A program made the position numbers and the translations under genes. From the IMG/VR virus record IMGVR_UViG_3300047463_000230, positions 1 through 63,361 of that record: DNA of 63,361 nt. The stretch is one strand, 5' to 3'. The notes under the pieces were generated by a model. The model had not been told where the DNA came from. It ran no database searches and saw nothing but the letters and a program-made list of their open reading frames with translations. This DNA is from a virus. Below are positions 1-63,361 of the stretch, one piece after another. Every line of letters starts with the position of its first letter. The stretch's first letter is position 1.

Positions 1-806
1 CCATAGTTCCCCGAGAAGACCGATCCGCCACCAGCGTTTCCTTGGCCGCCTGTTCCTGATCCACCCGTTCCGGCATAACGACCGCCGCCTCCAGAGGCAG
101 CGGATGCGCCATTACCTGCGGATGATGTTCCGTCGGAGCCACGACCGCCGCCCCCGCCTCCGGGGGCAACCGAAAAAAATACAGAACCAGAGCCATTTCC
201 ACCAAGTCCGCCGCTTGGCCCAGTACTGCCAGTACCACCAGGCCCAACGGTGATTGTGTATTGAGTTCCGGGTGTCACAGACAAACCAGTGCCAGTTAAA
301 ACGCCTCCTGCACCGCCGCCTGCGCCTGGCCCATAAGTTCCAGAACCCCCGCCACCACCGCCTCCTGAAATGACCAGATAATCTGTCGCTGTCACCCCGG
401 ACGGGCATCGGTTTCCAGTCGGCCAATCTGCATTGGTCGAGTTGCTCGACGTGTATGTGGCGATCGTAGCAAGCTCATAGACAAGCTCGCCCTCGTAATA
501 GGTCGGTAAAATTCGGATTGGTGTTCCAGGATCAATCCGAGAAAAGTCCTGCCCAGTGATCTGAACCCATACGGCAAATGCCTCGTTCCTGTCAGCAAAC
601 GGGCGCTGCCAGAGAATTTCGCCCCCATCACGGGCCTTGATAACGACCTTCCAAGAGACGCCAGCCCCGATAAGCTGAGGCGTAACAAACAGAAGATCGC
701 GCTTCTTGCGCGCCACCCGAAAAGCCGTCGGGTTTGGGAGCGTCAGCGTAGGGGCGCCACACACAAGCCCGTGCGTGCGACCCTCAAATTTCGGTTCAAA
801 CAGCAT
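1..806 (-). CDS. glycine-rich tail fibre, N-terminal part (runs off the left end)
   Basis: Open from an ATG at 806 to the left edge without a stop, at least 268 residues. The first ~140 residues are an ordinary globular N-terminus (MLFEPKFEGRTHG start). After about residue 145 the protein becomes a Gly/Ser/Thr-rich chain with GGGGGGGSGTYGPG-type runs, typical of glycine-rich phage fibre tips that bind receptors. The ATG lies only a few bases after the stop of the upstream fibre gene (810), so translation is probably coupled. The right window end holds a matching glycine-rich C-terminus, and both are probably one gene if the genome is circular. Sheet-like glycine-rich domain and host-binding role are inferred from composition. 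Confidence 0.8.
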   Translation of the reverse strand, partial: MLFEPKFEGRTHGLVCGAPTLTLPNPTAFRVARKKRDLLFVTPQLIGAGVSWKVVIKARDGGEILWQRPFADRNEAFAVWVQITGQDFSRIDPGTPIRILPTYYEGELVYELATIATYTSSNSTNADWPTGNRCPSGVTATDYLVISGGGGGGGSGTYGPGAGGGAGGVLTGTGLSVTPGTQYTITVGPGGTGSTGPSGGLGGNGSGSVFFSVAPGGGGGGRGSDGTSSAGNGASAASGGGGRYAGTGGSGTGGQGNAGGGSVFSGNY

Positions 807-809
807 CGG

Positions 810-2165
810 TTAAGTCCATGGGCCATTCCAGGAGTACGTCGCGACGCCGTTCACTTTACGAATGGACAAAATGTACCAAGTGCTATTCGCCGCTGTAAAC
901 GTGCCGCCGGCGCCGGAGCCCGCTGTCTTGAACCCGCTCAGGCTGATCGCGACACTGCTGCCGCTTGCGCCAAGGCTCACGATAATGTCGACCGCGCAAT
1001 CGTTGCTCGGCGCGGTAACCGTCCAGGTAAACGACCCGCTCAGCGACACATACTGATAGTTCCCGAGCGTCGGGTCGACCGTGGTCGACTGCACGGAAGT
1101 GAATGTGCCGATATTGTTGTAGGTGAATGTGAACCCTTTCGTCAGGTTCGCGGTATTGCCAGTCGTAAGCACGGTCGACGACGCGCTCGGGAACGTCATC
1201 GTGGTGCTGTCAGTACCGGCGAGCGTGATGCTGTTGTTCGCCGTCAGTGTCTTGCCGTCGGCGATGGTCAACGTCGATCCCGTAGCCGGCGCGGTCAGCG
1301 CAACCTTGTTGACGCTGGTCGCAGTTGCAACGCCGAGGGTCGGCGTCGTTAGCGTCGGGGACGTCGCCAGAACCATATTACCGGTGCCGGTGACGGCGTT
1401 CGATAGCGTCACGCCGCCGTAGGTCAGTGCGGCGCTGATAGTAGTGGCGCGCGTCAGTGTGATCACACCCGTCGAAGTCCCGCCTAACGTGATCGTACCG
1501 CTGCCCTTGGCGTCGACCGTCAGATTTTCGTTGGCGCCAGAAGATGTGACCGCAATCGCGGCGCCGCCAGCAGCGGCAGCCGACTTGACGCTAATACCCG
1601 TCGCACTTGATGCCGTGGACGCGTCGATGGTCAACGACGGATTAGTTGTGCCGTTTGCGCCGACAACCAGTGCATTGGCCGACGTTGACGTAATCGTATG
1701 ATTCGCACTCGCCAACGTGCCGGTGAACGTCGGACCGGCGGACAGCACCATATTGCCGGTGCCCGTTACAGCATTGGACAGTGTCACGCCGCCATAAGTC
1801 AGTGCGGATGACAAAGTCAGTGGGCCGGACATTGTGTCGCCGGTCTTGTTCAGGATCGATGATGCTATTGCTGTAAAGGCAACTTGCGCTTGACCGCTCA
1901 GATTAATCGCAGCGTTGCCATTAGTTGATGTCACAACAGTACGGGACAGTGTTGCCCCGGATGCCGTGTAGGTGCCGGTGCCTGTCTCACTATTGCCGCC
2001 GGCTGCGTCAATAATGGAATAGAAAACAACCGTGGTGCCAGTGTTGAACGGCGCACCATAGGTGGCAGGGGTCATGAATGGTGACACCGCCGCACCGACT
2101 GTTATGGTGCCAGTGCCAGTCGTTGCTGTCTGAAACCGGACGAGATCAGCAAGTGTCGTCGCCAT
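810..2165 (-). CDS. tail fibre-like virion protein with internal repeats
   Basis: 451 residues, rich in Thr, Ser, Ala and Gly with almost no Cys or Trp. A short N-terminal segment (residues 10-60) with ITVGAAVSPFMTPAT resembles fibre attachment regions. The body holds two near-identical copies of ALTYGGVTLSNAVTGTGNMV (about residues 122-141 and 243-262), each introducing a stretch of short beta-prone repeats. This pattern suits a trimeric beta-rich fibre shaft. An AAGGA-type ribosome site lies upstream of the ATG. It sits directly before the glycine-rich fibre gene. I infer a structural role; no enzymatic motif is visible. Confidence 0.65.
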   Translation of the reverse strand: MATTLADLVRFQTATTGTGTITVGAAVSPFMTPATYGAPFNTGTTVVFYSIIDAAGGNSETGTGTYTASGATLSRTVVTSTNGNAAINLSGQAQVAFTAIASSILNKTGDTMSGPLTLSSALTYGGVTLSNAVTGTGNMVLSAGPTFTGTLASANHTITSTSANALVVGANGTTNPSLTIDASTASSATGISVKSAAAAGGAAIAVTSSGANENLTVDAKGSGTITLGGTSTGVITLTRATTISAALTYGGVTLSNAVTGTGNMVLATSPTLTTPTLGVATATSVNKVALTAPATGSTLTIADGKTLTANNSITLAGTDSTTMTFPSASSTVLTTGNTANLTKGFTFTYNNIGTFTSVQSTTVDPTLGNYQYVSLSGSFTWTVTAPSNDCAVDIIVSLGASGSSVAISLSGFKTAGSGAGGTFTAANSTWYILSIRKVNGVATYSWNGPWT

Positions 2166-2228
2166 TGTCCTATCCTTGCCACAAGAACGTTAGCTGCTGG
2201 CCGCGTGGTCAGCAGCTAGCGCTGTTGG

Positions 2229-3350
2229 TCAAATTGTGGCGCCAGTGGTCCGCAAGTCAGCGGTGCCTTTGTAGACCGTCGTGCCGGCGTTAAGGGTCAG
2301 GCGCAGCCACCCGCCCTGCGCAACGGATGCGCTGTTGCCATTGGGCAGCGACCCAGGCGAGGCAATGACCGAGATGGGCGAGGGCTGCACCACGAAAGTA
2401 AGCGCGGAGCTGTCACCATTGGTCGGCAGCGTCTGACGGTTGGCACTGGTCGCGGTGTCATTCAAGACCTTGGTCAGCGCAAGGTCCAGCGCAGCACCCG
2501 CTGGCAGCGTGGCGGACTCCGACAGCACCTGCATCGCGGCCGTGATAAGGGCCGTCGACGCGTTGGTGTTGACCCAGAAAATCTTTTCATAATAAGTCTT
2601 GGTCGACCCGCCAGGCACGTCGGCCTGTGCCGTTGCGAACACGCGAGTGATGGCTTTGACCGCATTGGGCGAAATGTCGAACAACATGCCAAAGGCAATG
2701 TCGTAAGTCGACGTAGCGTCGGGGATGGTGCCCCAGTCGCGGTTGATGGCAACCACGTCGGTGCCATAAGCGCCGGACGAATAGGGCGCCGCAATCATGC
2801 GGAGCTGACCGGACCCGGTGCCGCCGGTGATGCGGATAATGAGACCCAGGCCGCTGTAGACCAGCGCGCCAATGGTGGCACCGTCACCCGACTGCATCTT
2901 GAACAGGGGCGGGGTGGTGCCGGTCGTATTGGCCGAACCTACCTGGGCGGTATGGCCGCTGATTTCGCGCGTGGTCGCCATGACCGCGATGTCACCAACG
3001 GCCGTGGTGCCGCCGGGGTTGGTCAGGGAACCGATGGCGCCGCCGGTGATGACACCAGACAAAAGGCGCTCGAATGACTGACCGCCAAACGTCGCCGACA
3101 GGACGGTGGTGCCAGTGACGGTGACCGCCGCCGGGGTCACAACAACGCCGGTGCTGTCGCGGCCGGACACCTGCACCTTAACGGCGGTGTCGGACGCAGA
3201 CGACGACACCACGTCGAAGGTGCCGGGGGTCGGAATGTCATAGAAGCTGACACGCTTGGTAAAGTCGACAGCGCCGCCGACGGTGACGCCATCGGCCTCG
3301 GGCATATTGGCCGACCCGTAGATGATGACTTGGTTGGGAGTGACCGACAT
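2229..3350 (-). CDS. putative virion protein, unknown
   Basis: 373 residues, Ala/Gly/Thr/Val-rich, no signal peptide or membrane segment. The N-terminus (SVTPNQVIIYGSANMPEAD) and the many short Thr-rich strands look like a beta-structured virion or fibre protein. It lies between a small connector-type gene (3369-3830) and the fibre genes, in one co-directional run. I do not recognise the family. Confidence 0.55.
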   Translation of the reverse strand: MSVTPNQVIIYGSANMPEADGVTVGGAVDFTKRVSFYDIPTPGTFDVVSSSASDTAVKVQVSGRDSTGVVVTPAAVTVTGTTVLSATFGGQSFERLLSGVITGGAIGSLTNPGGTTAVGDIAVMATTREISGHTAQVGSANTTGTTPPLFKMQSGDGATIGALVYSGLGLIIRITGGTGSGQLRMIAAPYSSGAYGTDVVAINRDWGTIPDATSTYDIAFGMLFDISPNAVKAITRVFATAQADVPGGSTKTYYEKIFWVNTNASTALITAAMQVLSESATLPAGAALDLALTKVLNDTATSANRQTLPTNGDSSALTFVVQPSPISVIASPGSLPNGNSASVAQGGWLRLTLNAGTTVYKGTADLRTTGATI

Positions 3351-3368
3351 TGTTCAGGTTCCTTTTGC

Positions 3369-3830
3369 TCAATCGATCCAGGAGGTGAAGTTGTCAACAT
3401 ACAAGCCGGTGTCGACGAAAGACGGGCGACCCGGCTCGCCCTTCTTGCCCTTAAAGCGATGGCTGACGCCCTTAAGCGACGCCTTCGTCGGCACGCCCGG
3501 ATACCCGAGGCGGTCCATTTCTTTGTTGGTTATGAAGTCATCGAAAAGGCCCTTGACCTTTTTCGTGCCCTCGCCAAACGGGTCAATGGTCGGCGGCGCC
3601 CCCGCCATAATGCTTTCCAACGTGCCTGCCACCGACTGCGCCAACTGGTCTGCGATCAGCTGCTGCTTTTCCTGGAAAAAGACTTCCATCACGTGGTACT
3701 TGTCTTCCAGTATGCTGGCAACGTCGCCCGTGGTCATACCCGACGGCGCCTTGGCCTTGCGTCGGCGCTTGCCGGGCGTCGGCGCCTCATTTTCATAGGG
3801 CATTTCGATAACGCCCAGATGCAGGATCAT
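3369..3830 (-). CDS. putative head-tail connector/tail completion protein
   Basis: 153 residues, starting at an ATG that overlaps the stop of the upstream gene as ATGA. The N-terminus is basic (KRRRKAK), the middle looks helical (residues 35-75), and the protein ends in VDTGLYVDNFTSWID, similar in style to the DTG..xSI ending of HK97 gp10-like tail completion proteins. Function is inferred from that ending and from its place after the capsid genes. An alternative ATG lies nine codons in. Confidence 0.45.
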   Translation of the reverse strand: MILHLGVIEMPYENEAPTPGKRRRKAKAPSGMTTGDVASILEDKYHVMEVFFQEKQQLIADQLAQSVAGTLESIMAGAPPTIDPFGEGTKKVKGLFDDFITNKEMDRLGYPGVPTKASLKGVSHRFKGKKGEPGRPSFVDTGLYVDNFTSWID

Positions 3831-4222
3831 CCGACCAGAATCCCAGCGTTGGACAGCGTGCCGGTCGAGCCGGAAGTATTTTGAATGGAGACTACGAATG
3901 ACAAAAATGGAGTGAAGTCGGACAACTTGACCGTCGTCGGAGTCGCCGCCGTCATCCCACTATTGTTTGTGTCAATCAGGATTGTGCCTGCCGCATCAAG
4001 GTAGCGACTGACAATGAGATCACCACTCTGGCTGAGTGTGGCGCAGGCAACGATCGAGTCTGCATTACCAGCCAAGATCACGCCACTTGACCACGTTGTA
4101 TTACCAGCGATGGTCGCTGGAAACGGAGTCGGGGGCGTAATGATATAGTTGCCGTTGGCCACGTAAACGGGGATTGCCGCAGCAGCATTCTGCTGCAAGT
4201 TCGGATAAGGATAGTTGCTCAT
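3827..4222 (-). CDS. small virion protein, unknown
   Basis: 131 residues from the ATG at 4222, which overlaps the preceding stop as ATGA. The chain alternates short beta-prone segments (VYVANGNYIITPPTPFPATI) with Gly/Ser turns and has no membrane segment or catalytic motif. Its place among short post-capsid genes suggests a head decoration or connector part. Confidence 0.5.
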   Translation of the reverse strand: MSNYPYPNLQQNAAAAIPVYVANGNYIITPPTPFPATIAGNTTWSSGVILAGNADSIVACATLSQSGDLIVSRYLDAAGTILIDTNNSGMTAATPTTVKLSDFTPFLSFVVSIQNTSGSTGTLSNAGILVG

Positions 4223-4668
4223 GATATTCCCCACAGTGTCCCGTACCGTTGTGCGAACGCAAGATACTGGCGGCCCCAAGGGTCCTTCAGGTACTGCAAG
4301 TCGGCCAGCGTAAAGTCCTCCGCCGCCTTCTGCACCACCATCGACTCGCTAGTGCCCTCGTCGCCCGCCGAGCTGATAACGCCCGACACAAAACCAAAGA
4401 TATTGTATTTGGTCCGCACGTCGGCGAAAAATGTCTGGCCGGTCGGGTCTTGCGCAAAGTTGATCAGATTGCTGCCGCCAAGATTGTAGACAGCCAGCAT
4501 GTAGATCGGCCCTGCCGCTTGCGCCAGGGCGCTATTGACGATTGACACCGCAACGTCATAGGCGAACGGGATAGAAGGCGAGTTGTCCGGCAGTTGGGTG
4601 GTCGTAATGCCCATCTGCGTCCTGACAAACACCAGGAACCCGGCCAGCGTTGGGGTGTAGGTGGTCAT
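4219..4668 (-). CDS. putative connector/adaptor protein, unknown
   Basis: 149 residues. The ATG at 4668 overlaps the previous stop (ATGA); an upstream in-frame extension to 4776 would run deep into the neighbouring gene and is unlikely. It begins TTYTPTLAGFLVFVRTQMGI and is predicted mostly helical (residues 35-70 and 110-145), as expected for a gp6/gp16-like head-tail adaptor. The family is not recognised; the role is inferred from gene order. Confidence 0.45.
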   Translation of the reverse strand: MTTYTPTLAGFLVFVRTQMGITTTQLPDNSPSIPFAYDVAVSIVNSALAQAAGPIYMLAVYNLGGSNLINFAQDPTGQTFFADVRTKYNIFGFVSGVISSAGDEGTSESMVVQKAAEDFTLADLQYLKDPWGRQYLAFAQRYGTLWGIS

Positions 4669-4859
4669 ACCACTTCGGCCTTCCGCTTGAAGGCCACCAT
4701 CACAGTGGCCTCGCCATAGCAGCCCGCAGCGTTGCGGCTGTAGTACTTGCCCGCGAAGTGCAGGATGTCCGGCCACGGCAACAGACCAGTGATCTGTACC
4801 GTGGCGTGGCGCTTCCCATCCTTCCCAAACAAGTCAACGTCGCGGGGTTCGCCGGCCAT
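4665..4859 (-). CDS. small post-capsid protein, unknown
   Basis: 64 residues if it starts at the ATG at 4859; a TTG at 4865 overlapping the previous stop is an alternative. It ends in an overlapping TGA with the next ATG. It contains HATVQITGLLPWPDILHFAG and a basic C-terminus. No family recognised; the tight overlaps on both sides support it as a real gene. Confidence 0.5.
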   Translation of the reverse strand: MAGEPRDVDLFGKDGKRHATVQITGLLPWPDILHFAGKYYSRNAAGCYGEATVMVAFKRKAEVV

Positions 4860-4861
4860 GG

Positions 4862-5374
4862 TCAAGCCGCCCGGCGGTTGTTGCGGTTGCCCCGGCGCGG
4901 GGGTTCGGACGGTGCCTCATTGCGCGTGACCCGCAAGCCTTCGTTGAAAGTCGGGTCGCTGCCGTCCTTGGTTTCTTCAACCACCGACATTTCAAGGGCA
5001 GCCGGACCGGCGCCGCGTTCGACCAGCGATGACTCCGTAGCGACGGCCGCTTCCTTGCGCAGCTCCTTGCCGCGCTCGACCATCACATCGTAGTTGTGCG
5101 CAATGGCCGACTTGATCTTGGCGACCGGTACCGGCTTGTCGACCGAGTAGCACAGGCCAACGAACGGCTTGGTCCGGTCGACCTCGTCAACCGACACCAG
5201 CCCATAGGTGGCGTGCTGGCGCACGATGGCGTCGATGTCGGGGGTCGACAGGTCACCTGAAATCTGGACCTGCGACCCGATGTCGATGCGCTGCGAGCGC
5301 GGACCGGGGGTCTCGGGCAGCCGGTAAATGAAGTCCTGAACTTGCTGGGTGCAATTGGCGATGTACATTTTCAT
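4862..5374 (-). CDS. putative virion protein following the capsid gene
   Basis: 170 residues. The first ~95 residues form a compact, probably beta-rich domain (KMYIANCTQQVQDFIYRLPE), and the last ~50 are disordered-looking and end in a basic run (PPRRGNRNNRRAA), which could contact DNA or the capsid lumen. It follows the major capsid gene after a strong hairpin at 5406-5435. I do not recognise the family. Confidence 0.5.
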   Translation of the reverse strand: MKMYIANCTQQVQDFIYRLPETPGPRSQRIDIGSQVQISGDLSTPDIDAIVRQHATYGLVSVDEVDRTKPFVGLCYSVDKPVPVAKIKSAIAHNYDVMVERGKELRKEAAVATESSLVERGAGPAALEMSVVEETKDGSDPTFNEGLRVTRNEAPSEPPRRGNRNNRRAA

Positions 5375-5405
5375 AACGGTATCCTCCAGGATTTCGAGAG
5401 ATACA

Positions 5406-5435
5406 GTACCCCGTCGTCAACTGACGACGGGGTAC
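5406..5435 (-). terminator. hairpin after the major capsid gene
   Basis: A perfect 13-bp stem (GTACCCCGTCGTC with GACGACGGGGTAC) around a 4-base loop, immediately after the capsid stop codon. On the minus strand it is followed only by a mildly T-rich stretch (TGTATCTCTC), so it may act as a partial terminator or as a 3' stabiliser that keeps capsid mRNA in excess. Confidence 0.6.
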
Positions 5436-5443
5436 CGCAGACC

Positions 5444-6466
5444 TTACTGATACTGCATCGACATGACAGTGACAGCCTCGGGACGGATGCCCCAACCCGA
5501 GGTAATACGCCACTCGGACACAACGTCGATCGCGCCGCCCGGCAGCGGGGTCGGGATTTCGCGCGGCGCCGCCATGTCGCAGTACATGAGCGAACAGGCT
5601 TCGATGCCAGGGGCAAGGCGCGCGAACTCGTTGGTGTTGATGGCCCCGCCCTGCGGTTTCTTGACCTCGGGCATCAGCAGGATTACCGCGTCAGTGCCGT
5701 TGGCACCCTTGCCGATCAGGGTGTCGTCGTAAGCCCAAATGATCTCGTCGTCATTGAATTCGGCAACGTCCTTGAACAGACCGGCAGTGCTGGTGGTGCC
5801 GCCACCGGCACGCTGGAACTGGGTCAACTGCACGATGTTCTGGTACTCGAACGCGCCGAGGACGCGCTGCGGACCCAGGATCGTGAACTTGTGCCCAATG
5901 CCAAGCTGGTTGGTGCGGGTCTTGAGGGCGGACAGCTGGGTGAGCAGGAACACGCCCATCTGGCCGTTGTCGTAGGTGACGACAGTGGTGTTGCCGTTAC
6001 TATCAGGCGGCAGGTTGACTGCCGTGGCGCCCTGAGTGTTGACCAGACCTTCGCCGTTGGCGGGGTTGAAGCCATACAGCAGCGCCGAGCGGGCGAGCTG
6101 GAAATGGCCCTGACGCATACCAAGCCGCTGCGCCTCGACGATCGGCACGCCCCAGCGGCCCATCGCCGCCGTGTCGTGGTGGTCGTACTCAGCGCGGACA
6201 CGCAGCAGGTAGGACGGCGTGCTGATCATCGACAGGGCGGTCGACACCGACGGCAACAGGTTGTAGGCGGACTGGCCGCTGGCAACCTTGGTGCGGAGGT
6301 CGACGCGCTTGATGTAGGCGTACAGGTCGCCGTCGGCCAGACGCGGCAGGGGCTGACCGTTGGCCAACAGGTCGAACGCGCCGGACGCCTGCACATACGG
6401 CAGGAGCAGGCCGGGCTCGAAGTAGGCCGGATTGACCGTCAGAAACGACGGGGCGAGATTGGGCAT
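5444..6466 (-). CDS. major capsid protein, DUF2184-like
   Basis: 340 residues. Size, position after the maturation-protein and cement genes, and features such as EYDHHDTAAMGRWGVPIVEAQ and the C-terminal WRITSGWGIRPEAVTVMSMQY match the DUF2184 group of HK97-fold major capsid proteins. It would form the capsid hexamers and pentamers. It lies 13 nt after the decoration gene and is followed by a strong hairpin, which fits a highly expressed gene. No clear N-terminal delta domain is seen, so scaffolding is probably supplied by the acidic fusion protein at 7364-9211 (inference). Confidence 0.82.
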   Translation of the reverse strand: MPNLAPSFLTVNPAYFEPGLLLPYVQASGAFDLLANGQPLPRLADGDLYAYIKRVDLRTKVASGQSAYNLLPSVSTALSMISTPSYLLRVRAEYDHHDTAAMGRWGVPIVEAQRLGMRQGHFQLARSALLYGFNPANGEGLVNTQGATAVNLPPDSNGNTTVVTYDNGQMGVFLLTQLSALKTRTNQLGIGHKFTILGPQRVLGAFEYQNIVQLTQFQRAGGGTTSTAGLFKDVAEFNDDEIIWAYDDTLIGKGANGTDAVILLMPEVKKPQGGAINTNEFARLAPGIEACSLMYCDMAAPREIPTPLPGGAIDVVSEWRITSGWGIRPEAVTVMSMQYQ

Positions 6467-6479
6467 TTGTTTGGACTCC

Positions 6480-7361
6480 TCAGATCAGGATGATGGCGGT
6501 GGTGCCACTGCGATTCCACGTCGCAAAGCCCGTCGCCGCGTTGTAGCTGACAGTCATGGAATTGCCGACCTGGATGTCGAGCACCTTGACCGCCAGGGCG
6601 CCCGTGCCGACATTGGCAACGATGGTGCCGCCGATGGTGCCGATGACACCCGCCGCAGCCGGCATGGCCAGCGTGAAGTGGGTGGTGTCGGTATAGGTGT
6701 CGATGACGAACGGACCATTGACGGCAGCAGCGCCGCCCGTGCCGGTGTTGGTGGCACCGCTGATATAGACGGTGTCGCCCAGGCCAAACGGCACGGCGGC
6801 GCCAGCAACCACAGTGCCGCGACCGCCGTTGGTGTTGGCCCAGGTAATGGACGTGATCGAGATCGTCGCGCCAGACGCCACGTAGGGCTGCAACATCTGG
6901 TCGTTGAAGTCCCAGCTCACGTTCTGGTTGATGAGACCGCCTTCCAGCGACGCCAGCGACGGGTCACAGGCGACGGCGATACGGGCACCCGACCCCAGGC
7001 GGTAGAAGTTGACGCCCATGCCAGTGGCCGCCAGCGGCACCGGGGACTGCGGCGAGTTGACCATGGAATAATCCTGGTCGAACACGGCGAAGCCGGTCAG
7101 GTTGGTCAGGGCCGAGGCGCGGGCAACGCTGTTGCCCAAGGTGCCACCAGCGACCAACGGCACCGTCGTAATCAGCTCCTGGACCGCGACGCCACCCCAC
7201 ATGGGCAGGGTTTCAGTCGACGCCAAGACGCCACCCGCAAGGTTGTTGCGGGTGTTGGGCGCGTCCAGGGCGGTGCCCTGGATGTAGCCCGACGTGTCGA
7301 TGCCGAACGAGCCGGCGGCGACGGTCGTCAGGACCGGATTGACAGAGAATTGAGCAGACAT
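6480..7361 (-). CDS. capsid cement/decoration protein with inserted FCCH-like domain
   Basis: 293 residues. The N-terminal half (VNPVLTTVAAGSFGIDTSGYI) and the location between a DUF2213 gene and a DUF2184 capsid gene fit phage structural cement proteins. Residues ~168-248 form a separable beta domain with FGLGDTVYISG, VNGPFVIDTYTDTTHFTL and a final GTIGGTI, resembling the E1-FCCH-like module annotated in many virion proteins. Related segments occur in the sheath (57814-59193) and the J-like baseplate protein (50635-52050). Attachment to the capsid surface is inferred. Confidence 0.65.
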   Translation of the reverse strand: MSAQFSVNPVLTTVAAGSFGIDTSGYIQGTALDAPNTRNNLAGGVLASTETLPMWGGVAVQELITTVPLVAGGTLGNSVARASALTNLTGFAVFDQDYSMVNSPQSPVPLAATGMGVNFYRLGSGARIAVACDPSLASLEGGLINQNVSWDFNDQMLQPYVASGATISITSITWANTNGGRGTVVAGAAVPFGLGDTVYISGATNTGTGGAAAVNGPFVIDTYTDTTHFTLAMPAAAGVIGTIGGTIVANVGTGALAVKVLDIQVGNSMTVSYNAATGFATWNRSGTTAIILI

Positions 7362-7363
7362 TG

Positions 7364-9211
7364 TTAGCGGTTCCCATTGTTACGGATGCCGGCGAGCCGG
7401 CGACGATTGGAGGCGTTGGAGAAGTTGGACATCCACGCGCGGGGCTCACCGACAAAGCTGATCATACGGCGGCCCGTCAGGTCCGTCGAAACGATCTCAC
7501 GCAGCGACCCCTCCGGCAAGCCGGCCGGGTTCATGGCCGCCGCAGTGGCGTCGGCATAAATCTGCGTCTCCGCGATGGTGAACGCAGCGTCGTCGGCCAA
7601 TGCGGACAGCTCGACCGGCTTCCACGTCGCACTGTGCTGCTTGAGGCCGGTCGCCAGACGACGACGGTAGGCCAGCAGCGTTTCGCCGTTCAGCGGGCGC
7701 GGGGCGCTGTCACCAAAGGCCGAAAACACCTTGTCGGCCTTGGCCTGGGCGTCGGCCATGGCGGCGTAGTCTGCGTCCGAAATCTGCTTCGGCAGCATCG
7801 CCTCGACTTGGTCGATGCGCCGGGCAACGTCGTCGTAACGCTTGGCGGCGTCGGCCTTGGCCTTCTCCTCGTCGTCATCGTCATCATCATCGTGACGGCG
7901 CTTGGCATCCTTGCGAGCCTTGCTGTCATCATCATCGTCATCATCATCGTGACGGCGCTTGGCCTTGTCAGCAATGACGCGCTTGGCCTCGATGTTTTCG
8001 GGATTTTCCTCGTCATCGTCATCATCGTCGTGACGGCGCTTGGCCTTGTCAGCAATCTTTTCCTCCGCCTCAAACGCATCCATGCGCTTGTGCAGCGAGT
8101 CCAGGTGCGCGAGCACCTTGTCCAGCTTGTCGCCACCCTCGGCAGCGTCGGCCTTCTTGGTCTCCTCGACCACTTCTTTGATGTCGTCAGGCACTGTTAC
8201 GTCTCCTTGAATAGTATCCGAGACAACCCCGGATGGTTTTTGGCCCTTGTCCCAGACGCCCTGTTCGCAGATGGCCAAGTGGTCGAGCAGGGAAGGCTTG
8301 CCCTCAATCAGCAGCTTGGACCCGTCTTCCAGTTCCATGCGGCTGTTTACGCTAGGTTCTCTAAACACGACGGATGGTGACGTAGACATTTGCGTCTCCG
8401 TCATCATCTTGATCGCGGCGTCGTCGTAAATCTTGGCGATGCCCCAAACTTCATCACCCTTGATATAAGGCAACACAATGGTTCCAACGATGCGGTCGGC
8501 AAATTCCGTGGAATTGAGCACCGCCGCATCGGGGTGCTCCATAATGACGGGCAGGCCATTGCAGCGCTCAAGGAAGTCAGGCATCAGGTAATTTTCAGGA
8601 CGCCTGTATACAAACTCGTCAAACCGCTTGCGGTACGCCGTGCCCGTGCCCGTAATGCGCATGTCAAACAAAGACATGTTTTCATAGCGCTGCGGCGACG
8701 GCAGGTCGCCCGCCATGATCATCTTGGCAACTTCGGTCTCATTGGCCATCAGTCGCCGCAGCGTGACCGCAACGCCGGGGTGCAGCGGGTCCGGCGCCTT
8801 GTCGACCGGCGTCCAGGCATAGGCGGTATGTTCGCCGTCCAGCGTCGGCACAAACTCGGCATCAACGCGCGTGACATAGGTTGTGAAGTCAACGGTCACG
8901 GGCGCCGCCGCACCGGCTGGAGGTCCGCCAACAGCGGCGCCCGTGGTCGACGCCGTCGCGGGGGCGGCCGGCGCGACTTCGTTGGAGCGGATGGTGCGCG
9001 TCAACAGTGTCAACGTGCCTTCCGCTTCAAATCCTGTTTCCTCGCGCGCCTCGCGGATCGCGGCTTGCTCGGGGCTTTCGCCGTCCTCCAGTTTGCCACC
9101 GGGCACGCACCAATAGCCGGCATAGTCGCCGGGCTGGGCGCGTTGCAGGAACAGAGCCTTGTTGTCAGGCGCCAGGATAAGGAGGCCGGCTGCGCGGGTC
9201 ATGTCAGTCAC
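7364..9211 (-). CDS. Nudix hydrolase-DUF2213 fusion with Asp-rich scaffold-like tail
   Basis: 615 residues from a GTG overlapping the previous stop; an ATG at 9202 is an alternative. Residues ~5-150 are a Nudix domain with an intact box, [14 protein letters not shown] followed by REAREETGF, which normally hydrolyses nucleoside diphosphates linked to another moiety. A Pro/Ala-rich insert splits this domain near residue 80. Residues ~165-330 match DUF2213, found beside capsid genes and probably related to head maturation proteases. Residues ~340-470 are highly charged, with three copies of [11 protein letters not shown], and the last ~150 residues are helical. Position before cement and capsid genes suggests a combined protease/scaffold role, while the purpose of the Nudix part is unknown. 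Confidence 0.75.
7867..8052 (-). repeat. triplicated AKRRHDDDD-coding repeat
   Basis: Three in-frame copies of a ~15-codon unit coding AKRRH followed by 6-8 Asp, within the acidic region of the Nudix-DUF2213 protein. The shared DNA core is TCGTGACGGCGCTTGG on the plus strand. The near-identical DNA indicates recent expansion by slippage or unequal recombination. The alternating basic and polyacidic pattern could bind cations or capsid shells. Confidence 0.85.
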
Positions 9212-9915
9212 CGGCCAACGTCAACGAGCCAAAATAGCCCCGCACCCTGCATATCCCTCTTATAACTCTTGAAGTCACTTTCACTTAAAGACAGCCCAGC
9301 ACCCTTGTCTGCTACGTACCGCACCTTTTGAGAAGGATACTTTTTGAATATACGTGCTGCCTTTTTATAGTCTGCACTTCTCACACCCTCCTCACGCACA
9401 ACAAAGTCTATTTGTGGGCCATTGTCCGCGTCGCCGCGCAGCAGCGCCTTGACTGCGTCCAAGTCCTTGCGCATGTCAGCAAGGCAGGCGGCGCGGGTGC
9501 TGTCCTTGCGTCCCTGCCCCGCGTCGCCGCGCCGCACCGCGCGCTCCATTTCTGGCCACGACATATGGTCAAGGACGCCAGGGTCATCACTGATCAGTTT
9601 CAGTATCTTGCGCCGCAGTACGTCGCGGTCTTTGCCCGCTTTGATATTGCGCGCCAGCCAGGACTCTAGGTGGCGCTTGGTATAGTCGTCGAGGGTGGCA
9701 GCATCGCCACGCACCCCCAGCAACCGACGACGCCCCATCATGGCGTCCATGCGGGCCGACAGGCCCGCGATGCTGCCGGCCAGCTTGTCAATGGCATCCC
9801 CGCGCGCCTTGCTGTACGCAATGGCGGCAGCCTGTTTAGGGTCTTTGCCATGGCGTATTTCGGTCGCGATGTTGTGACCAATGACTTCTTTGGACGAACC
9901 GGATTCGAGCGGCAT
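9208..9915 (-). CDS. head-associated protein, unknown (GSSKE..IGHNI motif)
   Basis: 235 residues from the ATG at 9915, which has a GGAG ribosome site at good spacing. The first 40 residues ([20 protein letters not shown], then [13 protein letters not shown]) form a short motif common in phage proteins near head genes. The rest is basic and helical with many Arg/Lys/Asp. It sits between the minor head protein and the Nudix-DUF2213 gene, so it is probably a head or internal protein. Confidence 0.6.
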
Positions 9916-9929
9916 GTGGGATAGCTCCG

Positions 9930-10775
9930 TCAAGCAGCAGCGGCCGCCGCAGCGGCGCGGGTCAGGGCAGCAGCGCCCTTCTTGGTCAGCATATTCGTCG
10001 GCAGGCTGCGCAAGGTGTAAATGAACTCCGCCCAACAACGGCAAAAGACTTCCTCACCCACTGCGGTGATGTCGTCGTAGTAGCCGGCAGGGCCAGCGCG
10101 CATCAGACCCTTGTCCAAGGCCCAGCAGCCACGGATGGCATATATTTCGCCGTCCCGGTCCTTGTGGTCGGGGCGGTAATCGTAGCCATGCTGGCGCCAA
10201 TGCGACCGCCACTTGACGGCGATGGCGCCGCCGTCCTTGGCGACGATGTCCGAAATAGCGGCGGACAGTTTGTGGCCTTGGTCGATCAGCACACGGCGCT
10301 CAAGGAACGGCAACTGCTTAAGCGACTTGCGCACATCGGTCTTGGTCTTGACCTTGTCAGTCTGTTTGGTGCCGCCCTGCGGGATCGACGTGGCCCAGCC
10401 CTGAAACCGCTGCACCGTCTTGGCAATCATTTCGCGACGGTTGAGCTTGATCAGGTTCGCAGACGCCATGATGCGCCGGTCTAGTTCGGCGCGCAGCTTG
10501 GGCTTTATTTGGTCCAGCGTGTAGCGGCTGACGCCGGGGTGATACTTATAGATGCCACCGTGGTCAACCTGACGCCGGTAAATGGCGGTCAGGCCCTCGC
10601 GCATCAGCGCCTCGACGCGCTCTGGCGACGACGCCTCGCGCTCCGCTGCAATAAGCAAATCGCGCGTCCAACGATCGACGCGCTCCATGCTGTCGAACCC
10701 ATGGTCCGTCAAGTCGGCCACCGCCGCCGTCAGCACTTCGGCAAACGTCTGGGGGCGACCGCTAGTCCGCGCCAT
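9930..10775 (-). CDS. minor head protein, MuF/SPP1 gp7-like
   Basis: 281 residues. The C-terminal third ([20 protein letters not shown], later GEEVFCRCW) matches the conserved core of phage Mu F / SPP1 gp7 head morphogenesis proteins, which bind the portal during head assembly. The N-terminal part is helical and basic. The protein ends in an unusual run of Ala (RAAAAAAAA). It overlaps the portal gene end by 14 nt, the usual arrangement for this pair. Confidence 0.75.
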
Positions 10776-12294
10776 TGGCCGCCCGCCGGTTCATGAAATT
10801 GGGCAACGCCACAGGCTTGCTGCGCGCTGGCCGCTTGACCAAGTTGGCAACCGCCCGCCCCAGCTCCTTGGCCGCGTCGCTGTCGGCAAACGGCCGTGGC
10901 GCGTGGGGTTCCTCGGCCGGCTCTTCTGGCGTGTACGCCGCCAGTGCTTCATAGTCCAGCACCAGCGGCGACCCAAACATGGTCTTCAGTTCATTGAAAT
11001 TGTCCGCCGCCCACTGCAACAGCGCCGCCTTGTTGTCGGGGTCACACTGCGGCAGCAGCACCTCGACCAGCGCAATAACGGCGCGCAACTTGGCGTCATC
11101 GACCTGGACTTTTTCGGACGGCGGCTCGACCAGGAAAGACGGCCAAGTGGCCTCAAACGAATTGACCCAGGCAAAGAAGGCCTGATTGTACGGCACCTTG
11201 CCGTACTCCTCGGGGAAGTCGTTCTGAATGGTCTTGTAGAAGTCCGGGTTCCAGGCCCGGTACTGCACGATCTTGTCAAAGAAATCATATAGCGCCTTGG
11301 TGCGCTCGCGCTCGCGCTCGATGTACTGGGCCACCTGCTTGGCGTCTTCGGTGCCCTCGCCAAAGCCCTCGGCAAAGGTTTCTGCGTTCAACAGCTTGGC
11401 CGGCATGCCAGCGGCAGCGGCAATGTTTTCCAGGATGTTCTTGCGCGCCTGCGTCATCGGCGGCGCTAGGTTGTTGAGGTTGATCGACTCAATGTCTTCC
11501 TCGGTGCTGATCGACACCACATTGTCTGTTTGCGCTTCCTTCAGGACACTGCGCTTGGTCGCCGCCATCGACGACATGATGTTGTCAATGATGGACCCCT
11601 GCGGCTTCATTTTGGCGACCAGAACCCCCGCCTTGCGGGTGACCATGTCGTCGGTAAGCATCGAGTTCAGGAAGGACTTGAGCGGGAACAACGCGCGTTG
11701 GTAAGCGGACCGGCCGACATAGCCAAAGGCCGACGTGGTGTATCCGATATAAATGGGCTGTTCATTCATGACAATACAGGACCGGGACCGATGGTAGGTC
11801 TTGCCCTGCACAGTGATGTCTGTGGTCTTCTGGAAGTCCACAGCGTTGGGGTCTTGGTTAAGCACCAACGAGCCGGCGGTGTTTAAGGGGTCAAAGACGT
11901 TGAAGCTGATGTCGGACTTGTACAGCTTGTCGTATTCGACAGCGTCGCCCTGCTTGTCTTTTTCATCGACCACAGCCACGGAGGCGATGCCATAGACACG
12001 GGACAGGGTGTGCACGTTGGCGATGTGCTTGTCAGCGCCAATCCTGACCCACTCTTTTTCGAACTGCTCGCGCAGCCGGTCTTCCGGCCCCTTTTGGATC
12101 GTAATGTCGCGCTTCTGGCTCTGCGCCATCTCGATGGGCTTGCCGGCAATAAGCGCACCAAGCGGATGGTACTCGTAGATCGCCTTACAGACCTGATACG
12201 ACGGGGCATCGCCCGGCTGTATTTCAGCCAAGCTCATGAACTGCTGGAGCGCATTGCCAAACGTCGCTTGGTTGTTGGCAGTCAGTATGGACAT
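10762..12294 (-). CDS. portal protein, DUF1073-like
   Basis: 510 residues, the usual length for this family. The N-terminal region (AIYEYHPLGALIAGKPIEMA) and central features such as MTQARKNILENIAAAAGMPA and FAEGFGEGTEDAKQ are typical of DUF1073-type portals, the dodecameric vertex ring through which DNA is packaged. The last ~60 residues are Pro/Glu/Ala-rich and probably flexible. It follows the HTH gene with a TAATG overlap and precedes the MuF-like gene. Confidence 0.8.
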   Translation of the reverse strand: MSILTANNQATFGNALQQFMSLAEIQPGDAPSYQVCKAIYEYHPLGALIAGKPIEMAQSQKRDITIQKGPEDRLREQFEKEWVRIGADKHIANVHTLSRVYGIASVAVVDEKDKQGDAVEYDKLYKSDISFNVFDPLNTAGSLVLNQDPNAVDFQKTTDITVQGKTYHRSRSCIVMNEQPIYIGYTTSAFGYVGRSAYQRALFPLKSFLNSMLTDDMVTRKAGVLVAKMKPQGSIIDNIMSSMAATKRSVLKEAQTDNVVSISTEEDIESINLNNLAPPMTQARKNILENIAAAAGMPAKLLNAETFAEGFGEGTEDAKQVAQYIERERERTKALYDFFDKIVQYRAWNPDFYKTIQNDFPEEYGKVPYNQAFFAWVNSFEATWPSFLVEPPSEKVQVDDAKLRAVIALVEVLLPQCDPDNKAALLQWAADNFNELKTMFGSPLVLDYEALAAYTPEEPAEEPHAPRPFADSDAAKELGRAVANLVKRPARSKPVALPNFMNRRAANGAD

Positions 12295-12665
12295 TAGAGG
12301 GACTTGACCTTCTGCGCCAGGGCGGAACGTGAAAACGGCGGATCACCGAACAGGACAGCGGTCAACGGCATGTCGTCCATTTCGCGTGACGCTGCGTCGG
12401 CCTCGTATCTGACTGCATACGGCACCGACGGCCCCGCGCGCCGTGCATCCTGCAACGACACGACGTTGTCACCGGCACGCAGCCGCGCGGCGGACTCCGC
12501 CTTCTTGCGCGCAATGCGCTCGCGCACCCCCGGCACCAGCTCCTGCTGCACCGTCACATAGGACCGCCGCAGGCGCCGCGAAATTTCCTGAATGCCGGTA
12601 CCATTGCGGTACAGCTTGCGCATCAGGGCAATTTCGTCAGCAGTCAGGGCCTTCGGGTGCGGCAT
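12294..12665 (-). CDS. small HTH protein between terminase and portal
   Basis: 123 residues. Residues ~8-45 form a homeodomain-like helix-turn-helix (ADEIALMRKLYRNGTGIQEI, then SRRLRRSYVTVQQ) of the resolvase/transposase HTH type. The basic middle (ARKKAESAARLRAGD) could also touch DNA. It lies between large terminase and portal with short overlaps. It could be a packaging accessory or true small terminase that recognises the pac site, or a late-gene regulator. Both are inference. Confidence 0.65.
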   Translation of the reverse strand: MPHPKALTADEIALMRKLYRNGTGIQEISRRLRRSYVTVQQELVPGVRERIARKKAESAARLRAGDNVVSLQDARRAGPSVPYAVRYEADAASREMDDMPLTAVLFGDPPFSRSALAQKVKSL

Positions 12666-12668
12666 GCG

Positions 12669-13949
12669 TCAAAAGCCTTCCGAGTTTCCGACACCAATGG
12701 CGATGCCGTAGGTGAAGCAATCCAACAGGTCATCGTCGACTAGGTCGCGGTCGCCGATGCGGAATGACACGATTTGCGACAGCAGGTGGTTACGCGATGT
12801 CATTTTGTAGTTCACAACGCGGTCGAATGCCTGCTGTGAAAACTTGATCATGCCGCGATACACATAGCCGCTGACTGACACCGCGCGCTCAGACTTGCCG
12901 ACCGCCGTCAACTTGCTGTCGATGGCCCGCGCCGGCCAACCACGCCGCGACGCCTGTTGCAGCAGCACCATGCCACTGGCCTTGTCTTCGACCCACGCAC
13001 CAAGCGACCCGCGCCGTGCTCGACATTGCTTGGCGAAGGCTTCGAGGTTCTGAAAGATTGTCGGCAGCCATGTCTCAAGGAAGGCGCCTTCAATTTGAAT
13101 CAGATCGTAGTCCAGTATTGTCAGCGCCGGGTACGCGGGGTTAGACCGGTTGACCGCCCAGTACACAACGCCCGTGCCGTCGTTTTCCTTACCCGTCTTG
13201 GTCGCCGTGTCGATGGTGGCGTACACAGCATCACAGATTGACGGGAAGGCGACCGGGGCGCCGTTGACCAGCAGCGCATCCTTGGCAAAAAACGCAACGC
13301 CTGCCCAGTCAACGAACTCGGCCAGATATTCCTGCTGGTAGACCAGCGGGTGGTTTTCCGCCTCCAGCTTCTTAAGTTCCGCCGCTGGCAGATATGGGTT
13401 GTTGTGCGTCGGGGCGTGGTACTGAACAAACCCGTGCTCGGGCTGGTTACAGATTTGCCACATGAAGTTGTCGGGGTCAACGCCATTGGTGTTTGACAGC
13501 ACCAGCGCCTTGCCCCGGTAATCCAGCAACGTCGGCCGCAGGTTCTTGCGCCAGATGTCGATGGTCTTGGGTTTAGTGAACGCACCTTCGTCAATGATGA
13601 TGCGGTGATACTTACGCGAGCGGCCCGCTAGCTCATTCTCCAGGGACCAGAAGTCAATGCGACCGCCGGTCTGGGTCGTATACACGCCGTCCTTCGACGC
13701 CGCCTTCTTGATGGGGTCAAGCATCGCCGCCAGAGCCCGATAGGTCTCGGCGATGAACTTGTACTCTGGGGCGAACCAGCCGACATACTTGCCGTTGGCC
13801 GCATCGGACGCCGCAACAGTGATCCCGTATTCAGTCTTGCCCCAGCGCCGACCGCACCGAACAACCTTGAACCGACCCTTTAGCTCGTGTGCCTTGACTT
13901 GATCAGGGTGCAGGGTCGGGATGCCGAGCGCAATGTTCCTATTCGTCAT
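12669..13949 (-). CDS. terminase large subunit
   Basis: 426 residues from the ATG at 13949; an upstream extension to 13976 is possible but overlaps the previous gene more. Walker A is CGRRWGKT (residues 32-39), Walker B RIIIDE (~116-121), and coupling motif VLSNTNG (~150). The RNase H-like nuclease starts with ATIDTA (~243) and continues with WVEDKASG (~325) and DDLLDCF near the C-terminus. It drives ATP-powered DNA packaging and cuts the concatemer. Overlap by 11 nt with the upstream small-terminase candidate supports pairing. Confidence 0.88.
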   Translation of the reverse strand: MTNRNIALGIPTLHPDQVKAHELKGRFKVVRCGRRWGKTEYGITVAASDAANGKYVGWFAPEYKFIAETYRALAAMLDPIKKAASKDGVYTTQTGGRIDFWSLENELAGRSRKYHRIIIDEGAFTKPKTIDIWRKNLRPTLLDYRGKALVLSNTNGVDPDNFMWQICNQPEHGFVQYHAPTHNNPYLPAAELKKLEAENHPLVYQQEYLAEFVDWAGVAFFAKDALLVNGAPVAFPSICDAVYATIDTATKTGKENDGTGVVYWAVNRSNPAYPALTILDYDLIQIEGAFLETWLPTIFQNLEAFAKQCRARRGSLGAWVEDKASGMVLLQQASRRGWPARAIDSKLTAVGKSERAVSVSGYVYRGMIKFSQQAFDRVVNYKMTSRNHLLSQIVSFRIGDRDLVDDDLLDCFTYGIAIGVGNSEGF

Positions 13950-14268
13950 CGTCGTCAGGAACGTCAGGCAACCCACCGATTATTGTGACCTTAATGGGCT
14001 CCGATGTTTCATTGCCGCCCATGGGCACCTTGCCCTCGATGCGGTCGAAAATTTCCTTTATGGCGGGCACATCGCCGCCGGACGCTGCCTTGATGAGCGC
14101 ATCGACCACCTTGTGGGCGCGCATCATCTTAGTCTTCGGGTCCAACTCATTCAGCTGAGAGATCAAGGCTTGTGTCAGGAATTTGCCACGCCCGCCGGGA
14201 CCGGCGTTGCCAATCCCAGCTTTGTTTCCCTTCTTGAAGGAACCTTTATTTGGCTTGGTATTTCCCAT
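13939..14268 (-). CDS. DUF5681-like protein, small terminase candidate
   Basis: 109 residues. The basic Gly/Asn/Lys N-terminus (KPNKGSFKKGNKAGIGNAGP) followed by a helical core with ALIKAASGGDVPAIKEIFDR resembles DUF5681 proteins encoded directly before large terminases. It ends in an acidic tail (DVPDDDDE). Likely DNA recognition for packaging, by analogy and position. It is the first gene of the leftward virion run. Confidence 0.65.
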   Translation of the reverse strand: MGNTKPNKGSFKKGNKAGIGNAGPGGRGKFLTQALISQLNELDPKTKMMRAHKVVDALIKAASGGDVPAIKEIFDRIEGKVPMGGNETSEPIKVTIIGGLPDVPDDDDE

Positions 14269-14456
14269 AATTCAACAAACCGTGTTGCTCGGATTATGAT
14301 GCTGTAATCATTTACAAGGCATTAATGCAAAACAAAACACAGTTTTGCAGTTTCTATCAATGCCTGAATTTTGGGTGAGTTTTGCTGACTGTGAGCGAAT
14401 GATCAGTTCGCTCTGGGGCGGGGGTGGCTGCCAATGATTGTGCCAACAAGAACCGC
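14269..14456. promoter_or_regulatory. late-operon leader region
   Basis: A 188-bp gap between the NusG-like gene and the packaging genes, more A/T-rich than either side. It contains a 10-bp palindrome GCATTAATGC (14319-14328) and an inverted repeat GAGCGAA/TTCGCTC around 7 bases near 14393-14413. No good sigma70 promoter is seen on the minus strand; TTGCAT with a weak TTACAG at 17-bp spacing is the best. It is a plausible late promoter or antitermination site. Confidence 0.4.
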
Positions 14457-14984
14457 TCATCCGATTTCTCTATGCTCCAATTTTTTGAAATTGGAAAGTG
14501 GTATTTTCACATCATTCCTTATCCCAAGAACCAACACTGACAATTTTCCGCTTTGTTCGTTCAATATCTTTACAGTGCGGCCTGCCAGTGCACCTTCTGT
14601 AATTTCATAAAGCTTTCCAACAATTACCTCCTCAATACGCCTTGTCTCGTCATATTCACCTGATGCCTCACTATCGAACAGTCGTGCCATCTCCTCAGAC
14701 CGGATCGCAGAAGCCTCCCCATTGCACCCAACAAAGCCAAATATCTTTGAGTCACAACAAGAAACTGCAGATCGCGGAACATCAACAGGAACATCAACAA
14801 ACAGGTATCCTGGCATAAGTGCAAATGTCCTTCGGACCCTCCGAACCTTTGTGTTCTTTCCCCTCGCCTTGCACCACAGCAATCTTTTTGGGTAAAATGG
14901 TTGGCAAAGCGGCGCCTTTTCAGCAATCTTTTCTGAGATGCGACTTTCGGCGCCAGCAGCAACAGCGAGCACAAACCAAGTCAT
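14457..14984 (-). CDS. NusG/RfaH-like transcription elongation factor
   Basis: 175 residues with a strong GGGAGG ribosome site. Residues 1-100 look like a NusG N-terminal domain (WFVLAVAAGAE start, YPKRLLWCKARGK, FALMPGYLFVDV). Residues ~120-170 form a KOW-like domain (GKLYEITEGALAGRTVKILN). Proteins of this family ride on RNA polymerase and suppress pausing or termination. The gene lies directly upstream of the long late operon in the same direction, so it probably acts as an antiterminator for late or early transcription (inference). Confidence 0.75.
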   Translation of the reverse strand: MTWFVLAVAAGAESRISEKIAEKAPLCQPFYPKRLLWCKARGKNTKVRRVRRTFALMPGYLFVDVPVDVPRSAVSCCDSKIFGFVGCNGEASAIRSEEMARLFDSEASGEYDETRRIEEVIVGKLYEITEGALAGRTVKILNEQSGKLSVLVLGIRNDVKIPLSNFKKLEHREIG

Positions 14985-14996
14985 TCAATCCTCCCT

Positions 14997-15434
14997 TCAC
15001 AAGCTTCCTGAGATTATGATTGGAACCAGTTCAGATGCCAGGTCAATCACCCTTAGCCGTTCATTTCCACCAGCAATGAATTGCTCACCAGACAACACAA
15101 CAACAATCTTGCCCGGTAGGGCGGAAACGAAAATTGACAACACTCCTGCTTTTGCTGCTCGCAGATGGAAGCGCCGCTGCACAGGACGAGCTTCCATCTT
15201 GACCTTCCAATTGACAACATCCCAAGCCTTCAACTCAACTGGGATAAATCCAATCCCAGGCACAGGCATGAATAAATCCGGCACCCCAGGAGTTCCGCCG
15301 CGTGCTGCCTCGACCCAAGCCAAGTCGCCCGGACCCGCCCAAGTCGCCCGGACCCAAGAGCGCAGCCAAGCTTCTTTCGGCGCCGTTGCTGAGCGCTCTT
15401 TCCAAGCCGATCCACCGATCCACTTTTTGGCCAT
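14997..15434 (-). CDS. VRR-NUC domain nuclease
   Basis: 145 residues. The VRR-NUC core is seen as GGTPGVPDLFM, VELKAW and ARPVQRRFHL, the PD-(D/E)XK active-site pattern with D, E and K present. Stand-alone VRR-NUC proteins in phages act on branched or single-stranded DNA, like Holliday junction resolvases. It lies between the primase and NusG-like genes. Codons 3-10 form one arm of a 24-bp inverted repeat with the upstream intergenic region, which may control its translation. Confidence 0.75.
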   Translation of the reverse strand: MAKKWIGGSAWKERSATAPKEAWLRSWVRATWAGPGDLAWVEAARGGTPGVPDLFMPVPGIGFIPVELKAWDVVNWKVKMEARPVQRRFHLRAAKAGVLSIFVSALPGKIVVVLSGEQFIAGGNERLRVIDLASELVPIIISGSL

Positions 15435-15528
15435 TTCCTAAAACCTCTTTACTGTTTCTCTTTTTCTCTTCCTCTTCAAAGATGCAAGAAAGGGAAATAG
15501 TGGTAAAAGTGGATCGGTGGATCGGCTT
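15404..15528. repeat. 24-bp perfect inverted repeat around the VRR-NUC start
   Basis: Arms at 15404-15427 and 15505-15528 are exact reverse complements, with core GATCCACCGATCCAC in one arm, around a 77-bp spacer. One arm is inside the VRR-NUC coding region just after the start; the other lies 16 nt after the primase stop. The ribosome site and start codon sit in the loop. The arm also carries an internal GATCCAC-type direct repeat. It may be a translational hairpin, a protein-binding site, or an inverted duplication scar. Confidence 0.85.
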
Positions 15529-15543
15529 TGAGTTTGGTTTCAC

Positions 15544-17781
15544 TTACATGGATAAAGTCTTGATATCAAACTCGTTTACCCCATCAGCGGCCAAATTTTC
15601 CGGCAATCTTTTAGCCAACCCAGCGTCCGTTGCCATGATCCGGCGCATCGAGCCGTCCGGCGACCAGCGCCGCGTCTTGGCCTCCCCAATCCACCAGCCA
15701 CGGCTCTTAGCGAGCCTCCGAATGGTCGCCGGCTTCTCAATCCGGTCATTGTGCCGACCATCATAAAGGCGATTTTTGATCACATCAATAATGGCCCCGT
15801 CGGTGATAAATACAGGCGTTCCCTCGCTGGCCAGTTTGATCTCATCAAGAATATTAGCCGCAATCATCATTCCCGGCGACATCTGCTCCTCAATCATTTC
15901 GCGCTTGGCCCCAGAGTCCGGCGCTGTTTCACCAGCCATCACCTGACGGTTGTCCAGCAGCCATTCATCAGCCCACTGCATGATGATCCCGAGACCCCCG
16001 GCATTCTCTAGCCAATCATTAAATGCTGCCCAATAGGCTGGGCCAGCAGCCTTCTCTGTTATCTTAGGAACAAACCACCTTCGGTCATCCATGCTGAGCT
16101 TCAGCGCGCGAGCTGAATTAGAACAGGCGAAGATGTGCAGCCAGTTTTCGATTTCATAGGTGCTTTGGTGCTTTTTGTTCACAGTGATGTAGCGATCTGT
16201 AATAACCGATTTCAACTTGTTGTATGCCTTTGTGGAAGAGCCAGCGTAAATTTCATTGACGATTGCAATTCGTTTATGAGCAATCCATGCGTTGAAGTTT
16301 GACTCAACAATATCAGTTTCGCTGGGGAATGATGTGTTTTCATATCCAATGATTGGCGCCAACACCTTTTCGCCCAGTGTTGTTTTTCCAACACCTTGCG
16401 TTTCTGATATCAGAAGCAGCCCATAAAGCATCTTGGTCGCCGGGCGCGCGATAAGCGTTGCGCACCACCGCATCACCTCATGCCGGTCACCATCATCAGG
16501 GATCAATCGCTCCATGAATTCGATCCAAGGGCCAGCGTCTCCCTTCTCCGGCTTAATGTTCGAGGGACAGTGGGTGTTGATGAATTGCCCCTTGTCATTT
16601 GTTCCATACCATCCCGGTTTCTGCCCTGGAAGATAGTGCATTTGCTTGGCCTTTGAGGCTTGGTCGGCGCGCAGCAGCCTCGCCACATCATCCACATGTG
16701 AGTAGGGGCGCACAAGCGAATTGAATTCAGCAGCAGTGAGGATGCGGCCAGGAAAGTCGCAATTGATGAAAGCTTCCGGCGAGACAATGTGCCACCACTC
16801 CTCCCGAAATGTTCGCTTTAGAGCAGCAATCGGACGACCTCTCCCCTCAGGATTGGGCAACAATTCGGTTGCCCATGTTGCTGATATCATTAGCGAGCGG
16901 AGCGTCGGCCCTTTGTACCGGCGCCCCGAGGCAGTTTTCGCAAACAACTTCTCTGGCATTGCATCGGCCATGTCCCAAGATTCAGGCCATCGCTTGTCGA
17001 ATAAAATTCCCTTCATTGGTCCGCCAAAGCATTTTGAAACCTCTTTCAGTGCCGAACGGCCGGGCCAGTCATTGTCGCAAACATAGACCACCTCAATGAA
17101 TTGAGCAGCGCGCAACTCTTGATAATCAGAACGATGGGGTGCGAGCGCGCCGCCGATCATTCCCCAATGCTCAAAAGACGAAAGCTCTTCTGCCCATGGA
17201 TGGGTTGCGCGCGCCTCGGCTGCATCGCTGTCCTTTCCATTGATGAGCCAATCCACAAATGCTGCAGCTTTCGCACCTTCGTGGATCATCACCCGAGCTG
17301 CATTCGTTCGTTTCGCAGGCTTCCAGAATGGTAAATCGCCATCCGGCTCCATCTGTCGCCATATGCCATCAGACCACATTGACCATGGATAAAAGGTCTT
17401 GGAGCCATCATCATTTTCGACCCGCACCTGGGCCATTGAAATTTTGCCATCGCTGTGGCTGTAAAGCGGGAAGACCTTTGAGCGCTCGAATTTCTGTTCT
17501 TTGATCAGTTGTTCGAGCGCTGCATTGGTGGCTGTGATTGATTTCGGAAAATTGATATTGACAAATGCTGCGCGGATGGCAGCAGATTCTTCACTTGTTG
17601 GTTTGTGTTCTTCATTTGAACATTCAATGGCACCATCAGCTGAAATTTTTATCAGTGTTCTTTCAGTGTAGTAATTCCCCTTGTATTCTCGCACCATTGC
17701 CCGCCGGAAGTTGAGCGGCTCAGCGCCGATGCGTGCAAAATAGGCCAGCAGCACTGCTGGGTGCTTATAAGCAGCGGTCAT
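15544..17781 (-). CDS. primase/SF3-type replicative helicase (DUF5906-like)
   Basis: 745 residues from the ATG at 17781, which has a GGGAG ribosome site; an extension to 17829 is less likely. The N-terminal half carries a TOPRIM-like segment (VVYVCDNDWPGRSAL, ~residue 236) as in primases. The C-terminal half is an AAA+ helicase with Walker A ETQGVGKTT (~463), Walker B AIVNEIYAG (~508) and an arginine-rich SMDDRRWFVP (~560). This layout matches phage primase-helicases that open and prime the fork. It is the first leftward gene from the divergent promoter region. Confidence 0.8.
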   Translation of the reverse strand: MTAAYKHPAVLLAYFARIGAEPLNFRRAMVREYKGNYYTERTLIKISADGAIECSNEEHKPTSEESAAIRAAFVNINFPKSITATNAALEQLIKEQKFERSKVFPLYSHSDGKISMAQVRVENDDGSKTFYPWSMWSDGIWRQMEPDGDLPFWKPAKRTNAARVMIHEGAKAAAFVDWLINGKDSDAAEARATHPWAEELSSFEHWGMIGGALAPHRSDYQELRAAQFIEVVYVCDNDWPGRSALKEVSKCFGGPMKGILFDKRWPESWDMADAMPEKLFAKTASGRRYKGPTLRSLMISATWATELLPNPEGRGRPIAALKRTFREEWWHIVSPEAFINCDFPGRILTAAEFNSLVRPYSHVDDVARLLRADQASKAKQMHYLPGQKPGWYGTNDKGQFINTHCPSNIKPEKGDAGPWIEFMERLIPDDGDRHEVMRWCATLIARPATKMLYGLLLISETQGVGKTTLGEKVLAPIIGYENTSFPSETDIVESNFNAWIAHKRIAIVNEIYAGSSTKAYNKLKSVITDRYITVNKKHQSTYEIENWLHIFACSNSARALKLSMDDRRWFVPKITEKAAGPAYWAAFNDWLENAGGLGIIMQWADEWLLDNRQVMAGETAPDSGAKREMIEEQMSPGMMIAANILDEIKLASEGTPVFITDGAIIDVIKNRLYDGRHNDRIEKPATIRRLAKSRGWWIGEAKTRRWSPDGSMRRIMATDAGLAKRLPENLAADGVNEFDIKTLSM

Positions 17782-17894
17782 GAATTGATCTCCCCGTCCC
17801 ATACAAGAGCGTCCATGGCAATTGGCCATGGATTATTTCCGAGTTTTCACTTTTCGCCGATTTTACAAATCTACCCAATTAAATCTCGGAGCCA

Positions 17895-17923
17895 ATTAAA
17901 AGGAAATTGTTTTTATCAGTCAA
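17895..17923 (-). promoter_or_regulatory. leftward sigma70-like promoter (primase arm)
   Basis: On the minus strand, -35 TTGACT (17923-17918), a 17-bp spacer and -10 TTTAAT (17900-17895), each one mismatch from consensus. Predicted start near 17888, about 107 nt ahead of the primase ATG. It overlaps the rightward promoter. Confidence 0.6.
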
Positions 17924-17935
17924 TTGTTTTATACA
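17907..17935 (+). promoter_or_regulatory. rightward sigma70-like promoter (SSB/nucleotide arm)
   Basis: -35 TTGTTT (17907-17912), a 17-bp spacer and -10 TATACA (17930-17935). Predicted start near 17942, about 120 nt ahead of the ATG at 18064. Its -35 region shares bases with the leftward promoter, so simultaneous occupancy is unlikely. Confidence 0.55.
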
Positions 17936-18063
17936 ACGCATCCTGCACACTGTGTTATGATCTGCTCGAAAATATTTCTTTTCTTTTTATAATTTTTGGC
18001 GAATAAATCTCCGTTGCGATTCGTCCCGCCATTTTCGCACATGGCAAACAGGAGTTGATACAC

Positions 18064-18888
18064 ATGGCAAAAGCTGCCACTGCTCGCACTGAGCACCTCC
18101 CCACCAAAACTGAATCAAAGGCCAATCTGCCCGCTACGGCGGCGGATGAGTTTGCTGGCATGCCCACTGGCCTCGAAAATGTGACAGCAAAGGATTTGGT
18201 GATTCCTCGCATCACCATCCTGCAAGCGCTGAGCCCGCAGCTGATCAAATCAAAGCCAGAGTTCATCAAAGGTGCCGCTGCTGGCATGTTCTGCGATGTT
18301 GCCACCGGCGACACCTGGGCTGACTCCCTCGACTTCCTTCCGTGCTTTTATGCCACCATCTATCTCGAATGGGCGCCACGCTCGTCGGGCAAGGGTCTCG
18401 TTGCAAATCACGGCACCAATGCTGCGATCATGAGCGACTGCACCTTTGACGACAAGCGCCGGGCTGTCCTTCCGAGTGGCAATTACATTGCTGAGACTGC
18501 AACCTACTATGGCCTCAACATGTCGGCTGGAGGCCGGCGCAGCTTCATTCCACTTTCCTCGACGCAACTCAAGGCATCGCGCAAGTGGATGACGCTGATC
18601 ACCAACCAGCGTCTCAAGCGCAGCGATGGTTCTGAATTTGTGCCGCCGCTGTTCTATCGTTGCTGGCGCGCCGAGATCACCGAGCAGAGCAACAGTGAGG
18701 GGTCATGGTTCGGCTGGAAGTTTTCGCCTGGCAACACTGTGTTGGAACTTGATCCGACCAAGGCATTGCTCGCTGATGCCCGCGACTTCTATGAGCAGGC
18801 TCGCGCTGGTTTGGTCCAGGGTGATCTTTCATCTTATGCTGAGGAAGGCGCTGCAGATCGCAGCAGCAGCGACGACAGCGCTATGTAA
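18064..18888 (+). CDS. conserved phage protein, ssDNA-binding candidate
   Basis: 274 residues from an ATG with AGGAG eight bases upstream; a TTG at 18055 is rejected. The central part (KDLVIPRITILQALSPQLIK, GDTWADSLDFLPCFYATIYL) is a pattern I associate with conserved replication-region proteins of unknown function in phages. The C-terminus is acidic and ends DRSSSDDSAM, like the tail of single-stranded DNA-binding proteins. As first rightward gene, facing the primase-helicase, an SSB role is plausible but unproven. Confidence 0.55.
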   Translation: MAKAATARTEHLPTKTESKANLPATAADEFAGMPTGLENVTAKDLVIPRITILQALSPQLIKSKPEFIKGAAAGMFCDVATGDTWADSLDFLPCFYATIYLEWAPRSSGKGLVANHGTNAAIMSDCTFDDKRRAVLPSGNYIAETATYYGLNMSAGGRRSFIPLSSTQLKASRKWMTLITNQRLKRSDGSEFVPPLFYRCWRAEITEQSNSEGSWFGWKFSPGNTVLELDPTKALLADARDFYEQARAGLVQGDLSSYAEEGAADRSSSDDSAM

Positions 18889-18895
18889 TGACACA

Positions 18896-18929
18896 TCGCC
18901 CGGCGCCTCAAAGATAAGGCGCCGGGCGA
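18896..18929 (+). terminator. strong hairpin after the SSB-candidate gene
   Basis: A perfect 13-bp stem (TCGCCCGGCGCCT with AGGCGCCGGGCGA) and 8-base loop, 8 nt after the stop. There is no T run on either side, so it is more likely a 3' stabiliser or partial terminator that lowers expression of downstream genes. Confidence 0.6.
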
Positions 18930-18957
18930 CCTCAAAATAATAAAAAGGGCTAATGCA

Positions 18958-19173
18958 ATGATGAAATATCGCATTGTTGTTGGATCGCTCGATGGCTCAG
19001 CAAAGGCCGAACAGCTTGGATCATTCGGAAACCCCATTCAGCTCAACATCTCTGATCTGCGCCGTGCTCAGTATCCAACCGAGCATGCCAATCGCCCTTA
19101 CATCTATGTCATTCCCAAAGATGGAAAACTGACGAAGTGGTATCGCAGCTATGCTGATTATTGTTTTGACTGA
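18958..19173 (+). CDS. small protein, unknown
   Basis: 71 residues (or 70 from the second ATG). It reads as one small alpha/beta domain (YRIVVGSLDGSAKAEQLGSF, ending KWYRSYADYCFD). A/T-rich codon use matches the preceding gene rather than the following cassette. Function not recognised. Confidence 0.55.
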   Translation: MMKYRIVVGSLDGSAKAEQLGSFGNPIQLNISDLRRAQYPTEHANRPYIYVIPKDGKLTKWYRSYADYCFD

Positions 19174-19190
19174 TAAAGGAGAGTGGCACA

Positions 19191-19763
19191 ATGATTATAG
19201 GGTTCACTGGGTTAGCCGGGTCGGGCAAGTCGACCGCCGCCATGCACTTGGCGTCCGCCCATAAGTTTCAGCGCCTGCGATTTGCTGGCGCCCTGAAGTT
19301 AATGCTGCACGCGATGCACTTGACGCCGGAAGAAACTGATGGTTCACTGAAAGAGGAGCCGTGCAGTTTGCTTGATGGGAAAACCCCGCGCTATGCCATG
19401 CAGACATTGGGGACGGAGTGGGGTCGCGACCTGATATCGCCGGACTTGTGGGTCAACGTCTGGCGGCGCGAGGTCGGGGCCATTTTGTTCAAGCAGCCCA
19501 AGGCCGACATTGTCGTTGACGATGTCCGGTTCGACAACGAGGTACATGCCATCCTTGAACTGGGCGGCATTATAGTCCGCATCACGCGGTATGGCGTGGC
19601 GCGGGCGTCAGGTCATGCGTCCGAGGACGTTCCGGACTTCTGCACAGCCTTTGTCATGAACACCAAGGGCACTGTCAGCGAGTTCCAGGCTGACATTGAC
19701 AGCCAGCTGGATTACTGGCGCCGTCAAGTTTTCCCATTCACCATGAATGAGACAGCACCATGA
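19191..19763 (+). CDS. deoxynucleoside monophosphate kinase
   Basis: 190 residues. P-loop GLAGSGKST at residues 6-14, a Walker B-like VDDVRFDNE (~111-119) and a HASE segment (~143) fit T4 gp1-like dNMP kinases, which phosphorylate dNMPs to dNDPs for viral DNA synthesis. It opens a GC-rich cassette of small genes; overlap of its stop region with the next ATG indicates an operon. Substrate range, including any modified nucleotide, cannot be read from sequence. Confidence 0.75.
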   Translation: MIIGFTGLAGSGKSTAAMHLASAHKFQRLRFAGALKLMLHAMHLTPEETDGSLKEEPCSLLDGKTPRYAMQTLGTEWGRDLISPDLWVNVWRREVGAILFKQPKADIVVDDVRFDNEVHAILELGGIIVRITRYGVARASGHASEDVPDFCTAFVMNTKGTVSEFQADIDSQLDYWRRQVFPFTMNETAP

Positions 19764-20050
19764 AAAAGGCAATTAAGGTCGACGCCAAGGCGGCGCTTCG
19801 GCAGGCCAAAATGCGCCGGGACACGGTAAGCGCAACGCAACGCCTTGTCCGCATGACCGTCGCGGACGCCATTGACGCGGAGCGCCGCAAGGTGCTCACC
19901 ATCTTACAGACCGGCGTGAAGGCGGCGAAAGCCAGACGGAAGGCTAAGAAGATCACCAAGGGTGAATACGCCGGTAGCATGGCCGCCTTAGCCTTTGTGG
20001 CGGTGTGCCTAACGGACACCGGCTACGAAATGGAAACCGACGAGGACTAA
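19760..20050 (+). CDS. small basic protein, unknown
   Basis: 96 residues; the ATG overlaps the kinase stop as ATGA. A Lys/Arg/Ala-rich helical body (RQAKMRRDTVSATQRLV, KAAKARRKAKKITKG), then a short hydrophobic stretch and an acidic end (METDED). Could bind nucleic acid. No family recognised. Confidence 0.55.
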   Translation: MKKAIKVDAKAALRQAKMRRDTVSATQRLVRMTVADAIDAERRKVLTILQTGVKAAKARRKAKKITKGEYAGSMAALAFVAVCLTDTGYEMETDED

Positions 20051-20065
20051 CGAAAGGGATCACCC

Positions 20066-20458
20066 ATGGCTGACGTTTACACTGTCGTTTTACAGACCAC
20101 TGCAAAGAACATGCCGACCATCCTGAAAACGGTGAACGGGGTGGCGACTTTGGTGTCTGTCACGGCGACCATCAAGGAGACTGATGGCGAACCCGCCAAG
20201 CGCCGCAACGGCGGCTATGTCGGGGGCAGGGCCAACAAGGGCATTAGGGGAGAAGACCTTGTGCTCGAAGTACTGTCGGCGGCGAACCGGGTCGTTACCT
20301 ACCATGAAATGACGGAGCGCTTTGCGGCCAGGGGCTTCGCGGGCAACAGCGTGTCCGCGACACTGTCAAGGATGGTGCAGGACGGTCGGGTGCGCCGGGT
20401 TGGGTCAGAGCGCTATGCGTTGCCGGGCACTGTCGTCAAGCTGGGAGACTTGAAATGA
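20066..20458 (+). CDS. small protein with C-terminal winged-helix-like domain
   Basis: 130 residues. Residues ~65-125 (DLVLEVLSAANRVVTYHEMT, SVSATLSRMVQDGRVRRVGS) match the pattern of a winged helix with a Leu/Ser recognition helix and a beta wing ending in RYALPG. The N-terminal ~60 residues are unrelated. Probably DNA-binding; target unknown. An AAAGGG site precedes the ATG. Confidence 0.55.
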   Translation: MADVYTVVLQTTAKNMPTILKTVNGVATLVSVTATIKETDGEPAKRRNGGYVGGRANKGIRGEDLVLEVLSAANRVVTYHEMTERFAARGFAGNSVSATLSRMVQDGRVRRVGSERYALPGTVVKLGDLK

Positions 20459-20988
20459 ATGAGCTCAAGGACAAGCTGGAAGCTGTATTGGCGACGGGCA
20501 TCAACGATGCCACCCTGGCGACGGTCAGGAAACAAGTCGATAATATTTGTGACGACTTGGCAGGGGACGTACTGGGCAAACTTAAGGAGGAACTAGCATA
20601 CTGGCTGTCCGACTGGGTCGGCGAAATGGCGACCAAGGTTGTCAAGGCCATTTTGGATGGTGACGAAGACGCCATGCGCGGTTACCTCGGATGCAAGGAG
20701 GGTTCCTTTTATACGGGACGCACGACCGGCTATTGCTCCAACCCAAGCACGCTGCACCAAGTCAGCGGCGACGGCACGCTGTTTGAACACGGGGCGCTGG
20801 CACTGCGCAAAAAGATCGTAGATGCATATCGCGACCTGCTAGTTGACCAGCGCATCCTTGACTTGGAGGACCAAGTCAAGTCGCTGGTCGGGCAGGTCAA
20901 CAGGCTGACGTATAAAAATTGTCAGCTTAAGCAGGACGCCCGCGACCGTGCCAGCCGCTTTGCACCGGGAGGGTACTCCGATGACTGA
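20455..20988 (+). CDS. unknown protein with C-terminal coiled coil
   Basis: 177 residues, ATGA overlap with the previous gene. Helical throughout. Residues ~130-165 (DLEDQVKSLVGQVNRLTYKN) form a heptad-like coiled coil, suggesting an oligomer. The middle (LGCKEGSFYTGRTTGYCSN) has two Cys. No function assigned. Confidence 0.5.
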   Translation: MNELKDKLEAVLATGINDATLATVRKQVDNICDDLAGDVLGKLKEELAYWLSDWVGEMATKVVKAILDGDEDAMRGYLGCKEGSFYTGRTTGYCSNPSTLHQVSGDGTLFEHGALALRKKIVDAYRDLLVDQRILDLEDQVKSLVGQVNRLTYKNCQLKQDARDRASRFAPGGYSDD

Positions 20989-21217
20989 TATGAGCGACGA
21001 TGTAAGGACACTGATGGCAAAGAGTGCAGAGCTGGCTACGCTGATTGAGTGCGGTCGCATCGTCAAGATGCTCAACCTTCAACGCCAGGGGGCGCCGGGG
21101 GCCATGCCACGGCTGACGCAGCACTTGGCAATGCTTCCGGTGTCGACGCGTAATGCCGTGACAGCGGCGCTCAACACTATTGTGATCGATATTCTGGAAG
21201 GGGGCGGTCATGGTTGA
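20981..21217 (+). CDS. small helical protein, unknown (paralog of next gene)
   Basis: 78 residues from the ATG at 20981, overlapping the previous gene. Its C-terminal half (STRNAVTAALNTIVIDILEG) resembles the same part of the next gene (TDAEDQAISAMLNHILKEIE) in spacing and pattern, suggesting a tandem duplication. Function unknown. Confidence 0.5.
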   Translation: MTDMSDDVRTLMAKSAELATLIECGRIVKMLNLQRQGAPGAMPRLTQHLAMLPVSTRNAVTAALNTIVIDILEGGGHG

Positions 21218-21431
21218 CATCAAACTTCGCGACTTGGAAAAAGTCATGCACCACGCTGGCGCACTTATGGACATGGGCGCGGAAATAGAGCGGGCAAGGT
21301 GCAAGCTCATTGTTGACCAGTGGTGCAGTCAAACGTTCCGCATGTCACAGCTCCCCCAGCTAACAGACGCGGAGGATCAGGCCATCAGCGCCATGCTCAA
21401 CCACATCCTAAAGGAGATCGAAAATGATTGA
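21210..21431 (+). CDS. small helical protein, unknown (paralog of preceding gene)
   Basis: 73 residues, overlapping both neighbours. An all-helical pattern with a first helix (KLRDLEKVMHHAGALMDMGA) and a last helix ending ILKEIEND. Likely a diverged duplicate of the 20981-21217 product. Confidence 0.5.
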   Translation: MVDIKLRDLEKVMHHAGALMDMGAEIERARCKLIVDQWCSQTFRMSQLPQLTDAEDQAISAMLNHILKEIEND

Positions 21432-21786
21432 TTGGGATAAGCCACTGGTCACGCGTGACGGACGCAAGGCCACGGTTATCAGCATGACGCGCAAGACACC
21501 CGACAACCAGTACCCTATTGTTGCACTTGTCGAACGCGATGAGCACATTGACGACGTGTTCAGTTTCACAGCCGAAGGACGCTATGTGAGCAGTGGCTGC
21601 CATGATCTCGACCTTGTCAATGTGCCAACCGAGCGCACGGTGTTGTGGATCAACTTGTACCTTGCGCAGGGATGCGCCGCCGGTTATCGCTCCGGCGGTA
21701 GCTGCTATAAAACGGAGGCGGAAGCAAGGAATGCCGCAGGTGGCTCTGGTCACTTTGGCACCTTTCCCATCACATTTAAGGAGTGA
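21424..21786 (+). CDS. unknown protein, tandem paralog 1
   Basis: 120 residues. It starts MIDWDKPLVTRDGRKATVIS, nearly the same as the next gene (IDWSKPIQTRAGRPARVIC), and both share a VNVP segment near residue 66 and a later aromatic strand (LWINLYLAQ versus YWTNIYQTS). Repeated beta-strand pattern, no enzyme motif. Confidence 0.55.
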   Translation: MIDWDKPLVTRDGRKATVISMTRKTPDNQYPIVALVERDEHIDDVFSFTAEGRYVSSGCHDLDLVNVPTERTVLWINLYLAQGCAAGYRSGGSCYKTEAEARNAAGGSGHFGTFPITFKE

Positions 21787-21791
21787 CTGAC

Positions 21792-22166
21792 ATGAGCATC
21801 GATTGGAGCAAGCCAATACAAACACGCGCCGGGCGGCCGGCGCGGGTTATTTGTGCTGATCGCGCCGATGCACTACGCCCCGTGGTGGTGCTTATCAGAG
21901 GCGAAAGTGGCGATGAACTGGTGGCCAGCGTCACCCGCGCCGGCACCTACAGGACTACTAGTGCACCTGACGGCGCCGATATCATCAATGTGCCGGAGCC
22001 TGTGGAGTACTGGACCAACATTTATCAGACGTCAAACGGGGCTCATTTCAATAGCCCACTGTTCACCAGTGCCGCAGTAGCTGCGCAGGGGGCCGCCGCC
22101 CATAGCAGCAAGTGTCTTCGGACGCTGAAGCTGACCATTACGGGGGAGGTCTGCCATGTCGAGTGA
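21792..22166 (+). CDS. unknown protein, tandem paralog 2
   Basis: 124 residues from the ATG at 21792; a GTG at 21783 is possible. Clear paralog of the 21424-21786 product over its full length, so a tandem duplication followed by divergence. The C-terminal region (LTITGEVCHVE) differs. Function unknown. Confidence 0.55.
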   Translation: MSIDWSKPIQTRAGRPARVICADRADALRPVVVLIRGESGDELVASVTRAGTYRTTSAPDGADIINVPEPVEYWTNIYQTSNGAHFNSPLFTSAAVAAQGAAAHSSKCLRTLKLTITGEVCHVE

Positions 22167-22443
22167 ACAGAGGGTGCCACAGCCTGAGTTCTTTTACGTC
22201 TGGCATGAACACATGACGGCGCCGTCACCGTGCAAAGACCTACCGCTGGCACGGAAGCGGGTCGCAGAACTATCCAGTATGCTCCCCGGCACTGTCATTC
22301 ACTTGCTGCGTGCCACGTCCTGCGGTACGTCCCACTTGCCAAGGGACACACAACATACTGGGTGGATGGCAATGCAGGAACCCGCAGCCAGCATTGGTGG
22401 TGGCAGCCCTAACAGGGGGCCGGTTGCGCCGGGGGCGTCGTGA
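22156..22443 (+). CDS. small protein, unknown
   Basis: 95 residues with a strong GGGGAGG site. A predicted helix (CKDLPLARKRVAELSSMLPG) follows an aromatic N-terminus (FFYVWHEHM). The last ~25 residues are Gly/Pro-rich and low in structure. No family recognised. Confidence 0.45.
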   Translation: MSSEQRVPQPEFFYVWHEHMTAPSPCKDLPLARKRVAELSSMLPGTVIHLLRATSCGTSHLPRDTQHTGWMAMQEPAASIGGGSPNRGPVAPGAS

Positions 22444-22787
22444 CTGGTAGACGCCCGCCGGACTGGGCGGGTTATCACTGGGTGCACAGGCGGTCATGCC
22501 AATGCACCCAATGCCCATGGAAAGGTAACTGCAAGGGGACGGCGTGGTCGCACTGGCGCGAGGTTCCTGATACGAATGGAGGTCCACACATGACAGACCA
22601 AACAGCACAGCCGCCTATGACGGATGCGGAAGTACTGGCGGTCATCCGCATCATGATCCTAAACGGCACCTATAACCCAGTGGCCGTTGCTGCGGCCGTC
22701 TATAAGGTGCCGCTGGACCAAGTCACGCCGGGGCAGCGTCAACGGATCAGAGCGCTGGCCTTTCCTTATATGTATGGGGCACACTGA
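22440..22787 (+). CDS. small Cys-cluster protein with a possible internal start
   Basis: 115 residues from a GTG that overlaps the previous stop as GTGA. The first ~50 residues hold a CQCTQCPWKGNC cluster that could bind zinc or iron-sulfur. An in-frame ATG at 22590 has a strong GGAGG site and would give a separate 65-residue helical product (MTDAEVLAVIRIMILNGTYN), so one or both may be made. Confidence 0.45.
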   Translation: MTGRRPPDWAGYHWVHRRSCQCTQCPWKGNCKGTAWSHWREVPDTNGGPHMTDQTAQPPMTDAEVLAVIRIMILNGTYNPVAVAAAVYKVPLDQVTPGQRQRIRALAFPYMYGAH

Positions 22788-22788
22788 C

Positions 22789-23001
22789 ATGAAAGCGCAC
22801 GCAGTCGAGCTAAGCCTGGAAGAATCTGGCATTCTTTGCAACCTACTGATGTTTGCCATCGTGCCACTACAGGAAACAGTTAGAAGGGGCGAGGGGTCTT
22901 TTGCCATGGAGGTGGCGGCAGCGCAGTTAGTCCGTTATCAGACGTTGTGGGACAAATTGGCAAAGGTTAATGAGGAGCTAATGATGGAGCGTGCACCATG
23001 A
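22789..23001 (+). CDS. small helical protein, unknown
   Basis: 70 residues from the ATG at 22789. Two or three helices (VELSLEESGILCNLLMFAIV, LVRYQTLWDKLAKVNEEL). It overlaps the next ATG as ATGA. No function recognised. Confidence 0.5.
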   Translation: MKAHAVELSLEESGILCNLLMFAIVPLQETVRRGEGSFAMEVAAAQLVRYQTLWDKLAKVNEELMMERAP

Positions 23002-23687
23002 GCACTCGCAATGCCTTGTTGGCGTCGATCGAGCATTGGCGCCGTAATGCGGTGGGGCAGTTTGACGGCATAACCGGAGATAACTGCGCGCTGTGCGAGG
23101 AATTTTCGCATATGGTCGACTGCGACGGTTGCCCGGTCGCTGCTGCCGGTCACCCCGGCTGCATCACTACGCCCTACTATACGGCGCAGAGGGTTTACTA
23201 TAAGGCGGTGTCTTCCCCGGTGCTGATCAACACCACATTGGACCGAATGGTGATACGCGTTGGGGAGGAGTTTCTGGCGGCGGCCAAGGCCGAGCACGAC
23301 TTTTTGGTGTCGCTGCTGCCCAGCGTCACGGAACAAGGGGTGGCGGATGTATTTGAGCCACGCAGCATGCACCAGTGGCCAGGCGAGGGGGCTGTCGGGT
23401 TAACGCCGCGACAGGCGTTGCTGCATAGTATTGAGCACTGGCGGCGCATTGCGACGGGGTATGACAAGACACTGGGCGCTGGTGCCTGTGCTTTGTGCGG
23501 GCTGTATCAAGGACGCGCTGACAAAGGCCTTTGTGAGGGGTGCCCGGTCATGGCCAATACAGGTCTCCCCTACTGCCACGGGACGCCCTATAGAGACGCT
23601 TGGATCTGTCTGCGAAACGGTAGCTTCACTGGTGCCAAGGCTATGCACGACTTTTTGGTTGGGCTGCTGACCACAACAATGGAGTAG
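22998..23687 (+). CDS. duplicated Cys-pair domain protein, unknown
   Basis: 229 residues made of two related ~110-residue halves. Each begins with ALL.SIEHWRR (residues ~6 and ~140), then a CALC pair, then C.GCPV with a later C before .TPY. The two CxxC pairs per half suggest one zinc site each. The halves differ at many positions, so the duplication is old. Function unknown. Confidence 0.6.
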   Translation: MSTRNALLASIEHWRRNAVGQFDGITGDNCALCEEFSHMVDCDGCPVAAAGHPGCITTPYYTAQRVYYKAVSSPVLINTTLDRMVIRVGEEFLAAAKAEHDFLVSLLPSVTEQGVADVFEPRSMHQWPGEGAVGLTPRQALLHSIEHWRRIATGYDKTLGAGACALCGLYQGRADKGLCEGCPVMANTGLPYCHGTPYRDAWICLRNGSFTGAKAMHDFLVGLLTTTME

Positions 23688-23694
23688 AGGCCAC

Positions 23695-23925
23695 ATGACG
23701 ACGCATCAGGAAAGACTGGCGGCCATTGACGCGTTGCCACCTGATGTCCGTGGTTGTGTGCACGACTATGGCTATACAGTCGTGGACACTTGCCTACAGC
23801 TTGGCGTGCGCAAGCCCAAGCATATTCGCCACTTGGTCACGACTGTGATGAATGAACTATCGCCGGTCAATGGTGCGTACTCACGGCAAGGTTTTAACAA
23901 CAATCGAGGAGGCAATAATGGCTAA
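23695..23925 (+). CDS. small protein, unknown
   Basis: 76 residues. A helical body (HQERLAAIDALPPDVRGCVH, KPKHIRHLVTTVMNEL) and an Asn/Gly-rich tail (FNNNRGGNNG). It overlaps the start of the next gene by 8 nt. No family recognised. Confidence 0.5.
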   Translation: MTTHQERLAAIDALPPDVRGCVHDYGYTVVDTCLQLGVRKPKHIRHLVTTVMNELSPVNGAYSRQGFNNNRGGNNG

Positions 23926-24532
23926 AAAGGCAGCAAAAAAGCAGAAGCAAGAGGTAAGTCCTGTTGACATCGACATTGAATCAGAGCTTGGATCATTTGT
24001 ACCAGATGCAAATCAACTTTCATCAATTGAGTCAATTGTTCGTCAAGGCGCTGCTTTGATGGAGCAGATTGCCTCAGCTGAGGAATTTCTCAAACAGGCC
24101 AAAGGCGAGCTTCACTTGCTGACTACAAGGACGCTTCCGGATGCAATGGCTTCAGCAGGAACATCTGAGTTTAAGACTGAAAGCGGTCTCAAGGTGACGA
24201 TTAAGGATTTTATCTCTGGGTCGCTTCCCAAAGAAGATGATGCACGGACCGCAGCATTGACTTGGCTCGCAGAAGTTGGTGCGGGTGATATCATCAAGAA
24301 TAAGCTCAGCATTGAGTTTGAAAAGGGAGAGGACAATCTCGCTGGCGATGTCGCAGGCTATGTTGATGGTCTCGGTCTTGACTATGAACAAAAACGTGAT
24401 GTACATCCCCAGACCCTTCAATCATTCGCTCGTGAGCGAATGAAGGCTGGTGAAGATGTCCCGCTGGATATGCTTGGCCTTTATGCCGGCCGAGCTGCCA
24501 AGATTGATTTGCCAAAGAAGAAGGGAGCTTGA
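23918..24532 (+). CDS. conserved phage protein, unknown
   Basis: 204 residues from an ATG with GAGGAGG; upstream in-frame sequence is ignored. A Lys-rich N-terminus (AKKAAKKQKQ), a helical segment (IVRQGAALMEQIASAEEFLK) and a C-terminal domain (RDVHPQTLQSFARERMKAGE). This pattern recurs beside phage recombination/replication genes. It opens the A/T-rich nucleotide-metabolism block. Role unknown. Confidence 0.55.
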   Translation: MAKKAAKKQKQEVSPVDIDIESELGSFVPDANQLSSIESIVRQGAALMEQIASAEEFLKQAKGELHLLTTRTLPDAMASAGTSEFKTESGLKVTIKDFISGSLPKEDDARTAALTWLAEVGAGDIIKNKLSIEFEKGEDNLAGDVAGYVDGLGLDYEQKRDVHPQTLQSFARERMKAGEDVPLDMLGLYAGRAAKIDLPKKKGA

Positions 24533-24535
24533 CAA

Positions 24536-25489
24536 ATGTCTCGTATGATAACAATCATCGGCTCTGGAATGGCTGGCCTTCTGGCCGGCAACATGCTATC
24601 TCGAAATGCCATCAGGATCATTGAGGCACAAAAAGAGCTTCCGAACAATCACAGCGCAGTCCTTCGGTTTCGTTCATCTGTTGTCTCGGATGTTCTTGGC
24701 ATTCCATTCAAAAAAGTAAAGCTGATCAAAAGCTATCTGCCATGGAAAAATCGTGTGGCAGATAGCTTGTCATATGCTCACAAGTGCTCAGGCATTTCTC
24801 GCTCGGATCGATCGATCATTACTGAAGAATTTGCTGCCGAACGCTGGATTGCCCCTCCTGATTTGATTGAGCAGATGGCTCAGCCACTTATTGGCGCAAT
24901 TGAATTCGGAAAAACTTTTACTGATGAAAGCATCAACACAATTGATTGCTCTGATCCAATCATTTCAACAATGCCGATGCCTGTTTTGATGAAATTGCTC
25001 GGATACAAGGATGCCCCCAATTTCAATTATGTCGGCGGCGCTAATGTTCACCTTCGGATATCTGACTGTGATGCTTATGCATCGCTCTATGTTCCTGATC
25101 CACTCTACAAGTTCAATCGGGCATCGATCACAGGAGATGATCTCTGTGTTGAATATTCCTTTCCTTCCCACCTTCCTGACAATCAAATCGAGTGGCTTGA
25201 CAAAAACAAATACAGTGAAGCATATGATGCTGCACAACTGTTTGGTTTTCATCGCTCCCGCATCCAGAGCATTTCACTGAGTGCGCAGCGCTATGCCAAG
25301 ATACAGCCCATTGATGAGAATGCTCGAAAAGCATTTATCGCTTGGGCAACTGACAACTTCAACATTTTCTCGCTCGGTCGCTTCGCAACTTGGCGACCGG
25401 GCCTGCTGCTTGATGACCTCGTCCACGATGTCAGGCTTGTCCAGAAATGGATCAACTCTGACCGTTATTCAATGAAGTTCCACCGCTGA
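24536..25489 (+). CDS. FAD-dependent oxidoreductase-like protein
   Basis: 317 residues. The N-terminus ITIIGSGMAGLLAGNML is a GxGxxG dinucleotide-binding loop followed by IIEAQ, as in FAD-binding Rossmann folds. Near the C-terminus FSLGRFATWRPGLLLDDLVH resembles the second FAD-contacting segment of UDP-galactopyranose-mutase or amine-oxidase-type enzymes. Substrate unknown. It lies 12 nt upstream of thyX, and the five-gene series (FAD, ThyX, HAD, SDR, VOC-like) suggests joint action on a nucleotide. That link is inference. Confidence 0.6.
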   Translation: MSRMITIIGSGMAGLLAGNMLSRNAIRIIEAQKELPNNHSAVLRFRSSVVSDVLGIPFKKVKLIKSYLPWKNRVADSLSYAHKCSGISRSDRSIITEEFAAERWIAPPDLIEQMAQPLIGAIEFGKTFTDESINTIDCSDPIISTMPMPVLMKLLGYKDAPNFNYVGGANVHLRISDCDAYASLYVPDPLYKFNRASITGDDLCVEYSFPSHLPDNQIEWLDKNKYSEAYDAAQLFGFHRSRIQSISLSAQRYAKIQPIDENARKAFIAWATDNFNIFSLGRFATWRPGLLLDDLVHDVRLVQKWINSDRYSMKFHR

Positions 25490-25500
25490 AGGAGGCTGTT

Positions 25501-26262
25501 ATGAAAGTTACACTGCTCGACTACACCGGCGCAGGATGCCACATCGACTATGCCATCGACCTCTTGATCTTCACCAAGGGGACACGACTTCAAATGTCGC
25601 CAGCTGCTCGTGATGAAATCAGGAATTGGCCATACGACAAGAAGATTGATGAAATCAAATACATGGCCAATACCATCCCAAGCTCTTGGGAGTTTGTTGA
25701 CTACACCTTCATGATTGAAGGCGTCACCAGAGCTTTTACCCACCAGCTTGTCCGGACTCGCACTGCATCCTTTGCCCAACAAACGATGCGAGTGCTCAAT
25801 GTTGGGGATGGTCCTGGCTGGGACTATCTGACAGGTCCAACGATCGAGCATGAGCCAATTGTTGGCGCCGAAGACCCAACACTCAAGGCTGTTTATGATA
25901 ATTGCATGGAAAATATTTCCAAAACATATAATCATCTCATTGTTGCTGGGGCAGCTATTGAGGATGCGCGCGGCGTTCTCCCGACCAACATTCTCACAAA
26001 CATTGTGATGAAATGCAACATGCGCACCTTCGTCGAGATGGTCCACAAGCGCTCCTCGCCACGGACACAAGGTGAATATCGCAACGTACTTGATGCAATG
26101 AAAACTGCCGCGCTTGGTGCACACCCATGGCTCACACATTTTGTTGAGCGTACTTTTGACAAGGCAGCCAGCGACCTTGACAAGGAAATCAGCGAAATTG
26201 ATGACACAGCCAAGCGCACTAGGATGATTAAGCTTGTGGACCAGCTGAGGGCAAAGCAATGA
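25501..26262 (+). CDS. thyX: flavin-dependent thymidylate synthase ThyX, variant motif
   Basis: 253 residues. The ThyX signature region reads THQLVRTRTASFAQQTMR (~residues 81-98), where the usual RHR is RTR and the usual Ser before the last Arg region is Thr. A second conserved block (ARGVLPTNILTN, later KRSSPRTQGEYRNV) is present at ~160-200. ThyX methylates dUMP to dTMP using FAD, NADPH and methylene-tetrahydrofolate. The altered motif could mean a changed pyrimidine substrate or just divergence. Overlaps the next gene (ATGA). Confidence 0.75.
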   Translation: MKVTLLDYTGAGCHIDYAIDLLIFTKGTRLQMSPAARDEIRNWPYDKKIDEIKYMANTIPSSWEFVDYTFMIEGVTRAFTHQLVRTRTASFAQQTMRVLNVGDGPGWDYLTGPTIEHEPIVGAEDPTLKAVYDNCMENISKTYNHLIVAGAAIEDARGVLPTNILTNIVMKCNMRTFVEMVHKRSSPRTQGEYRNVLDAMKTAALGAHPWLTHFVERTFDKAASDLDKEISEIDDTAKRTRMIKLVDQLRAKQ

Positions 26263-26714
26263 AAAAGGAATTTGTGCTCATTGATATTGATCATGTCATC
26301 TCTGATGCCGCTTGGCGCGACGAGATGATCGGCGGCGATGGCGGCTGGGATGCCTATCATGCTGAATCGATCAATGATGATCCGTGCCACGACATTGTCC
26401 AACTTGTCAATGCTCTGCATTCCTCCGGATTGCAAGTAATCGGTTTGACGGCCCGCCCTGAGAAATGGCGAATGCTGACCAATTCATGGCTCATTAAGCA
26501 CTCGATACAGCTTGATGAGATATTGATGCGGCCAGACAAAAATTTTTCACCTTCCCCTGAGCTAAAAATCAGCTTGGCACGCGATCTATTCCAAGGCAAA
26601 GTTGCAGATAACGTTGCATTCATTCTTGATGATCGAGATGATGTTGTTGCTGCATTCCGCGCTGAAGGAATCACAGCACTTCAAGTTTTCACTGGCAAGT
26701 CAAAGGAGGCATGA
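26259..26714 (+). CDS. HAD-family phosphatase (PNKP 3'-phosphatase-like)
   Basis: 151 residues. HAD motifs: LIDIDHVISD (~7-16, nucleophile and acid/base Asp pair), LTARPEKWR (~65-73), LMRPDKNFSPSPELKISLAR with the motif III Lys (~89-108) and ILDDRDDVV (~122-130). The MRPDKN pattern is seen in phage polynucleotide 3'-phosphatase domains. Only the phosphatase is present; no P-loop kinase is fused. It may repair DNA ends or dephosphorylate a nucleotide in this cluster. Confidence 0.7.
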   Translation: MKKEFVLIDIDHVISDAAWRDEMIGGDGGWDAYHAESINDDPCHDIVQLVNALHSSGLQVIGLTARPEKWRMLTNSWLIKHSIQLDEILMRPDKNFSPSPELKISLARDLFQGKVADNVAFILDDRDDVVAAFRAEGITALQVFTGKSKEA

Positions 26715-27428
26715 ATGACCACTTATAGGAATGTTATCATAACCGGCGCAAGCTCTGGGCTTGGAAAAGAGCTTGCTTCCAAACTCGACGATGGCTACAC
26801 CATAATCACCAATTGGTCACTTCCATTTGTTGATGTGACTGACAAGGATAGCATTGAGGATGCAAAGGAAGCGTTTGCCAGAGGGCTATTTCCTGGTGTT
26901 GACATTCTTATCAACTGTGCCGGTGTCAATCACCTGTCAGCAATTGGCGATCTTGACATTGCCGATTGGGAACAGGTCATCAACACAAATGCTCGTGGCA
27001 TTTGGATGACAACAAAGGCGCTCCTTCCAGTCATGAAGGGCGGGACAGTTCTCAATATTGTTTCAAATGCATCTGGCATGCCAATGACGCATTCATTGGC
27101 ATACAATGCATCAAAGGGCGCCGCTAAGATCATGACTATGCAAATGGCTCGTGAATTGGGGAAAACTCACAATATCACTGTTTTCGGAATTTCACCAAAC
27201 AAGCTCGCTGGCACAGGAATGAGCGAGCAGATTGACAAGCGAGTTTGCGAACTTCGCGGTTGGACGCCAGAAGAGGCAAGGAGCTATCAGCTTGCTGCAC
27301 TTCCTTGTGGCGAGGAAACTAATCCAGAGACTCTTGCCGAATTCATCGCCTTCTTGTTATCATCAAAAGAGCGACACAAATACCTGCAGGGATGCATCAT
27401 TCCTTATGGCGGACCGATGGGAGTTTGA
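26715..27428 (+). CDS. short-chain dehydrogenase/reductase (SDR)
   Basis: 237 residues. Cofactor motif TGASSGLG (~10-17), structural INCAGVN (~71-77), catalytic Ser in IVSNASGMPM (~115-124) and YNASKGAAK (~131-139) form a complete SDR site. NAD(P)-dependent reduction or oxidation of a carbonyl/hydroxyl substrate. It follows the HAD gene with no gap. An SDR is unusual in phage genomes outside sugar or modified-base pathways. Substrate unknown. Confidence 0.8.
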   Translation: MTTYRNVIITGASSGLGKELASKLDDGYTIITNWSLPFVDVTDKDSIEDAKEAFARGLFPGVDILINCAGVNHLSAIGDLDIADWEQVINTNARGIWMTTKALLPVMKGGTVLNIVSNASGMPMTHSLAYNASKGAAKIMTMQMARELGKTHNITVFGISPNKLAGTGMSEQIDKRVCELRGWTPEEARSYQLAALPCGEETNPETLAEFIAFLLSSKERHKYLQGCIIPYGGPMGV

Positions 27429-27431
27429 CCA

Positions 27432-27905
27432 ATGAAAATCGATCAGGTTGCTTGGTATGCGCGCGATGAAAAAGCTGCTGATGAACTCAAGATTAAACTT
27501 GGTCTCCAGGATGCCAAGTGGATCATTGATAATGTCACTGGGAAAAGCATTTTTGAGGATGAGACAATCGACATCAACAAGGGCCATCTTCAATTCAATT
27601 ATGACCTCGGAATTGAGTTGGAGATATTGACCTACACATCCGGACAGCATTGGCACCAAAGAACAAATCCTTTTTGGCTCGATAAATCCCAAAGTTTCTT
27701 TCATTCTCATACAGGACTCCACCTTGATCCTGGCGATATTTTTCCTGATATGCCAGGCTGCCTTCTTGTTCAGGAGACATTCACGCTGTCTCATACATCA
27801 GAATATTTGACAACGGGTGCCGGTGCCGGGAGGAAATACCACTACAGGATACATCAGTTGTCTCCTGGCAATTACATCAAGTTCATCAAACGCATTCAAC
27901 CTTGA
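27432..27905 (+). CDS. VOC/glyoxalase-like protein
   Basis: 157 residues. The start (MKIDQVAWYARDEKAADELK) matches the first beta-alpha unit of vicinal oxygen chelate proteins. A middle IELEILTY and a late FFHSHTGLHL followed by GNYIKFIKR fit the paired betaalphabetabetabeta layout with possible metal-binding His and acidic residues. Fold call is moderate, reaction unknown. Three nt after the SDR gene, so same operon. Confidence 0.5.
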   Translation: MKIDQVAWYARDEKAADELKIKLGLQDAKWIIDNVTGKSIFEDETIDINKGHLQFNYDLGIELEILTYTSGQHWHQRTNPFWLDKSQSFFHSHTGLHLDPGDIFPDMPGCLLVQETFTLSHTSEYLTTGAGAGRKYHYRIHQLSPGNYIKFIKRIQP

Positions 27906-27915
27906 GGCAATGACA

Positions 27916-28230
27916 ATGGCTGATGTTGATGATATCTTGATGAATGCGGCTAATACATTTTCTGCCCGCAAAACAGTCTATGGTCATAACTACCTGCGAG
28001 TGGGAGCTGCACTCGCAGGAATGTTTCCTGATGGAATTGTGCTGAGAAGTGAAGATGACTTCAATCGATTTCACATCTTGATGCTGACATTTGTCAAGCT
28101 ATCAAGGTACTGCGTGAACTGGGAGACGGGCGGGCATCAGGACTCAATCCATGATGCTTCAATTTATTGCGCCATGCTTGAAATGATTGATGGAAACATC
28201 AAGGGGAGGCGCGCCAATGAGCAATCATGA
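27916..28230 (+). CDS. DUF6378/MazG-like protein
   Basis: 104 residues from the second ATG (27916), spaced nine bases from a GAGG; the ATG at 27910 is too close. The YGHNYLRVGAAL segment and KLSRYCVNWETGGHQDSIHD resemble small phage proteins of the DUF6378 type, which look like MazG pyrophosphohydrolases. If so, it would clean nucleotide pools. Overlaps the HNH gene. Confidence 0.5.
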   Translation: MADVDDILMNAANTFSARKTVYGHNYLRVGAALAGMFPDGIVLRSEDDFNRFHILMLTFVKLSRYCVNWETGGHQDSIHDASIYCAMLEMIDGNIKGRRANEQS

Positions 28231-28645
28231 TTTCCTCGATCCAAATACTTGGGGAGAATTCAACAAGGGATTTGAATGGAGGATTTATGGTGATGACTTA
28301 GCTCAAATATGGTCGGTTGTTGATGAAGAAGACTACCATCACCTTTCCCAATGGAAGTGGTCGCCAAAGTGGTCGCGCGGCCAACGTAAATTCTATCTTC
28401 GTCGGAATGTTCAAGTCGGTCGCCGGTCGTTTCGAACTCAAACAACTCTTTATCTTCACGAGGCAGTGATGATGAATGCTGGGATCAAGCGCCCTTCGGA
28501 TGCCCATCTCATCATCGACCATCGGGATGGCAACTCGATGAACTGCCGCCGATCTAATCTGCGTTGGGCAACTCACTCAATGAATGCTCGAAATCTCTTT
28601 GGCTCAAAGGCTGAAGACCACCACTTTGAAAGACTTGGAGTCTGA
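28217..28645 (+). CDS. HNH endonuclease (homing-type)
   Basis: 142 residues, starting within the end of the previous gene. HNH motif: YLHEAVM, then IIDHRDGNSMNCRRSNLRWA (~100-120), with the typical ATHSMNARN end. The N-terminal ~60 residues are Trp/Lys-rich (HLSQWKWSPKWSRG), probably DNA binding. Likely a free-standing homing endonuclease; it sits inside an otherwise tightly linked operon, as expected for an invader. Confidence 0.75.
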   Translation: MSNHDFLDPNTWGEFNKGFEWRIYGDDLAQIWSVVDEEDYHHLSQWKWSPKWSRGQRKFYLRRNVQVGRRSFRTQTTLYLHEAVMMNAGIKRPSDAHLIIDHRDGNSMNCRRSNLRWATHSMNARNLFGSKAEDHHFERLGV

Positions 28646-28646
28646 T

Positions 28647-29204
28647 ATGCTTGCAGTTGTCTTTGATACAGAAACCAACGGCTTGATATCAAACCACTCA
28701 ATCAAGCTCGAAAAGCAGCCCAGCATCATTGAGTTCTATGGCTGTTTGGCTGATCTTTCAACTGGTGAGATAAAGAGCGAGCTTGATCAGCTGATCAAGC
28801 CGCCCGCTCCACTCTTGGAAGTTGTTGCGCCCGGTGAGCGCCGGACCATAACTGAGATCACAGGCATCACCAATGAGATGCTCAATGATAAGCCGAAGTT
28901 TTCGCTTGTGGCGCCTCAAATTGCTCAGTTCATTGAACAGGCCCCGGCAGTCATTGCCCATAATGCCAGTTTCGACCGCGAAATGGTTGACATTGAATTT
29001 GAGCGCCTTGGCCAGCACCTTGTGTGGCCGAGGGTCATTTGTGCTGTTGAAGCAACGATCCATCTTAAAGGCTTTCGACTCAGCTTGACTGCGCTGCATG
29101 AGCACCTTTTCGGAGTCCCCTTTGCTGGTGCTCACCGGGCCAAGCAGGATGTTGCAGCCCTTCTGAAGTGCTGTGTTAAGCTCTATGAGGATGGAGCGCT
29201 GTGA
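28647..29204 (+). CDS. DEDDh 3'-5' exonuclease, DNA polymerase III epsilon-like
   Basis: 185 residues from the ATG at 28647 with GGAG upstream. Exo I VFDTETNGL (~5-13), Exo II HNASFDREM (~108-116), Exo III HRAKQDVAALL (~163-173) give the full DEDDh set. It would proofread for the polymerase III alpha-like protein encoded two genes on. Stop overlaps the next ATG (TGATG). Confidence 0.85.
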   Translation: MLAVVFDTETNGLISNHSIKLEKQPSIIEFYGCLADLSTGEIKSELDQLIKPPAPLLEVVAPGERRTITEITGITNEMLNDKPKFSLVAPQIAQFIEQAPAVIAHNASFDREMVDIEFERLGQHLVWPRVICAVEATIHLKGFRLSLTALHEHLFGVPFAGAHRAKQDVAALLKCCVKLYEDGAL

Positions 29205-29485
29205 TGTGTTCTGACATCATCGACAAAGTCGTCAAGCAGCAGGCCCGACTAAATCACGTAGCAATGATGGCTTGCCCAAAGTGCGGCTATGCTTACTCGA
29301 AGGCCATTGATACAAATCGCGCTAAAACAATGACAGAAGTCAGGCGCAATCGCAGCTGCTTGAAATGCTCATCGCAATTCATCACATATGAGATCATCGC
29401 ATCAGACTATGCCATGCTACAATCTTTTCGGCGCTGGACAAAAGAGGAAAGCCAGCGAATTGTTGACACTCAGGAGGTCAAATGA
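29204..29485 (+). CDS. NrdR-like zinc-ribbon protein without ATP-cone
   Basis: 93 residues from ATG 29204. Zinc ribbon ACPKCGYAYSKA then RRNRSCLKCSSQFITYEI, matching the N-terminal domain of NrdR, the repressor of ribonucleotide reductase genes. The ATP-cone that senses dATP is absent: only ~40 residues follow. It could occupy NrdR boxes of the host and derepress reductase genes, or serve as a replisome zinc module, since it lies between epsilon- and alpha-like genes. Confidence 0.65.
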   Translation: MCSDIIDKVVKQQARLNHVAMMACPKCGYAYSKAIDTNRAKTMTEVRRNRSCLKCSSQFITYEIIASDYAMLQSFRRWTKEESQRIVDTQEVK

Positions 29486-32313
29486 TCCGCTCTGGCTACA
29501 GCTTCCGCACCGCCTTCGGGCACTTGCCTGATGTTCTTAGCCGCGTCATCGAATGCGGCTATAAGGTCGCCCCGTTGGCAGATCGCTGCTCAACATTCGG
29601 CTTTGTGCGATGGACGAAGCTCTGCAAAAAATCCAACATTCGGCCAGTTTACGGGGTCGAGTTGGCAGTGACGGGCGCCTTTGGCACAAAGAAGCCAGTT
29701 GTTGATCATTGGACATTTTTGGCAGTCAACGGACTCAAGGGGATTCACAGTCTTGTTGCTCTGGCCACTGCAAATCCAGATCGCGATCCGAGCTTGAGTT
29801 ATGACCAAGCGCTGGCTGCTGAAGACGTCATAATCATAACAGGTGAAAAAGCACAACTTGATAATTTTCCCCCAGCGCCGAACCTCTATGTCGCCTTGTC
29901 GCCAGCCACGCCCAAAGGTTTCTATCGCGCCGCCAAGGCTGCCGGTCACAAGTTCATCGCTCGTAGCGATAATCTTTATCCGAGGCCAGAAGACAAGGAG
30001 ATATACCGCATTGCGCTTGGGCGGCGCTCAACGACCCAAACATACCCCCAGTACATTTTGACCAAAGATGAATGGTTCGAGGCATTGAAGTGGACTGCTG
30101 ATTCTGCTGATATTGCCGAGGCCTGGGAAAACAAGATTGCAGCCCTTGACAGCTGCAAGGCTGAGTTGCATCGCGCCGAACTTTTGAAGCCAGAGCGTCC
30201 TGACACCTTGCGCAACCTCTGTTTGGCAGGAGCCAAAAAGCTCAAGGTCAATCTCAAGAACAAAATCTATTCAGAACGGCTCAATAGGGAGTTGAAACTA
30301 ATTTCTGAGAAAAACTTTGAAGACTATTTTTACATCATTGCCGATATGATAGCTTGGGCAAAGCAGCACATGATTGTTGGTCCGGCGCGCGGGTCATCTT
30401 GCGGATCGCTTGTGTGCTATTTGCTCGGGATCACCACAATTGATCCGATACCATTCGGATTGATCTTTGAGCGCTTCATTGATATTAATCGAAAGGACTT
30501 GCCAGATATTGATATCGATTTTTCTGATGCTAGGCGCGACCTTGTGTTCAAATATGTCGAAAAGAAGTATGGGCGCGACCGCGTTGCGCGTCTCGGCACT
30601 GTTGGATTGTTCAAGCCGCGCTCGGCATTGAATCAAGCTGGCATCTCGCTCCAGATACCACGCTGGCTTGTTGAGCGGACGCTTGATGGCGTCATCGAGC
30701 GCTCCGGCGGCGATTCACGCGCCATGTTGGCGCTTGAGGACACACTTAATGGCACAGAGATGGGCCGCAAGCTGCTGGATGAATATCCGGAGGCAAGACT
30801 TGCTGGCAAGATGGAGGGGCATCCGAACAATGCATCTCAGCACGCGGCTGGTATTGTCCTGACAGAGCATCCCCTTTCTGAATATGTGGCAATTGACTCG
30901 CGCACTAATTCAGCAATGTGCGACAAGAAAGATGCTGAAGATCTCAACTTGCTGAAAATTGACGCGCTTGGGTTGACACAACTTTCGGTTTTTGAACGGA
31001 CACTTGAACTCATCGGCAAGCCTGCCCGCAGCGGGTTTCTTGAGACGCTTCCGCTTGATGATGTGAAAGCATTTGATGTTCTCAACTCAGGGCACTTCTC
31101 TGGCATATTCCAGTTTACTGGAACAGCACTAATGTCCCTGACACGACAGGTCAAGATAACAAACATCGATGACATCATCTCTATCACTGCTCTGGCTCGG
31201 CCAGGACCAATGGCAACGGGCGGCGCCAACTCCTGGGTCAAGCGTCGCAGCGGTCGCGAAAAGGTAACAACACAACACCCGATGCTGACTGAGCTCACAA
31301 AGGAGACTTATGGCATCGTTGTGTATCAGGAGACTGTAATGAACATTGCTCGCGGCATTGGGCAATTGTCCTGGGAGGATACATCCGAGTTGCGCAAGGC
31401 CATGTCTAAGAGCTTGGGTGATGAGTTCTTCAATGCTTATTGGATCAAGTTTCGTACTGGGGCGCTGGCCAATGGGCTGGAGGAAAAGACTGCTCGGGAA
31501 ATTTGGGATCAAGTCAATACCTTTGGCTCATGGGCCTTCAACAAGGCCCATGCGGTGGCTTATGGCATTGTCAGCTACTGGTGCTGTTGGCTCAAGGCCC
31601 ATCATCCGGTTGAGTTCGCTGCTGCAACACTTGATGCTGAGGCTGATCCGGCTAAACAGATCAAAATGCTACGTGAGCTTGAATCAGAAGGCGTGAAGTA
31701 CAAGCCTGTTGATCCAGATCATTCAACTGACAGATGGAGCTTCAAGACAGAAGGAGACGAGAGGATTCTTATTGGCCCAATAACATCGATCAAAGGCATT
31801 GGCCCTGCATCGATGAGGGAAATCCTCGATGCGCGGAAAAATGGCGAACCATTGCGCGCATCTTTAGCCAAGAAACTGGCTAATTGCAAAACTGAGATCG
31901 ATACACTCTATCCGATCCGTGATAGGATCAAGCAATTGCATCCTGATTTATCTGCTATAAAAATTGTCACGAAGCAGACCGATGTTATCGATGTCAGAGA
32001 TGGAGAGGAAAAAGAGGTCATGATCTTGGGAGTCGCGACTAAAATTGCGCCAGTTGATGAAAATGAAAATATTCGAGTCATGAGGCGCGGCAAGGAGGTT
32101 TCTGGCCCGTCTGCATCTCTCAATTTGTTCTTTGCTGATGACACAGATGAGGTATTTTGCAAAGTTAATCGCTTTAAATTTGAAAGCATCGGGCGAGCAA
32201 TTGTCGACCGTGGCCGGCCCGGAAAGTCCCTTTATGCAATCAAAGGTCGAACGGTCCGAACTTTCCGGATGATTGATGTCCAGCAAGTCCGCTATTTGGG
32301 AGACCTAGAATGA
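29482..32313 (+). CDS. DNA polymerase III alpha-like replicative polymerase (C family)
   Basis: 943 residues, shorter than bacterial DnaE (~1160). An N-terminal PHP-like region (~1-210) lacks the usual metal-binding His/Asp clusters and is probably inactive. Palm catalytic motif PDIDIDF (~341-347) and the later LKIDALGL (Asp ~494) supply the acidic triad. GPARGSSCGS (~295) and FNKAHAVAYG (~687) are conserved C-family features. A helix-hairpin-helix-like GPITSIKGIGPASM is near 770. The beta-binding/OB C-terminus is shortened. It makes this phage carry its own bacterial-type replicase. Confidence 0.88.
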   Translation: MIRSGYSFRTAFGHLPDVLSRVIECGYKVAPLADRCSTFGFVRWTKLCKKSNIRPVYGVELAVTGAFGTKKPVVDHWTFLAVNGLKGIHSLVALATANPDRDPSLSYDQALAAEDVIIITGEKAQLDNFPPAPNLYVALSPATPKGFYRAAKAAGHKFIARSDNLYPRPEDKEIYRIALGRRSTTQTYPQYILTKDEWFEALKWTADSADIAEAWENKIAALDSCKAELHRAELLKPERPDTLRNLCLAGAKKLKVNLKNKIYSERLNRELKLISEKNFEDYFYIIADMIAWAKQHMIVGPARGSSCGSLVCYLLGITTIDPIPFGLIFERFIDINRKDLPDIDIDFSDARRDLVFKYVEKKYGRDRVARLGTVGLFKPRSALNQAGISLQIPRWLVERTLDGVIERSGGDSRAMLALEDTLNGTEMGRKLLDEYPEARLAGKMEGHPNNASQHAAGIVLTEHPLSEYVAIDSRTNSAMCDKKDAEDLNLLKIDALGLTQLSVFERTLELIGKPARSGFLETLPLDDVKAFDVLNSGHFSGIFQFTGTALMSLTRQVKITNIDDIISITALARPGPMATGGANSWVKRRSGREKVTTQHPMLTELTKETYGIVVYQETVMNIARGIGQLSWEDTSELRKAMSKSLGDEFFNAYWIKFRTGALANGLEEKTAREIWDQVNTFGSWAFNKAHAVAYGIVSYWCCWLKAHHPVEFAAATLDAEADPAKQIKMLRELESEGVKYKPVDPDHSTDRWSFKTEGDERILIGPITSIKGIGPASMREILDARKNGEPLRASLAKKLANCKTEIDTLYPIRDRIKQLHPDLSAIKIVTKQTDVIDVRDGEEKEVMILGVATKIAPVDENENIRVMRRGKEVSGPSASLNLFFADDTDEVFCKVNRFKFESIGRAIVDRGRPGKSLYAIKGRTVRTFRMIDVQQVRYLGDLE

Positions 32314-34007
32314 TCCGCGCTGAAGTTGCTGGTGAATTTGCCAATATCATTGGCCCATTCCCATTCCCGTTCGTCCGGTTGCTGAATGGTTTGTCCGGTC
32401 GCAAGCAGTGGAACAGCAGCAAATCAGTTCGTATCTTGGCAACAGCTGGAAATATTCGGCTGCTCAAGAGTTCTGATTATGATATTGAATGGATCGATAA
32501 AAGCGGCGATCTTGCAGCCCAGCAGGAGCTTGAGGCGCTGGCCACTCAACACTCAACAATAGAGCTTCCAAAGAGCGCCTATCAGCCCAAGATCAAGCTC
32601 TATGAATATCAGCAACGCATTCTTGCGCTGTCTTGGAACCGAACGCATTATGCATTGCTTCTTGAAATGGGCCTCGGGAAAACAGCCATTTTGCTCTCAA
32701 CGGCTGGAATGTTGCATGCTGCCGGAAAGGTGACAGGGGTGCTCGTCATCGCGCCCAAGGGCGTCCATCGCCAATGGATTGAGAGTGAAATACCCAAGCA
32801 CATGGGCGAAGGCATTCCGCTCGGCAGCGAGTTTTCTCCTGTCCACACAATCTTGTGGAAGGTTGGCGGCAACGGCATTGATGTCAATAAGGCCAACAAG
32901 CGCGGGCTGACATTCTTCGCAATGAACACTGACTCAATCAGAACAAAGGCTGGTGCTTCAGCAGCAATTCAATTTTTGAATGCCCATCATGGTAGGTCGC
33001 TTCTCATTGCAGATGAATCCCACAATTATAAGACCCCTGGAACAGACCGAACAAAAGCCCTCTTGGCCCTAGGGCAGTATGCTACCTACCGGCGGATTGC
33101 CACTGGCACACCAATCGCTAAAAATATCATTGATGCCTGGACCCAATTCAATTTCCTTGATCCTCGTATTCTTGGTCATAAATATATGACCAGCTTCCGC
33201 GCTCGCTACTGCATTATGGGCGGCTGGGAAGGCAAACAGATCATTGGTCAAAAGAACACTGAGGAGTTCTATGGTCTAATTGCTCCGCATGCTTATCGGT
33301 TGACAAAAGCCGAAGCCATTGACTTGCCCGAAAAAGATTATGTCATCAGGGAATATGAAATGGGCGAGCAGACTGCGCGGCACTACAAGGAGTTGAAGAC
33401 AACATTCATGACAGAATTAGACAATGGCTCGATTGTTGATGTCCCAACAGCAGCAGTTGCGCTGATCCGACTGCAGCAAATTGTCTGCGGATATTTGCCA
33501 ACAGAAGAAGGCATTGAGCATATCAGCAATGAGCGCATCGATCAAGTTATTGAGATCATCAAGCAGGTCAATGGCCCTGTCATCATCTGGACGCGCTTCC
33601 GGGAATCATTGCACAATCTAATCGCTGCACTCGAAAAAGAAGAAGGTGCTGGCTGCGCAGTGAACTATTATGGTGGAACATCGACTACAGATCGCCAGAT
33701 CGCAGTCAAGAGGTTCCTTGATGGTAGTGCCCGGTTTTTCGTTTCCAATCCAGCGGCCGGCGGCGTCGGGCTCAATCTTCAAGGTGAGTGTCGTAATGTG
33801 ATATACTTTGCCAACGACTTCAACTATGTCTCACGCATTCAGTCAGAAGACCGCGTCCACCGGATCGGCACCACCGGATCAGTCACCTATTTCGACTTGG
33901 TAGCGCGCAAGACGATTGACCGGATGATACTGCGCAATCTACGGGCGAAGTCAGACCTGAGCCGATTGACGTTTGACGAGATACGACAGGCAATCACAGA
34001 AATGTGA
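32310..34007 (+). CDS. SNF2-family DNA helicase/translocase
   Basis: 565 residues, ATGA overlap with the polymerase gene. Motif I EMGLGKT (~119-125), motif II ADESH (~234-238), motif III TGTPI (~265), motif V GGVGLNLQ (~484) and motif VI RVHRIG (~513) define an SF2/SNF2 helicase. Phage relatives act in recombination or replication restart. Last gene of the A/T-rich replication run; a gene-free region follows. Confidence 0.82.
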   Translation: MIRAEVAGEFANIIGPFPFPFVRLLNGLSGRKQWNSSKSVRILATAGNIRLLKSSDYDIEWIDKSGDLAAQQELEALATQHSTIELPKSAYQPKIKLYEYQQRILALSWNRTHYALLLEMGLGKTAILLSTAGMLHAAGKVTGVLVIAPKGVHRQWIESEIPKHMGEGIPLGSEFSPVHTILWKVGGNGIDVNKANKRGLTFFAMNTDSIRTKAGASAAIQFLNAHHGRSLLIADESHNYKTPGTDRTKALLALGQYATYRRIATGTPIAKNIIDAWTQFNFLDPRILGHKYMTSFRARYCIMGGWEGKQIIGQKNTEEFYGLIAPHAYRLTKAEAIDLPEKDYVIREYEMGEQTARHYKELKTTFMTELDNGSIVDVPTAAVALIRLQQIVCGYLPTEEGIEHISNERIDQVIEIIKQVNGPVIIWTRFRESLHNLIAALEKEEGAGCAVNYYGGTSTTDRQIAVKRFLDGSARFFVSNPAAGGVGLNLQGECRNVIYFANDFNYVSRIQSEDRVHRIGTTGSVTYFDLVARKTIDRMILRNLRAKSDLSRLTFDEIRQAITEM

Positions 34008-34443
34008 GGTGCCTTTTGCTGGAAACCCACATTTTAATGTACTTTTAAGCACTGTGCTTAGCTAAGTCATTGATATCATTAATGAATAAATTTACAGCTA
34101 ATTTTAGTATTTTTCTTTCTTTTCTTTTTTAAATCAGCGATAATGCGAACTGGTTCGAAAGACGAACTGGGGGTGACCTCGTGGACCTGGCTTCCCTGCC
34201 GCCCCCACATAAATAAAAACGACAGTCCAAACCGGACGGGCTATTTGACATAATGGATTGCTCTTTTGCGAGGTCTAGTGACATACTAGGCTGCTTCACG
34301 CGCCCCCTCATCCCTCGGCAGTAGCCAGACATAGACGGGCAGCGACCTCGCTGGCAATCCTTCAGCAAAAAGATTTCATCGCAGAGCGCCGGGTACGCCC
34401 GGCGTTTCACGATGCAATCATGCATCTAATCAGGAGGCCAACG
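34008..34443. promoter_or_regulatory. 436-bp gene-free region with palindromes and hairpins
   Basis: No credible gene. The left half is very A/T-rich and holds a palindrome TAAGCACTGTGCTTA (near 34046) and a pyrimidine tract. The middle has GTTCGAAAGACGAAC (34152-34166) and a G/C-clamped segment between GGGGG and CCCCC. Near the end come two hairpins, CGCCGG/CCGGCG (~34388) and GATGCA/TGCATC (~34411), just before AGGAGG and the next ATG. A weak promoter TTGCTC-18-CATACT lies at ~34259-34288. It could be an origin, a promoter region or hold a small RNA. Confidence 0.4.
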
Positions 34444-34851
34444 ATGAGCTCCCTCAACAAAGAAGACGCCGCGACCGTCGCCGAGCTCGACGCCCTGCGG
34501 CGCCGCGCTGCGGACCTCGACACCGAAATGGAAAATGCCATCATCAAGCGCACCATCGCCGACCTGCTGGCGGCGGGCTACTGGCTGTCAGTCCATGACG
34601 GCGGCGAAGTCACCGTGAAACACTCAACCGACAAGGACGCCATCTTCGCGGCGATGCGGACGACCGGCGAAGACTACCTGATCGCCAACAGGCAAGGTGA
34701 CGCCGCAGGCCGTCCGACGGTCTACCATGCCTGGATACGGTTCATCTACAGCAATGGGCCGGACGTGCTGGCGGACTACACCGTCAACCTGGAAAACGAC
34801 CTGACCAATGCCAATGCATTGGCCAATGCACTTGACGGCATCGGCCGCTGA
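34444..34851 (+). CDS. small protein, unknown
   Basis: 135 residues with AGGAGG at ideal spacing. A helical N-terminus (AELDALRRRAADLDTEMENA), a compact alpha/beta middle and a repetitive end (NANALANALDG). The DNA for that end contains the palindrome GCCAATGCATTGGC among repeated CCAATGC. GC-rich codon use contrasts with the preceding helicase gene. Function unknown. Confidence 0.55.
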   Translation: MSSLNKEDAATVAELDALRRRAADLDTEMENAIIKRTIADLLAAGYWLSVHDGGEVTVKHSTDKDAIFAAMRTTGEDYLIANRQGDAAGRPTVYHAWIRFIYSNGPDVLADYTVNLENDLTNANALANALDGIGR

Positions 34852-34862
34852 AAGGAAACACT

Positions 34863-35168
34863 ATGCAATCGCTAATGGACCAAATGCGCAACCGTCGCGC
34901 CCGCTGGGAGCTACTGCCGACCGAACACGCACAGGAGGCCATGGCAGCATACATCGACCACGGTCGGGTGCCCAGCGACTTCCTGTCGGCAGTCCTGACC
35001 AACAACCTGCGGCGGACGTTCGAAACCGCCGACAGCATCAACCTCGCCGCCATCCACCAGTACCTGTTGTTCCTGTACAACGACGCCCCGGCCGAGTGCT
35101 GGGGGTCGCTTTCGCGGGTCGAACGCTGGGTCGCCAAGGGCGGTCTGGCCGGCTTTGATAAGGAGTAA
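34863..35168 (+). CDS. small helical protein, unknown
   Basis: 101 residues with AAAGGAA upstream. Helical (TEHAQEAMAAYIDHGRVPSD, INLAAIHQYLLFLYNDAPAE). Sits directly before the UvrD-like gene and may be co-expressed. No family recognised. Confidence 0.5.
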   Translation: MQSLMDQMRNRRARWELLPTEHAQEAMAAYIDHGRVPSDFLSAVLTNNLRRTFETADSINLAAIHQYLLFLYNDAPAECWGSLSRVERWVAKGGLAGFDKE

Positions 35169-35173
35169 CCACC

Positions 35174-36676
35174 ATGCAATGGTCACCGCAACAATCCGCC
35201 TTCCTTGATTGGGCCGTCACAAGCTCTGGCTCATGTGTCCTTGAGGCCGTCGCAGGCGCCGGCAAGACTACCACGCTCATTGAGGCTGCCAGCCGCATGC
35301 CCGGTCAGGTCGCCATCATGGCCTACAACCGCAAGATTGCTGACGAAATACGCGGCAAGCTGGCCGACCGTGAAATTGACTGGAAAAAAGCACAAGCCAA
35401 CACCGTGCACGGCTTTGGCATGGGGGCCTATCGCAAGGCCCGCCCCAATGTCCGCGTCTATGATCGCAAGGTGGCGGATATTGTTGAAGCTCTTATTCCT
35501 GAGTCCCATCCGCTGGTGGCTTATCGGGATTCAATTGTCAAGCTGGTATCGCTGGCCAAACAGCTGGCCTATGGCATTGTCTGCCCGGCAAACAATCCAT
35601 ACCAGTGGTTTGAGATGGCTGAGCACTTCGATGTGTTTGACGACGATGACGGGTATGTTCCGAAGAATGACATCATCGATATTGCAATCGAAGCGCTTGC
35701 AGCATCGTCGCGCAATCTGGATGTGATTGACTTCGACGACATGATCTATATGCCGTTGCTGCACCGCATCAGGTTTTGGCAGTACGACGTCATCATGGTT
35801 GATGAGGCCCAGGACACCAATGCTGCTCGCCGCGCCCTTGTCCGCGCCATGCTGCGCAAGGGCGGCAGGGTCATCGCCGTCGGCGACCGCCATCAGGCAA
35901 TTTATGGGTTCACCGGTGCCGATGCTGATTCGCTTGATCTAATCGCCAAGGATTTTAACTGCAAGCAGCTGCCTCTGACCGTCAGCTACCGTTGCCCGAA
36001 GGCAGTCATTGCCTTTGCCCAGCAGTGGGTGTCTCACATTCAAGCAGCGCCGAGCGCTCCTGAAGGTGGTGCTGACAGCATTGAGATGGAAGCATTCTTG
36101 AAGCGAGATGATCTTGATGGCCGCTCAGCAGTTCTGTCGCGCACCACAAAGCCGCTGGTGTCCTTGGCCTTCAAGATGCTGCGCCAGCGGACGCCATGCC
36201 GCATCGAGGGCCGCGACATTGGGCAGCGCTTGATCAAGACAATTCAGCGCTGGAAGGTAAAGACACTAGATGGCCTTGAGGATCGGCTTGATAGTCACCT
36301 TTCAAAGATGACGACCAAGTTGCTAGCTAAAAAGCAAGAAGGGAAACTTGCAGAAGTTGAGGACATGGTGGAAACGCTGAAGGTCATCATCGACCAGTGC
36401 CGACTGGAAAAGAAGGACAAGGTGTCAGATGCAGTCGAGTACGTCGAGGCCATGTTTGCAGACGGTGTCGACCGCATTTTGACCCTGTCGACCATCCACA
36501 AGTCCAAGGGACGTGAGTGGCCTAATGTGTTTTGGTTGGACCGTATTGGCACCTGCCCAAGCAAATGGGCGCGGCAGCAGTGGCAGCAGGAGCAAGAAAA
36601 AAATCTTTGCTATGTTGCTGCGACGCGCGCTCAAGAATGCCTTTTTGACCTCCTTCCGGAAAGGAAACCCCAATGA
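35174..36676 (+). CDS. UvrD/Rep-type SF1 helicase
   Basis: 500 residues with AAGGAG. Motif I AVAGAGKTTTL (~25-35), motif Ia MAYNRK (~49), motif II MVDEAQDTN (~208-216), motif III GDRHQAIYGF (~236-245), motif V STIHKSKGREW (~439-449) and motif VI YVAATRA (~480). Shorter than bacterial UvrD, as usual for phage Dda-like helicases that support replication and recombination. Codon use shifts from GC-rich at the 5' end to the A/T-rich style later, hinting at a mosaic gene. Confidence 0.83.
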   Translation: MQWSPQQSAFLDWAVTSSGSCVLEAVAGAGKTTTLIEAASRMPGQVAIMAYNRKIADEIRGKLADREIDWKKAQANTVHGFGMGAYRKARPNVRVYDRKVADIVEALIPESHPLVAYRDSIVKLVSLAKQLAYGIVCPANNPYQWFEMAEHFDVFDDDDGYVPKNDIIDIAIEALAASSRNLDVIDFDDMIYMPLLHRIRFWQYDVIMVDEAQDTNAARRALVRAMLRKGGRVIAVGDRHQAIYGFTGADADSLDLIAKDFNCKQLPLTVSYRCPKAVIAFAQQWVSHIQAAPSAPEGGADSIEMEAFLKRDDLDGRSAVLSRTTKPLVSLAFKMLRQRTPCRIEGRDIGQRLIKTIQRWKVKTLDGLEDRLDSHLSKMTTKLLAKKQEGKLAEVEDMVETLKVIIDQCRLEKKDKVSDAVEYVEAMFADGVDRILTLSTIHKSKGREWPNVFWLDRIGTCPSKWARQQWQQEQEKNLCYVAATRAQECLFDLLPERKPQ

Positions 36677-36780
36677 TCTGGGAAATCATATCAATGATCC
36701 GCGATGCAGCCGCCATTGCTCTTTTCATCGCTTGCCTTTTTCTCTATGAGATTTTGGCGAGTGGGCACCTTCCACTATAA
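36673..36780 (+). CDS. 35-residue single-span membrane peptide
   Basis: Begins with an ATG overlapping the helicase stop (ATGA) and ends 7 nt before the first hairpin RNA. MIWEIISMIRDAAAIALFIA then CLFLYEILASGHLPL gives one clear transmembrane helix. Too short for a family call; the overlap supports translation. Confidence 0.45.
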   Translation: MIWEIISMIRDAAAIALFIACLFLYEILASGHLPL

Positions 36781-36786
36781 TTGACA

Positions 36787-36857
36787 AGGCCGAAACCGGA
36801 ACGCAAGGCGTTCCGGTCCATCCGTTAAGCGGATGCCGATGAGGCCAAAGGCTCATC
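36787..36857 (+). ncRNA. three-hairpin leader RNA, copy 1
   Basis: A 71-nt element upstream of the DUF932 gene. Hairpin 1: CCGGAACGC/GCGTTCCGG, loop AAG. Hairpin 2: CATCCG/CGGATG, loop TTAAG. Hairpin 3: GATGA-G-GCC/GGC-TCATC with a bulged G, loop AAA. The ribosome site AAAGGA lies ~15 nt downstream. The same element recurs at 37750-37820 with 66 of 71 bases identical. Probably a cis-regulatory leader or protein-binding operator. Confidence 0.75.
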
Positions 36858-36884
36858 TATTCTAACTGCTGAAAGGAACAAACA

Positions 36885-37745
36885 ATGCAGCCAATCTACA
36901 CCAACACTGCTCGTTTCGATACTGGCCGCGCACTGACTGATGATGAGCTTTTCAAGCTTGCTCCATCAGTTTTTGCAACACAGGCACATGAAAGCCGCAG
37001 CGAGCGCTTCCGGCCGATCCCGACGATTGATGTGCTGCGCAGCTTGGAAAAAGAGGGTTTTGGCGTCGTCGGCGCCCGGCAATGCACAGTCCGTGATCCT
37101 GGCAAGGCACCGTTCACAAAGCACCTTCTCCGCATTCGGCGCATGAGCGATGAACGCAAGTACGCAGTTGGTGATACTGTTTTCGAGATGCTGATGCGAA
37201 ATGCCAATGATGGCTCCGGCGCATATGATCTGCTCGGCTCGCTGTATCGTATCCGCTGTATGAACTCAATGACTGCAAAGCTTGCCGATGTTGAAAGTGT
37301 CCGAGTTCGACACAGTGGTGATGTCCAAAGCAAAGTCATTGATGGGACATTTCGAGTGCTCGAAAGTGCAGAGCTCGCCTTGACGGCGCCAGAAAAATGG
37401 TCACAGATCAAGCTCGAAAAAGAAGAAGCATTGGCGCTGGCAACTTCAGCTCATCAAGTTCGCTTTGGCGAAAAGTCTGCAGGCCAACCCATCAGCCCTC
37501 AACGCTTGCTTCAAGCGCGGCGCAGTGGTGATTGCAGCAATGATCTTTGGACGACATTCAATGTCATTCAAGAAAATTGCATCCGTGGCGGTCAACGCAG
37601 CATTGTTGTTACTGAGGATGGCCGATACCGAAATGTTAGCACTCGGGCAATTCGAGGCATCGATCAAGACCTGAAGATAAATCGGGCATTGTGGATGCTC
37701 ACCGATCGGATGGCTGAAATCAAAGGAACTCGGTTGGTAGCCTAA
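36885..37745 (+). CDS. DUF932 family protein
   Basis: 286 residues. The region ~35-260 (FRPIPTIDVLRSLEKEGFGV, YRIRCMNSMTAK, LWTTFNVIQENCIRGGQR) matches DUF932, found in phages and plasmids with unknown function but often near replication or anti-defence genes. It is preceded by the three-hairpin RNA and an AAAGGA site. A/T-rich codon style. Confidence 0.8.
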   Translation: MQPIYTNTARFDTGRALTDDELFKLAPSVFATQAHESRSERFRPIPTIDVLRSLEKEGFGVVGARQCTVRDPGKAPFTKHLLRIRRMSDERKYAVGDTVFEMLMRNANDGSGAYDLLGSLYRIRCMNSMTAKLADVESVRVRHSGDVQSKVIDGTFRVLESAELALTAPEKWSQIKLEKEEALALATSAHQVRFGEKSAGQPISPQRLLQARRSGDCSNDLWTTFNVIQENCIRGGQRSIVVTEDGRYRNVSTRAIRGIDQDLKINRALWMLTDRMAEIKGTRLVA

Positions 37746-37749
37746 TTCA

Positions 37750-37820
37750 AGACCGAAACCGGAACGCAAGGCGCTCCGGTCCATCCGTGAAGCGGATGCC
37801 GATGAGGTCAAAGGCTCGTC
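37750..37820 (+). ncRNA. three-hairpin leader RNA, copy 2
   Basis: Second copy of the element at 36787-36857, starting 5 nt after the DUF932 stop and ending ~13 nt before a GGAG site. Compared with copy 1 there are five changes: one in loop 2, one 5' of the stems, two in hairpin 3 that keep pairing as G-U, and one in hairpin 1 that makes an A-C mismatch. This pattern suggests selection for RNA structure. Confidence 0.75.
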
Positions 37821-37843
37821 TGGAACCAACTTAGGAGACTAAA

Positions 37844-38302
37844 ATGAAGATCGAAAACATCACGACTGCTTCGACCAAGGAGCTGATTTCGTTCTACAAT
37901 GCTAACTCTGGCCGACCACTGGTCAAGAAGTTTGCCGACCGTAAGACTGCTGAGGCCCGTGTGAAGAATGTCATTGAGTCGATTGCCAAGAGCGAGCCGG
38001 CTAAAGTTGAAAAGACTGAGAGTGTCAAGCAGACCAAGGCCCCCAAAGCTGAGCGCGGCATTGTTGGCGCTGGTACCAATCGAGAGGTTCTTTTCAACTG
38101 CCTCACAGCGCGCATCAACAAGATGGTTCCCATGAGCCAGCTCATGATTGCCGTCTATGGCGATGCCAACAAAAGCAACAAGAGCAAGCTCATGATGGTT
38201 ATGAAGGGCATCAATTTTGTGATTGCATCCAAGGGCCTCCCCTTCACCATCAAAAAGGTTCGCGAAAATAAGGAGAATCACTTTGGACTCTTTGATGCCT
38301 AA
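37844..38302 (+). CDS. unknown protein with helical N-terminal and C-terminal domains
   Basis: 152 residues, GGAG upstream. N-terminal motif TASTKELISFYNANSGRPLV then KKFADRKTAEARV recurs in phage and plasmid proteins of unknown function. A Lys-rich linker (~55-75) leads to a C-terminal helical domain (REVLFNCLTARINKMVPMSQ) that could be winged-helix. Follows copy 2 of the hairpin RNA. Confidence 0.6.
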   Translation: MKIENITTASTKELISFYNANSGRPLVKKFADRKTAEARVKNVIESIAKSEPAKVEKTESVKQTKAPKAERGIVGAGTNREVLFNCLTARINKMVPMSQLMIAVYGDANKSNKSKLMMVMKGINFVIASKGLPFTIKKVRENKENHFGLFDA

Positions 38303-38546
38303 GCTGTCAGTTCGTGAGGCCGGGCTTTTCAAATATTTGAAAGCCCGGCGCTCTTGGGTCACAAGCCTTGAACTCTGCCAACATGAATTTGGCAAGTTCA
38401 TCGACTGGCCAATTAATGCTAGAGTCATCATGACTGGCTGCATCGCTGGAATTTCAAAAAAACTCCAGCGAGCAAACTCGCCAGTAATGATTGAAAAACA
38501 AGGCGGAGGCCGTGGCGGTGTTTCATACCGCATCACAAGGAGATAA
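38295..38546 (+). CDS. small winged-helix-like protein
   Basis: 83 residues; the ATG is inside the end of the previous gene. The pattern LFKYLKARRSWVTSLELCQH, then a recognition-like helix and a basic wing (GGRGGVSYRITRR) suggests a winged helix. A strong hairpin covers its codons ~9-19. Possible regulator. Confidence 0.5.
   Translation: MPKLSVREAGLFKYLKARRSWVTSLELCQHEFGKFIDWPINARVIMTGCIAGISKKLQRANSPVMIEKQGGGRGGVSYRITRR
38319..38349 (+). promoter_or_regulatory. long hairpin inside the start of a small gene
   Basis: GCCGGGCTTT-T-CAAA pairs with TTTGAAAGCCCGGC (14 bp with one bulged T, 2-base loop), 16 nt after the 37844-38302 stop and inside the next coding region. It could limit read-through translation or protect the upstream mRNA 3' end. 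Confidence 0.55.
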
Positions 38547-38552
38547 TCAAAC

Positions 38553-38792
38553 ATGGGCAATGCAGCATATGAGGCGCGGAGAGTAGCCGAGGAAGGCGCC
38601 AAACAAGCGGAGGCTGACGAACAGGCAGAATTTGCTTTGTTCGTCACTGCTATGATGAAGGCTATGCGGGACTTTGTCGAGGGTCGGGCGTCCATTGTGA
38701 TGTGGCCGATGAATGCCGGCATCGAGTCCGGCGGCTATGATGTCCGTTTCAAGATGGACGAGCAGCAGAGGGATACCAATGACAGCATATGA
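38553..38792 (+). CDS. small protein, unknown
   Basis: 79 residues. Begins with an Ala/Glu-rich helix (EARRVAEEGAKQAEADEQAE). The gene marks the switch back to GC-rich codon use. No family recognised. Confidence 0.5.
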   Translation: MGNAAYEARRVAEEGAKQAEADEQAEFALFVTAMMKAMRDFVEGRASIVMWPMNAGIESGGYDVRFKMDEQQRDTNDSI

Positions 38793-39087
38793 AAGCTACC
38801 TAGGGAACTGTCAACTTTTATCCATTGCGTGCGCGGCTGCCTTTTTCGCCCTGGCGTTCGGCATGCTTCTCGAGCGTAGCGGCGCCCTTGCCAAAGCGCG
38901 TGGACGGGCACGGGCAGACGCCATCAATGAGGCAGTGGCCATGATCCAGAAACACGCGTCGACCATGGAGACCGGGACAATCGCGGAGGGGTCGGACCTC
39001 AACGGTTACATGAAACTTAAAGCGTCCCACTACAGGCAAGCGGCGCAACGTGTGACGGCGCTGCATCAGGAGGCTACCAATGGATGA
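38779..39087 (+). CDS. small membrane protein with helical tail
   Basis: 102 residues from ATG 38779, overlapping the previous gene. One membrane span (LLSIACAAAFFALAFGMLLE) is followed by a charged helical region (RARADAINEAVAMIQKHAST). Inner-membrane anchored, function unknown. Confidence 0.55.
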   Translation: MTAYESYLGNCQLLSIACAAAFFALAFGMLLERSGALAKARGRARADAINEAVAMIQKHASTMETGTIAEGSDLNGYMKLKASHYRQAAQRVTALHQEATNG

Positions 39088-39619
39088 GGAAACAGAACGG
39101 GGATACAGGGGCAGTTGTTGGACCCCCACCAATGTCAAGATATTACGGGACATGTGGGCCAAGAAATGCTACGTCCGCGACATATGCGCGGCCATTGGTC
39201 CGGGCGCCAGCCGCAACGCCGTCATCGGCAAGGCACATCGTCTCGGCCTTGGCACCAAGCGCGACGAGTGGAAGCGACTGCGGGCCGAGGCCCGAGATGC
39301 CCGCCTTAAGGCCAAGGCGCAGGCCCGCGCGTTGGCGCTGGCACAGGCCAGCGACCCCACACTTAAGGCGCTGACGCGGGACAAGCGCGCCAGCATACTC
39401 GACGACTTGGCCATACAGGGCGAGGTCCGGGCAACACTGGAACAAATGACTAAGCGCAGCCGGCTGCGGTTCATGCTCAAGTCGCATCCTAAGTGCACAT
39501 GGTTTGGCTGTGACAGCCCGCCGTATGAACGCGGCAAGCCATATTGCCGCGACCACCGTCATGCCGTTATGGTCCAACCAACAGGGGTCATTTATGCAGG
39601 GTCCGGGCTTAGTCGATAA
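39080..39619 (+). CDS. GcrA-family transcriptional regulator
   Basis: 179 residues with AGGAGG upstream. Residues 14-57 form the GcrA DNA-binding domain: WTPTNVKILRDMW, CAAIGPGASRNAVIGKAHRL. The C-terminus carries CTWFGC (139-144) and YCRDH (~155-159), the zinc-like Cys/His region that in GcrA contacts sigma70 RNA polymerase. Host GcrA activates promoters at methylated GANTC sites in Alphaproteobacteria. The middle (~60-125) is a longer Ala/Arg helical linker than usual. Likely redirects host or phage transcription. Confidence 0.78.
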   Translation: MDEETERGYRGSCWTPTNVKILRDMWAKKCYVRDICAAIGPGASRNAVIGKAHRLGLGTKRDEWKRLRAEARDARLKAKAQARALALAQASDPTLKALTRDKRASILDDLAIQGEVRATLEQMTKRSRLRFMLKSHPKCTWFGCDSPPYERGKPYCRDHRHAVMVQPTGVIYAGSGLSR

Positions 39620-39698
39620 CGAACAGGTCATCAGCTATGCCCTCGCCATCCTAATGGTGCTGGCTGGCTTCGCGCTCGCGGCCTATATGGCGTTTTGA
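39594..39698 (+). CDS. 34-residue membrane peptide
   Basis: MQGPGLVDNEQVISYALAIL then MVLAGFALAAYMAF: one transmembrane helix after a short polar start. Overlaps the end of the GcrA-like gene. Preceded by CAGGGG. Function unknown. Confidence 0.45.
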   Translation: MQGPGLVDNEQVISYALAILMVLAGFALAAYMAF

Positions 39699-39711
39699 AA
39701 AGGGGCGGCTA

Positions 39712-39897
39712 ATGGAAGCGGGCGGCTATTTCATTGGAATTGGCAATCCAACGCTGTTTTGCCAACTATGTGGGGGTCGCGTCAGCACTACGGAACACTT
39801 TTGCCACCGGCATGCCTTATCCCAGTCGGCAGCACAGGCCCTTGTAGATAAGCGTATCCCGATGCAACTGGTACGCCACCTGAAACCAACAACATAG
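39712..39897 (+). CDS. small Cys/His protein, unknown
   Basis: 61 residues. CQLCGG (~17-22) and EHFCHRH (~28-34) could bind one zinc. Probably a small adaptor or nucleic-acid binder; no family recognised. Confidence 0.5.
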   Translation: MEAGGYFIGIGNPTLFCQLCGGRVSTTEHFCHRHALSQSAAQALVDKRIPMQLVRHLKPTT

Positions 39898-39905
39898 AGG
39901 TCACC

Positions 39906-40217
39906 ATGGCACTTTTTCACGTCTGCAATATACCAGCGCCAACCGACAATCGGTCGGAAATCGAGTACGCCGTCGATGGCGACAGGATAAAGATCGTGGC
40001 ACGGCGTCGTGACCGCGACTATGGGATGCAGGAGACGGTCATATTTGAGGACACCTTTCCCGACCACTTAGCAACCGACCTGCGGACCCTCCGCATCATG
40101 TTTGCGGCGCGACTGGCTTGGTGCATCAAAGATGCCCGTGACATCGGGTATGAGCAAGCCAAGTCAGAAATACGTCGCGTGCTCGGCATCCCCAACAGCA
40201 CAGGACTGCCCCTGTGA
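39906..40217 (+). CDS. small protein, unknown
   Basis: 103 residues. A beta-rich first half (EIEYAVDGDRIKIVARRRDR) and helical second half (LRIMFAARLAWCIKDARDIG). Overlaps the next GTG as GTGA. No family recognised. Confidence 0.5.
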   Translation: MALFHVCNIPAPTDNRSEIEYAVDGDRIKIVARRRDRDYGMQETVIFEDTFPDHLATDLRTLRIMFAARLAWCIKDARDIGYEQAKSEIRRVLGIPNSTGLPL

Positions 40218-40426
40218 CCGTCCGCTGTGTCCACTATGTCGGGTTTTGCGACGACCGCTACTGGAATGCGTTTCGTATCTGGGGCGGTCCTCGCATCATT
40301 CATCGCTGGTGGGACAAGCGGGCGCAGCGTGACATTGCAGAGGGCGATGTCATTATATTTGCAACCGGTGACTGGCAGCAGTCGCCCAGGCACTACAATG
40401 CACCTGACATAACGGACGGCACATGA
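40214..40426 (+). CDS. small aromatic-rich protein, unknown
   Basis: 70 residues from a GTG in a GTGA overlap. Unusually rich in Trp, Tyr and Arg (DRYWNAFRIWGGPRIIHRWW). Overlap with both neighbours supports translation. Function unknown. Confidence 0.45.
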   Translation: MTVRCVHYVGFCDDRYWNAFRIWGGPRIIHRWWDKRAQRDIAEGDVIIFATGDWQQSPRHYNAPDITDGT

Positions 40427-40611
40427 CAAAGCTTTGCCAAGACCTAGCCAACCATGACCCACGCCCGACCGGGGCGCCGCCGGCCCTGCGTGTCAGGTGC
40501 CGTTGCATGGCAAGGTTCGACGTGCCAGACAGTAAGGCGTCGGGGTTCACTGTGCGGTGTGAGCAATGCGGCATGCTGTATCGCTTCGACATAGACGTGA
40601 CGGAACAATAG
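40423..40611 (+). CDS. small zinc-ribbon-like protein
   Basis: 62 residues. RCRCMARF (~24-31) and CEQCGMLYRF (~46-55) give two Cys pairs about 20 residues apart, the geometry of a zinc ribbon. Function unknown. Confidence 0.5.
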   Translation: MTKLCQDLANHDPRPTGAPPALRVRCRCMARFDVPDSKASGFTVRCEQCGMLYRFDIDVTEQ

Positions 40612-40621
40612 GGAGGGTTAA

Positions 40622-40858
40622 ATGACGGAAGTTGAGCGTCTTAGGATGGAACTGGGTCGGGCGTATCGTGCGCTGCGCGGTTACTATGGATGTGCGGTCA
40701 AGGGCCGACCTGTCGATGCCACCATGCGCGCCTATCATGCCCCGACCGTTGGGGCGGCGATCCGCTTTGTTCATGAGGAGTCACTTGACGGCGCAGACTA
40801 CTTTGTCGGCAAGCCTATCCAGGTCTTGCACGACGTCCTGCAAACAGCTGAACTGTAG
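40622..40858 (+). CDS. small protein, unknown
   Basis: 78 residues. Helical start (EVERLRMELGRAYRALRGYY) and an end resembling a short alpha/beta unit. GGAGGG upstream. No family recognised. Confidence 0.5.
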   Translation: MTEVERLRMELGRAYRALRGYYGCAVKGRPVDATMRAYHAPTVGAAIRFVHEESLDGADYFVGKPIQVLHDVLQTAEL

Positions 40859-40865
40859 GAGAGAC

Positions 40866-41084
40866 ATGATGTCCCTATCAGCCTGTGAGAACTGCAAGTT
40901 CGGTCTCCCCCTTAAGGGATATGGAATACTGGTCTGCCGCCGTTACCCGCCGGTCCCGGTGGCTACTGTCGGGGAATGTTTTGACCCCGGCGATACGCTT
41001 GCCGGATTTTGGCCCCGTGTTGACCCCGACGACATATGCGGCGAATATCAACAATGCACGGGTGATGAACAAAGGAGGTTTTAA
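40866..41084 (+). CDS. small Cys-rich protein
   Basis: 72 residues from the first of two ATGs, with AGGAGAG upstream. CENCKFG, VCRRYPP, a later GECF and ICGEYQQC give several Cys that could bind a metal; the CENCKF..CRRYPP arrangement is reminiscent of small phage and bacterial Cys-rich proteins. Function unknown. Confidence 0.5.
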   Translation: MMSLSACENCKFGLPLKGYGILVCRRYPPVPVATVGECFDPGDTLAGFWPRVDPDDICGEYQQCTGDEQRRF

Positions 41085-41419
41085 TGACCGTTGTCAGGGT
41101 TGACGCGCTTTGCGTCTGTGACGGCTGCGCCAAGCGCTTTGGCGTAGAGCTGGAAGTCGCGGAGGACTTGTCTATGCACAAGGACTTCGAGACCTTAGTC
41201 CGCAGCACTATCAGAATGGGCGATGCAGCCGGCTACATTTACGGCGTCCGGGGCAAGCAGACCGTTGACCGTTTCCCCCTCAGTTACCCGGTCACGGTGC
41301 AGGCGGGACTGATACTGTGTGATGAGTGCTCACGCAAATGCGACGCCGTGCCGGTTGAAGGCAACTTGACACGCGCCCAGGTCAATGAGGCATTGGGGCT
41401 GCCGGAGGAGACAACATGA
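41084..41419 (+). CDS. zinc-binding protein, unknown
   Basis: 111 residues. CVCDGC near the N-terminus (~10-15) and LCDECSRKC (~78-86) flank a beta-rich core, suggesting a two-part zinc site. Starts in an overlap with the previous gene (TAATG). Function unknown. Confidence 0.5.
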   Translation: MTVVRVDALCVCDGCAKRFGVELEVAEDLSMHKDFETLVRSTIRMGDAAGYIYGVRGKQTVDRFPLSYPVTVQAGLILCDECSRKCDAVPVEGNLTRAQVNEALGLPEETT

Positions 41420-41420
41420 C

Positions 41421-41597
41421 ATGTTGATCATGGGCAAAGGTTTCCCGTCCCTAAAGCGCTGGCACCCGCGCCTGCCGCTGCACCGTCGCCTGCGCGCCAC
41501 GGCTATGGGTAAGCCCATATGGCGGCTGCGCGGGCACTTGTTCAAGCACAACAAACGCCGCAAGCCGGGCAAGCGCCGGCTGACCATGAGGTACTGA
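41421..41597 (+). CDS. very basic small protein
   Basis: 58 residues with about a third Arg/Lys/His (LFKHNKRRKPGKRRLTMRY end). Likely binds nucleic acid if expressed. No clear ribosome site; start could also be the ATG at 41430. Confidence 0.35.
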   Translation: MLIMGKGFPSLKRWHPRLPLHRRLRATAMGKPIWRLRGHLFKHNKRRKPGKRRLTMRY

Positions 41598-41598
41598 T

Positions 41599-41802
41599 AT
41601 GAAGCCAGAAGACAGGGCTGCAAAGTGGAATGTCCGTCACGCAGTCGGGTGCCCCGTCGTCTATAGGATGGATGATGGGGTATTGTTCAAGACCGCTACG
41701 CGCAGTGAGGCACAAGTGCTTGGCGGCCATACGGCAGTGGTGTGGGTCGACGGGGTCGCGGGCTGCGTTGCCCTGGACCGTGTCAGCAGCAGGGAGGAAT
41801 GA
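41599..41802 (+). CDS. small protein, unknown
   Basis: 67 residues. A compact beta-strand pattern (GCPVVYRMDDGVLFKTATRS, HTAVVWVDGVAGCVALDRV). No family recognised. Confidence 0.45.
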   Translation: MKPEDRAAKWNVRHAVGCPVVYRMDDGVLFKTATRSEAQVLGGHTAVVWVDGVAGCVALDRVSSREE

Positions 41803-41803
41803 A

Positions 41804-42127
41804 ATGAGGAATCACATAGACGACGGCACAGCGCCCACGCCCTGCTGCGCCAAGTGCGGCATGGCACTGGGGCAGGTGCGCGTTGAAACAGACGGCTTGC
41901 TGTATCACCCCGGCTGCGGGGTGGCGAAGCGGCCGGGGCCGCCCCCAACGGGGCCACTGATGACGTCATTACAGTTCGACGCCCTTAACGACTGGGTGAC
42001 GGCCAAGATCGAAATGGCGCTGGACGCGCTGGAACATGACGGGCAGGTGTCGCGCGGTTCTACCAATGCCGAGGGCATTGCAAGAGACGTGCTGCATCGC
42101 ATGTTGACGGGGGAGCCGGCGCCATGA
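41804..42127 (+). CDS. small zinc-ribbon protein with helical tail
   Basis: 107 residues from ATG 41804. PCCAKCG (~13-19) and YHPGCG (~34-39) form a probable zinc knuckle, a Pro/Gly linker follows, then a helical domain (LNDWVTAKIEMALDALEHDG). Function unknown. Confidence 0.5.
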   Translation: MRNHIDDGTAPTPCCAKCGMALGQVRVETDGLLYHPGCGVAKRPGPPPTGPLMTSLQFDALNDWVTAKIEMALDALEHDGQVSRGSTNAEGIARDVLHRMLTGEPAP

Positions 42128-42318
42128 TGTTGAAAGTCCTGGAGGGCGCCATCACCGGTGTAGCCATGCTAGTCCTGGCACATTGGTGCGGTGTGCCCAT
42201 AACGTGGCGCCTGTTAGTGTTCGGCACGGCACTGGTCGCTGTAAGCGACATTGTTGCGTACTGGTTGCGTCAGGAAGTGGCCAACATAGAGGGCAGTAAC
42301 GATGGCAGACCCAAATGA
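42124..42318 (+). CDS. small two-span membrane protein
   Basis: 64 residues, ATGA overlap. Two hydrophobic helices (LEGAITGVAMLVLAHWCGV and LLVFGTALVAVSDIVAYWL) with a short turn. It is far from the lysis genes and on the early strand, so a superinfection or membrane role is more likely than holin. Confidence 0.5.
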   Translation: MMLKVLEGAITGVAMLVLAHWCGVPITWRLLVFGTALVAVSDIVAYWLRQEVANIEGSNDGRPK

Positions 42319-42595
42319 ATGGCGGCGGCACCCTGGATGGATCGCCGCGACCAACCACGCCAGGACCATGGCCGAAATGGGATATAGCCGGGCGCAGCTG
42401 GTTATGATCACCAAGGGCTATCTGGTCGGGTACATGGAAGTGCTGGCGTGTCTGACGGACGACAGACACGCCTTCAATTTCACAATGGCTGAAGCTGACA
42501 GCGTCCTGCTTGACGACCCCACAAGTAAGGGTGAGGAAGGTGCTGTCAAGCTTGACGACATTATGCGGAGGGGAGGCCCCAATGGCACTACTTGA
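42302..42595 (+). CDS. small protein, unknown
   Basis: 97 residues. Helical start (DPNEWRRHPGWIAATNHART) and MVITKGYLVGYMEVL-like core. Overlaps both neighbours by about 15 nt. No family recognised. Confidence 0.5.
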   Translation: MADPNEWRRHPGWIAATNHARTMAEMGYSRAQLVMITKGYLVGYMEVLACLTDDRHAFNFTMAEADSVLLDDPTSKGEEGAVKLDDIMRRGGPNGTT

Positions 42596-42857
42596 TGACC
42601 TTGTCAGCCTGAATGCGCAGGCGACCACCGAGCGGACACACCATTACGTCGGCGACATGACGGCGCGGGCCATAGGGGAAATTGAGAACCTGCGAGCGGT
42701 CATACGGAGTATTGCAGACCCAGGACCGGACATCATTAAGTCCGTCATGAAGCTGTCGGGGTCAAGTGAGGCGGCGAAAACGGCAGCTAGGCTACTCAGC
42801 AACGATGCTGCCTACCTAAAGGAAGTGGCACAAGCTGCCATTAAGGAGTTCCAATGA
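42582..42857 (+). CDS. small helical protein, unknown
   Basis: 91 residues from ATG 42582. Long helices (THHYVGDMTARAIGEIENLR, SEAAKTAARLLSNDAAYLKE). No motif recognised. Confidence 0.5.
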   Translation: MALLDDLVSLNAQATTERTHHYVGDMTARAIGEIENLRAVIRSIADPGPDIIKSVMKLSGSSEAAKTAARLLSNDAAYLKEVAQAAIKEFQ

Positions 42858-43051
42858 GCAATCATGACGCTAAGCTGCGAATATTCGGGGCACTGCAACC
42901 ATTAGGCCAGTGCGGCATATGTGGAGCGCTGCTGTATCCAATGACGACGCTTAAAGGTGGCTGCGGCATAACCTGCCCTTTGCGTGGCAGGGAATGGGCG
43001 GAAGCGCTAAAGCTTCACCACGATCTAAATGACCTCAATGTAAAGAAGTAG
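42854..43051 (+). CDS. small Cys-pair protein, last rightward gene
   Basis: 65 residues, ATGA overlap. CGICG (~20-24) and CGITCPL (~37-43) suggest a zinc ribbon, followed by a helix (EWAEALKLHHDLNDL). It is the last rightward gene before the convergent terminators. Confidence 0.5.
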   Translation: MSNHDAKLRIFGALQPLGQCGICGALLYPMTTLKGGCGITCPLRGREWAEALKLHHDLNDLNVKK

Positions 43052-43065
43052 CCGGACCATAAAAA

Positions 43066-43094
43066 GACGCCGGCCCGTGGCTAGGGCCGGCGTC
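43066..43094 (-). terminator. intrinsic terminator of the leftward late operon
   Basis: Perfect 11-bp G/C stem (GACGCCGGCCC with GGGCCGGCGTC), 7-base loop, followed on the minus strand by TTTTT. It would end leftward late/lysis transcription; for rightward transcripts there is no T run, although the hairpin may still slow them. Confidence 0.8.
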
Positions 43095-43155
43095 AAGTCA
43101 GCGTCAAAAGCCTCCTAGCAGCGGGTGGTGGAGTCAGGCTGCTGGGAGCTTGGCT

Positions 43156-43179
43156 AAGGACGGGCGCTTGCCCGTCCTT
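43156..43179 (-). terminator. hairpin directly after the RlpA-like gene
   Basis: Perfect 10-bp stem (AAGGACGGGC with GCCCGTCCTT) and 4-base loop, starting 3 nt after the RlpA-like stop. No T run on the minus strand, so probably a 3' end stabiliser working with the terminator at 43066-43094. Confidence 0.6.
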
Positions 43180-43182
43180 AAA

Positions 43183-43647
43183 TCATTTAGGACTGGCCAG
43201 GACATCAACACGCACCGCTGCCAGCCCATGAAACCCCAACCGCCCGGCCGCCGCCGGGGTCAGGTCTATGATGCGCCCGCGCACAAAGGGACCACGGTCA
43301 ATGATTTTGACTTCGACTGCGCGTCCCTTGTGACTGACCCGGACGCGCGTGCCAAATGGCAGCCGGCGGTGCGCTGCGACCAATGCGCCGGGGTCCAGGC
43401 GGACCCCTGACGCTGTCCGGTGGCCACCCTCGCTGGGCTTGCCACTATAGACAGACGCCACGCCGTACTCAGCCGACCGCGCCGCCACCGGCATCCACAT
43501 CCACAGTGTCACACCAAGGAACAGAGAGACCACACCAAACATCAGCACGATCCAGAATATGGTCCCGAGCCACCACTGCAAGTCAGGATTGATTTGCCCG
43601 ACGGGGTCGTCTGCAATGCGCTTCCAACGGTCCTGTGGTGTCGTCAT
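43183..43647 (-). CDS. membrane-anchored RlpA-like (double-psi beta-barrel) protein
   Basis: 154 residues from ATG 43647, with AGGGA upstream. One N-terminal membrane span (LGTIFWIVLMFGVVSLFLGV, ~28-50), then an RlpA-like domain: GVASVYSG, HRTASGVRLD, AAHRRLPFGTRVRV and VKIIDRGPF, which includes the conserved Asp. RlpA proteins are lytic transglycosylases acting on denuded glycan strands. Last gene of the late block and third peptidoglycan-active candidate here. Confidence 0.78.
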   Translation of the reverse strand: MTTPQDRWKRIADDPVGQINPDLQWWLGTIFWIVLMFGVVSLFLGVTLWMWMPVAARSAEYGVASVYSGKPSEGGHRTASGVRLDPGALVAAHRRLPFGTRVRVSHKGRAVEVKIIDRGPFVRGRIIDLTPAAAGRLGFHGLAAVRVDVLASPK

Positions 43648-43853
43648 GGTGTTCCCTTTAAGCTGTGAAACAATGGCACCTTTTTCCAGCGTGGCCAAAG
43701 TGACCCACCGGGGCGACTGCGCTCCATACGGACCTTGGCCCTAGCCAACCCGACACAGACGGGGCAGCCATGCGTCACGTCGCTTTGCATGCCCATAAAG
43801 CGGACGAAGGCAACACTGTGCTTGGCGCAGATCACAGGCGCCCGTAGGCTCAT
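43644..43853 (-). CDS. small Cys-rich protein between two cell-wall genes
   Basis: 69 residues. Its ATG (43853) overlaps the upstream stop as ATGA and its stop overlaps the RlpA-like ATG the same way, which argues for translation. ICAKHSVAF and GCPVCVG give a possible CxxC metal site. Basic C-terminus. Function unknown. Confidence 0.5.
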   Translation of the reverse strand: MSLRAPVICAKHSVAFVRFMGMQSDVTHGCPVCVGLARAKVRMERSRPGGSLWPRWKKVPLFHSLKGTP

Positions 43854-44500
43854 GCAGCCCATCGTAAGGGCACCCCATTATCATTGGCAGCCGCGACGCG
43901 GTAGGCAATGATGCGCCGGGCCGGGTACCAGCCGTCCGCAACGCGATGGCCATGATTGCCGGACCGCACTAGGACGCGGTCGCCCTGGATTGCCAAGACG
44001 ATGCCGACATGGTGCGGCATGACCGCTATAGCGCCGGGCTGGGCGCCAGTCGGGCGGCCGTAGTGCGCCCAGGACCGGGCGAGGTTGCCTGCGGGGTTGT
44101 CCGGCAAGCCCGCTTGTCGGACGACCAGCCGCATAAAGACGCCGCACCAGACGCGGCCCCAGCCCGTGGGGTTGCCGCCCAGGTACCGACCGGCCACTGA
44201 CGCCAGCGCGGACGCCGCCCAAGGGGCGGTGTTGGCACTGCCGACCCCAGCGCCCTCGGCAACATGGCGCTGGGTGCCCGTCTTGCCATAGCGCCGTGCC
44301 GCCTGCCCGTGCCGCCGGTCAGTGGCGCGGACGGCGTGACTGCGCTTCGACGACTTGCCAATGCAGGCGGCGCCGGGGGCGGTGAACCAGCAATAGGTGG
44401 CAACGCAACAGCGGCGCTGACCGGGGTCACCGCGCCGTGCCTCGGCGCCTGTTGAAACGAAACAAAGAATAGCCAGGACTGTGCAAGCAATGCGCAGCAT
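43850..44500 (-). CDS. secreted TIGR02594/CHAP-like cell-wall hydrolase
   Basis: 216 residues from ATG 44500 (a GTG at 44509 is an alternative). Signal peptide MLRIACTVLAILCFVSTGAE, cleavage near AEA. The C-terminal half has the TIGR02594 pattern: WCGVFMRLVVRQAGLPDN (catalytic Cys), GAIAVMPHHVGIV (His) and VRSGNHGHRV. Likely a peptidoglycan amidase or endopeptidase. The Arg/Gly-rich middle is a linker. Function in lysis or infection is not decided. Confidence 0.65.
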   Translation of the reverse strand: MLRIACTVLAILCFVSTGAEARRGDPGQRRCCVATYCWFTAPGAACIGKSSKRSHAVRATDRRHGQAARRYGKTGTQRHVAEGAGVGSANTAPWAASALASVAGRYLGGNPTGWGRVWCGVFMRLVVRQAGLPDNPAGNLARSWAHYGRPTGAQPGAIAVMPHHVGIVLAIQGDRVLVRSGNHGHRVADGWYPARRIIAYRVAAANDNGVPLRWAA

Positions 44501-44505
44501 TTGGT

Positions 44506-44958
44506 TCACCTCTCAGTTACGTTGAACATAATTTTGGGGATGTCAGCCGGTATAGGCCATAGCCATTTCTGCAGTGGGTTGCACCACCGGTAGACGACAG
44601 GTGAGTATATAGCCGGTCCAGGGGCCATGTGCAACGGCAGCGTCAGCAACTTCTGGAAAGTCCGGCCGCCATGGTCCAGGGTCTCGTGATAGACCGTTGG
44701 CGTGCGCTCCATTTCATGGATGTAGCCAAGACTGTCAATAACGCGCTGTATGATGTAGCCGTCGCATGCGCGGTGCTCTGTCGCCGTCCAAGTGATGCGG
44801 ATGGTGTCGCCGGCATGCACGGTCGACGGCGTAATATAGCCGCCCGAAATGGTCACGGGCTGGACCCTATAGGACAGCATGATGGCGATGGGTATCGACA
44901 GTAGCAGCGTTGCGGCTGCTGTTATGATATTGCAAAGTGTCTCCCGCTTCATGGACAT
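44506..44958 (-). CDS. membrane-anchored protein, unknown
   Basis: 150 residues from ATG 44958 (TGATG overlap). One N-terminal span (IITAAATLLLSIPIAIMLSY) and a periplasmic beta-rich domain (GGYITPSTVHAGDTIRITWT) with three Cys. The gene sits among lysis genes; possible signal-anchor periplasmic protein. No family recognised. Confidence 0.5.
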   Translation of the reverse strand: MSMKRETLCNIITAAATLLLSIPIAIMLSYRVQPVTISGGYITPSTVHAGDTIRITWTATEHRACDGYIIQRVIDSLGYIHEMERTPTVYHETLDHGGRTFQKLLTLPLHMAPGPAIYSPVVYRWCNPLQKWLWPIPADIPKIMFNVTER

Positions 44959-45215
44959 CACTTTCCCAACAACCTGGTTAGGTGGCGCAGTATGTCCTCG
45001 CCGTTTGCGACAGCTGCTGCAATCGCGGCTGGGAGTCCAACAAACCAAGTCAGGAAAATCCACGCACGTTTCTGTAGCCACCTGGACCGCTCCCAAGCCT
45101 GAAGTAAACTTCTAATCTCTGCACGTTCACGCGGCGTCAGGTCAGCGCCTGAAAACACCTGTCGTGAAAGGTCAAAGCCCTCTATTTCCTCGTCATCCCG
45201 CGCCCCGTCTGCCAT
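44958..45215 (-). CDS. holin-like or accessory membrane protein
   Basis: 85 residues. A charged N-terminal half (GARDDEEIEGFDLSRQVFSG) with an amphipathic helix and one hydrophobic span (WIFLTWFVGLPAAIAAAVAN) near the C-terminus. This layout appears in phage membrane proteins next to lysis genes, but a holin role is not certain. Confidence 0.45.
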   Translation of the reverse strand: MADGARDDEEIEGFDLSRQVFSGADLTPRERAEIRSLLQAWERSRWLQKRAWIFLTWFVGLPAAIAAAVANGEDILRHLTRLLGK

Positions 45216-45272
45216 GGTCTGTTAGCCTTCCGTCCGCTAGCGTGGCTTTTGCCACCGGCTTGTTTCCAGATT

Positions 45273-45297
45273 GTGCCCCCAACGAAGTCGGGGGCAC
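45273..45297 (-). terminator. hairpin after the o-spanin gene
   Basis: 8-bp stem (GTGCCCCC with GGGGGCAC) and 9-base loop, 9 nt after the o-spanin stop. No T run on the minus strand; probably attenuates between spanin genes and the downstream cell-wall genes. Confidence 0.5.
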
Positions 45298-45305
45298 TAT
45301 CGGTA

Positions 45306-45578
45306 TCACTTGACTGCCCACGCCTTGCAATGCAGGCGGTCGCCTGTGAAGTTGTGGGCACGCAGGTCGGTCACCAGCGCCTTGCCGGCGAACCTGTTAC
45401 TGTCACGGTTCTTGGAGTTGTACTTGATCGGATGCCAGGGGCCGCAGATCGTTTCAACGTCCGTCGTCGTCCCATTGGTCACGCACCCCGCTAGCGGCAT
45501 CGCGCAAAGCGTCAGCGCGAGCATGGTCACCAGTCTCACGCGCTTTTTGTTCGGCCTGCTTCCACTGCTCTCGGACAT
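45306..45578 (-). CDS. o-spanin (Rz1-like lipoprotein)
   Basis: 90 residues from ATG 45578, in a different frame inside the end of the i-spanin gene. A lipobox LAGC after a hydrophobic signal (RLVTMLALTLCAMPLAGC, Cys ~32) predicts an outer-membrane lipoprotein. The overlap with an upstream i-spanin-like gene is the classic Rz/Rz1 arrangement. Longer than minimal Rz1 and not Pro-rich, so the call is inference. Confidence 0.6.
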   Translation of the reverse strand: MSESSGSRPNKKRVRLVTMLALTLCAMPLAGCVTNGTTTDVETICGPWHPIKYNSKNRDSNRFAGKALVTDLRAHNFTGDRLHCKAWAVK

Positions 45579-45813
45579 GTGTTGCTCCGTCGATGTAAGC
45601 CTTTGGGTAAATGTACAGCAGGCCGCAGCATATCGTGATGGTGATGAGACAGCCATACTGGATGCTCCTAGTGAACGGTGCCAGCAGCGGCACCGCGATG
45701 GTGATGTTGGCAAGAAACACCCACACAGCTATGGCCGCCGCCAGCACAAGGCCGGTTACCCCGACCCAGCCTACCAAGCTGTGCCACAGGTAGTTGATAA
45801 CGAAGTGGACCAT
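45454..45813 (-). CDS. i-spanin-like inner membrane protein
   Basis: 119 residues from ATG 45813, directly after the endolysin. Two hydrophobic segments (WVGVTGLVLAAAIAVWVFLA; SIQYGCLITITICCGLLYIY) then a charged helical C-terminus (VREQWKQAEQKARETGDHAR), as in Rz-type i-spanins though those usually have one span. It would bridge to the o-spanin for outer membrane disruption. Confidence 0.55.
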   Translation of the reverse strand: MVHFVINYLWHSLVGWVGVTGLVLAAAIAVWVFLANITIAVPLLAPFTRSIQYGCLITITICCGLLYIYPKAYIDGATHVREQWKQAEQKARETGDHARADALRDAASGVRDQWDDDGR

Positions 45814-45814
45814 G

Positions 45815-46750
45815 TCACACCCCCCGCTTCGCGTTCTGGCGACGGAACAGGAAGATCGCGACAAAGGCCGCGACAACGATCAGCGCCAGGACAAGGCGCG
45901 GTGACACCGTGACATGGGTCAGGGCGTCCATAATCCCCAGCTCCTGCACATTGCCCTTGGCTGCCTTGACCCCCTCGGCAATTTCGTTGGCCTGCGACAA
46001 CGTCGCAATGGCGCCGCCGCTTATGGCCGTCGTCATGATCTTGGAGTCAGCCACGGCCACGGGTGTTTCTTCAGAATCGAAGCGGTCACCGCGCGGTGTC
46101 CGTTCGTTGTCCTCGGCCACCTCGGGGTCGCCGGGCATATCAGGCATCGCCTGTTTCCAGCGCGCCAACCAGACGCGCCGGCTGTCCAGCCCGATATAGC
46201 CACCGTTGACGCGCAAGGTTACCCCGCGCAAGTCGTCCTTGTCACAGTAGGACAGGCAACCGAGTTTGGCGAACTCCGCTGCTGCGACTTCCAGCGCGTA
46301 CTGCGGCTGGAACGCTTTGTCGGGGTCATCTTCAAGGTCAAGACCCGTCGCTGCCCCAATATCACGGTAACTGTCGCGCCCAGTGATCTGAAGCAGACCG
46401 CGCCCACGGTAGGTGAACCCGTCGTCAGTGCCGGCCCGATTACCCATGCGGCCGTTATAGACCTTCGACGCCAGCTTGCGCGCATTGTTGGTGTACTCGG
46501 CTGCCGTCTCGACTGTGAAACGCTTCGGCCATACCTCGGCAATGCGCTGGGCCGTCCTGTAGGACAGGTTTTCCTGTGTGATGACGCCGCCATCGCTTTC
46601 ATGGCTGATTTGTGCCATGAAATGTGCAACGCGCAGCGGTGTGTTGATCTTGTAGCGGGCAAAGACCTGTCGCGACTGCGCGACGACGGCAGCCCGCAAG
46701 TCCTCTGGCGCATGGGGCCAGAGCTTGGCCAGGAGCTGGGGCGTCAGCAT
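45815..46750 (-). CDS. GH19-type endolysin with C-terminal membrane segment
   Basis: 311 residues from ATG 46750, just after the holin-like stop (TGACATG). GH19 chitinase-like muramidase features: AQISHESDGG (catalytic Glu ~51), RGRGLLQITGRDSY (~116-129) and VNGGYIGLDSR (~190). After ~210 comes an acidic linker, and the last ~30 residues hold a transmembrane helix (LVLALIVVAAFVAIFLFRR). Canonical endolysins are soluble or have an N-terminal SAR, so this C-terminal anchor is unusual. Confidence 0.8.
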   Translation of the reverse strand: MLTPQLLAKLWPHAPEDLRAAVVAQSRQVFARYKINTPLRVAHFMAQISHESDGGVITQENLSYRTAQRIAEVWPKRFTVETAAEYTNNARKLASKVYNGRMGNRAGTDDGFTYRGRGLLQITGRDSYRDIGAATGLDLEDDPDKAFQPQYALEVAAAEFAKLGCLSYCDKDDLRGVTLRVNGGYIGLDSRRVWLARWKQAMPDMPGDPEVAEDNERTPRGDRFDSEETPVAVADSKIMTTAISGGAIATLSQANEIAEGVKAAKGNVQELGIMDALTHVTVSPRLVLALIVVAAFVAIFLFRRQNAKRGV

Positions 46751-46751
46751 G

Positions 46752-46883
46752 TCAGCGCACCACAAAGATGGCCACAGCGGTCACGACCGCGATCCAGAAG
46801 GTCGCGGACGGGTGACCGGCGATCCAGTCGGTGATGACGCGGTAACGGTCATACAAGGCGGTCTGCGTGGTCTTGAGGTCCAT
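46752..46883 (-). CDS. 43-residue holin-like peptide
   Basis: MDLKTTQTALYDRYRVITDW then IAGHPSATFWIAVVTAVAIF and VVR: one C-terminal transmembrane helix. GGAG lies 8 nt before the ATG. It ends 1 nt before the endolysin ATG, so translation is coupled. Position and topology suggest a small holin or pinholin; no family match. Confidence 0.5.
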   Translation of the reverse strand: MDLKTTQTALYDRYRVITDWIAGHPSATFWIAVVTAVAIFVVR

Positions 46884-47394
46884 TGTCATCGCTCCAGTAG
46901 TCGGCCATCACCCGTTGATAGGCCGTGAAACAAAAGATGCGCGCCCCGACCTTGGCGTACCAATACGCCATGCGGTCGCGGCTGATGTCGGTGCCGCTGT
47001 CGCGCGCCATAAGGAGGCGTTGGCGGACCTGGGCGGCGGGCGGAAACTGGTAGCCAGCCTTGCGGCAAGCCTTGCGGACAAATTCATACCCATCTGTCAG
47101 TGCAACATCTTTAGATGTGGCACCGGCCGCTGCGGTCTTGACCCGCTGGTGCGTCACCAACGCCCCCGGTGCCTCCGCTGGTCGCGGCTGTGGGAGGGGG
47201 AACGGCCAACGGGGCACCATGACGAGGTCACGGGGCGGCGGCACTGGGTCCGGTAGTGGGGCAGGTACCGGCGGCGCCGCTTGGACTGGCGCCGCCGGGG
47301 TCGCGGTCGGTTGGCGAAACACCGGCCGCTGCCAATGGTGGCCTGCGGCCAGGGTCGCCGCCGCGCAGCACCCCAACAACAGGGCAAACCGCAT
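46849..47394 (-). CDS. exported Pro-rich protein, unknown
   Basis: 181 residues. A short hydrophobic start (RFALLLGCCAAATLAAG; possible signal or lipoprotein) and a Pro/Ala-rich linker (~25-80), then a folded C-terminal domain (GYEFVRKACRKAGYQFPPAA, YWYAKVGARIFCFTAYQRVM). Periplasm-spanning layout; could work with lysis proteins or belong to the virion. Not recognised. Confidence 0.5.
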   Translation of the reverse strand: MRFALLLGCCAAATLAAGHHWQRPVFRQPTATPAAPVQAAPPVPAPLPDPVPPPRDLVMVPRWPFPLPQPRPAEAPGALVTHQRVKTAAAGATSKDVALTDGYEFVRKACRKAGYQFPPAAQVRQRLLMARDSGTDISRDRMAYWYAKVGARIFCFTAYQRVMADYWSDDNGPQDHADRLV

Positions 47395-47699
47395 CAGTAG
47401 TAGACCACGCTGAAACGATGGCCGGCGGTCGCCGCGTTGACCAGTGTCTGGCTGGTCTGACCGGGGATAATGGCCCAGGTCTGCCCCGCTGCCAGGGCAA
47501 AGGTCGACCCGTTGGCGTTTAGGCCGGCGGCGCCGCCGGTCGGGTTGATGTACAACGGCTCGGTCGCCCCCAGCCCTTGATCGGCGGCCGACAGCGGGTT
47601 GGTGATCATGCCGCCGTTAGGGTTGGCCGGCACAGCAACAACCGACGTGCCGCCAATGGCAATGGACGTATTAGGGCCGACGATAGGGGTCACGCTCAT
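47394..47699 (-). CDS. small virion protein, stand-alone copy of a baseplate domain
   Basis: 101 residues. It aligns with the N-terminal ~100 residues of the DUF2612-like protein (49558-50628): shared GGM..NPL, an APGQ/AAGQ segment, and VNAATAGH.FS near the end. A beta-rich fold with no catalytic motif. Likely arose by partial gene duplication and may occupy an equivalent site at the tail tip or capsid. Confidence 0.6.
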   Translation of the reverse strand: MSVTPIVGPNTSIAIGGTSVVAVPANPNGGMITNPLSAADQGLGATEPLYINPTGGAAGLNANGSTFALAAGQTWAIIPGQTSQTLVNAATAGHRFSVVYY

Positions 47700-47713
47700 T
47701 TCAAGGTCTCCGC

Positions 47714-48274
47714 TTAGATGTCGCCGAAGTCAGGGACTGACCACGAGTCAATGTTGCGCGCCGTCAAGTCCTCGATCTCCGCCAGTGCCTTGGCCGCGCG
47801 GCGGTCGATGGCGTTGAGCCGGTCCATGGTCTTGCCATACTGCGCAAGGAAAGCAAGGTCATCGGCAGTGCGGTCTTTTTCTTCAATGGCATGGATGTCA
47901 CAGGCTCGGTGGGCCATAACGCGGTGCTTGCCGGACGGCAGCACGGCATGGCGGGCCTCGGCCTCGGCGGAGGTCACCTTGATGCGAAGGCTGTGCTGTT
48001 TGTCCCTGAACACCTGTGCCTCGTCAGGCTTGGGCAAGTCGTCGACAATTTCATAGTCGGCGACGTAGTTGACCTGCCCCTTTTTGTTCACGTCCTTGCG
48101 GACGGCCGCGTTGATGTCGGGGTGTGCCAGCGGCGGCGGGTACGGGTCCGCCAACCCTTTTTCAACATTGCGCATATGGTCGTTCCACTGCGCCAAGGCA
48201 GCGGCGTGGGCTTCGACCGCTTCCTTGAAGGGGAAGTCGGTGGTGAACTTTGACAAATGAATTTTGTGCGTCAT
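47714..48274 (-). CDS. tail fibre-associated protein, chaperone candidate
   Basis: 186 residues, mostly helical and charged (FKEAVEAHAAALAQWNDHMR, AEEARHAVLPSGKHRVMAHR-like region). It directly follows the collar-fibre gene, the usual place of fibre-assembly chaperones. Function inferred from position. Confidence 0.5.
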   Translation of the reverse strand: MTHKIHLSKFTTDFPFKEAVEAHAAALAQWNDHMRNVEKGLADPYPPPLAHPDINAAVRKDVNKKGQVNYVADYEIVDDLPKPDEAQVFRDKQHSLRIKVTSAEAEARHAVLPSGKHRVMAHRACDIHAIEEKDRTADDLAFLAQYGKTMDRLNAIDRRAAKALAEIEDLTARNIDSWSVPDFGDI

Positions 48275-48289
48275 AGCATAGCCTCCAGA

Positions 48290-49552
48290 TCAGAGCTTGA
48301 TGTACCAAGTGCCCAGCATGAACGGGGCCATGTTGTTGTGTGTACTGCCGCCGCCAACACTGGCGTTGGACGTGGCGACAGTGATGCCGGTTGTCGACGT
48401 GCCAGTGTTCCCCGTTACATACTGATAGGCCAGTACGCCAGAGCCGGCGTAATACCCAGAGAAAGTTGTTTGAACATATGTATGGGAATGACCAGGGTCG
48501 GTGACCGTCGACGTGGCGGTGTGGGTGTGACCCGGTATTTCACCGATCACAAGGGTGTGCGTGGGTTCGCCACCATAGGAGCCCGCCGTCGTGCTGTTGC
48601 CCGTGACAAACAGGCCCCCGGTCAGGCGCCCAGCGGCGCTGTTACCCATAGTGTCGAGGCCGGCGGCGTTTAAGCCGCGCATGTCAATGAGCTGGATGGT
48701 CTTGTTAAGCGAAAAGTCAGCGGAGGCCGAAGCACCGCGACCGCCGGACACTGGGCACTGGGTATTGGAAAAGTTGTTCCACAGCCATGCAAACAGTGCC
48801 GACGCGGTTGAGCTGGCCAGCTCGGTCGCACCTGAACCCGCATTACCAATGGTCAGGCCATTGGCACGGACGTAACCGGCAAGCGATCCGGCGATGGGCT
48901 GCCACGTGAAAAACCCTGTGACGGCAATGCCCAGCGATGCCAGGGCGCCGCTGTTGGAGCTGGTCAACTGGTAATGGCCAGCGCCATCGTTGACGACTTC
49001 ATAGATGCCGCCAGCGACCACAGTGCCGGACCCCAGTGCGGAGCCGTCAGGGTTGGTCAGGGGCAGGGCGCCGGGGCCAGGGTTGAAGGTGCTGGCACCC
49101 GTGTTGCTGTTGGCGGCGCGGAAGCGGATGGGCATGCCCGGCACGACAGCAGTCAGGGCCGGCGACAGTGTCACCGCGTAGGCGTTAACGACGCCTGTGT
49201 CGGCCGCGTAGTTGTAACCCTGCGACTGCGCGTTGACGATTTGGGTCATGGTGGCGGCCTGACCTGCCGTCCAAAGGTTGGACGCGATGTCGCCGGACGC
49301 CCAGGAGCGGGCCGTGGTGCCTTCGCGCGCTCGCTGCATCGTGATGGTGTCGCCCGTGACGTTGGTCACGTAAATGATTTCATTGAGCAGGCCAGTCGCT
49401 GCGTCAATGAGGGTCATAACGAAGTACTGCCCCGCTGTCGGGGCAGGAAACAGGACACCGGTACCGGATGCCAGGGTCGCGGTGGTCGCGGTGTTGGTGA
49501 TGCTGCCGGCGAGGGTCGACTGGGCGTTGTTGGCGAATAGGACTGTGCTCAT
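48290..49552 (-). CDS. tail fibre with phage tail collar domain
   Basis: 420 residues. N-terminal attachment-type region (FANNAQSTLAGSITNTATTA), an AREGTTARSW motif (~77-86) common in phage fibres, then a collar region (IQLIDMRGLNAAGLDTMG ~280) and a C-terminal tip with GHTHTATSTVTDPGHSHTY His pairs that may bind metal, ending NNMAPFMLGTWYIKL. Receptor binding or fibre assembly. Confidence 0.75.
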   Translation of the reverse strand: MSTVLFANNAQSTLAGSITNTATTATLASGTGVLFPAPTAGQYFVMTLIDAATGLLNEIIYVTNVTGDTITMQRAREGTTARSWASGDIASNLWTAGQAATMTQIVNAQSQGYNYAADTGVVNAYAVTLSPALTAVVPGMPIRFRAANSNTGASTFNPGPGALPLTNPDGSALGSGTVVAGGIYEVVNDGAGHYQLTSSNSGALASLGIAVTGFFTWQPIAGSLAGYVRANGLTIGNAGSGATELASSTASALFAWLWNNFSNTQCPVSGGRGASASADFSLNKTIQLIDMRGLNAAGLDTMGNSAAGRLTGGLFVTGNSTTAGSYGGEPTHTLVIGEIPGHTHTATSTVTDPGHSHTYVQTTFSGYYAGSGVLAYQYVTGNTGTSTTGITVATSNASVGGGSTHNNMAPFMLGTWYIKL

Positions 49553-49557
49553 GATGC

Positions 49558-50628
49558 TTATTCCAGGTTGACGATGTAGCTAAATTGGAAGGGGAGATTG
49601 AGAACACCCGCCTGCAACGCCTGCTTAAATATAGCGACGTTGGGCAGGGGTATCAAACTTGTTTTCCTGGTCTGGACGCCATTAAAGGCTTGCACGTTAA
49701 AAGCAAAGCGGTTGAAAACAGCGCCGCCTGTTATGGACCGCCCGCCGCTGATTAGGTTGATGTTGACTTGGTTGCCGACACCAAAGGTCACGCTGACCTG
49801 ATAAGTCTGGTCAACTGGATAGTTGATGCCGTTGGTGCCATACAGGAAGCGCATTACGCGGCGTTTTAGCCAGCGGATGTTAAAAACGTTACCGTCACCT
49901 TTCAGAAAATTCCAGGTGATGATGCGGCGGAAAATGTCGTCGGTCGTCGCGACCACGTTTTGCGGCCCAATGTTCTTGTGAACATTAAAGGCCAACGTGT
50001 TGAAAGTGTAGGTGTTGAACTGCCCCAAGTTTTGGTTATTGCCAGTCGGCAGTGCTTGGCGCGTAATGCCATACAGCCCCTGGGCGACCCAGTCCAGCAG
50101 CGGACCCGCGACAGGGTCTTGGGTGTAGATGGGCAAATTGACTTGGTTGAACCAGTCAACGTACTGCTGCGCCATGCCATTGTAGGCGGACACAAACGCC
50201 TGCAACGCGTCGTCGTCAGCATACTGCTGATATAGATATGACGGGATGACGGCAGTCAGGTTGGTCGGCCCTGCCGGCGGAAACGCGCCTGCGGTCGACG
50301 CGGGCGGGTAAGCGGTCGCGGGCTGGATGACGACGGCGCTAAACTGGTGGCCCGCCGTTGCCGCGTTAACGCTGACATTGGTGGCCTGCCCCGGCGGGAT
50401 GGTGAACGACTGACCCGGTGCCAGGGGTATGGTGGTCGCGGTCTCACTGAGCGCAGCCGGGTTGACAATGTCAATGAACAAGGTTTCAGGCGACGCAATG
50501 CCCTGCCCGCCCGCGTCCAACGGGTTGACCACCATGCCGCCTTGCACAGGGCCGTACATGACGGTGACGGGCGTGCCGCCCGTCTTAATCTGTGTGGCTT
50601 GCGCCGGGTATAGCGTGACAAAGGCCAC
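49558..50628 (-). CDS. baseplate protein, DUF2612-like with extra N-terminal domain
   Basis: 356 residues. Residues ~1-105 duplicate the stand-alone gene at 47394. The rest (YQQYADDDALQAFVSAYNGM, WVAQGLYGITRQALP, FRRIITWNFLKGDGNVFNIR) matches DUF2612-type baseplate proteins that follow J-like genes. Likely a baseplate wedge or fibre-docking subunit. No frameshift seen. Confidence 0.65.
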   Translation of the reverse strand: MAFVTLYPAQATQIKTGGTPVTVMYGPVQGGMVVNPLDAGGQGIASPETLFIDIVNPAALSETATTIPLAPGQSFTIPPGQATNVSVNAATAGHQFSAVVIQPATAYPPASTAGAFPPAGPTNLTAVIPSYLYQQYADDDALQAFVSAYNGMAQQYVDWFNQVNLPIYTQDPVAGPLLDWVAQGLYGITRQALPTGNNQNLGQFNTYTFNTLAFNVHKNIGPQNVVATTDDIFRRIITWNFLKGDGNVFNIRWLKRRVMRFLYGTNGINYPVDQTYQVSVTFGVGNQVNINLISGGRSITGGAVFNRFAFNVQAFNGVQTRKTSLIPLPNVAIFKQALQAGVLNLPFQFSYIVNLE

Positions 50629-50634
50629 TGGCGG

Positions 50635-52050
50635 TTACCCCTGGGTCACGGTGATTGCAGTCGGGGCGGCATAGAAGTAGCTTTCAGGGTCACCAGCAAT
50701 GATGCCAGTACCGCTAGCAGGGGGCACCGAAATGCCATTGATGTTGACGGCGAACACCATGCGGGTGATTAGCTGCGCCGGCAAAATGCTGGCGACGGCG
50801 TTTTGGAACGTTGTTTGGAGCTCGAACAAATTGATGGGCGTCCCGACCGGCAGCGCGTTGACGTAGGCAATGAGTGCTGGTGCCGCCAACTGCGCAACCG
50901 CCGCCTGCGACACGAAGTTGATGGCAGTAGTGTTCCACGTGACCGTCATCGTCACAGACTGCTGCGGCGGGTTGACGAAGGGGATGTTGTATGTGTCGGG
51001 GTAGTCGTTGATCGATACCACGACATTGCGCAAATTGGGTGTCACGACACCGCCACTGACGTAAGCCCCATAGCTAGTGGTGTTGACGCCCAGGCTAAAT
51101 GTCGTTTGCGTCAATACCGTGATAGTGAACGAGCCACCATTGACAGCGGTCATGCCGACGACGCCGTTGATATGAACAACCTGTCCGGTTGCATAGCCAT
51201 GGTTTAGGTTTGTCGTCACGACACCGGGGTTAGCCTGCGTGATGCCAGTGATGGCCAGGGTCGACCCAACCAGCGTCGACACGTCAAACAACGCGGAGTA
51301 GATGGCATAAGCGACCTGATAGGGGTCGCCGCCACCGACAATGATTTCCCATCCCCCGCCGGTCTGCTGCAAAAACGACACCAGCCGCGCCTGCACCCCT
51401 GGCACGTTGCCTAGCAGCGTTCTCAACGTCGCAGGCATGCCGTTGGATGTAGCCAAGCCCGCTTGGAGGACGGCGGCACGGTAGCTTTCCTCGGTCTGCG
51501 CGGCAACGCCCGGCGTCCCAGCCGTCTGGTTGGTAACCGATAGCGTCACAGTCGACGGCACCGACGTAACCAAGGCCGTCACGGTGTTCGTGGCGACTGC
51601 CCATGACCCCGCCACGGTCGCAACGCAGAACAGGGCCGGCGACGTACCGCCAGCACCAACCACGCCGCCGTCTTGGACGACGTACTGGTAGGTACCGTCA
51701 GATACCACAAAGCCCTGGGCGATGACGAAGCCCGGTGTACCAGTGAACACGACATAGACGCTGGTGTTGGTCGGCTGCCCCAGCTGGACGCCGTAAATTT
51801 GACCCAACTGGTTGAGCACGAAAGCGTTGGCACCGTAAGGGGTCAATGAATTGACTGTTTCAACCCGTGCGGCGTCGATTAGTACCAGCGCATTGGTGTC
51901 CGTGCTGGCAATGTCCTCCACCAGCGACCCCGGCAAGTTGGCGGTGTAGCCGGGGTTAATGGCAGCGGTCGCCGCGACCAGCTGATTGCGAAGGTCTTGC
52001 GGGGCCTGCGGTTGCAGGCCGGTCGACAACATGACGGTTGGCAAGGTCAT
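50635..52050 (-). CDS. baseplate J-like wedge protein with FCCH-like insert
   Basis: 471 residues. N-terminal J-like region (LPGSLVEDIASTDTNALVLI, ~40-60) and central QTEESYRAAVLQAGLATSNG match the baseplate_J family, which forms the wedge ring around the hub. Residues ~266-337 hold an inserted domain (HGYATGQVVHINGVVGMTAV, FTITVLTQTTFSL) resembling the insert in cement and sheath proteins. Overlaps the gp25-like gene. Confidence 0.75.
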   Translation of the reverse strand: MTLPTVMLSTGLQPQAPQDLRNQLVAATAAINPGYTANLPGSLVEDIASTDTNALVLIDAARVETVNSLTPYGANAFVLNQLGQIYGVQLGQPTNTSVYVVFTGTPGFVIAQGFVVSDGTYQYVVQDGGVVGAGGTSPALFCVATVAGSWAVATNTVTALVTSVPSTVTLSVTNQTAGTPGVAAQTEESYRAAVLQAGLATSNGMPATLRTLLGNVPGVQARLVSFLQQTGGGWEIIVGGGDPYQVAYAIYSALFDVSTLVGSTLAITGITQANPGVVTTNLNHGYATGQVVHINGVVGMTAVNGGSFTITVLTQTTFSLGVNTTSYGAYVSGGVVTPNLRNVVVSINDYPDTYNIPFVNPPQQSVTMTVTWNTTAINFVSQAAVAQLAAPALIAYVNALPVGTPINLFELQTTFQNAVASILPAQLITRMVFAVNINGISVPPASGTGIIAGDPESYFYAAPTAITVTQG

Positions 52051-52382
52051 TGCGGGATGCTCGCTGCTATCTGAACGCCCTGATTGGTCGTCACATTGAC
52101 ATTGTAGACGGGTCGGGGCAGGGCCTGCTTGGCGATCGTCAGGCTGGCGAAATACGGGGCGAACTGCTGCTGGGTGCGGGCCACGTAGAAGTCAGGAAAT
52201 ATTTGTTGGATGATTGACGGGTTGGCCGGGATACCATAGTTGGCATAATAGGGTGACTCATTGGGGCTAAGCTGCAACACCTGACACAGCGTTGTGACAT
52301 AAACATAATCGTTATTGCCCTGGGCGTCTGTTGTAACTTCAACCCATTGTGGCGACCCCGCCACCCGTCCGTATGTCCTCAT
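52047..52382 (-). CDS. baseplate wedge protein, gp25-like
   Basis: 111 residues. Position between spike and J-like genes and the pattern TTLCQVLQLSPNESPYYANY fit small gp25/W-type or related wedge subunits that initiate sheath assembly. Short overlaps on both sides. Sequence identity to gp25 is not obvious, so the call rests mainly on order and size. Confidence 0.55.
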   Translation of the reverse strand: MRTYGRVAGSPQWVEVTTDAQGNNDYVYVTTLCQVLQLSPNESPYYANYGIPANPSIIQQIFPDFYVARTQQQFAPYFASLTIAKQALPRPVYNVNVTTNQGVQIAASIPQ

Positions 52383-53107
52383 GTGCCTGCCGTCGGCGAG
52401 CTGGTGCTGCCGCCCCCTGTCTGTACGCCACCGTGCTTGTGCGTCGTCAACCCGACTTGGTCACTGGTGGCAAAGCCCGCAATGACGTTGCCAGCGGTCT
52501 TGATGTCGCCGGTATAGGTCGCGCCCGGTGCCGATTGGATGGCGCCGGACAGTTGCAGGTTACCATTGATCTGCGCATTGCCGTTGATAACGGTCATGCC
52601 GTTGATCGTAACAGTTTGCCCGCCGGGTACCGTGACCGTGATATTTGTTGGGGTCAGTACGATTTTGCAGTGTGCCCCCTTGTCCCTGATAACGACCCCG
52701 TCGGGGCCATACAGTACCAAGGCGTTGGCGTCGTCGGTTGCCGACCAATTGGCGTTGGCAATGGGCATGAAAATGAGAGCGGACAAGTTGCCGGGCAAGT
52801 TAAGCCCGGCGGTACCAGTGCCCAGTCCTGACACGCCGCCCAGATAGGCATCGGCTGGGATCACCATGCCCTTGTCGCCAACTTGGATCGGATACCGTAT
52901 CCACTCCGGACCAAACACCGGCACGGTCACCTGTGGCAAGGTGTAGTTGCTGGTTATTTCAAACTTGACCGTAACGATCGACCCATTGACAGACACCACC
53001 GAGCAAGGCAACGCCTGCCCGGTCAACTGCATGAAGCCCCGTATTTTTTGTTCCGCGAAGCGATTAATCGACTGCGCGAACGGGGTCTTTTGCGCGTTGT
53101 TGCTCAT
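52379..53107 (-). CDS. baseplate spike/puncturing protein, gpV-like
   Basis: 242 residues. N-terminal OB-fold region (GQALPCSVVSVNGSIVTVKF, ~29-48), then a repetitive beta-helix part (GGQTVTINGMTVINGNAQIN) and a C-terminal apex with THKHGGVQTGGG. The HxH motif binds a metal ion at the needle tip in Mu gp45/P2 gpV-type spikes. It would pierce the outer membrane. Confidence 0.78.
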   Translation of the reverse strand: MSNNAQKTPFAQSINRFAEQKIRGFMQLTGQALPCSVVSVNGSIVTVKFEITSNYTLPQVTVPVFGPEWIRYPIQVGDKGMVIPADAYLGGVSGLGTGTAGLNLPGNLSALIFMPIANANWSATDDANALVLYGPDGVVIRDKGAHCKIVLTPTNITVTVPGGQTVTINGMTVINGNAQINGNLQLSGAIQSAPGATYTGDIKTAGNVIAGFATSDQVGLTTHKHGGVQTGGGSTSSPTAGT

Positions 53108-54069
53108 GCGGTCGTCACCGCGTTTACAGTCGTGATCCAGCTGTCGGCACCGGGCTGGCGGGAGTGGCCATTGTGGCGAACTAACTGGATGTCGAAAGTC
53201 CCTTGAAAGGCGCTTTTGTCCCGCGCCTGTGACTGCGATGCTGCTGTCGTGGTCACCTGTAGGCCGGGCGGGAACTTGATGCGGTCCTGCACGTTAAAGT
53301 CTGACCTAATGACAGTCTTAAACTGCACCTGATTAAGACCGATCCACGTGGGCTGGCCAATCAAGTCTTGAAACGCGATGTTCTTAACCGTCGGCGCCGT
53401 CGACCCCTTGCCATCGGACACCAGTATCTGGTTGTCCTTTTGCGTCATGCTGACGCCATTATAGCCGCTGTCCCGAATAATGGCCTTGCTGGTGTCATTC
53501 ATGAGGTATGCGAACTCGGCCAGCGTCCCGTAGAACCCCGCCAAGTCGTTGGTCAGCACGAGGTCATTGCTGATGTTAACGGACACCGTTGCGCCGGGGT
53601 ACGCGTTTTGCAACGTGGTCTTGATGCCGTCCGACAGGTTGGACCCTTTTTTCATATTGGCTGATAGGTTGGACACTGCAACGGACGAACTACCGGCGCC
53701 GGGCACTATGATGAGGTCGAGCGACTGTTCCGTATTGATCCAGTTGCCAAACGCCTGCTGGATGACGCCGCGTGCGATCAGGCCGTAGTACGGCGCCACA
53801 GCGGTCGCCAGCGGCAGCCCCTTGCCCATGCCGGCGTAAATGGTCACCAGCTTATTGTTAAAGTCCGACGCCTGCGAAATGGTCTGGAGCGGGACGCCCC
53901 AAATTTTCACATACGAGTTGCCCATGGGTACGGCATAATTTTGCTGGTAGATATCGAACTCGACATCCAAAGCACCGGGGTTGTTGACCCCGTTGGACTC
54001 GCTGGTAAAAGTGCCACCCGACGCGGCAGACCCGTCCGTACCGGTGATGTAGATGGCATATTTCCTCAC
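53104..54069 (-). CDS. baseplate hub protein
   Basis: 321 residues, ATGA overlap with the spike gene. Beta-rich throughout (LDVEFDIYQQNYAVPMGNSY, YVKIWGVPLQTISQASDFNN) with NVQDRIKFPPG near residue 270. Size and position between tape-measure-linked genes and the spike fit a gp27/gpD-like hub. No enzymatic motif. Confidence 0.6.
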   Translation of the reverse strand: MRKYAIYITGTDGSAASGGTFTSESNGVNNPGALDVEFDIYQQNYAVPMGNSYVKIWGVPLQTISQASDFNNKLVTIYAGMGKGLPLATAVAPYYGLIARGVIQQAFGNWINTEQSLDLIIVPGAGSSSVAVSNLSANMKKGSNLSDGIKTTLQNAYPGATVSVNISNDLVLTNDLAGFYGTLAEFAYLMNDTSKAIIRDSGYNGVSMTQKDNQILVSDGKGSTAPTVKNIAFQDLIGQPTWIGLNQVQFKTVIRSDFNVQDRIKFPPGLQVTTTAASQSQARDKSAFQGTFDIQLVRHNGHSRQPGADSWITTVNAVTTA

Positions 54070-54335
54070 GGCGTCACCACAAACTGTTGCGACGCTGCAT
54101 AGAACACGAGGGTCGACGTGAAATAACCTGCCGTCAAAGATATCGGGTAGTCATTGGGCGACCCAATAAGCGGCAAGCAGACGATGAGATTGAACCCCAG
54201 GTCATAGATGTTGACGTACCAGCGTTGACCAAACAGGTTCCAGGTCACCGTGACGTTGTAGACCTGACCGTCGAGGGTCGGTTGAAACTGAAACGGTGGG
54301 GAGGTCTGTTGCGGGGTAAAGGCGAAAGTCGTCAT
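54066..54335 (-). CDS. small baseplate plug-like protein
   Basis: 89 residues. A single beta domain with NVTVTWNLFGQRWYVNIYDL, the pattern seen in small baseplate plug proteins of myophages. Overlaps both neighbours by 4 nt. Confidence 0.6.
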   Translation of the reverse strand: MTTFAFTPQQTSPPFQFQPTLDGQVYNVTVTWNLFGQRWYVNIYDLGFNLIVCLPLIGSPNDYPISLTAGYFTSTLVFYAASQQFVVTP

Positions 54336-55075
54336 TGCGGCAGCCCCGGCAGGGTTGGTGCGGTATTGGCGCCAATGGCGTTGGTGCCGCCGGCGAGGCT
54401 GGCGGGGAACGAGATCGACGATGAGTTAGTTGTCAGGGCGGCGCCGGACAGGGCGCCGGTTGTTTGCTGGCCGCCGCCAATGGCGCTGATAACGGAATTC
54501 GCAGCCTGCTGAAATATCGACGTATTAAGCGACAGTAGCGGCTGCACAAAGTCAAATTGCCATTTGAGCTGGACTTGGGCATTGCCGCCGGGTGATACGT
54601 CGGTCATGCCGGTCATGAGACAGTTCGTATAGATGTAGGACGGGGTCACCACCATGTAGGTGCCGCCGCGATTGTTGTGCTGCGACAGGGCCGTTTGCAA
54701 CGTCGACATGACCGCCAGCTTGCTGGCGTAGCCAAAGCGCTGGCGGGCGGGGCAGGTCATTAGGAGCGAGAAATGCAGGGGCTGTGAAATGATGGCATTG
54801 GCGGCGACAGTCTGGTTGGCAAAGGGATACGTGCCGACCTGATTACTGATAAGGGTGCCGCCGGGGGCGACTTCGTAGTTGGCGAAAAAGTCATCCAGGC
54901 TGATGTCGGACCCGGACGCCAGACCAGTGATCAGGTTCAGGGACTCAGTAATGGCAATGACCGGCAAATGACCGCCGGGGATACCGGCGGCGATGCCGTC
55001 GACCAGCCACAGGGGCGACAGCTGAAAAGCCAGCTTAAAGGCGGCAAGTCCGGGCGTAATGCTGCTCATGGTCAA
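54332..55075 (-). CDS. tail/baseplate protein, unknown
   Basis: 247 residues. N-terminus hydrophobic and helical (AAFKLAFQLSPLWLVDGIAA), a beta-rich middle with FSLLMTCPARQRFGYASKLA and a low-complexity end rich in Ser/Thr/Ala. Located between tape measure and plug genes, the place of tail-tube initiator or hub-associated proteins. Confidence 0.55.
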   Translation of the reverse strand: MTMSSITPGLAAFKLAFQLSPLWLVDGIAAGIPGGHLPVIAITESLNLITGLASGSDISLDDFFANYEVAPGGTLISNQVGTYPFANQTVAANAIISQPLHFSLLMTCPARQRFGYASKLAVMSTLQTALSQHNNRGGTYMVVTPSYIYTNCLMTGMTDVSPGGNAQVQLKWQFDFVQPLLSLNTSIFQQAANSVISAIGGGQQTTGALSGAALTTNSSSISFPASLAGGTNAIGANTAPTLPGLPQ

Positions 55076-56646
55076 TAGGCCAAACTTGCGGCGTTGACAT
55101 TGACACTGCCGCCGGTACGATCATAAATCGTGACGGCGGCAGCGCGCCCATGTTGCCAAGCAGTGTATTTGTCTTCGGGGATGCGGTTGGTACCAATGCC
55201 AGTGCGCTGGGCGGTCGCCATGCCACGGGCGACTTCGCCTGAAAACACCCGGACTTGGTCATCCGTCAACATGGGTGTCATGGGGCCGCCGACGAACATG
55301 TCCGACAGGTAGCTCGCTGCCGACCGTATGCCCTTGGCGGTCGTCATGGCGACCGGGGCCACGAACTCCTTACCAAAGCGACTGCCGATTTCCCCAGGGG
55401 TCGCAACCTGTGACTGCCCAGCCGCCGCCCGTGCTATTAGGCCCGTGCGCTTGCCCTCCGCCACCTTGGCGGCGTGTTCCGCTGATGACGTCGAACGAAA
55501 TATAGACAGGAAGTCCGTTACCGTCTTGGCGGCGTCGATGAACTTATTAATGGCATCAACAAAGGCGTCCGCCATGTCCTTGACCTTTTTTTGAAAGTCC
55601 TCCTCGCGCATGACCTCGGCCCACTTCTTAAGGCCGGCGGCGACTGTGTCGATCCACTCACCAATGCCCTTGGCGTTCAGAAACTTGGTGACCGTCAGCT
55701 CAAAGGCCGACGACAAGTGCTCCAATGGCTTGGTCAGCGGGGTCAACTTGCCAATGATGACAGTTTCGATGGTTTCACCGGACAACGTCAGCTGCCGCTT
55801 GAAATTGTCCCACGCCAAGGCCATGGGGTCGGACAGGTTGAGCGCACCTGCATCGTGTCCAGCGCGGCGCGTCTGCTCCTGGAACTCCGTCGGGTTGCGC
55901 AAGTAGCGCTGCACCGCGCCAATGTCGATGCCCAACGCGCCAAAGTGCAGATAGTCAATGGCAGCGCCACGCTGCCCCTCTGGCAGCTTGGAAATACGGC
56001 CGACGGCCCCGCGTAACGCGGATAGCGACAACTCGAACACGCTTTGCGACTTGATGGCTTCAGCTGACAGCCCCGCATTGCGCAGCGCCAAATAGGCCGG
56101 GCTGGTCACGTCCGTTTTGCCGGCGTTGACGCCTGCCAGGACAGAGCTGGGGTCAACAAAGCGCCCGACGTTTAGCGCGAACGCTTTTTCCTCACCTATC
56201 GAAACGCCAAGCCCCCCGGACGCCCGCCGGCTGCCTGACACACCCGCCGCAAGGCGCTCCAAGCCAAACAGGCCACCGAACCCGAGGACACCAGACACAA
56301 GGCCAGTCAGCGAGGTCCAGCGCAACAGGTTAAGCGTTGCATGGCCAATATTGTCAGCCACCTGCTTGGTGCTGCGCGCCACGTCGCGCCAGTTTTGGGC
56401 CATCGACTGCGACGCCCGGTCCGCGACCTCCTGCGCCTTGGCTTGCAACTTGGCCTGGACATTGGCGGCGATCATCGACGTGACCATGGCGTCGAATGAC
56501 TTTTTGGACCCGTCAATCTTTTTGCCGGCTTCGCCCCACGCTGCCGGCAGGGTCTTAAGCCCGGCCTGATAGCGCTCATAAACCTTCTGAAAGTCCCGGA
56601 AGGCCCGGTCATTGACGTCGATATCAATGATGCTTTTAGCGCCCAT
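55072..56646 (-). CDS. tail tape measure-like protein
   Basis: 524 residues. Helical N-terminal part (FQKVYERYQAGLKTLPAAWG, NVQAKLQAKAQEVADRASQS), a hydrophobic segment at ~108-130 (LNLLRWTSLTGLVSGVLGFG) and a helical C-terminal part. Position after the tail chaperone pair is diagnostic. Short for a tape measure, which predicts a short contractile tail. Overlaps the next gene as ATGA-type. Confidence 0.72.
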   Translation of the reverse strand: MGAKSIIDIDVNDRAFRDFQKVYERYQAGLKTLPAAWGEAGKKIDGSKKSFDAMVTSMIAANVQAKLQAKAQEVADRASQSMAQNWRDVARSTKQVADNIGHATLNLLRWTSLTGLVSGVLGFGGLFGLERLAAGVSGSRRASGGLGVSIGEEKAFALNVGRFVDPSSVLAGVNAGKTDVTSPAYLALRNAGLSAEAIKSQSVFELSLSALRGAVGRISKLPEGQRGAAIDYLHFGALGIDIGAVQRYLRNPTEFQEQTRRAGHDAGALNLSDPMALAWDNFKRQLTLSGETIETVIIGKLTPLTKPLEHLSSAFELTVTKFLNAKGIGEWIDTVAAGLKKWAEVMREEDFQKKVKDMADAFVDAINKFIDAAKTVTDFLSIFRSTSSAEHAAKVAEGKRTGLIARAAAGQSQVATPGEIGSRFGKEFVAPVAMTTAKGIRSAASYLSDMFVGGPMTPMLTDDQVRVFSGEVARGMATAQRTGIGTNRIPEDKYTAWQHGRAAAVTIYDRTGGSVNVNAASLAY

Positions 56647-56651
56647 GGCGG

Positions 56652-56951
56652 TTAGGTCCGTGTCAGTCGCAGGAACTGGATCAAGTGGCGGTCGCGGTAG
56701 GCCTGTGGCGACGCATACTCAAGGTCAAACTGTTTCAGAAACGCTTCAAAGCCGTCGACCGCCGCCCACTCAAGTATCGCACCAACTAGGTGGTCGCCGT
56801 CACGCCAGAACTCGCGGCCCCGGTCGATGTCTGTAAGGAAGTTCCGTATTCCGTACAGTTGGACGAGGTAATTTGCGCACCCCACAGACTCGACATTACA
56901 CCCAGCACTTGCCCGACCTCCGTCCGCTTGTGCATTGCAGACACCACCGTA
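56652..56951 (-). CDS. -1 frameshift extension of the tail assembly chaperone
   Basis: Open -1 frame from the slippery site to a stop at 56652, 99 codons. Frameshifting at T-TTT-TTT (56957-56951) would join it to the first 128 codons of the 56786-57334 frame, giving ~227 residues (G/GT-type pair). The part after ~56885 (YLVQLYGIRNFLTDIDRGRE, AILEWAAVDGFEAFLKQFDL) looks like a real folded domain. A GTG at 56885 is an alternative independent start. Confidence 0.55.
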   Translation of the reverse strand, partial: YGGVCNAQADGGRASAGCNVESVGCANYLVQLYGIRNFLTDIDRGREFWRDGDHLVGAILEWAAVDGFEAFLKQFDLEYASPQAYRDRHLIQFLRLTRT

Positions 56952-57334
56952 AAAAAAGTCAGGGCGTTTTCGACCTCTGAAAGTTCATCGTCTGAAAACA
57001 CCCCATTGGTGATGGCGTTGTGCAGCGGCACGGCTTCCCAGCCGTCACCGGTCAGCATCAGAACATTGGACAGTCTGCGCAGCTCGGCAAAGAAACCGCG
57101 CTCGACCTCGTCCAGTATCCCGCTTTCCGCCGCCACCTTGCGCACCATCATGGCGGCGACGCGCGGCCCTGCCAGTGACCCAAGACCTTCGCTATAGATG
57201 GCGGCGAAGGTCTTGGAGATCACCAGAAAAAACCGTTCAAACACCGCCCGCGCGATGGGCGTTGAATGAACGTAGATCATGCCGTCGGGCCGCTCCAGCG
57301 GCAAAACGACATTCAGCTTCTTGTCAATTTTCAT
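56786..57334 (-). CDS. tail assembly chaperone (short form)
   Basis: 182 residues. Starts KIDKKLNVVLPLERPDGMIY with helical segments (AAMMVRKVAAESGILDEVER). It lies between tube and tape measure genes, where chaperones of the tape measure are encoded. Its last ~28 residues are Ser/Thr-rich and unlike the rest, while an overlapping -1 frame is better conserved-looking, as expected for a frameshift pair. Confidence 0.6.
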   Translation of the reverse strand: MKIDKKLNVVLPLERPDGMIYVHSTPIARAVFERFFLVISKTFAAIYSEGLGSLAGPRVAAMMVRKVAAESGILDEVERGFFAELRRLSNVLMLTGDGWEAVPLHNAITNGVFSDDELSEVENALTFFTVVSAMHKRTEVGQVLGVMSSLWGAQITSSNCTEYGTSLQTSTGAASSGVTATT

Positions 57335-57355
57335 GACACCCCCGCGTCATTGTGG

Positions 57356-57796
57356 TCAGTCAAACAGCGACGAATTGACCAAGTAGTACCCTTTGATGGT
57401 GACGACAAAGCCGGCGTCACTGCCATTGAAAGCAAGTTCGCGCACGCTTTCAATAGCACAGTTGGTCACCGGGTACGGCGACAGGCCCGACGACACGTCG
57501 GGACGCACCACGCCATCGCCCAAAAGGGCATTCGACTCCATCTGCGCTTTGTAGGCATCTGCCAGGGCCTGTGTCTTGATCAGGTTGGTGGTGAGACTGA
57601 TCATCATGTAGGGCTGCGGCGACGTAACCGCCCCGGTCATGGTCGGCAGAAACACCGTTGACTCGCCTTCCAAGGCGAGGCGGATGCCGTCGGCACCAAG
57701 GTACGGCGCTGTGATGTTCAGCTCGGGGAAGTTGGGCCACGACACACTCGCACGGACCCGGTTGAGGGAGCCTTGTGCGACAAGAGGATTAGCCAT
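57356..57796 (-). CDS. tail tube protein (DUF3277-like)
   Basis: 146 residues. Beta-rich (VRASVSWPNFPELNITAPYL, GAVTSPQPYMMISLTTNLIK) with one central helix and VTIKGYYLVNSSLFD end. It directly follows the sheath gene, the normal sheath-tube order, and matches the size of DUF3277-type tube proteins. Confidence 0.7.
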   Translation of the reverse strand: MANPLVAQGSLNRVRASVSWPNFPELNITAPYLGADGIRLALEGESTVFLPTMTGAVTSPQPYMMISLTTNLIKTQALADAYKAQMESNALLGDGVVRPDVSSGLSPYPVTNCAIESVRELAFNGSDAGFVVTIKGYYLVNSSLFD

Positions 57797-57813
57797 GTTT
57801 CAGTCGCTCCTGC

Positions 57814-59193
57814 TCACTGCGCCACAAAGTTCGTGACGTTGACGTTGAACACGATGGACGTGAAGCCACGAGCCGGCGTGTAGATGATGGTGAAGCCAGC
57901 ATAGCGACCGATGGCATAGTCGCCGGGGTTGGCTTTACTGTAGGTGATAAACGGCACTGCATTGACAACGGCAAGGCCGTCATACAGACCATTGTTGAAG
58001 TTGTTGATAAACGTCGTCTGGTCAAGGTTGGTGCGGACGACGGACCCCAAGACCATACCAAAGGAAATACCCTGCGCCATGGTCGCCGCTGCCACGTCCT
58101 GGAGGCGATTGATGCCGTCCTGATTGTAGTAGAGCGGATTGGCCGGATTGTTGGACCCGTTGATGACAGCGTTGGCGATATCCAGGTCAACATTGATCTG
58201 GACCCAGTCGACCGAGTACCAGTAGTCGAACGGCTGGCCGTCGCGCGTGGTGCCGTTGCGCAGGATCGACGTGCTGATACCACCTTCCGCCCCGCTGCCA
58301 ACATAGTTGGTATTGGCGGTCAGCAGGTTCGACAGCAGCGTCGAATTGCCCGGCGTCGGGTATGGGGTCACGCCGTACAGATAATTGTACTGGAACGGTG
58401 TCACGCGGTTGATGGTCGATGGGGCGTAGTTCAGTGCGGCCTGGAACGCTGACGCGCTGTCAAACTCCGTCGCCGGGATGCCGGGGGTCTCCACCATCAC
58501 AAAGGCCGACTTCATGGCATTGGTGAAATTGGTGTAGTTACCCGTGGTCGCCGCGATCCAGAAGTAGGTCTTGCTGGTGGTGGTCTCGAAGCTGCCAAGC
58601 AGCGTCAGGAAGGTAGGCTCGGACGCCCAGTAGCGCGGCACCAAGTAGCCGTAGAACACACCGGGGTTGGCCGCAATCCAGGTGGTCAGGTAGGTAACGC
58701 CATCGGCAGCATTGCCCGCCCCCAGCTCCAGCACATAGACGGCCTGTTGGCTGCCCTGGGCGAAAAACGTCGTCACCATGGCCGACAGCTCGGCCACGTC
58801 TTCGGGTGTATAGACAATGGTGCCGGTCGCAGGCGTCACAAGGCTGTTGCTGACGGCGTAAGTGAACGTGTTGGCGCCGGTCACGGTACACGTAAACGTG
58901 CCGTTGTAGCCAGCAGGGGACGCGCCGGCGATGGTCAGCGGCAAGGTATCACTGACCGTAAACCCATGCGGGGCGGCGGTGGTCGCCGTCGCTACGCCCG
59001 CCGTCTGCGTCAGGGACGCAATGGACAGCGCCCCCTTCAGGATGGGGGTCAAGTCAGACGGCTGTCGAAGCAGCGTCTGTGTGCCCGGTGCAGTCGTCGT
59101 TGCGCCCTGCGAAAGCAACGCCCCAGTTTTCTGGAGCGTGCTCGGCACAGGCGCAACGGTCTGCGAAACATTGACCGTTACGATCTGAGTCAT
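57814..59193 (-). CDS. tail sheath protein (DUF3383-like) with FCCH-like insert
   Basis: 459 residues. The region ~130-459 (VAELSAMVTTFFAQGSQQAV, NPLYYNQDGINRLQDVAAAT, GDYAIGRYAGFTIIYTPARG) fits DUF3383-type sheath proteins, which contract to drive the tube into the cell. Residues ~56-129 are an inserted beta domain (HGFTVSDTLPLTIAGASPAG, YNGTFTCTVTGANTFTY) shared with the cement and J-like proteins and likely exposed on the tail surface. Confidence 0.75.
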   Translation of the reverse strand: MTQIVTVNVSQTVAPVPSTLQKTGALLSQGATTTAPGTQTLLRQPSDLTPILKGALSIASLTQTAGVATATTAAPHGFTVSDTLPLTIAGASPAGYNGTFTCTVTGANTFTYAVSNSLVTPATGTIVYTPEDVAELSAMVTTFFAQGSQQAVYVLELGAGNAADGVTYLTTWIAANPGVFYGYLVPRYWASEPTFLTLLGSFETTTSKTYFWIAATTGNYTNFTNAMKSAFVMVETPGIPATEFDSASAFQAALNYAPSTINRVTPFQYNYLYGVTPYPTPGNSTLLSNLLTANTNYVGSGAEGGISTSILRNGTTRDGQPFDYWYSVDWVQINVDLDIANAVINGSNNPANPLYYNQDGINRLQDVAAATMAQGISFGMVLGSVVRTNLDQTTFINNFNNGLYDGLAVVNAVPFITYSKANPGDYAIGRYAGFTIIYTPARGFTSIVFNVNVTNFVAQ

Positions 59194-59226
59194 GTTGGCG
59201 GTGCCCTATGGTGCGTTTCGCAGGGG

Positions 59227-59616
59227 TCAGGAGAAGCTGATGGCGTATTGCGGCGAACCACCGCCCGGCACGGCCGAGACGACAATGCCGACCTGACACG
59301 GGAAGTCGAGCGTGATCACCTGACCCACCGACATGGCGGCATAGCCAATGGTGAACACTTCATTGGCAGTGGTCGCGGCGCCCGTGGTCGCGCAGTCGTT
59401 GATGGTCAGACTGCCTGACGTGGTGCCGGGGGCAATGACGACAATTTTGCACAGACGGCCGGCGGTCGCCTTGACGGCGACGGCTGCGGTCACATTGAGC
59501 TTGCTCGACAGGCCACCGCCAGAGACGGAGAAAGCACCGCCAGCGTCATAGTTGCCGGTCTGCTGCGCATTGCTGGGGTTTTTGCCAATGGTGGCGGCGA
59601 GGGGATTCTGCGGCAT
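59227..59616 (-). CDS. small virion protein, unknown
   Basis: 129 residues, Gly/Ala/Thr/Val-rich and beta-prone (AVAVKATAGRLCKIVVIAPG, GQVITLDFPCQVGIVVSAVP). It precedes the sheath gene. Decoration of sheath or neck is possible. No family recognised. Confidence 0.5.
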   Translation of the reverse strand: MPQNPLAATIGKNPSNAQQTGNYDAGGAFSVSGGGLSSKLNVTAAVAVKATAGRLCKIVVIAPGTTSGSLTINDCATTGAATTANEVFTIGYAAMSVGQVITLDFPCQVGIVVSAVPGGGSPQYAISFS

Positions 59617-59656
59617 GGTCTGTCTCCTGGTTGGGTTGTGAAACGATCAACGCGGG

Positions 59657-60649
59657 TTACAATGAGGCTATTTTATAGCCAACGACCGCCGATGCAATGT
59701 ACTGACGCGCCATATCGCGCACGGCGGACTGTACGTAGCTGATGTCGAAGTCGACGGTCTTTTTCTGTGACAGTGCAGTAAGCTCGACCTGCCCGCGCTT
59801 GTCGTCGCGTACAACGGGCATATTGAGTATGCCGAAGCCGGGGTCATCTTGGCTGCGCTGATAAACGCAGTCAATAAAATTGAGCGCCTCGGCATTGTTC
59901 ATGCCGTACATGGTGATGCGAACGCTTTCCCGCACAAGCTGGCTATGGCTTTGCGTTGCGTCGATGCGCGGCGCTGACGACAGCGCCTGCGTTGATTCCG
60001 GCAGGATGTGCACGGAAGCAAACGGCGGTCGCAGGTTGGACGGCACCAGGAACGACGGCCACAGGGGCATGACCAAGTTGGCGAACCCATAAAAGGGCTC
60101 ATAATTGTTGAAGGTCAGCCACAGCGGCAGGCTGTTGCTGACGATCACGTTGCTGGGGTCCAAGTCCTTGGCGGATTCGATGATCTGCAGCTCCATATCC
60201 GAGTAGACCGCCGACCCCACGTAATGAAACAGGTTCGACTGTCGATAATAGGAACCGCGCTGGCCAAAGGCAAAGCGGATGCCGTCAAAGACCCCAATGT
60301 ACAGCAGCTCCGGATTGACGCCGTTGAGCTGCTGTATTTCGCGCTCGCTGGTGAACACGACGCGGTTGACCGTATATGTCTTGTCTTCCTCCTGATGCAG
60401 GTCCGTCGAGTAGTGCAAGCTGCCCTTGGCATCAAAGGTATTTTCGATAGCCGGGGCGCACTTTGACAGCACAGCCGGCGATTGCGCCAGCAGACTGTTC
60501 TTGATCCAAAACACATAGCCGTCGGACGGCAGCACTGTCCGCACATATTTGGTGAACGTAACAGTCTGGTTGGCCGATATGGCATCAACACCGGCCTGTA
60601 GGTCACTGCCCAACGGGGTCGGGCTGGCCATCGACTCCTGTACGCTCAT
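59657..60649 (-). CDS. neck/tail-associated virion protein, unknown
   Basis: 330 residues. Mixed alpha/beta with no membrane segment: VTFTKYVRTVLPSDGYVFWI near the start, AIENTFDAKGSLHYSTDLHQ at ~65-90, and a Tyr/Phe-rich middle (FNNYEPFYGFANLVMPLWPS). It starts inside the stop of the preceding gene. Position before the sheath suggests a neck, tail terminator or adaptor role. Confidence 0.5.
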   Translation of the reverse strand: MSVQESMASPTPLGSDLQAGVDAISANQTVTFTKYVRTVLPSDGYVFWIKNSLLAQSPAVLSKCAPAIENTFDAKGSLHYSTDLHQEEDKTYTVNRVVFTSEREIQQLNGVNPELLYIGVFDGIRFAFGQRGSYYRQSNLFHYVGSAVYSDMELQIIESAKDLDPSNVIVSNSLPLWLTFNNYEPFYGFANLVMPLWPSFLVPSNLRPPFASVHILPESTQALSSAPRIDATQSHSQLVRESVRITMYGMNNAEALNFIDCVYQRSQDDPGFGILNMPVVRDDKRGQVELTALSQKKTVDFDISYVQSAVRDMARQYIASAVVGYKIASL

Positions 60650-60957
60650 GGCTGGTTCGCCGGGTTGGTGGACACAGTAAACGACCCGTCCTGCACAATG
60701 GTCTGTGGCCCAAGATGCGCCCGCACCGACCAGTAGACGCGCCCGGCGTCAATGCCGTCAGTCGACCATTGTGCCGACCAAACGTTGGGGTCGGCCACGG
60801 TGGGTTCCAATGCCACGGTCGCCAAGTCAGGGACACCGCCGACATTGTAGTTGACATATAGCTCAGCCATGTCAGGAAACACAGCGTTGCAGTTGGCATC
60901 ATAGAACTGTGCCAGGAAAGTGACCCAGTTGCCCCGGACAGTCGTGGTAACAGCCAT
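60646..60957 (-). CDS. small Ig-like virion protein, unknown
   Basis: 103 residues from ATG 60957. A beta-sandwich-like pattern (GNWVTFLAQFYDANCNAVFP, LATVALEPTVADPNVWSAQW, RVYWSVRAHLGPQTIVQDGS) typical of Ig-type decoration domains. Follows the repeat protein. Surface attachment inferred. Confidence 0.5.
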   Translation of the reverse strand: MAVTTTVRGNWVTFLAQFYDANCNAVFPDMAELYVNYNVGGVPDLATVALEPTVADPNVWSAQWSTDGIDAGRVYWSVRAHLGPQTIVQDGSFTVSTNPANQP

Positions 60958-60961
60958 TCGT

Positions 60962-62608
60962 CTAGTTCCTAGTGCTGTCGGTGCTGCGCACAACGGCGTC
61001 GGCATAGGTCGCCAGCGCCTTGACCACCATGCGGGCGATCAGTACCAAGGTCTGGCGGGTCTCCATTTGCGTGGCATTGTCAGCCGCCAGCGTCAACAGG
61101 ACATCAAGCAGCGCCTTGGCGTCAGTGTGGACAGCCAGCGTTATTTCGTCGACCGCGACAGCATCCACGCGCAAGGCACTAGTGACCTCGTCAGCCGTGA
61201 CAGCGTCAAGCTTGAAATTGGCAACGACTTCCGGCAACGCAGCGCTGTCCCTGCGCGCTTGTGCAATGAACTCGACCTGGGCGGCGCCGTCCGCTTTGAC
61301 CAAGAATGAACCAAGGAACTCCATTGCTGCGTTGCTGTCGCGCGTGACCGTCGGCAGTATTTCACTGATTACTGTCCGGTCCAGCAGCACCCGTGTGGTG
61401 CTTTCCACGCACACGGCCTCCTGCCTTGCAAACGTCACCGTCACATCGAGCCGGGGGGCAGTGTCCGCTGCGACCGCAGCCAAGGCCTCCAGCATAGCGC
61501 CGACCTGACTGCCTGCTGCTGTCAGGGCCTCCGCTGGCGCGGTGGTGTCAGCGCGGACCCCAGCAGGGGCTTCCATCGGCGCAATGGCGTCAGCTGTCAA
61601 AGCACAGGCAACCTCGACCAAGGCTACTGCGTCGGCGCGCGTCAGCTTAAGGGTCTCCGGCAACGCCGTCTGGTCGACCGCCAAGGCGCTAAGGACTGTC
61701 AGCGGGCCAAGGCTGTTATTGCTGACCGCCGCAAGTGCCTCCTGCACTGCTACAGCATCCAGCAGGATTTTTGCTGTCTGTTCTTGCAGCGCCGTGGCGT
61801 CAACGACCATAGCCGCCGTCTGCTCTTGTGCCGTCCGGGTGTCCGTGACCGGGTTGCCAAGGGTCTCAAGGACTGTGAAGCCGTAATAAGATGCCCAGTT
61901 AGCATCGAACTCCAGTTGCACCCCGCTGTCGCAGAAGGTGATATTGACGGACGACATGAACTCCATCTGCGCCCCGCTGTCTGTCGTGACAGTGGGGGTT
62001 ATTTCAAGGCCAGCGCGCGAGAAGCTGGCAAACAGAGTGCTGAATTCGAGTGCCCCAGCACCGTCCGCTGCGACCCCACCAAGGATGGGCAATGGCGCAG
62101 GGCTGTCAGCCGTGACGCCCTGGATCACGCCAAGGAGCGCCGTGCCGTCCTGCCTGACATTGCCGACCCATTCCAGCAGTCCAGCGGCGTCAGACTGGAC
62201 CACAGCCATAGAAATGATTTCCAGCTGTGGCCCACTGTCAGACGCAACAGTGACAAGTATCTCGTCACGAATGTTGCAGTCACGGATAACACCTGCGGTT
62301 ATTTCCAAGCATGGGCTGTTGTCCGACCGCAGTGCGACGGCGGCATCCAACAGCGCCGCCGCGTCAGACACCTTGTAAGCAAGGAACTCCGTCGGGGCTG
62401 GCACCTGATAGGAACTAACAGTGTCAGTTATTTCAACTTTTGCCACTGCATTGGAAAGCCACGTGGCAGTGTCCTCCATTGGTAGTGCATCGTCTATCCT
62501 GACACCCCCAATGGTTTCCAATGCAGTGGCAGTGTTGACGACCACACTTACATAGGCAGCCCACTCCTGCCCTAGTGCAAATTCACCAAGTGCGCCTCCC
62601 CACGCCAT
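60962..62608 (-). CDS. 14-residue tandem repeat virion protein
   Basis: 548 residues. From ~82 to ~523 it consists of about 31 units of 14 residues, pattern D-x-x-A-x-x-E with a hydrophobic residue two or so later and Val/Leu/Ala at position 11, for example DAVTADEVTSALRV and DSAALPEVVANFKL. Only three or four units vary in length (15-17). N-terminal ~80 residues and C-terminal ~25 are capping regions. A rod-like fibre is likely. It lies between fibre and neck genes. No family recognised. Confidence 0.65.
   Translation of the reverse strand: MAWGGALGEFALGQEWAAYVSVVVNTATALETIGGVRIDDALPMEDTATWLSNAVAKVEITDTVSSYQVPAPTEFLAYKVSDAAALLDAAVALRSDNSPCLEITAGVIRDCNIRDEILVTVASDSGPQLEIISMAVVQSDAAGLLEWVGNVRQDGTALLGVIQGVTADSPAPLPILGGVAADGAGALEFSTLFASFSRAGLEITPTVTTDSGAQMEFMSSVNITFCDSGVQLEFDANWASYYGFTVLETLGNPVTDTRTAQEQTAAMVVDATALQEQTAKILLDAVAVQEALAAVSNNSLGPLTVLSALAVDQTALPETLKLTRADAVALVEVACALTADAIAPMEAPAGVRADTTAPAEALTAAGSQVGAMLEALAAVAADTAPRLDVTVTFARQEAVCVESTTRVLLDRTVISEILPTVTRDSNAAMEFLGSFLVKADGAAQVEFIAQARRDSAALPEVVANFKLDAVTADEVTSALRVDAVAVDEITLAVHTDAKALLDVLLTLAADNATQMETRQTLVLIARMVVKALATYADAVVRSTDSTRN
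61040..62365 (-). repeat. array of ~31 tetradecapeptide-coding units (42 bp each)
   Basis: Tandem 42-bp units within the 548-residue protein, kept in register at the protein level (Asp at residues 82, 96, 110, 124, 140, 154, 168, 182, ... 454, 468, 482, 496, 510) while the DNA has diverged, so the array is old and under protein-level selection. Confidence 0.85.
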
Positions 62609-62623
62609 AGCAAGCTGCCCGTG

Positions 62624-63043
62624 TCAGAGTTTCGCCGCTGCAATGAACGCTGCGTCCATGTCAGTGATCCCAAGGGCGCCACCAAGGGCATCAAACATCG
62701 GGTGGCTGCGGTGCATCACGCCGCCATCAGGATATTGCCACGCCGCTTGCGCCGCGACGCGCTGCATTGCATCGGGGATCGTGGCGATTGCCGCCAGCAC
62801 GTCGGCCTCCGTCTTGCCAACTGACGCGAGATAGATAACCGCCTGGCGTTTCGTTATATCCGGGATCGGCGGCTCGGCCATGATCGGATCGAGGCGATAT
62901 CCGTCATTTTCCCACGGGTATACGCCCCCACAGATATGGTCGCCGGTCGGAAGTATGAGCGGATTAGGTACGTCGGCCTGCACCCAGCGCCCACATTCTG
63001 CATTAGTGGACTTATCCACCAAAACGAATCCTGTCTGTATCAT
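62624..63043 (-). CDS. tail fibre-associated protein, unknown
   Basis: 139 residues, directly after the glycine-rich fibre stop (ATG at 63043, stop codon of the fibre at 63044). An N-terminal beta part (FVLVDKSTNAECGRWVQADV) and a helical C-terminal half (KTEADVLAAIATIPDAMQRV). Size and position match fibre assembly proteins. No family recognised. Confidence 0.5.
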   Translation of the reverse strand: MIQTGFVLVDKSTNAECGRWVQADVPNPLILPTGDHICGGVYPWENDGYRLDPIMAEPPIPDITKRQAVIYLASVGKTEADVLAAIATIPDAMQRVAAQAAWQYPDGGVMHRSHPMFDALGGALGITDMDAAFIAAAKL

Positions 63044-63361
63044 CTACATCCCCAACATTGGCAGGTTAGGAAATACGCCAGATATAGCGGCAGTATAAGA
63101 AAGCACTACAATTCCGCTCCCGCCGGTCCCACCAGTTGTATTTGCACCGGATTGGTAGGACGACCCGCCGCCGCCGCCGCCGGTATTTGCGGTCCCGCTG
63201 CCGCCTGGATTGTCCCCACCCGCCGTACCAGCGTTCCCACCGCCGCCCGCTGAAGCAGTGCCGGCAGTTCCGCCGCTTTGTGTCCCGCCGCCTCCGCCAC
63301 TTGCGTAAGTAACGGATGTACCTGTGATAGACGATGTAGAACCTACGCCGCCATTACCGCC
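63044..63361 (-). CDS. glycine-rich tail fibre, C-terminal part (enters from the right end)
   Basis: 105 residues open from the right edge, full of Gly runs (GGGGTQSGGTAGTASAGGGG, NTGGGGGGSSYQSGANTTGG) and ending GGSGIVVLSYTAAISGVFPN then LPMLGM. The GSGIVVLSY ending is typical of glycine-rich fibre tips. It probably completes the gene at 1-806, but a direct end-to-end join would shift the frame by one base, so at least one base (1 mod 3) is missing at the junction. Confidence 0.75.
   Translation of the reverse strand, partial: GGNGGVGSTSSITGTSVTYASGGGGGTQSGGTAGTASAGGGGNAGTAGGDNPGGSGTANTGGGGGGSSYQSGANTTGGTGGSGIVVLSYTAAISGVFPNLPMLGM

What the first reader, a model, noticed from the sequence alone, without database searches (positions are those of the whole stretch)
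36787..37820. Duplicated 71-nt three-hairpin leader RNA before two adjacent genes
The same element (66 of 71 bases identical) lies directly upstream of the DUF932 gene and of the next gene. Each copy folds as three successive hairpins with short loops (AAG, TTAAG/TGAAG, AAA). Two of the three stem differences keep pairing as G-U. Two copies kept at the same distance before ribosome sites suggest a phage cis-regulatory RNA or an operator for an RNA-binding protein that co-controls both genes. I cannot match it to a known Rfam family.
Basis: partly seen in the sequence, partly recalled or inferred. Interest (0 to 1): 0.8.

Follow-up and report, generated by a model that had tools for sequence, protein, structure and literature searches.

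The report
Paired variant hammerhead ribozymes in phage
The repeated "three-hairpin leader" is a pair of predicted self-cutting RNA elements (type II hammerhead ribozymes with one unusual core base) that flank a phage gene and probably cut its message out of a longer transcript; public RNA models miss this variant, which recurs in about 20 unrelated viral neighbourhoods.

Summary
The duplication is real: 36785-36858 and 37748-37821 match at 69 of 74 bases. The three-hairpin reading is incomplete. Each copy has the type II hammerhead fold: stem II strand, GAA, hairpin (stem III), C^ cleavage site, hairpin (stem I), CCGAUGA, stem II strand. A covariance model built from 37 other phage hammerheads, with no window sequence, finds exactly these two places (E 7e-15 and 2e-13). 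Two of the five A/B differences are a compensatory G-C to A-U change in stem II. The core has C4 where hammerheads have U4, and Rfam misses it. Counting the window, 26 distinct C4 copies occur in about 20 unrelated neighbourhoods; one orthologous C4 pair changed five of six stem I pairs on both sides and kept the core. Predicted cuts after 36818 and 37781 would release a 963-nt DUF932 mRNA. In related ribozymes with such a tail, the tail base facing core position 7 covaries with it (p = 7e-5 after clustering). Self-cleavage was not tested. Hammerheads flanking prophage genes were reported in 2011; the recurrent C4 core and the covarying anti-core hairpin appear new.

The parts
36787..36847 (+). 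Copy A: type II hammerhead ribozyme, U4C variant. Conserved A 36787; stem II 3' strand GGCC 36788-36791; GAA (G12 A13 A14) 36792-36794; stem III 36795-36817; C17 36818; stem I 36819-36835; core CCGATGA 36836-36842; stem II 5' strand GGCC 36843-36846
   Evidence: Model R2 hit, 57.9 bits, E 6.7e-15, from a model holding no window and no C4 sequence; anatomy by pattern; MFE of 36787-36847 is exactly this fold
37750..37810 (+). Copy B: type II hammerhead ribozyme, U4C variant. Stem II 3' strand GACC 37751-37754; GAA 37755-37757; stem III 37758-37780 (one A.C mismatch); C17 37781; stem I 37782-37798; core CCGATGA 37799-37805; stem II 5' strand GGTC 37806-37809
   Evidence: Model R2 hit, 52.9 bits, E 2.1e-13; G-C to A-U compensatory change in stem II against copy A; MFE is this fold
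36818..36819 (+). Predicted self-cleavage site of copy A (after C17)
   Evidence: Position defined by the hammerhead fold; cleavage not tested
37781..37782 (+). Predicted self-cleavage site of copy B (after C17)
   Evidence: Position defined by the hammerhead fold; cleavage not tested
36838..36857 (+).
   Evidence: MFE switches from hammerhead to this fold once the nascent RNA reaches 71 nt; similar core-tail hairpins enriched and covarying in related ribozymes
37801..37820 (+). Copy B alternative hairpin (GATGAG..CTCGTC), kept with G-U pairs
36754..36781 (+). sigma70-like promoter match TTGGCG-16-TATAAT, best in 34-44 kb, ending 5 nt before copy A; it overlaps the end of a small ORF, so it may be chance
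36673..36780 (+). Small ORF (35 aa) whose start overlaps the UvrD-like stop codon and whose stop lies 6 nt before copy A
   Evidence: Read from sequence
36885..37745 (+). DUF932 gene (286 aa) flanked by the two ribozymes; AAGGA ribosome site at 36873-36877
   Evidence: PF06067 E 1.1e-33, phrog_12094
37844..38302 (+). 152-aa protein downstream of copy B; AGGAG ribosome site at 37833-37837
   Evidence: N-terminal match to phrog_4730

Best explanation
Two type II hammerhead ribozymes with a natural U4C core sit right after stop codons in one operon and flank the DUF932 gene. During transcription each folds with stem II formed and cuts its own strand after C17 (36818 and 37781). This would release a 963-nt DUF932 mRNA with a 5'-OH directly on the stem I hairpin and a 3' end closed by the stem III hairpin with a 2',3'-cyclic phosphate, and would give the next gene its own start. 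Both ends are then structured, which should slow 5'-end-dependent and 3'-exonucleolytic decay and uncouple the genes. That ends the chance to cut, or locks the product and blocks religation. Shown here: the hammerhead fold, its conservation, its gene-boundary position and the alternative hairpin. Inferred: cleavage, its rate with C4, and the effect on mRNA. The confidence given is for a hammerhead-derived element that cuts to some degree; the fold itself I hold at about 0.97.
For: Independent model R2 finds only these two places in 63 kb, E 6.7e-15 and 2.1e-13. R2's training alignment shows 98% paired cells and 14 of 18 pairs with double changes; covariation score 0.740 against 0.157 shuffled. 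The motif search gives 0 hits in 0.48 Mb of shuffled DNA. Compensatory stem II change between the copies (chance about 0.04 for five random substitutions). Hammerheads with the standard core occur in related DUF932 phages: L017, directly before DUF932; L022, directly after it and 300 nt on; L020, L031, L042; Rfam RF02276 passes its cut-off in L022. Position: 237 of 265 have a ribosome site and start codon 8-90 nt downstream (antisense control 75) and 254 of 265 an upstream stop, median offset -4 (antisense control 136). C4 recurs: 26 unique copies, window included, in about 20 unrelated neighbourhoods. Orthologous C4 pair L256/L280: five of six stem I pairs doubly changed, core kept. One C4 copy (L277) shares its neighbourhood with three twister ribozymes. 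Related tandem hammerheads cut in vitro, and one set in E. coli (PMC3088659).
Against: No cleavage data for this sequence. U4C considerably lowers activity in vitro (PMC3088659), so cutting may be slow or partial. Copy B has an A.C mismatch in stem III. The full-length MFE is the three-hairpin fold. A pseudoknot of four or more pairs between loop I and the tail, usual in type II ribozymes, is not evident. Only 5 of 80 related DUF932 loci carry a hammerhead, so there is no fixed link with DUF932.
Confidence: 0.8

Rival explanations
1. Inactive hammerhead relics: a ribozyme lost activity by U4C, was duplicated with its flank, and now serves only as stable mRNA hairpins.
For: U4C lowers activity in vitro; the three-hairpin fold is the full-length MFE; copy B has a stem III mismatch.
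Against: All other core bases are intact in both copies; compensatory stem II change; C4 copies recur in about 20 neighbourhoods with paired stems; orthologous C4 pair with five double changes in stem I; a U4C viroid ribozyme works in vivo (cited in PMC3088659).
Confidence: 0.15
2. Switchable hammerhead: the tail hairpin that takes up the core is a regulated or kinetic off switch, so cutting depends on transcription speed, a ligand, a protein or ribosomes arriving at the downstream site. (A sub-case of the best explanation, not exclusive with it.)
For: MFE flips between 70 and 71 nt; core-tail hairpins of 6 or more bp in 56 of 292 copies against 10.3 expected; core position 7 covaries with the tail base, p 3.5e-10 raw and 6.8e-5 by cluster.
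Against: Most copies lack the hairpin; the same data fit a lock that forms only after cleavage; no ligand or protein known.
Confidence: 0.3
3. Operator or leader bound by a phage RNA-binding protein that co-controls both genes.
For: Two copies at like distance before two genes.
Against: The hammerhead core and stem II pairing explain the conserved bases; related copies occur before unrelated genes.
Confidence: 0.03
4. The two ribozymes circularise the 963-nt DUF932 RNA by cutting and religation.
For: Two same-strand copies give a unit with matching ends; hammerheads can ligate (general knowledge).
Against: Perreault et al. looked for spliced or circular products from tandem bacterial hammerheads and found none; the tail hairpin should disfavour religation.
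Confidence: 0.05

Closest known systems
Hammerhead ribozyme type II (Rfam RF02276; Perreault et al. 2011, PMC3088659)
   Same: Same topology (stem II open), same order of strands, same core apart from position 4, C17 cleavage site, position between phage genes.
   Different: C4 instead of U4 in both copies; 4-bp stem II where the Rfam model has 2 bp; below Rfam detection; tail hairpin competing with the core.
Tandem hammerheads flanking ardA in Agrobacterium tumefaciens and like prophage arrays (PMC3088659)
   Same: Several ribozymes flank single genes in one operon; proposed to cut long phage transcripts into gene-length mRNAs.
   Different: Different flanked gene (DUF932); those were tested, this one not; that paper accepted only standard cores unless activity was measured.
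U4C viroid hammerhead (Ambros and Flores 1998, as cited by PMC3088659)
   Same: Same core change, reduced in vitro activity, function kept in vivo.
   Different: Viroid RNA, not a phage mRNA. I could not read the original paper.
Twister-P5 ribozyme (RF02684)
   Same: Self-cleaving ribozyme found near a C4 hammerhead on one viral contig, three copies in L277.
   Different: Unrelated fold and core.

Membership tests
Hammerhead ribozyme type II (RF02276) | Three stems around the core, stems I and III closed, stem II open | tested here: met
Hammerhead ribozyme type II (RF02276) | Core C3, G5, A6, G8, A9, G12, A13, A14, A15.1-U16.1, H17 | tested here: met
   Both copies match at all of these positions
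Hammerhead ribozyme type II (RF02276) | Core U4 | tested here: not met
   C4 in both copies. U4C is a known active natural variant in a viroid (PMC3088659), so this is filed as a variant and not as a plain member
Hammerhead ribozyme type II (RF02276) | Rfam gathering score | tested here: not met
   No RF02276 match in the window at the cut-off, nor in 36700-37900 up to E 10
Hammerhead ribozyme type II (RF02276) | Covariation supporting the fold | tested here: met
   Family alignment; copy A/B stem II change; C4 set; L256/L280
Hammerhead ribozyme type II (RF02276) | Loop I to 3' tail tertiary contact or pseudoknot | tested here: inconclusive
   Loop UNANG fits the commonest loop of related copies; no clear pseudoknot of four or more pairs seen by eye
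Hammerhead ribozyme type II (RF02276) | Self-cleavage after H17 | not testable with these tools
   Needs an in vitro or in vivo assay
Protein-binding operator RNA | Known binding element, or a linked regulator conserved with the element | tested here: not met
   Related elements occur before unrelated genes; no Rfam operator or leader match

The most novel reading that the evidence does not exclude
Phages carry a distinct, selected C4 sub-family of type II hammerheads, and many phage hammerheads carry a co-evolved 3' hairpin that takes up the catalytic core. Together they act as a slow or timed cutter that decides during transcription whether neighbouring genes share one mRNA.
Probability: 0.3. 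Interest if true: 0.78.

Novelty: new variant of a known kind. Interest (0 to 1): 0.62.

Why it matters
It turns an unassigned phage leader into a predicted catalytic RNA with base-exact cleavage sites. It shows that a core position usually treated as invariant is repeatedly C in phage ribozymes, so current models and filters (which discard core changes) miss them. It also gives a testable reason for the third hairpin: a tail that, in related ribozymes, covaries with the one free base of the core.

Tried and rejected
No DNA relatives of the window region in 50,697 phage records, and no close DUF932 relative by exact peptides. An exact 37-nt core pattern found nothing. Best weak Rfam match was osmY at 18.4 bits, rejected. 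Hairpin strings before DUF932 in other phages suggested a DUF932 leader family; they differ in sequence and only five of 80 loci have a hammerhead, so a DUF932-specific RNA was rejected. N4-type hairpin promoters: considered because of the triloops, but no giant vRNAP-size ORF is present. tRNA-like element: none found. C4 pattern hits in bacterial genomes gave no strict match, so they look like chance.

Full report
OBSERVATION. Both fold better than shuffles (z -4.5 and -2.6). There is no third copy in this 63,361-base virus record. Rfam has no match in the window and only chance-level matches in the region.

HOW IT WAS RESOLVED. The DUF932 protein has 285 relatives among the pattern-matched stretches of viral contigs, of which the best 80 were fetched. 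Their alignment kept CGAAAC, GUC and CUGAUGA. Those are the three single-stranded parts of a hammerhead ribozyme in the order of the type II permutation: stem II strand, GAA, stem III hairpin, C cleavage site, stem I hairpin, CUGANGA, stem II strand. Rfam RF02276 (Hammerhead_II) passes its cut-off for both L022 copies.

ANATOMY IN THE WINDOW. Copy A: GGCC 36788-36791, GAA 36792-36794, stem III 36795-36817, C17 36818, stem I 36819-36835, CCGATGA 36836-36842, GGCC 36843-36846. Copy B: GACC 37751-37754, GAA 37755-37757, stem III 37758-37780, C17 37781, stem I 37782-37798, CCGATGA 37799-37805, GGTC 37806-37809. Of the five A/B differences, 36789 G>A and 36845 C>T form one compensatory stem II change (G-C to A-U), one lies in a variable loop base, one makes an A.C mismatch in stem III and one lies in the tail. 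Five random substitutions give some compensatory pair with chance about 0.04, so this alone is modest support.

INDEPENDENT TEST. Model R2 was built from 37 hammerheads with the standard U4 core and 18-nt stem III from other contigs, with no window sequence and no C4 sequence. Its structure has 98% paired cells, 14 of 18 pairs with changes on both sides, and covariation 0.740 against 0.157 shuffled and at most 0.13 for slid structures. The training copies were picked by paired stems, which raises the share of paired cells but does not dictate which pairs change. R2 finds both window copies and nothing else of note: 57.9 bits (E 6.7e-15) and 52.9 bits (E 2.1e-13). In the DUF932 loci it finds L017, L020, L022 twice, L031 three times and L042. 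The two L022 copies are in its training set; the others are not.

THE CORE VARIANT. Both copies have C at position 4. A viral scan for the C4 core with C-C/G-G next to the core in stem II gave 50 stretches, and with T-C/G-A 18. With strict geometry (17-nt stem I of at least 6 bp, 4-bp stem II, stem III) there are 26 unique C4 copies in 24 loci, window included, with 24 different stem I and 26 different stem III sequences. They fall in about 20 groups that do not share two or more ORFs. A looser form of the motif gave 0 hits in 0.48 Mb of shuffled DNA, and none of the bacterial-genome stretches picked by the C4 pattern alone had the strict geometry, so the pattern by itself does not produce paired stems. 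L256 and L280 carry C4 ribozymes directly after the stop codon of the same gene (81% identical DNA over 231 bases running into the ribozyme); five of six stem I pairs differ on both sides and still pair, while core and stem II are unchanged. That points to selection on the fold with C4 in place. No C4 copy in the 19 loci scanned reaches the Rfam cut-off. According to PMC3088659, a U4C viroid ribozyme has considerably lower activity in vitro yet supports infectivity; Olsthoorn 2014 (PMC4075628) found no inactivating change at U4 in a selection screen. PMC3088659 discarded hits with core changes unless tested, which explains why such copies could be missed. How common C4 is against other core changes was not measured.

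CONTEXT. Among 265 strict copies with enough flank, 237 have a ribosome site and start codon 8-90 nt downstream on the same strand (antisense control 75) and 254 an upstream gene ending at the ribozyme, median offset -4 (antisense control 136). Copies on one strand of a locus are spaced 505 nt apart at the median. The window fits: UvrD-like helicase, a 35-aa ORF ending at 36780, copy A, DUF932, copy B, 152-aa gene. A good sigma70 match ends 5 nt before copy A, but it overlaps the small ORF and is unproven. Only 5 of 80 DUF932 loci have a hammerhead, so the element looks like a general gene-boundary cutter and not a DUF932 regulator.

THE THIRD HAIRPIN. It cannot coexist with stem II, and it uses core bases G5-A9. 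Folding growing transcripts gives the hammerhead as the best fold from 60 to 70 nt and the three-hairpin form from 71 nt on, for both copies. In the wider set, hairpins of 6 or more bp between core and tail occur in 56 of 292 copies against 10.3 expected after tail shuffling. In tails holding the complement of C3-A6, the base facing the one variable core position follows it: U7 with A 28 of 34, C7 with G 20 of 22, p 3.5e-10. With one vote per group of related loci p is 6.8e-5, and two groups contain both states with the matching partner. The anti-core hairpin is therefore selected in a subset, most often directly after stem II. The window's own hairpin is of the same kind but starts at G5, not C3, and was not part of that count. 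Whether such a hairpin switches the ribozyme off or locks the product is open.

MECHANISM. Cuts after 36818 and 37781 would free a 963-nt DUF932 mRNA with a 5'-OH on the stem I hairpin and a 3' cyclic phosphate behind the stem III hairpin, and would give the 152-aa gene its own start. PMC3088659 proposed that hammerheads flanking prophage genes cut long transcripts into gene-length mRNAs, saw cutting of tandem sets in vitro and of the A. tumefaciens set in E. coli, and saw no circular or spliced products. The protective role of the ends is inference.

NOVELTY. Type II hammerheads that punctuate phage operons are known. New to my knowledge, within the held library, are the recurrent C4 core in phages, its invisibility to Rfam, and the covarying anti-core hairpin.

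Noticed in passing
L239 (viral contig, 8.5 kb): At least nine U4 and two C4 type II hammerheads in about 5 kb of one contig, a dense array.
   Followed up: partly
L277 4450-4518, 4770-4827, 5290-5348: Three Twister-P5 ribozymes beside a C4 hammerhead (4122) on one viral contig: two ribozyme classes side by side.
   Followed up: no
L003 2880-3010; L025, L029, L030 upstream of position 4001: Strings of long G+C-rich hairpins before DUF932 genes that are not hammerheads.
   Followed up: partly
L004, L006, L007, L009 intergenic gaps: Jumbo phages carry stem-loops that contain the TTGACA of promoter-like sites (e.g. GGGGTTGACA..AGCCCC) before genes next to DUF932.
   Followed up: no
window 39080-39619: Homologue of GcrA, a cell-cycle regulator of alphaproteobacteria (PF07750, E 4e-14); suggests an alphaproteobacterial host.
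   Followed up: no
window 29482-32313: DnaE-type DNA polymerase III alpha (E 1e-66); closest phage relatives about 39% identical. With tail sheath and baseplate genes the phage looks like a myovirus.
   Followed up: no
window 43066-43094 and 18896-18929: Strong hairpins; the first is followed by T on the minus strand and scored as a likely terminator.
   Followed up: no
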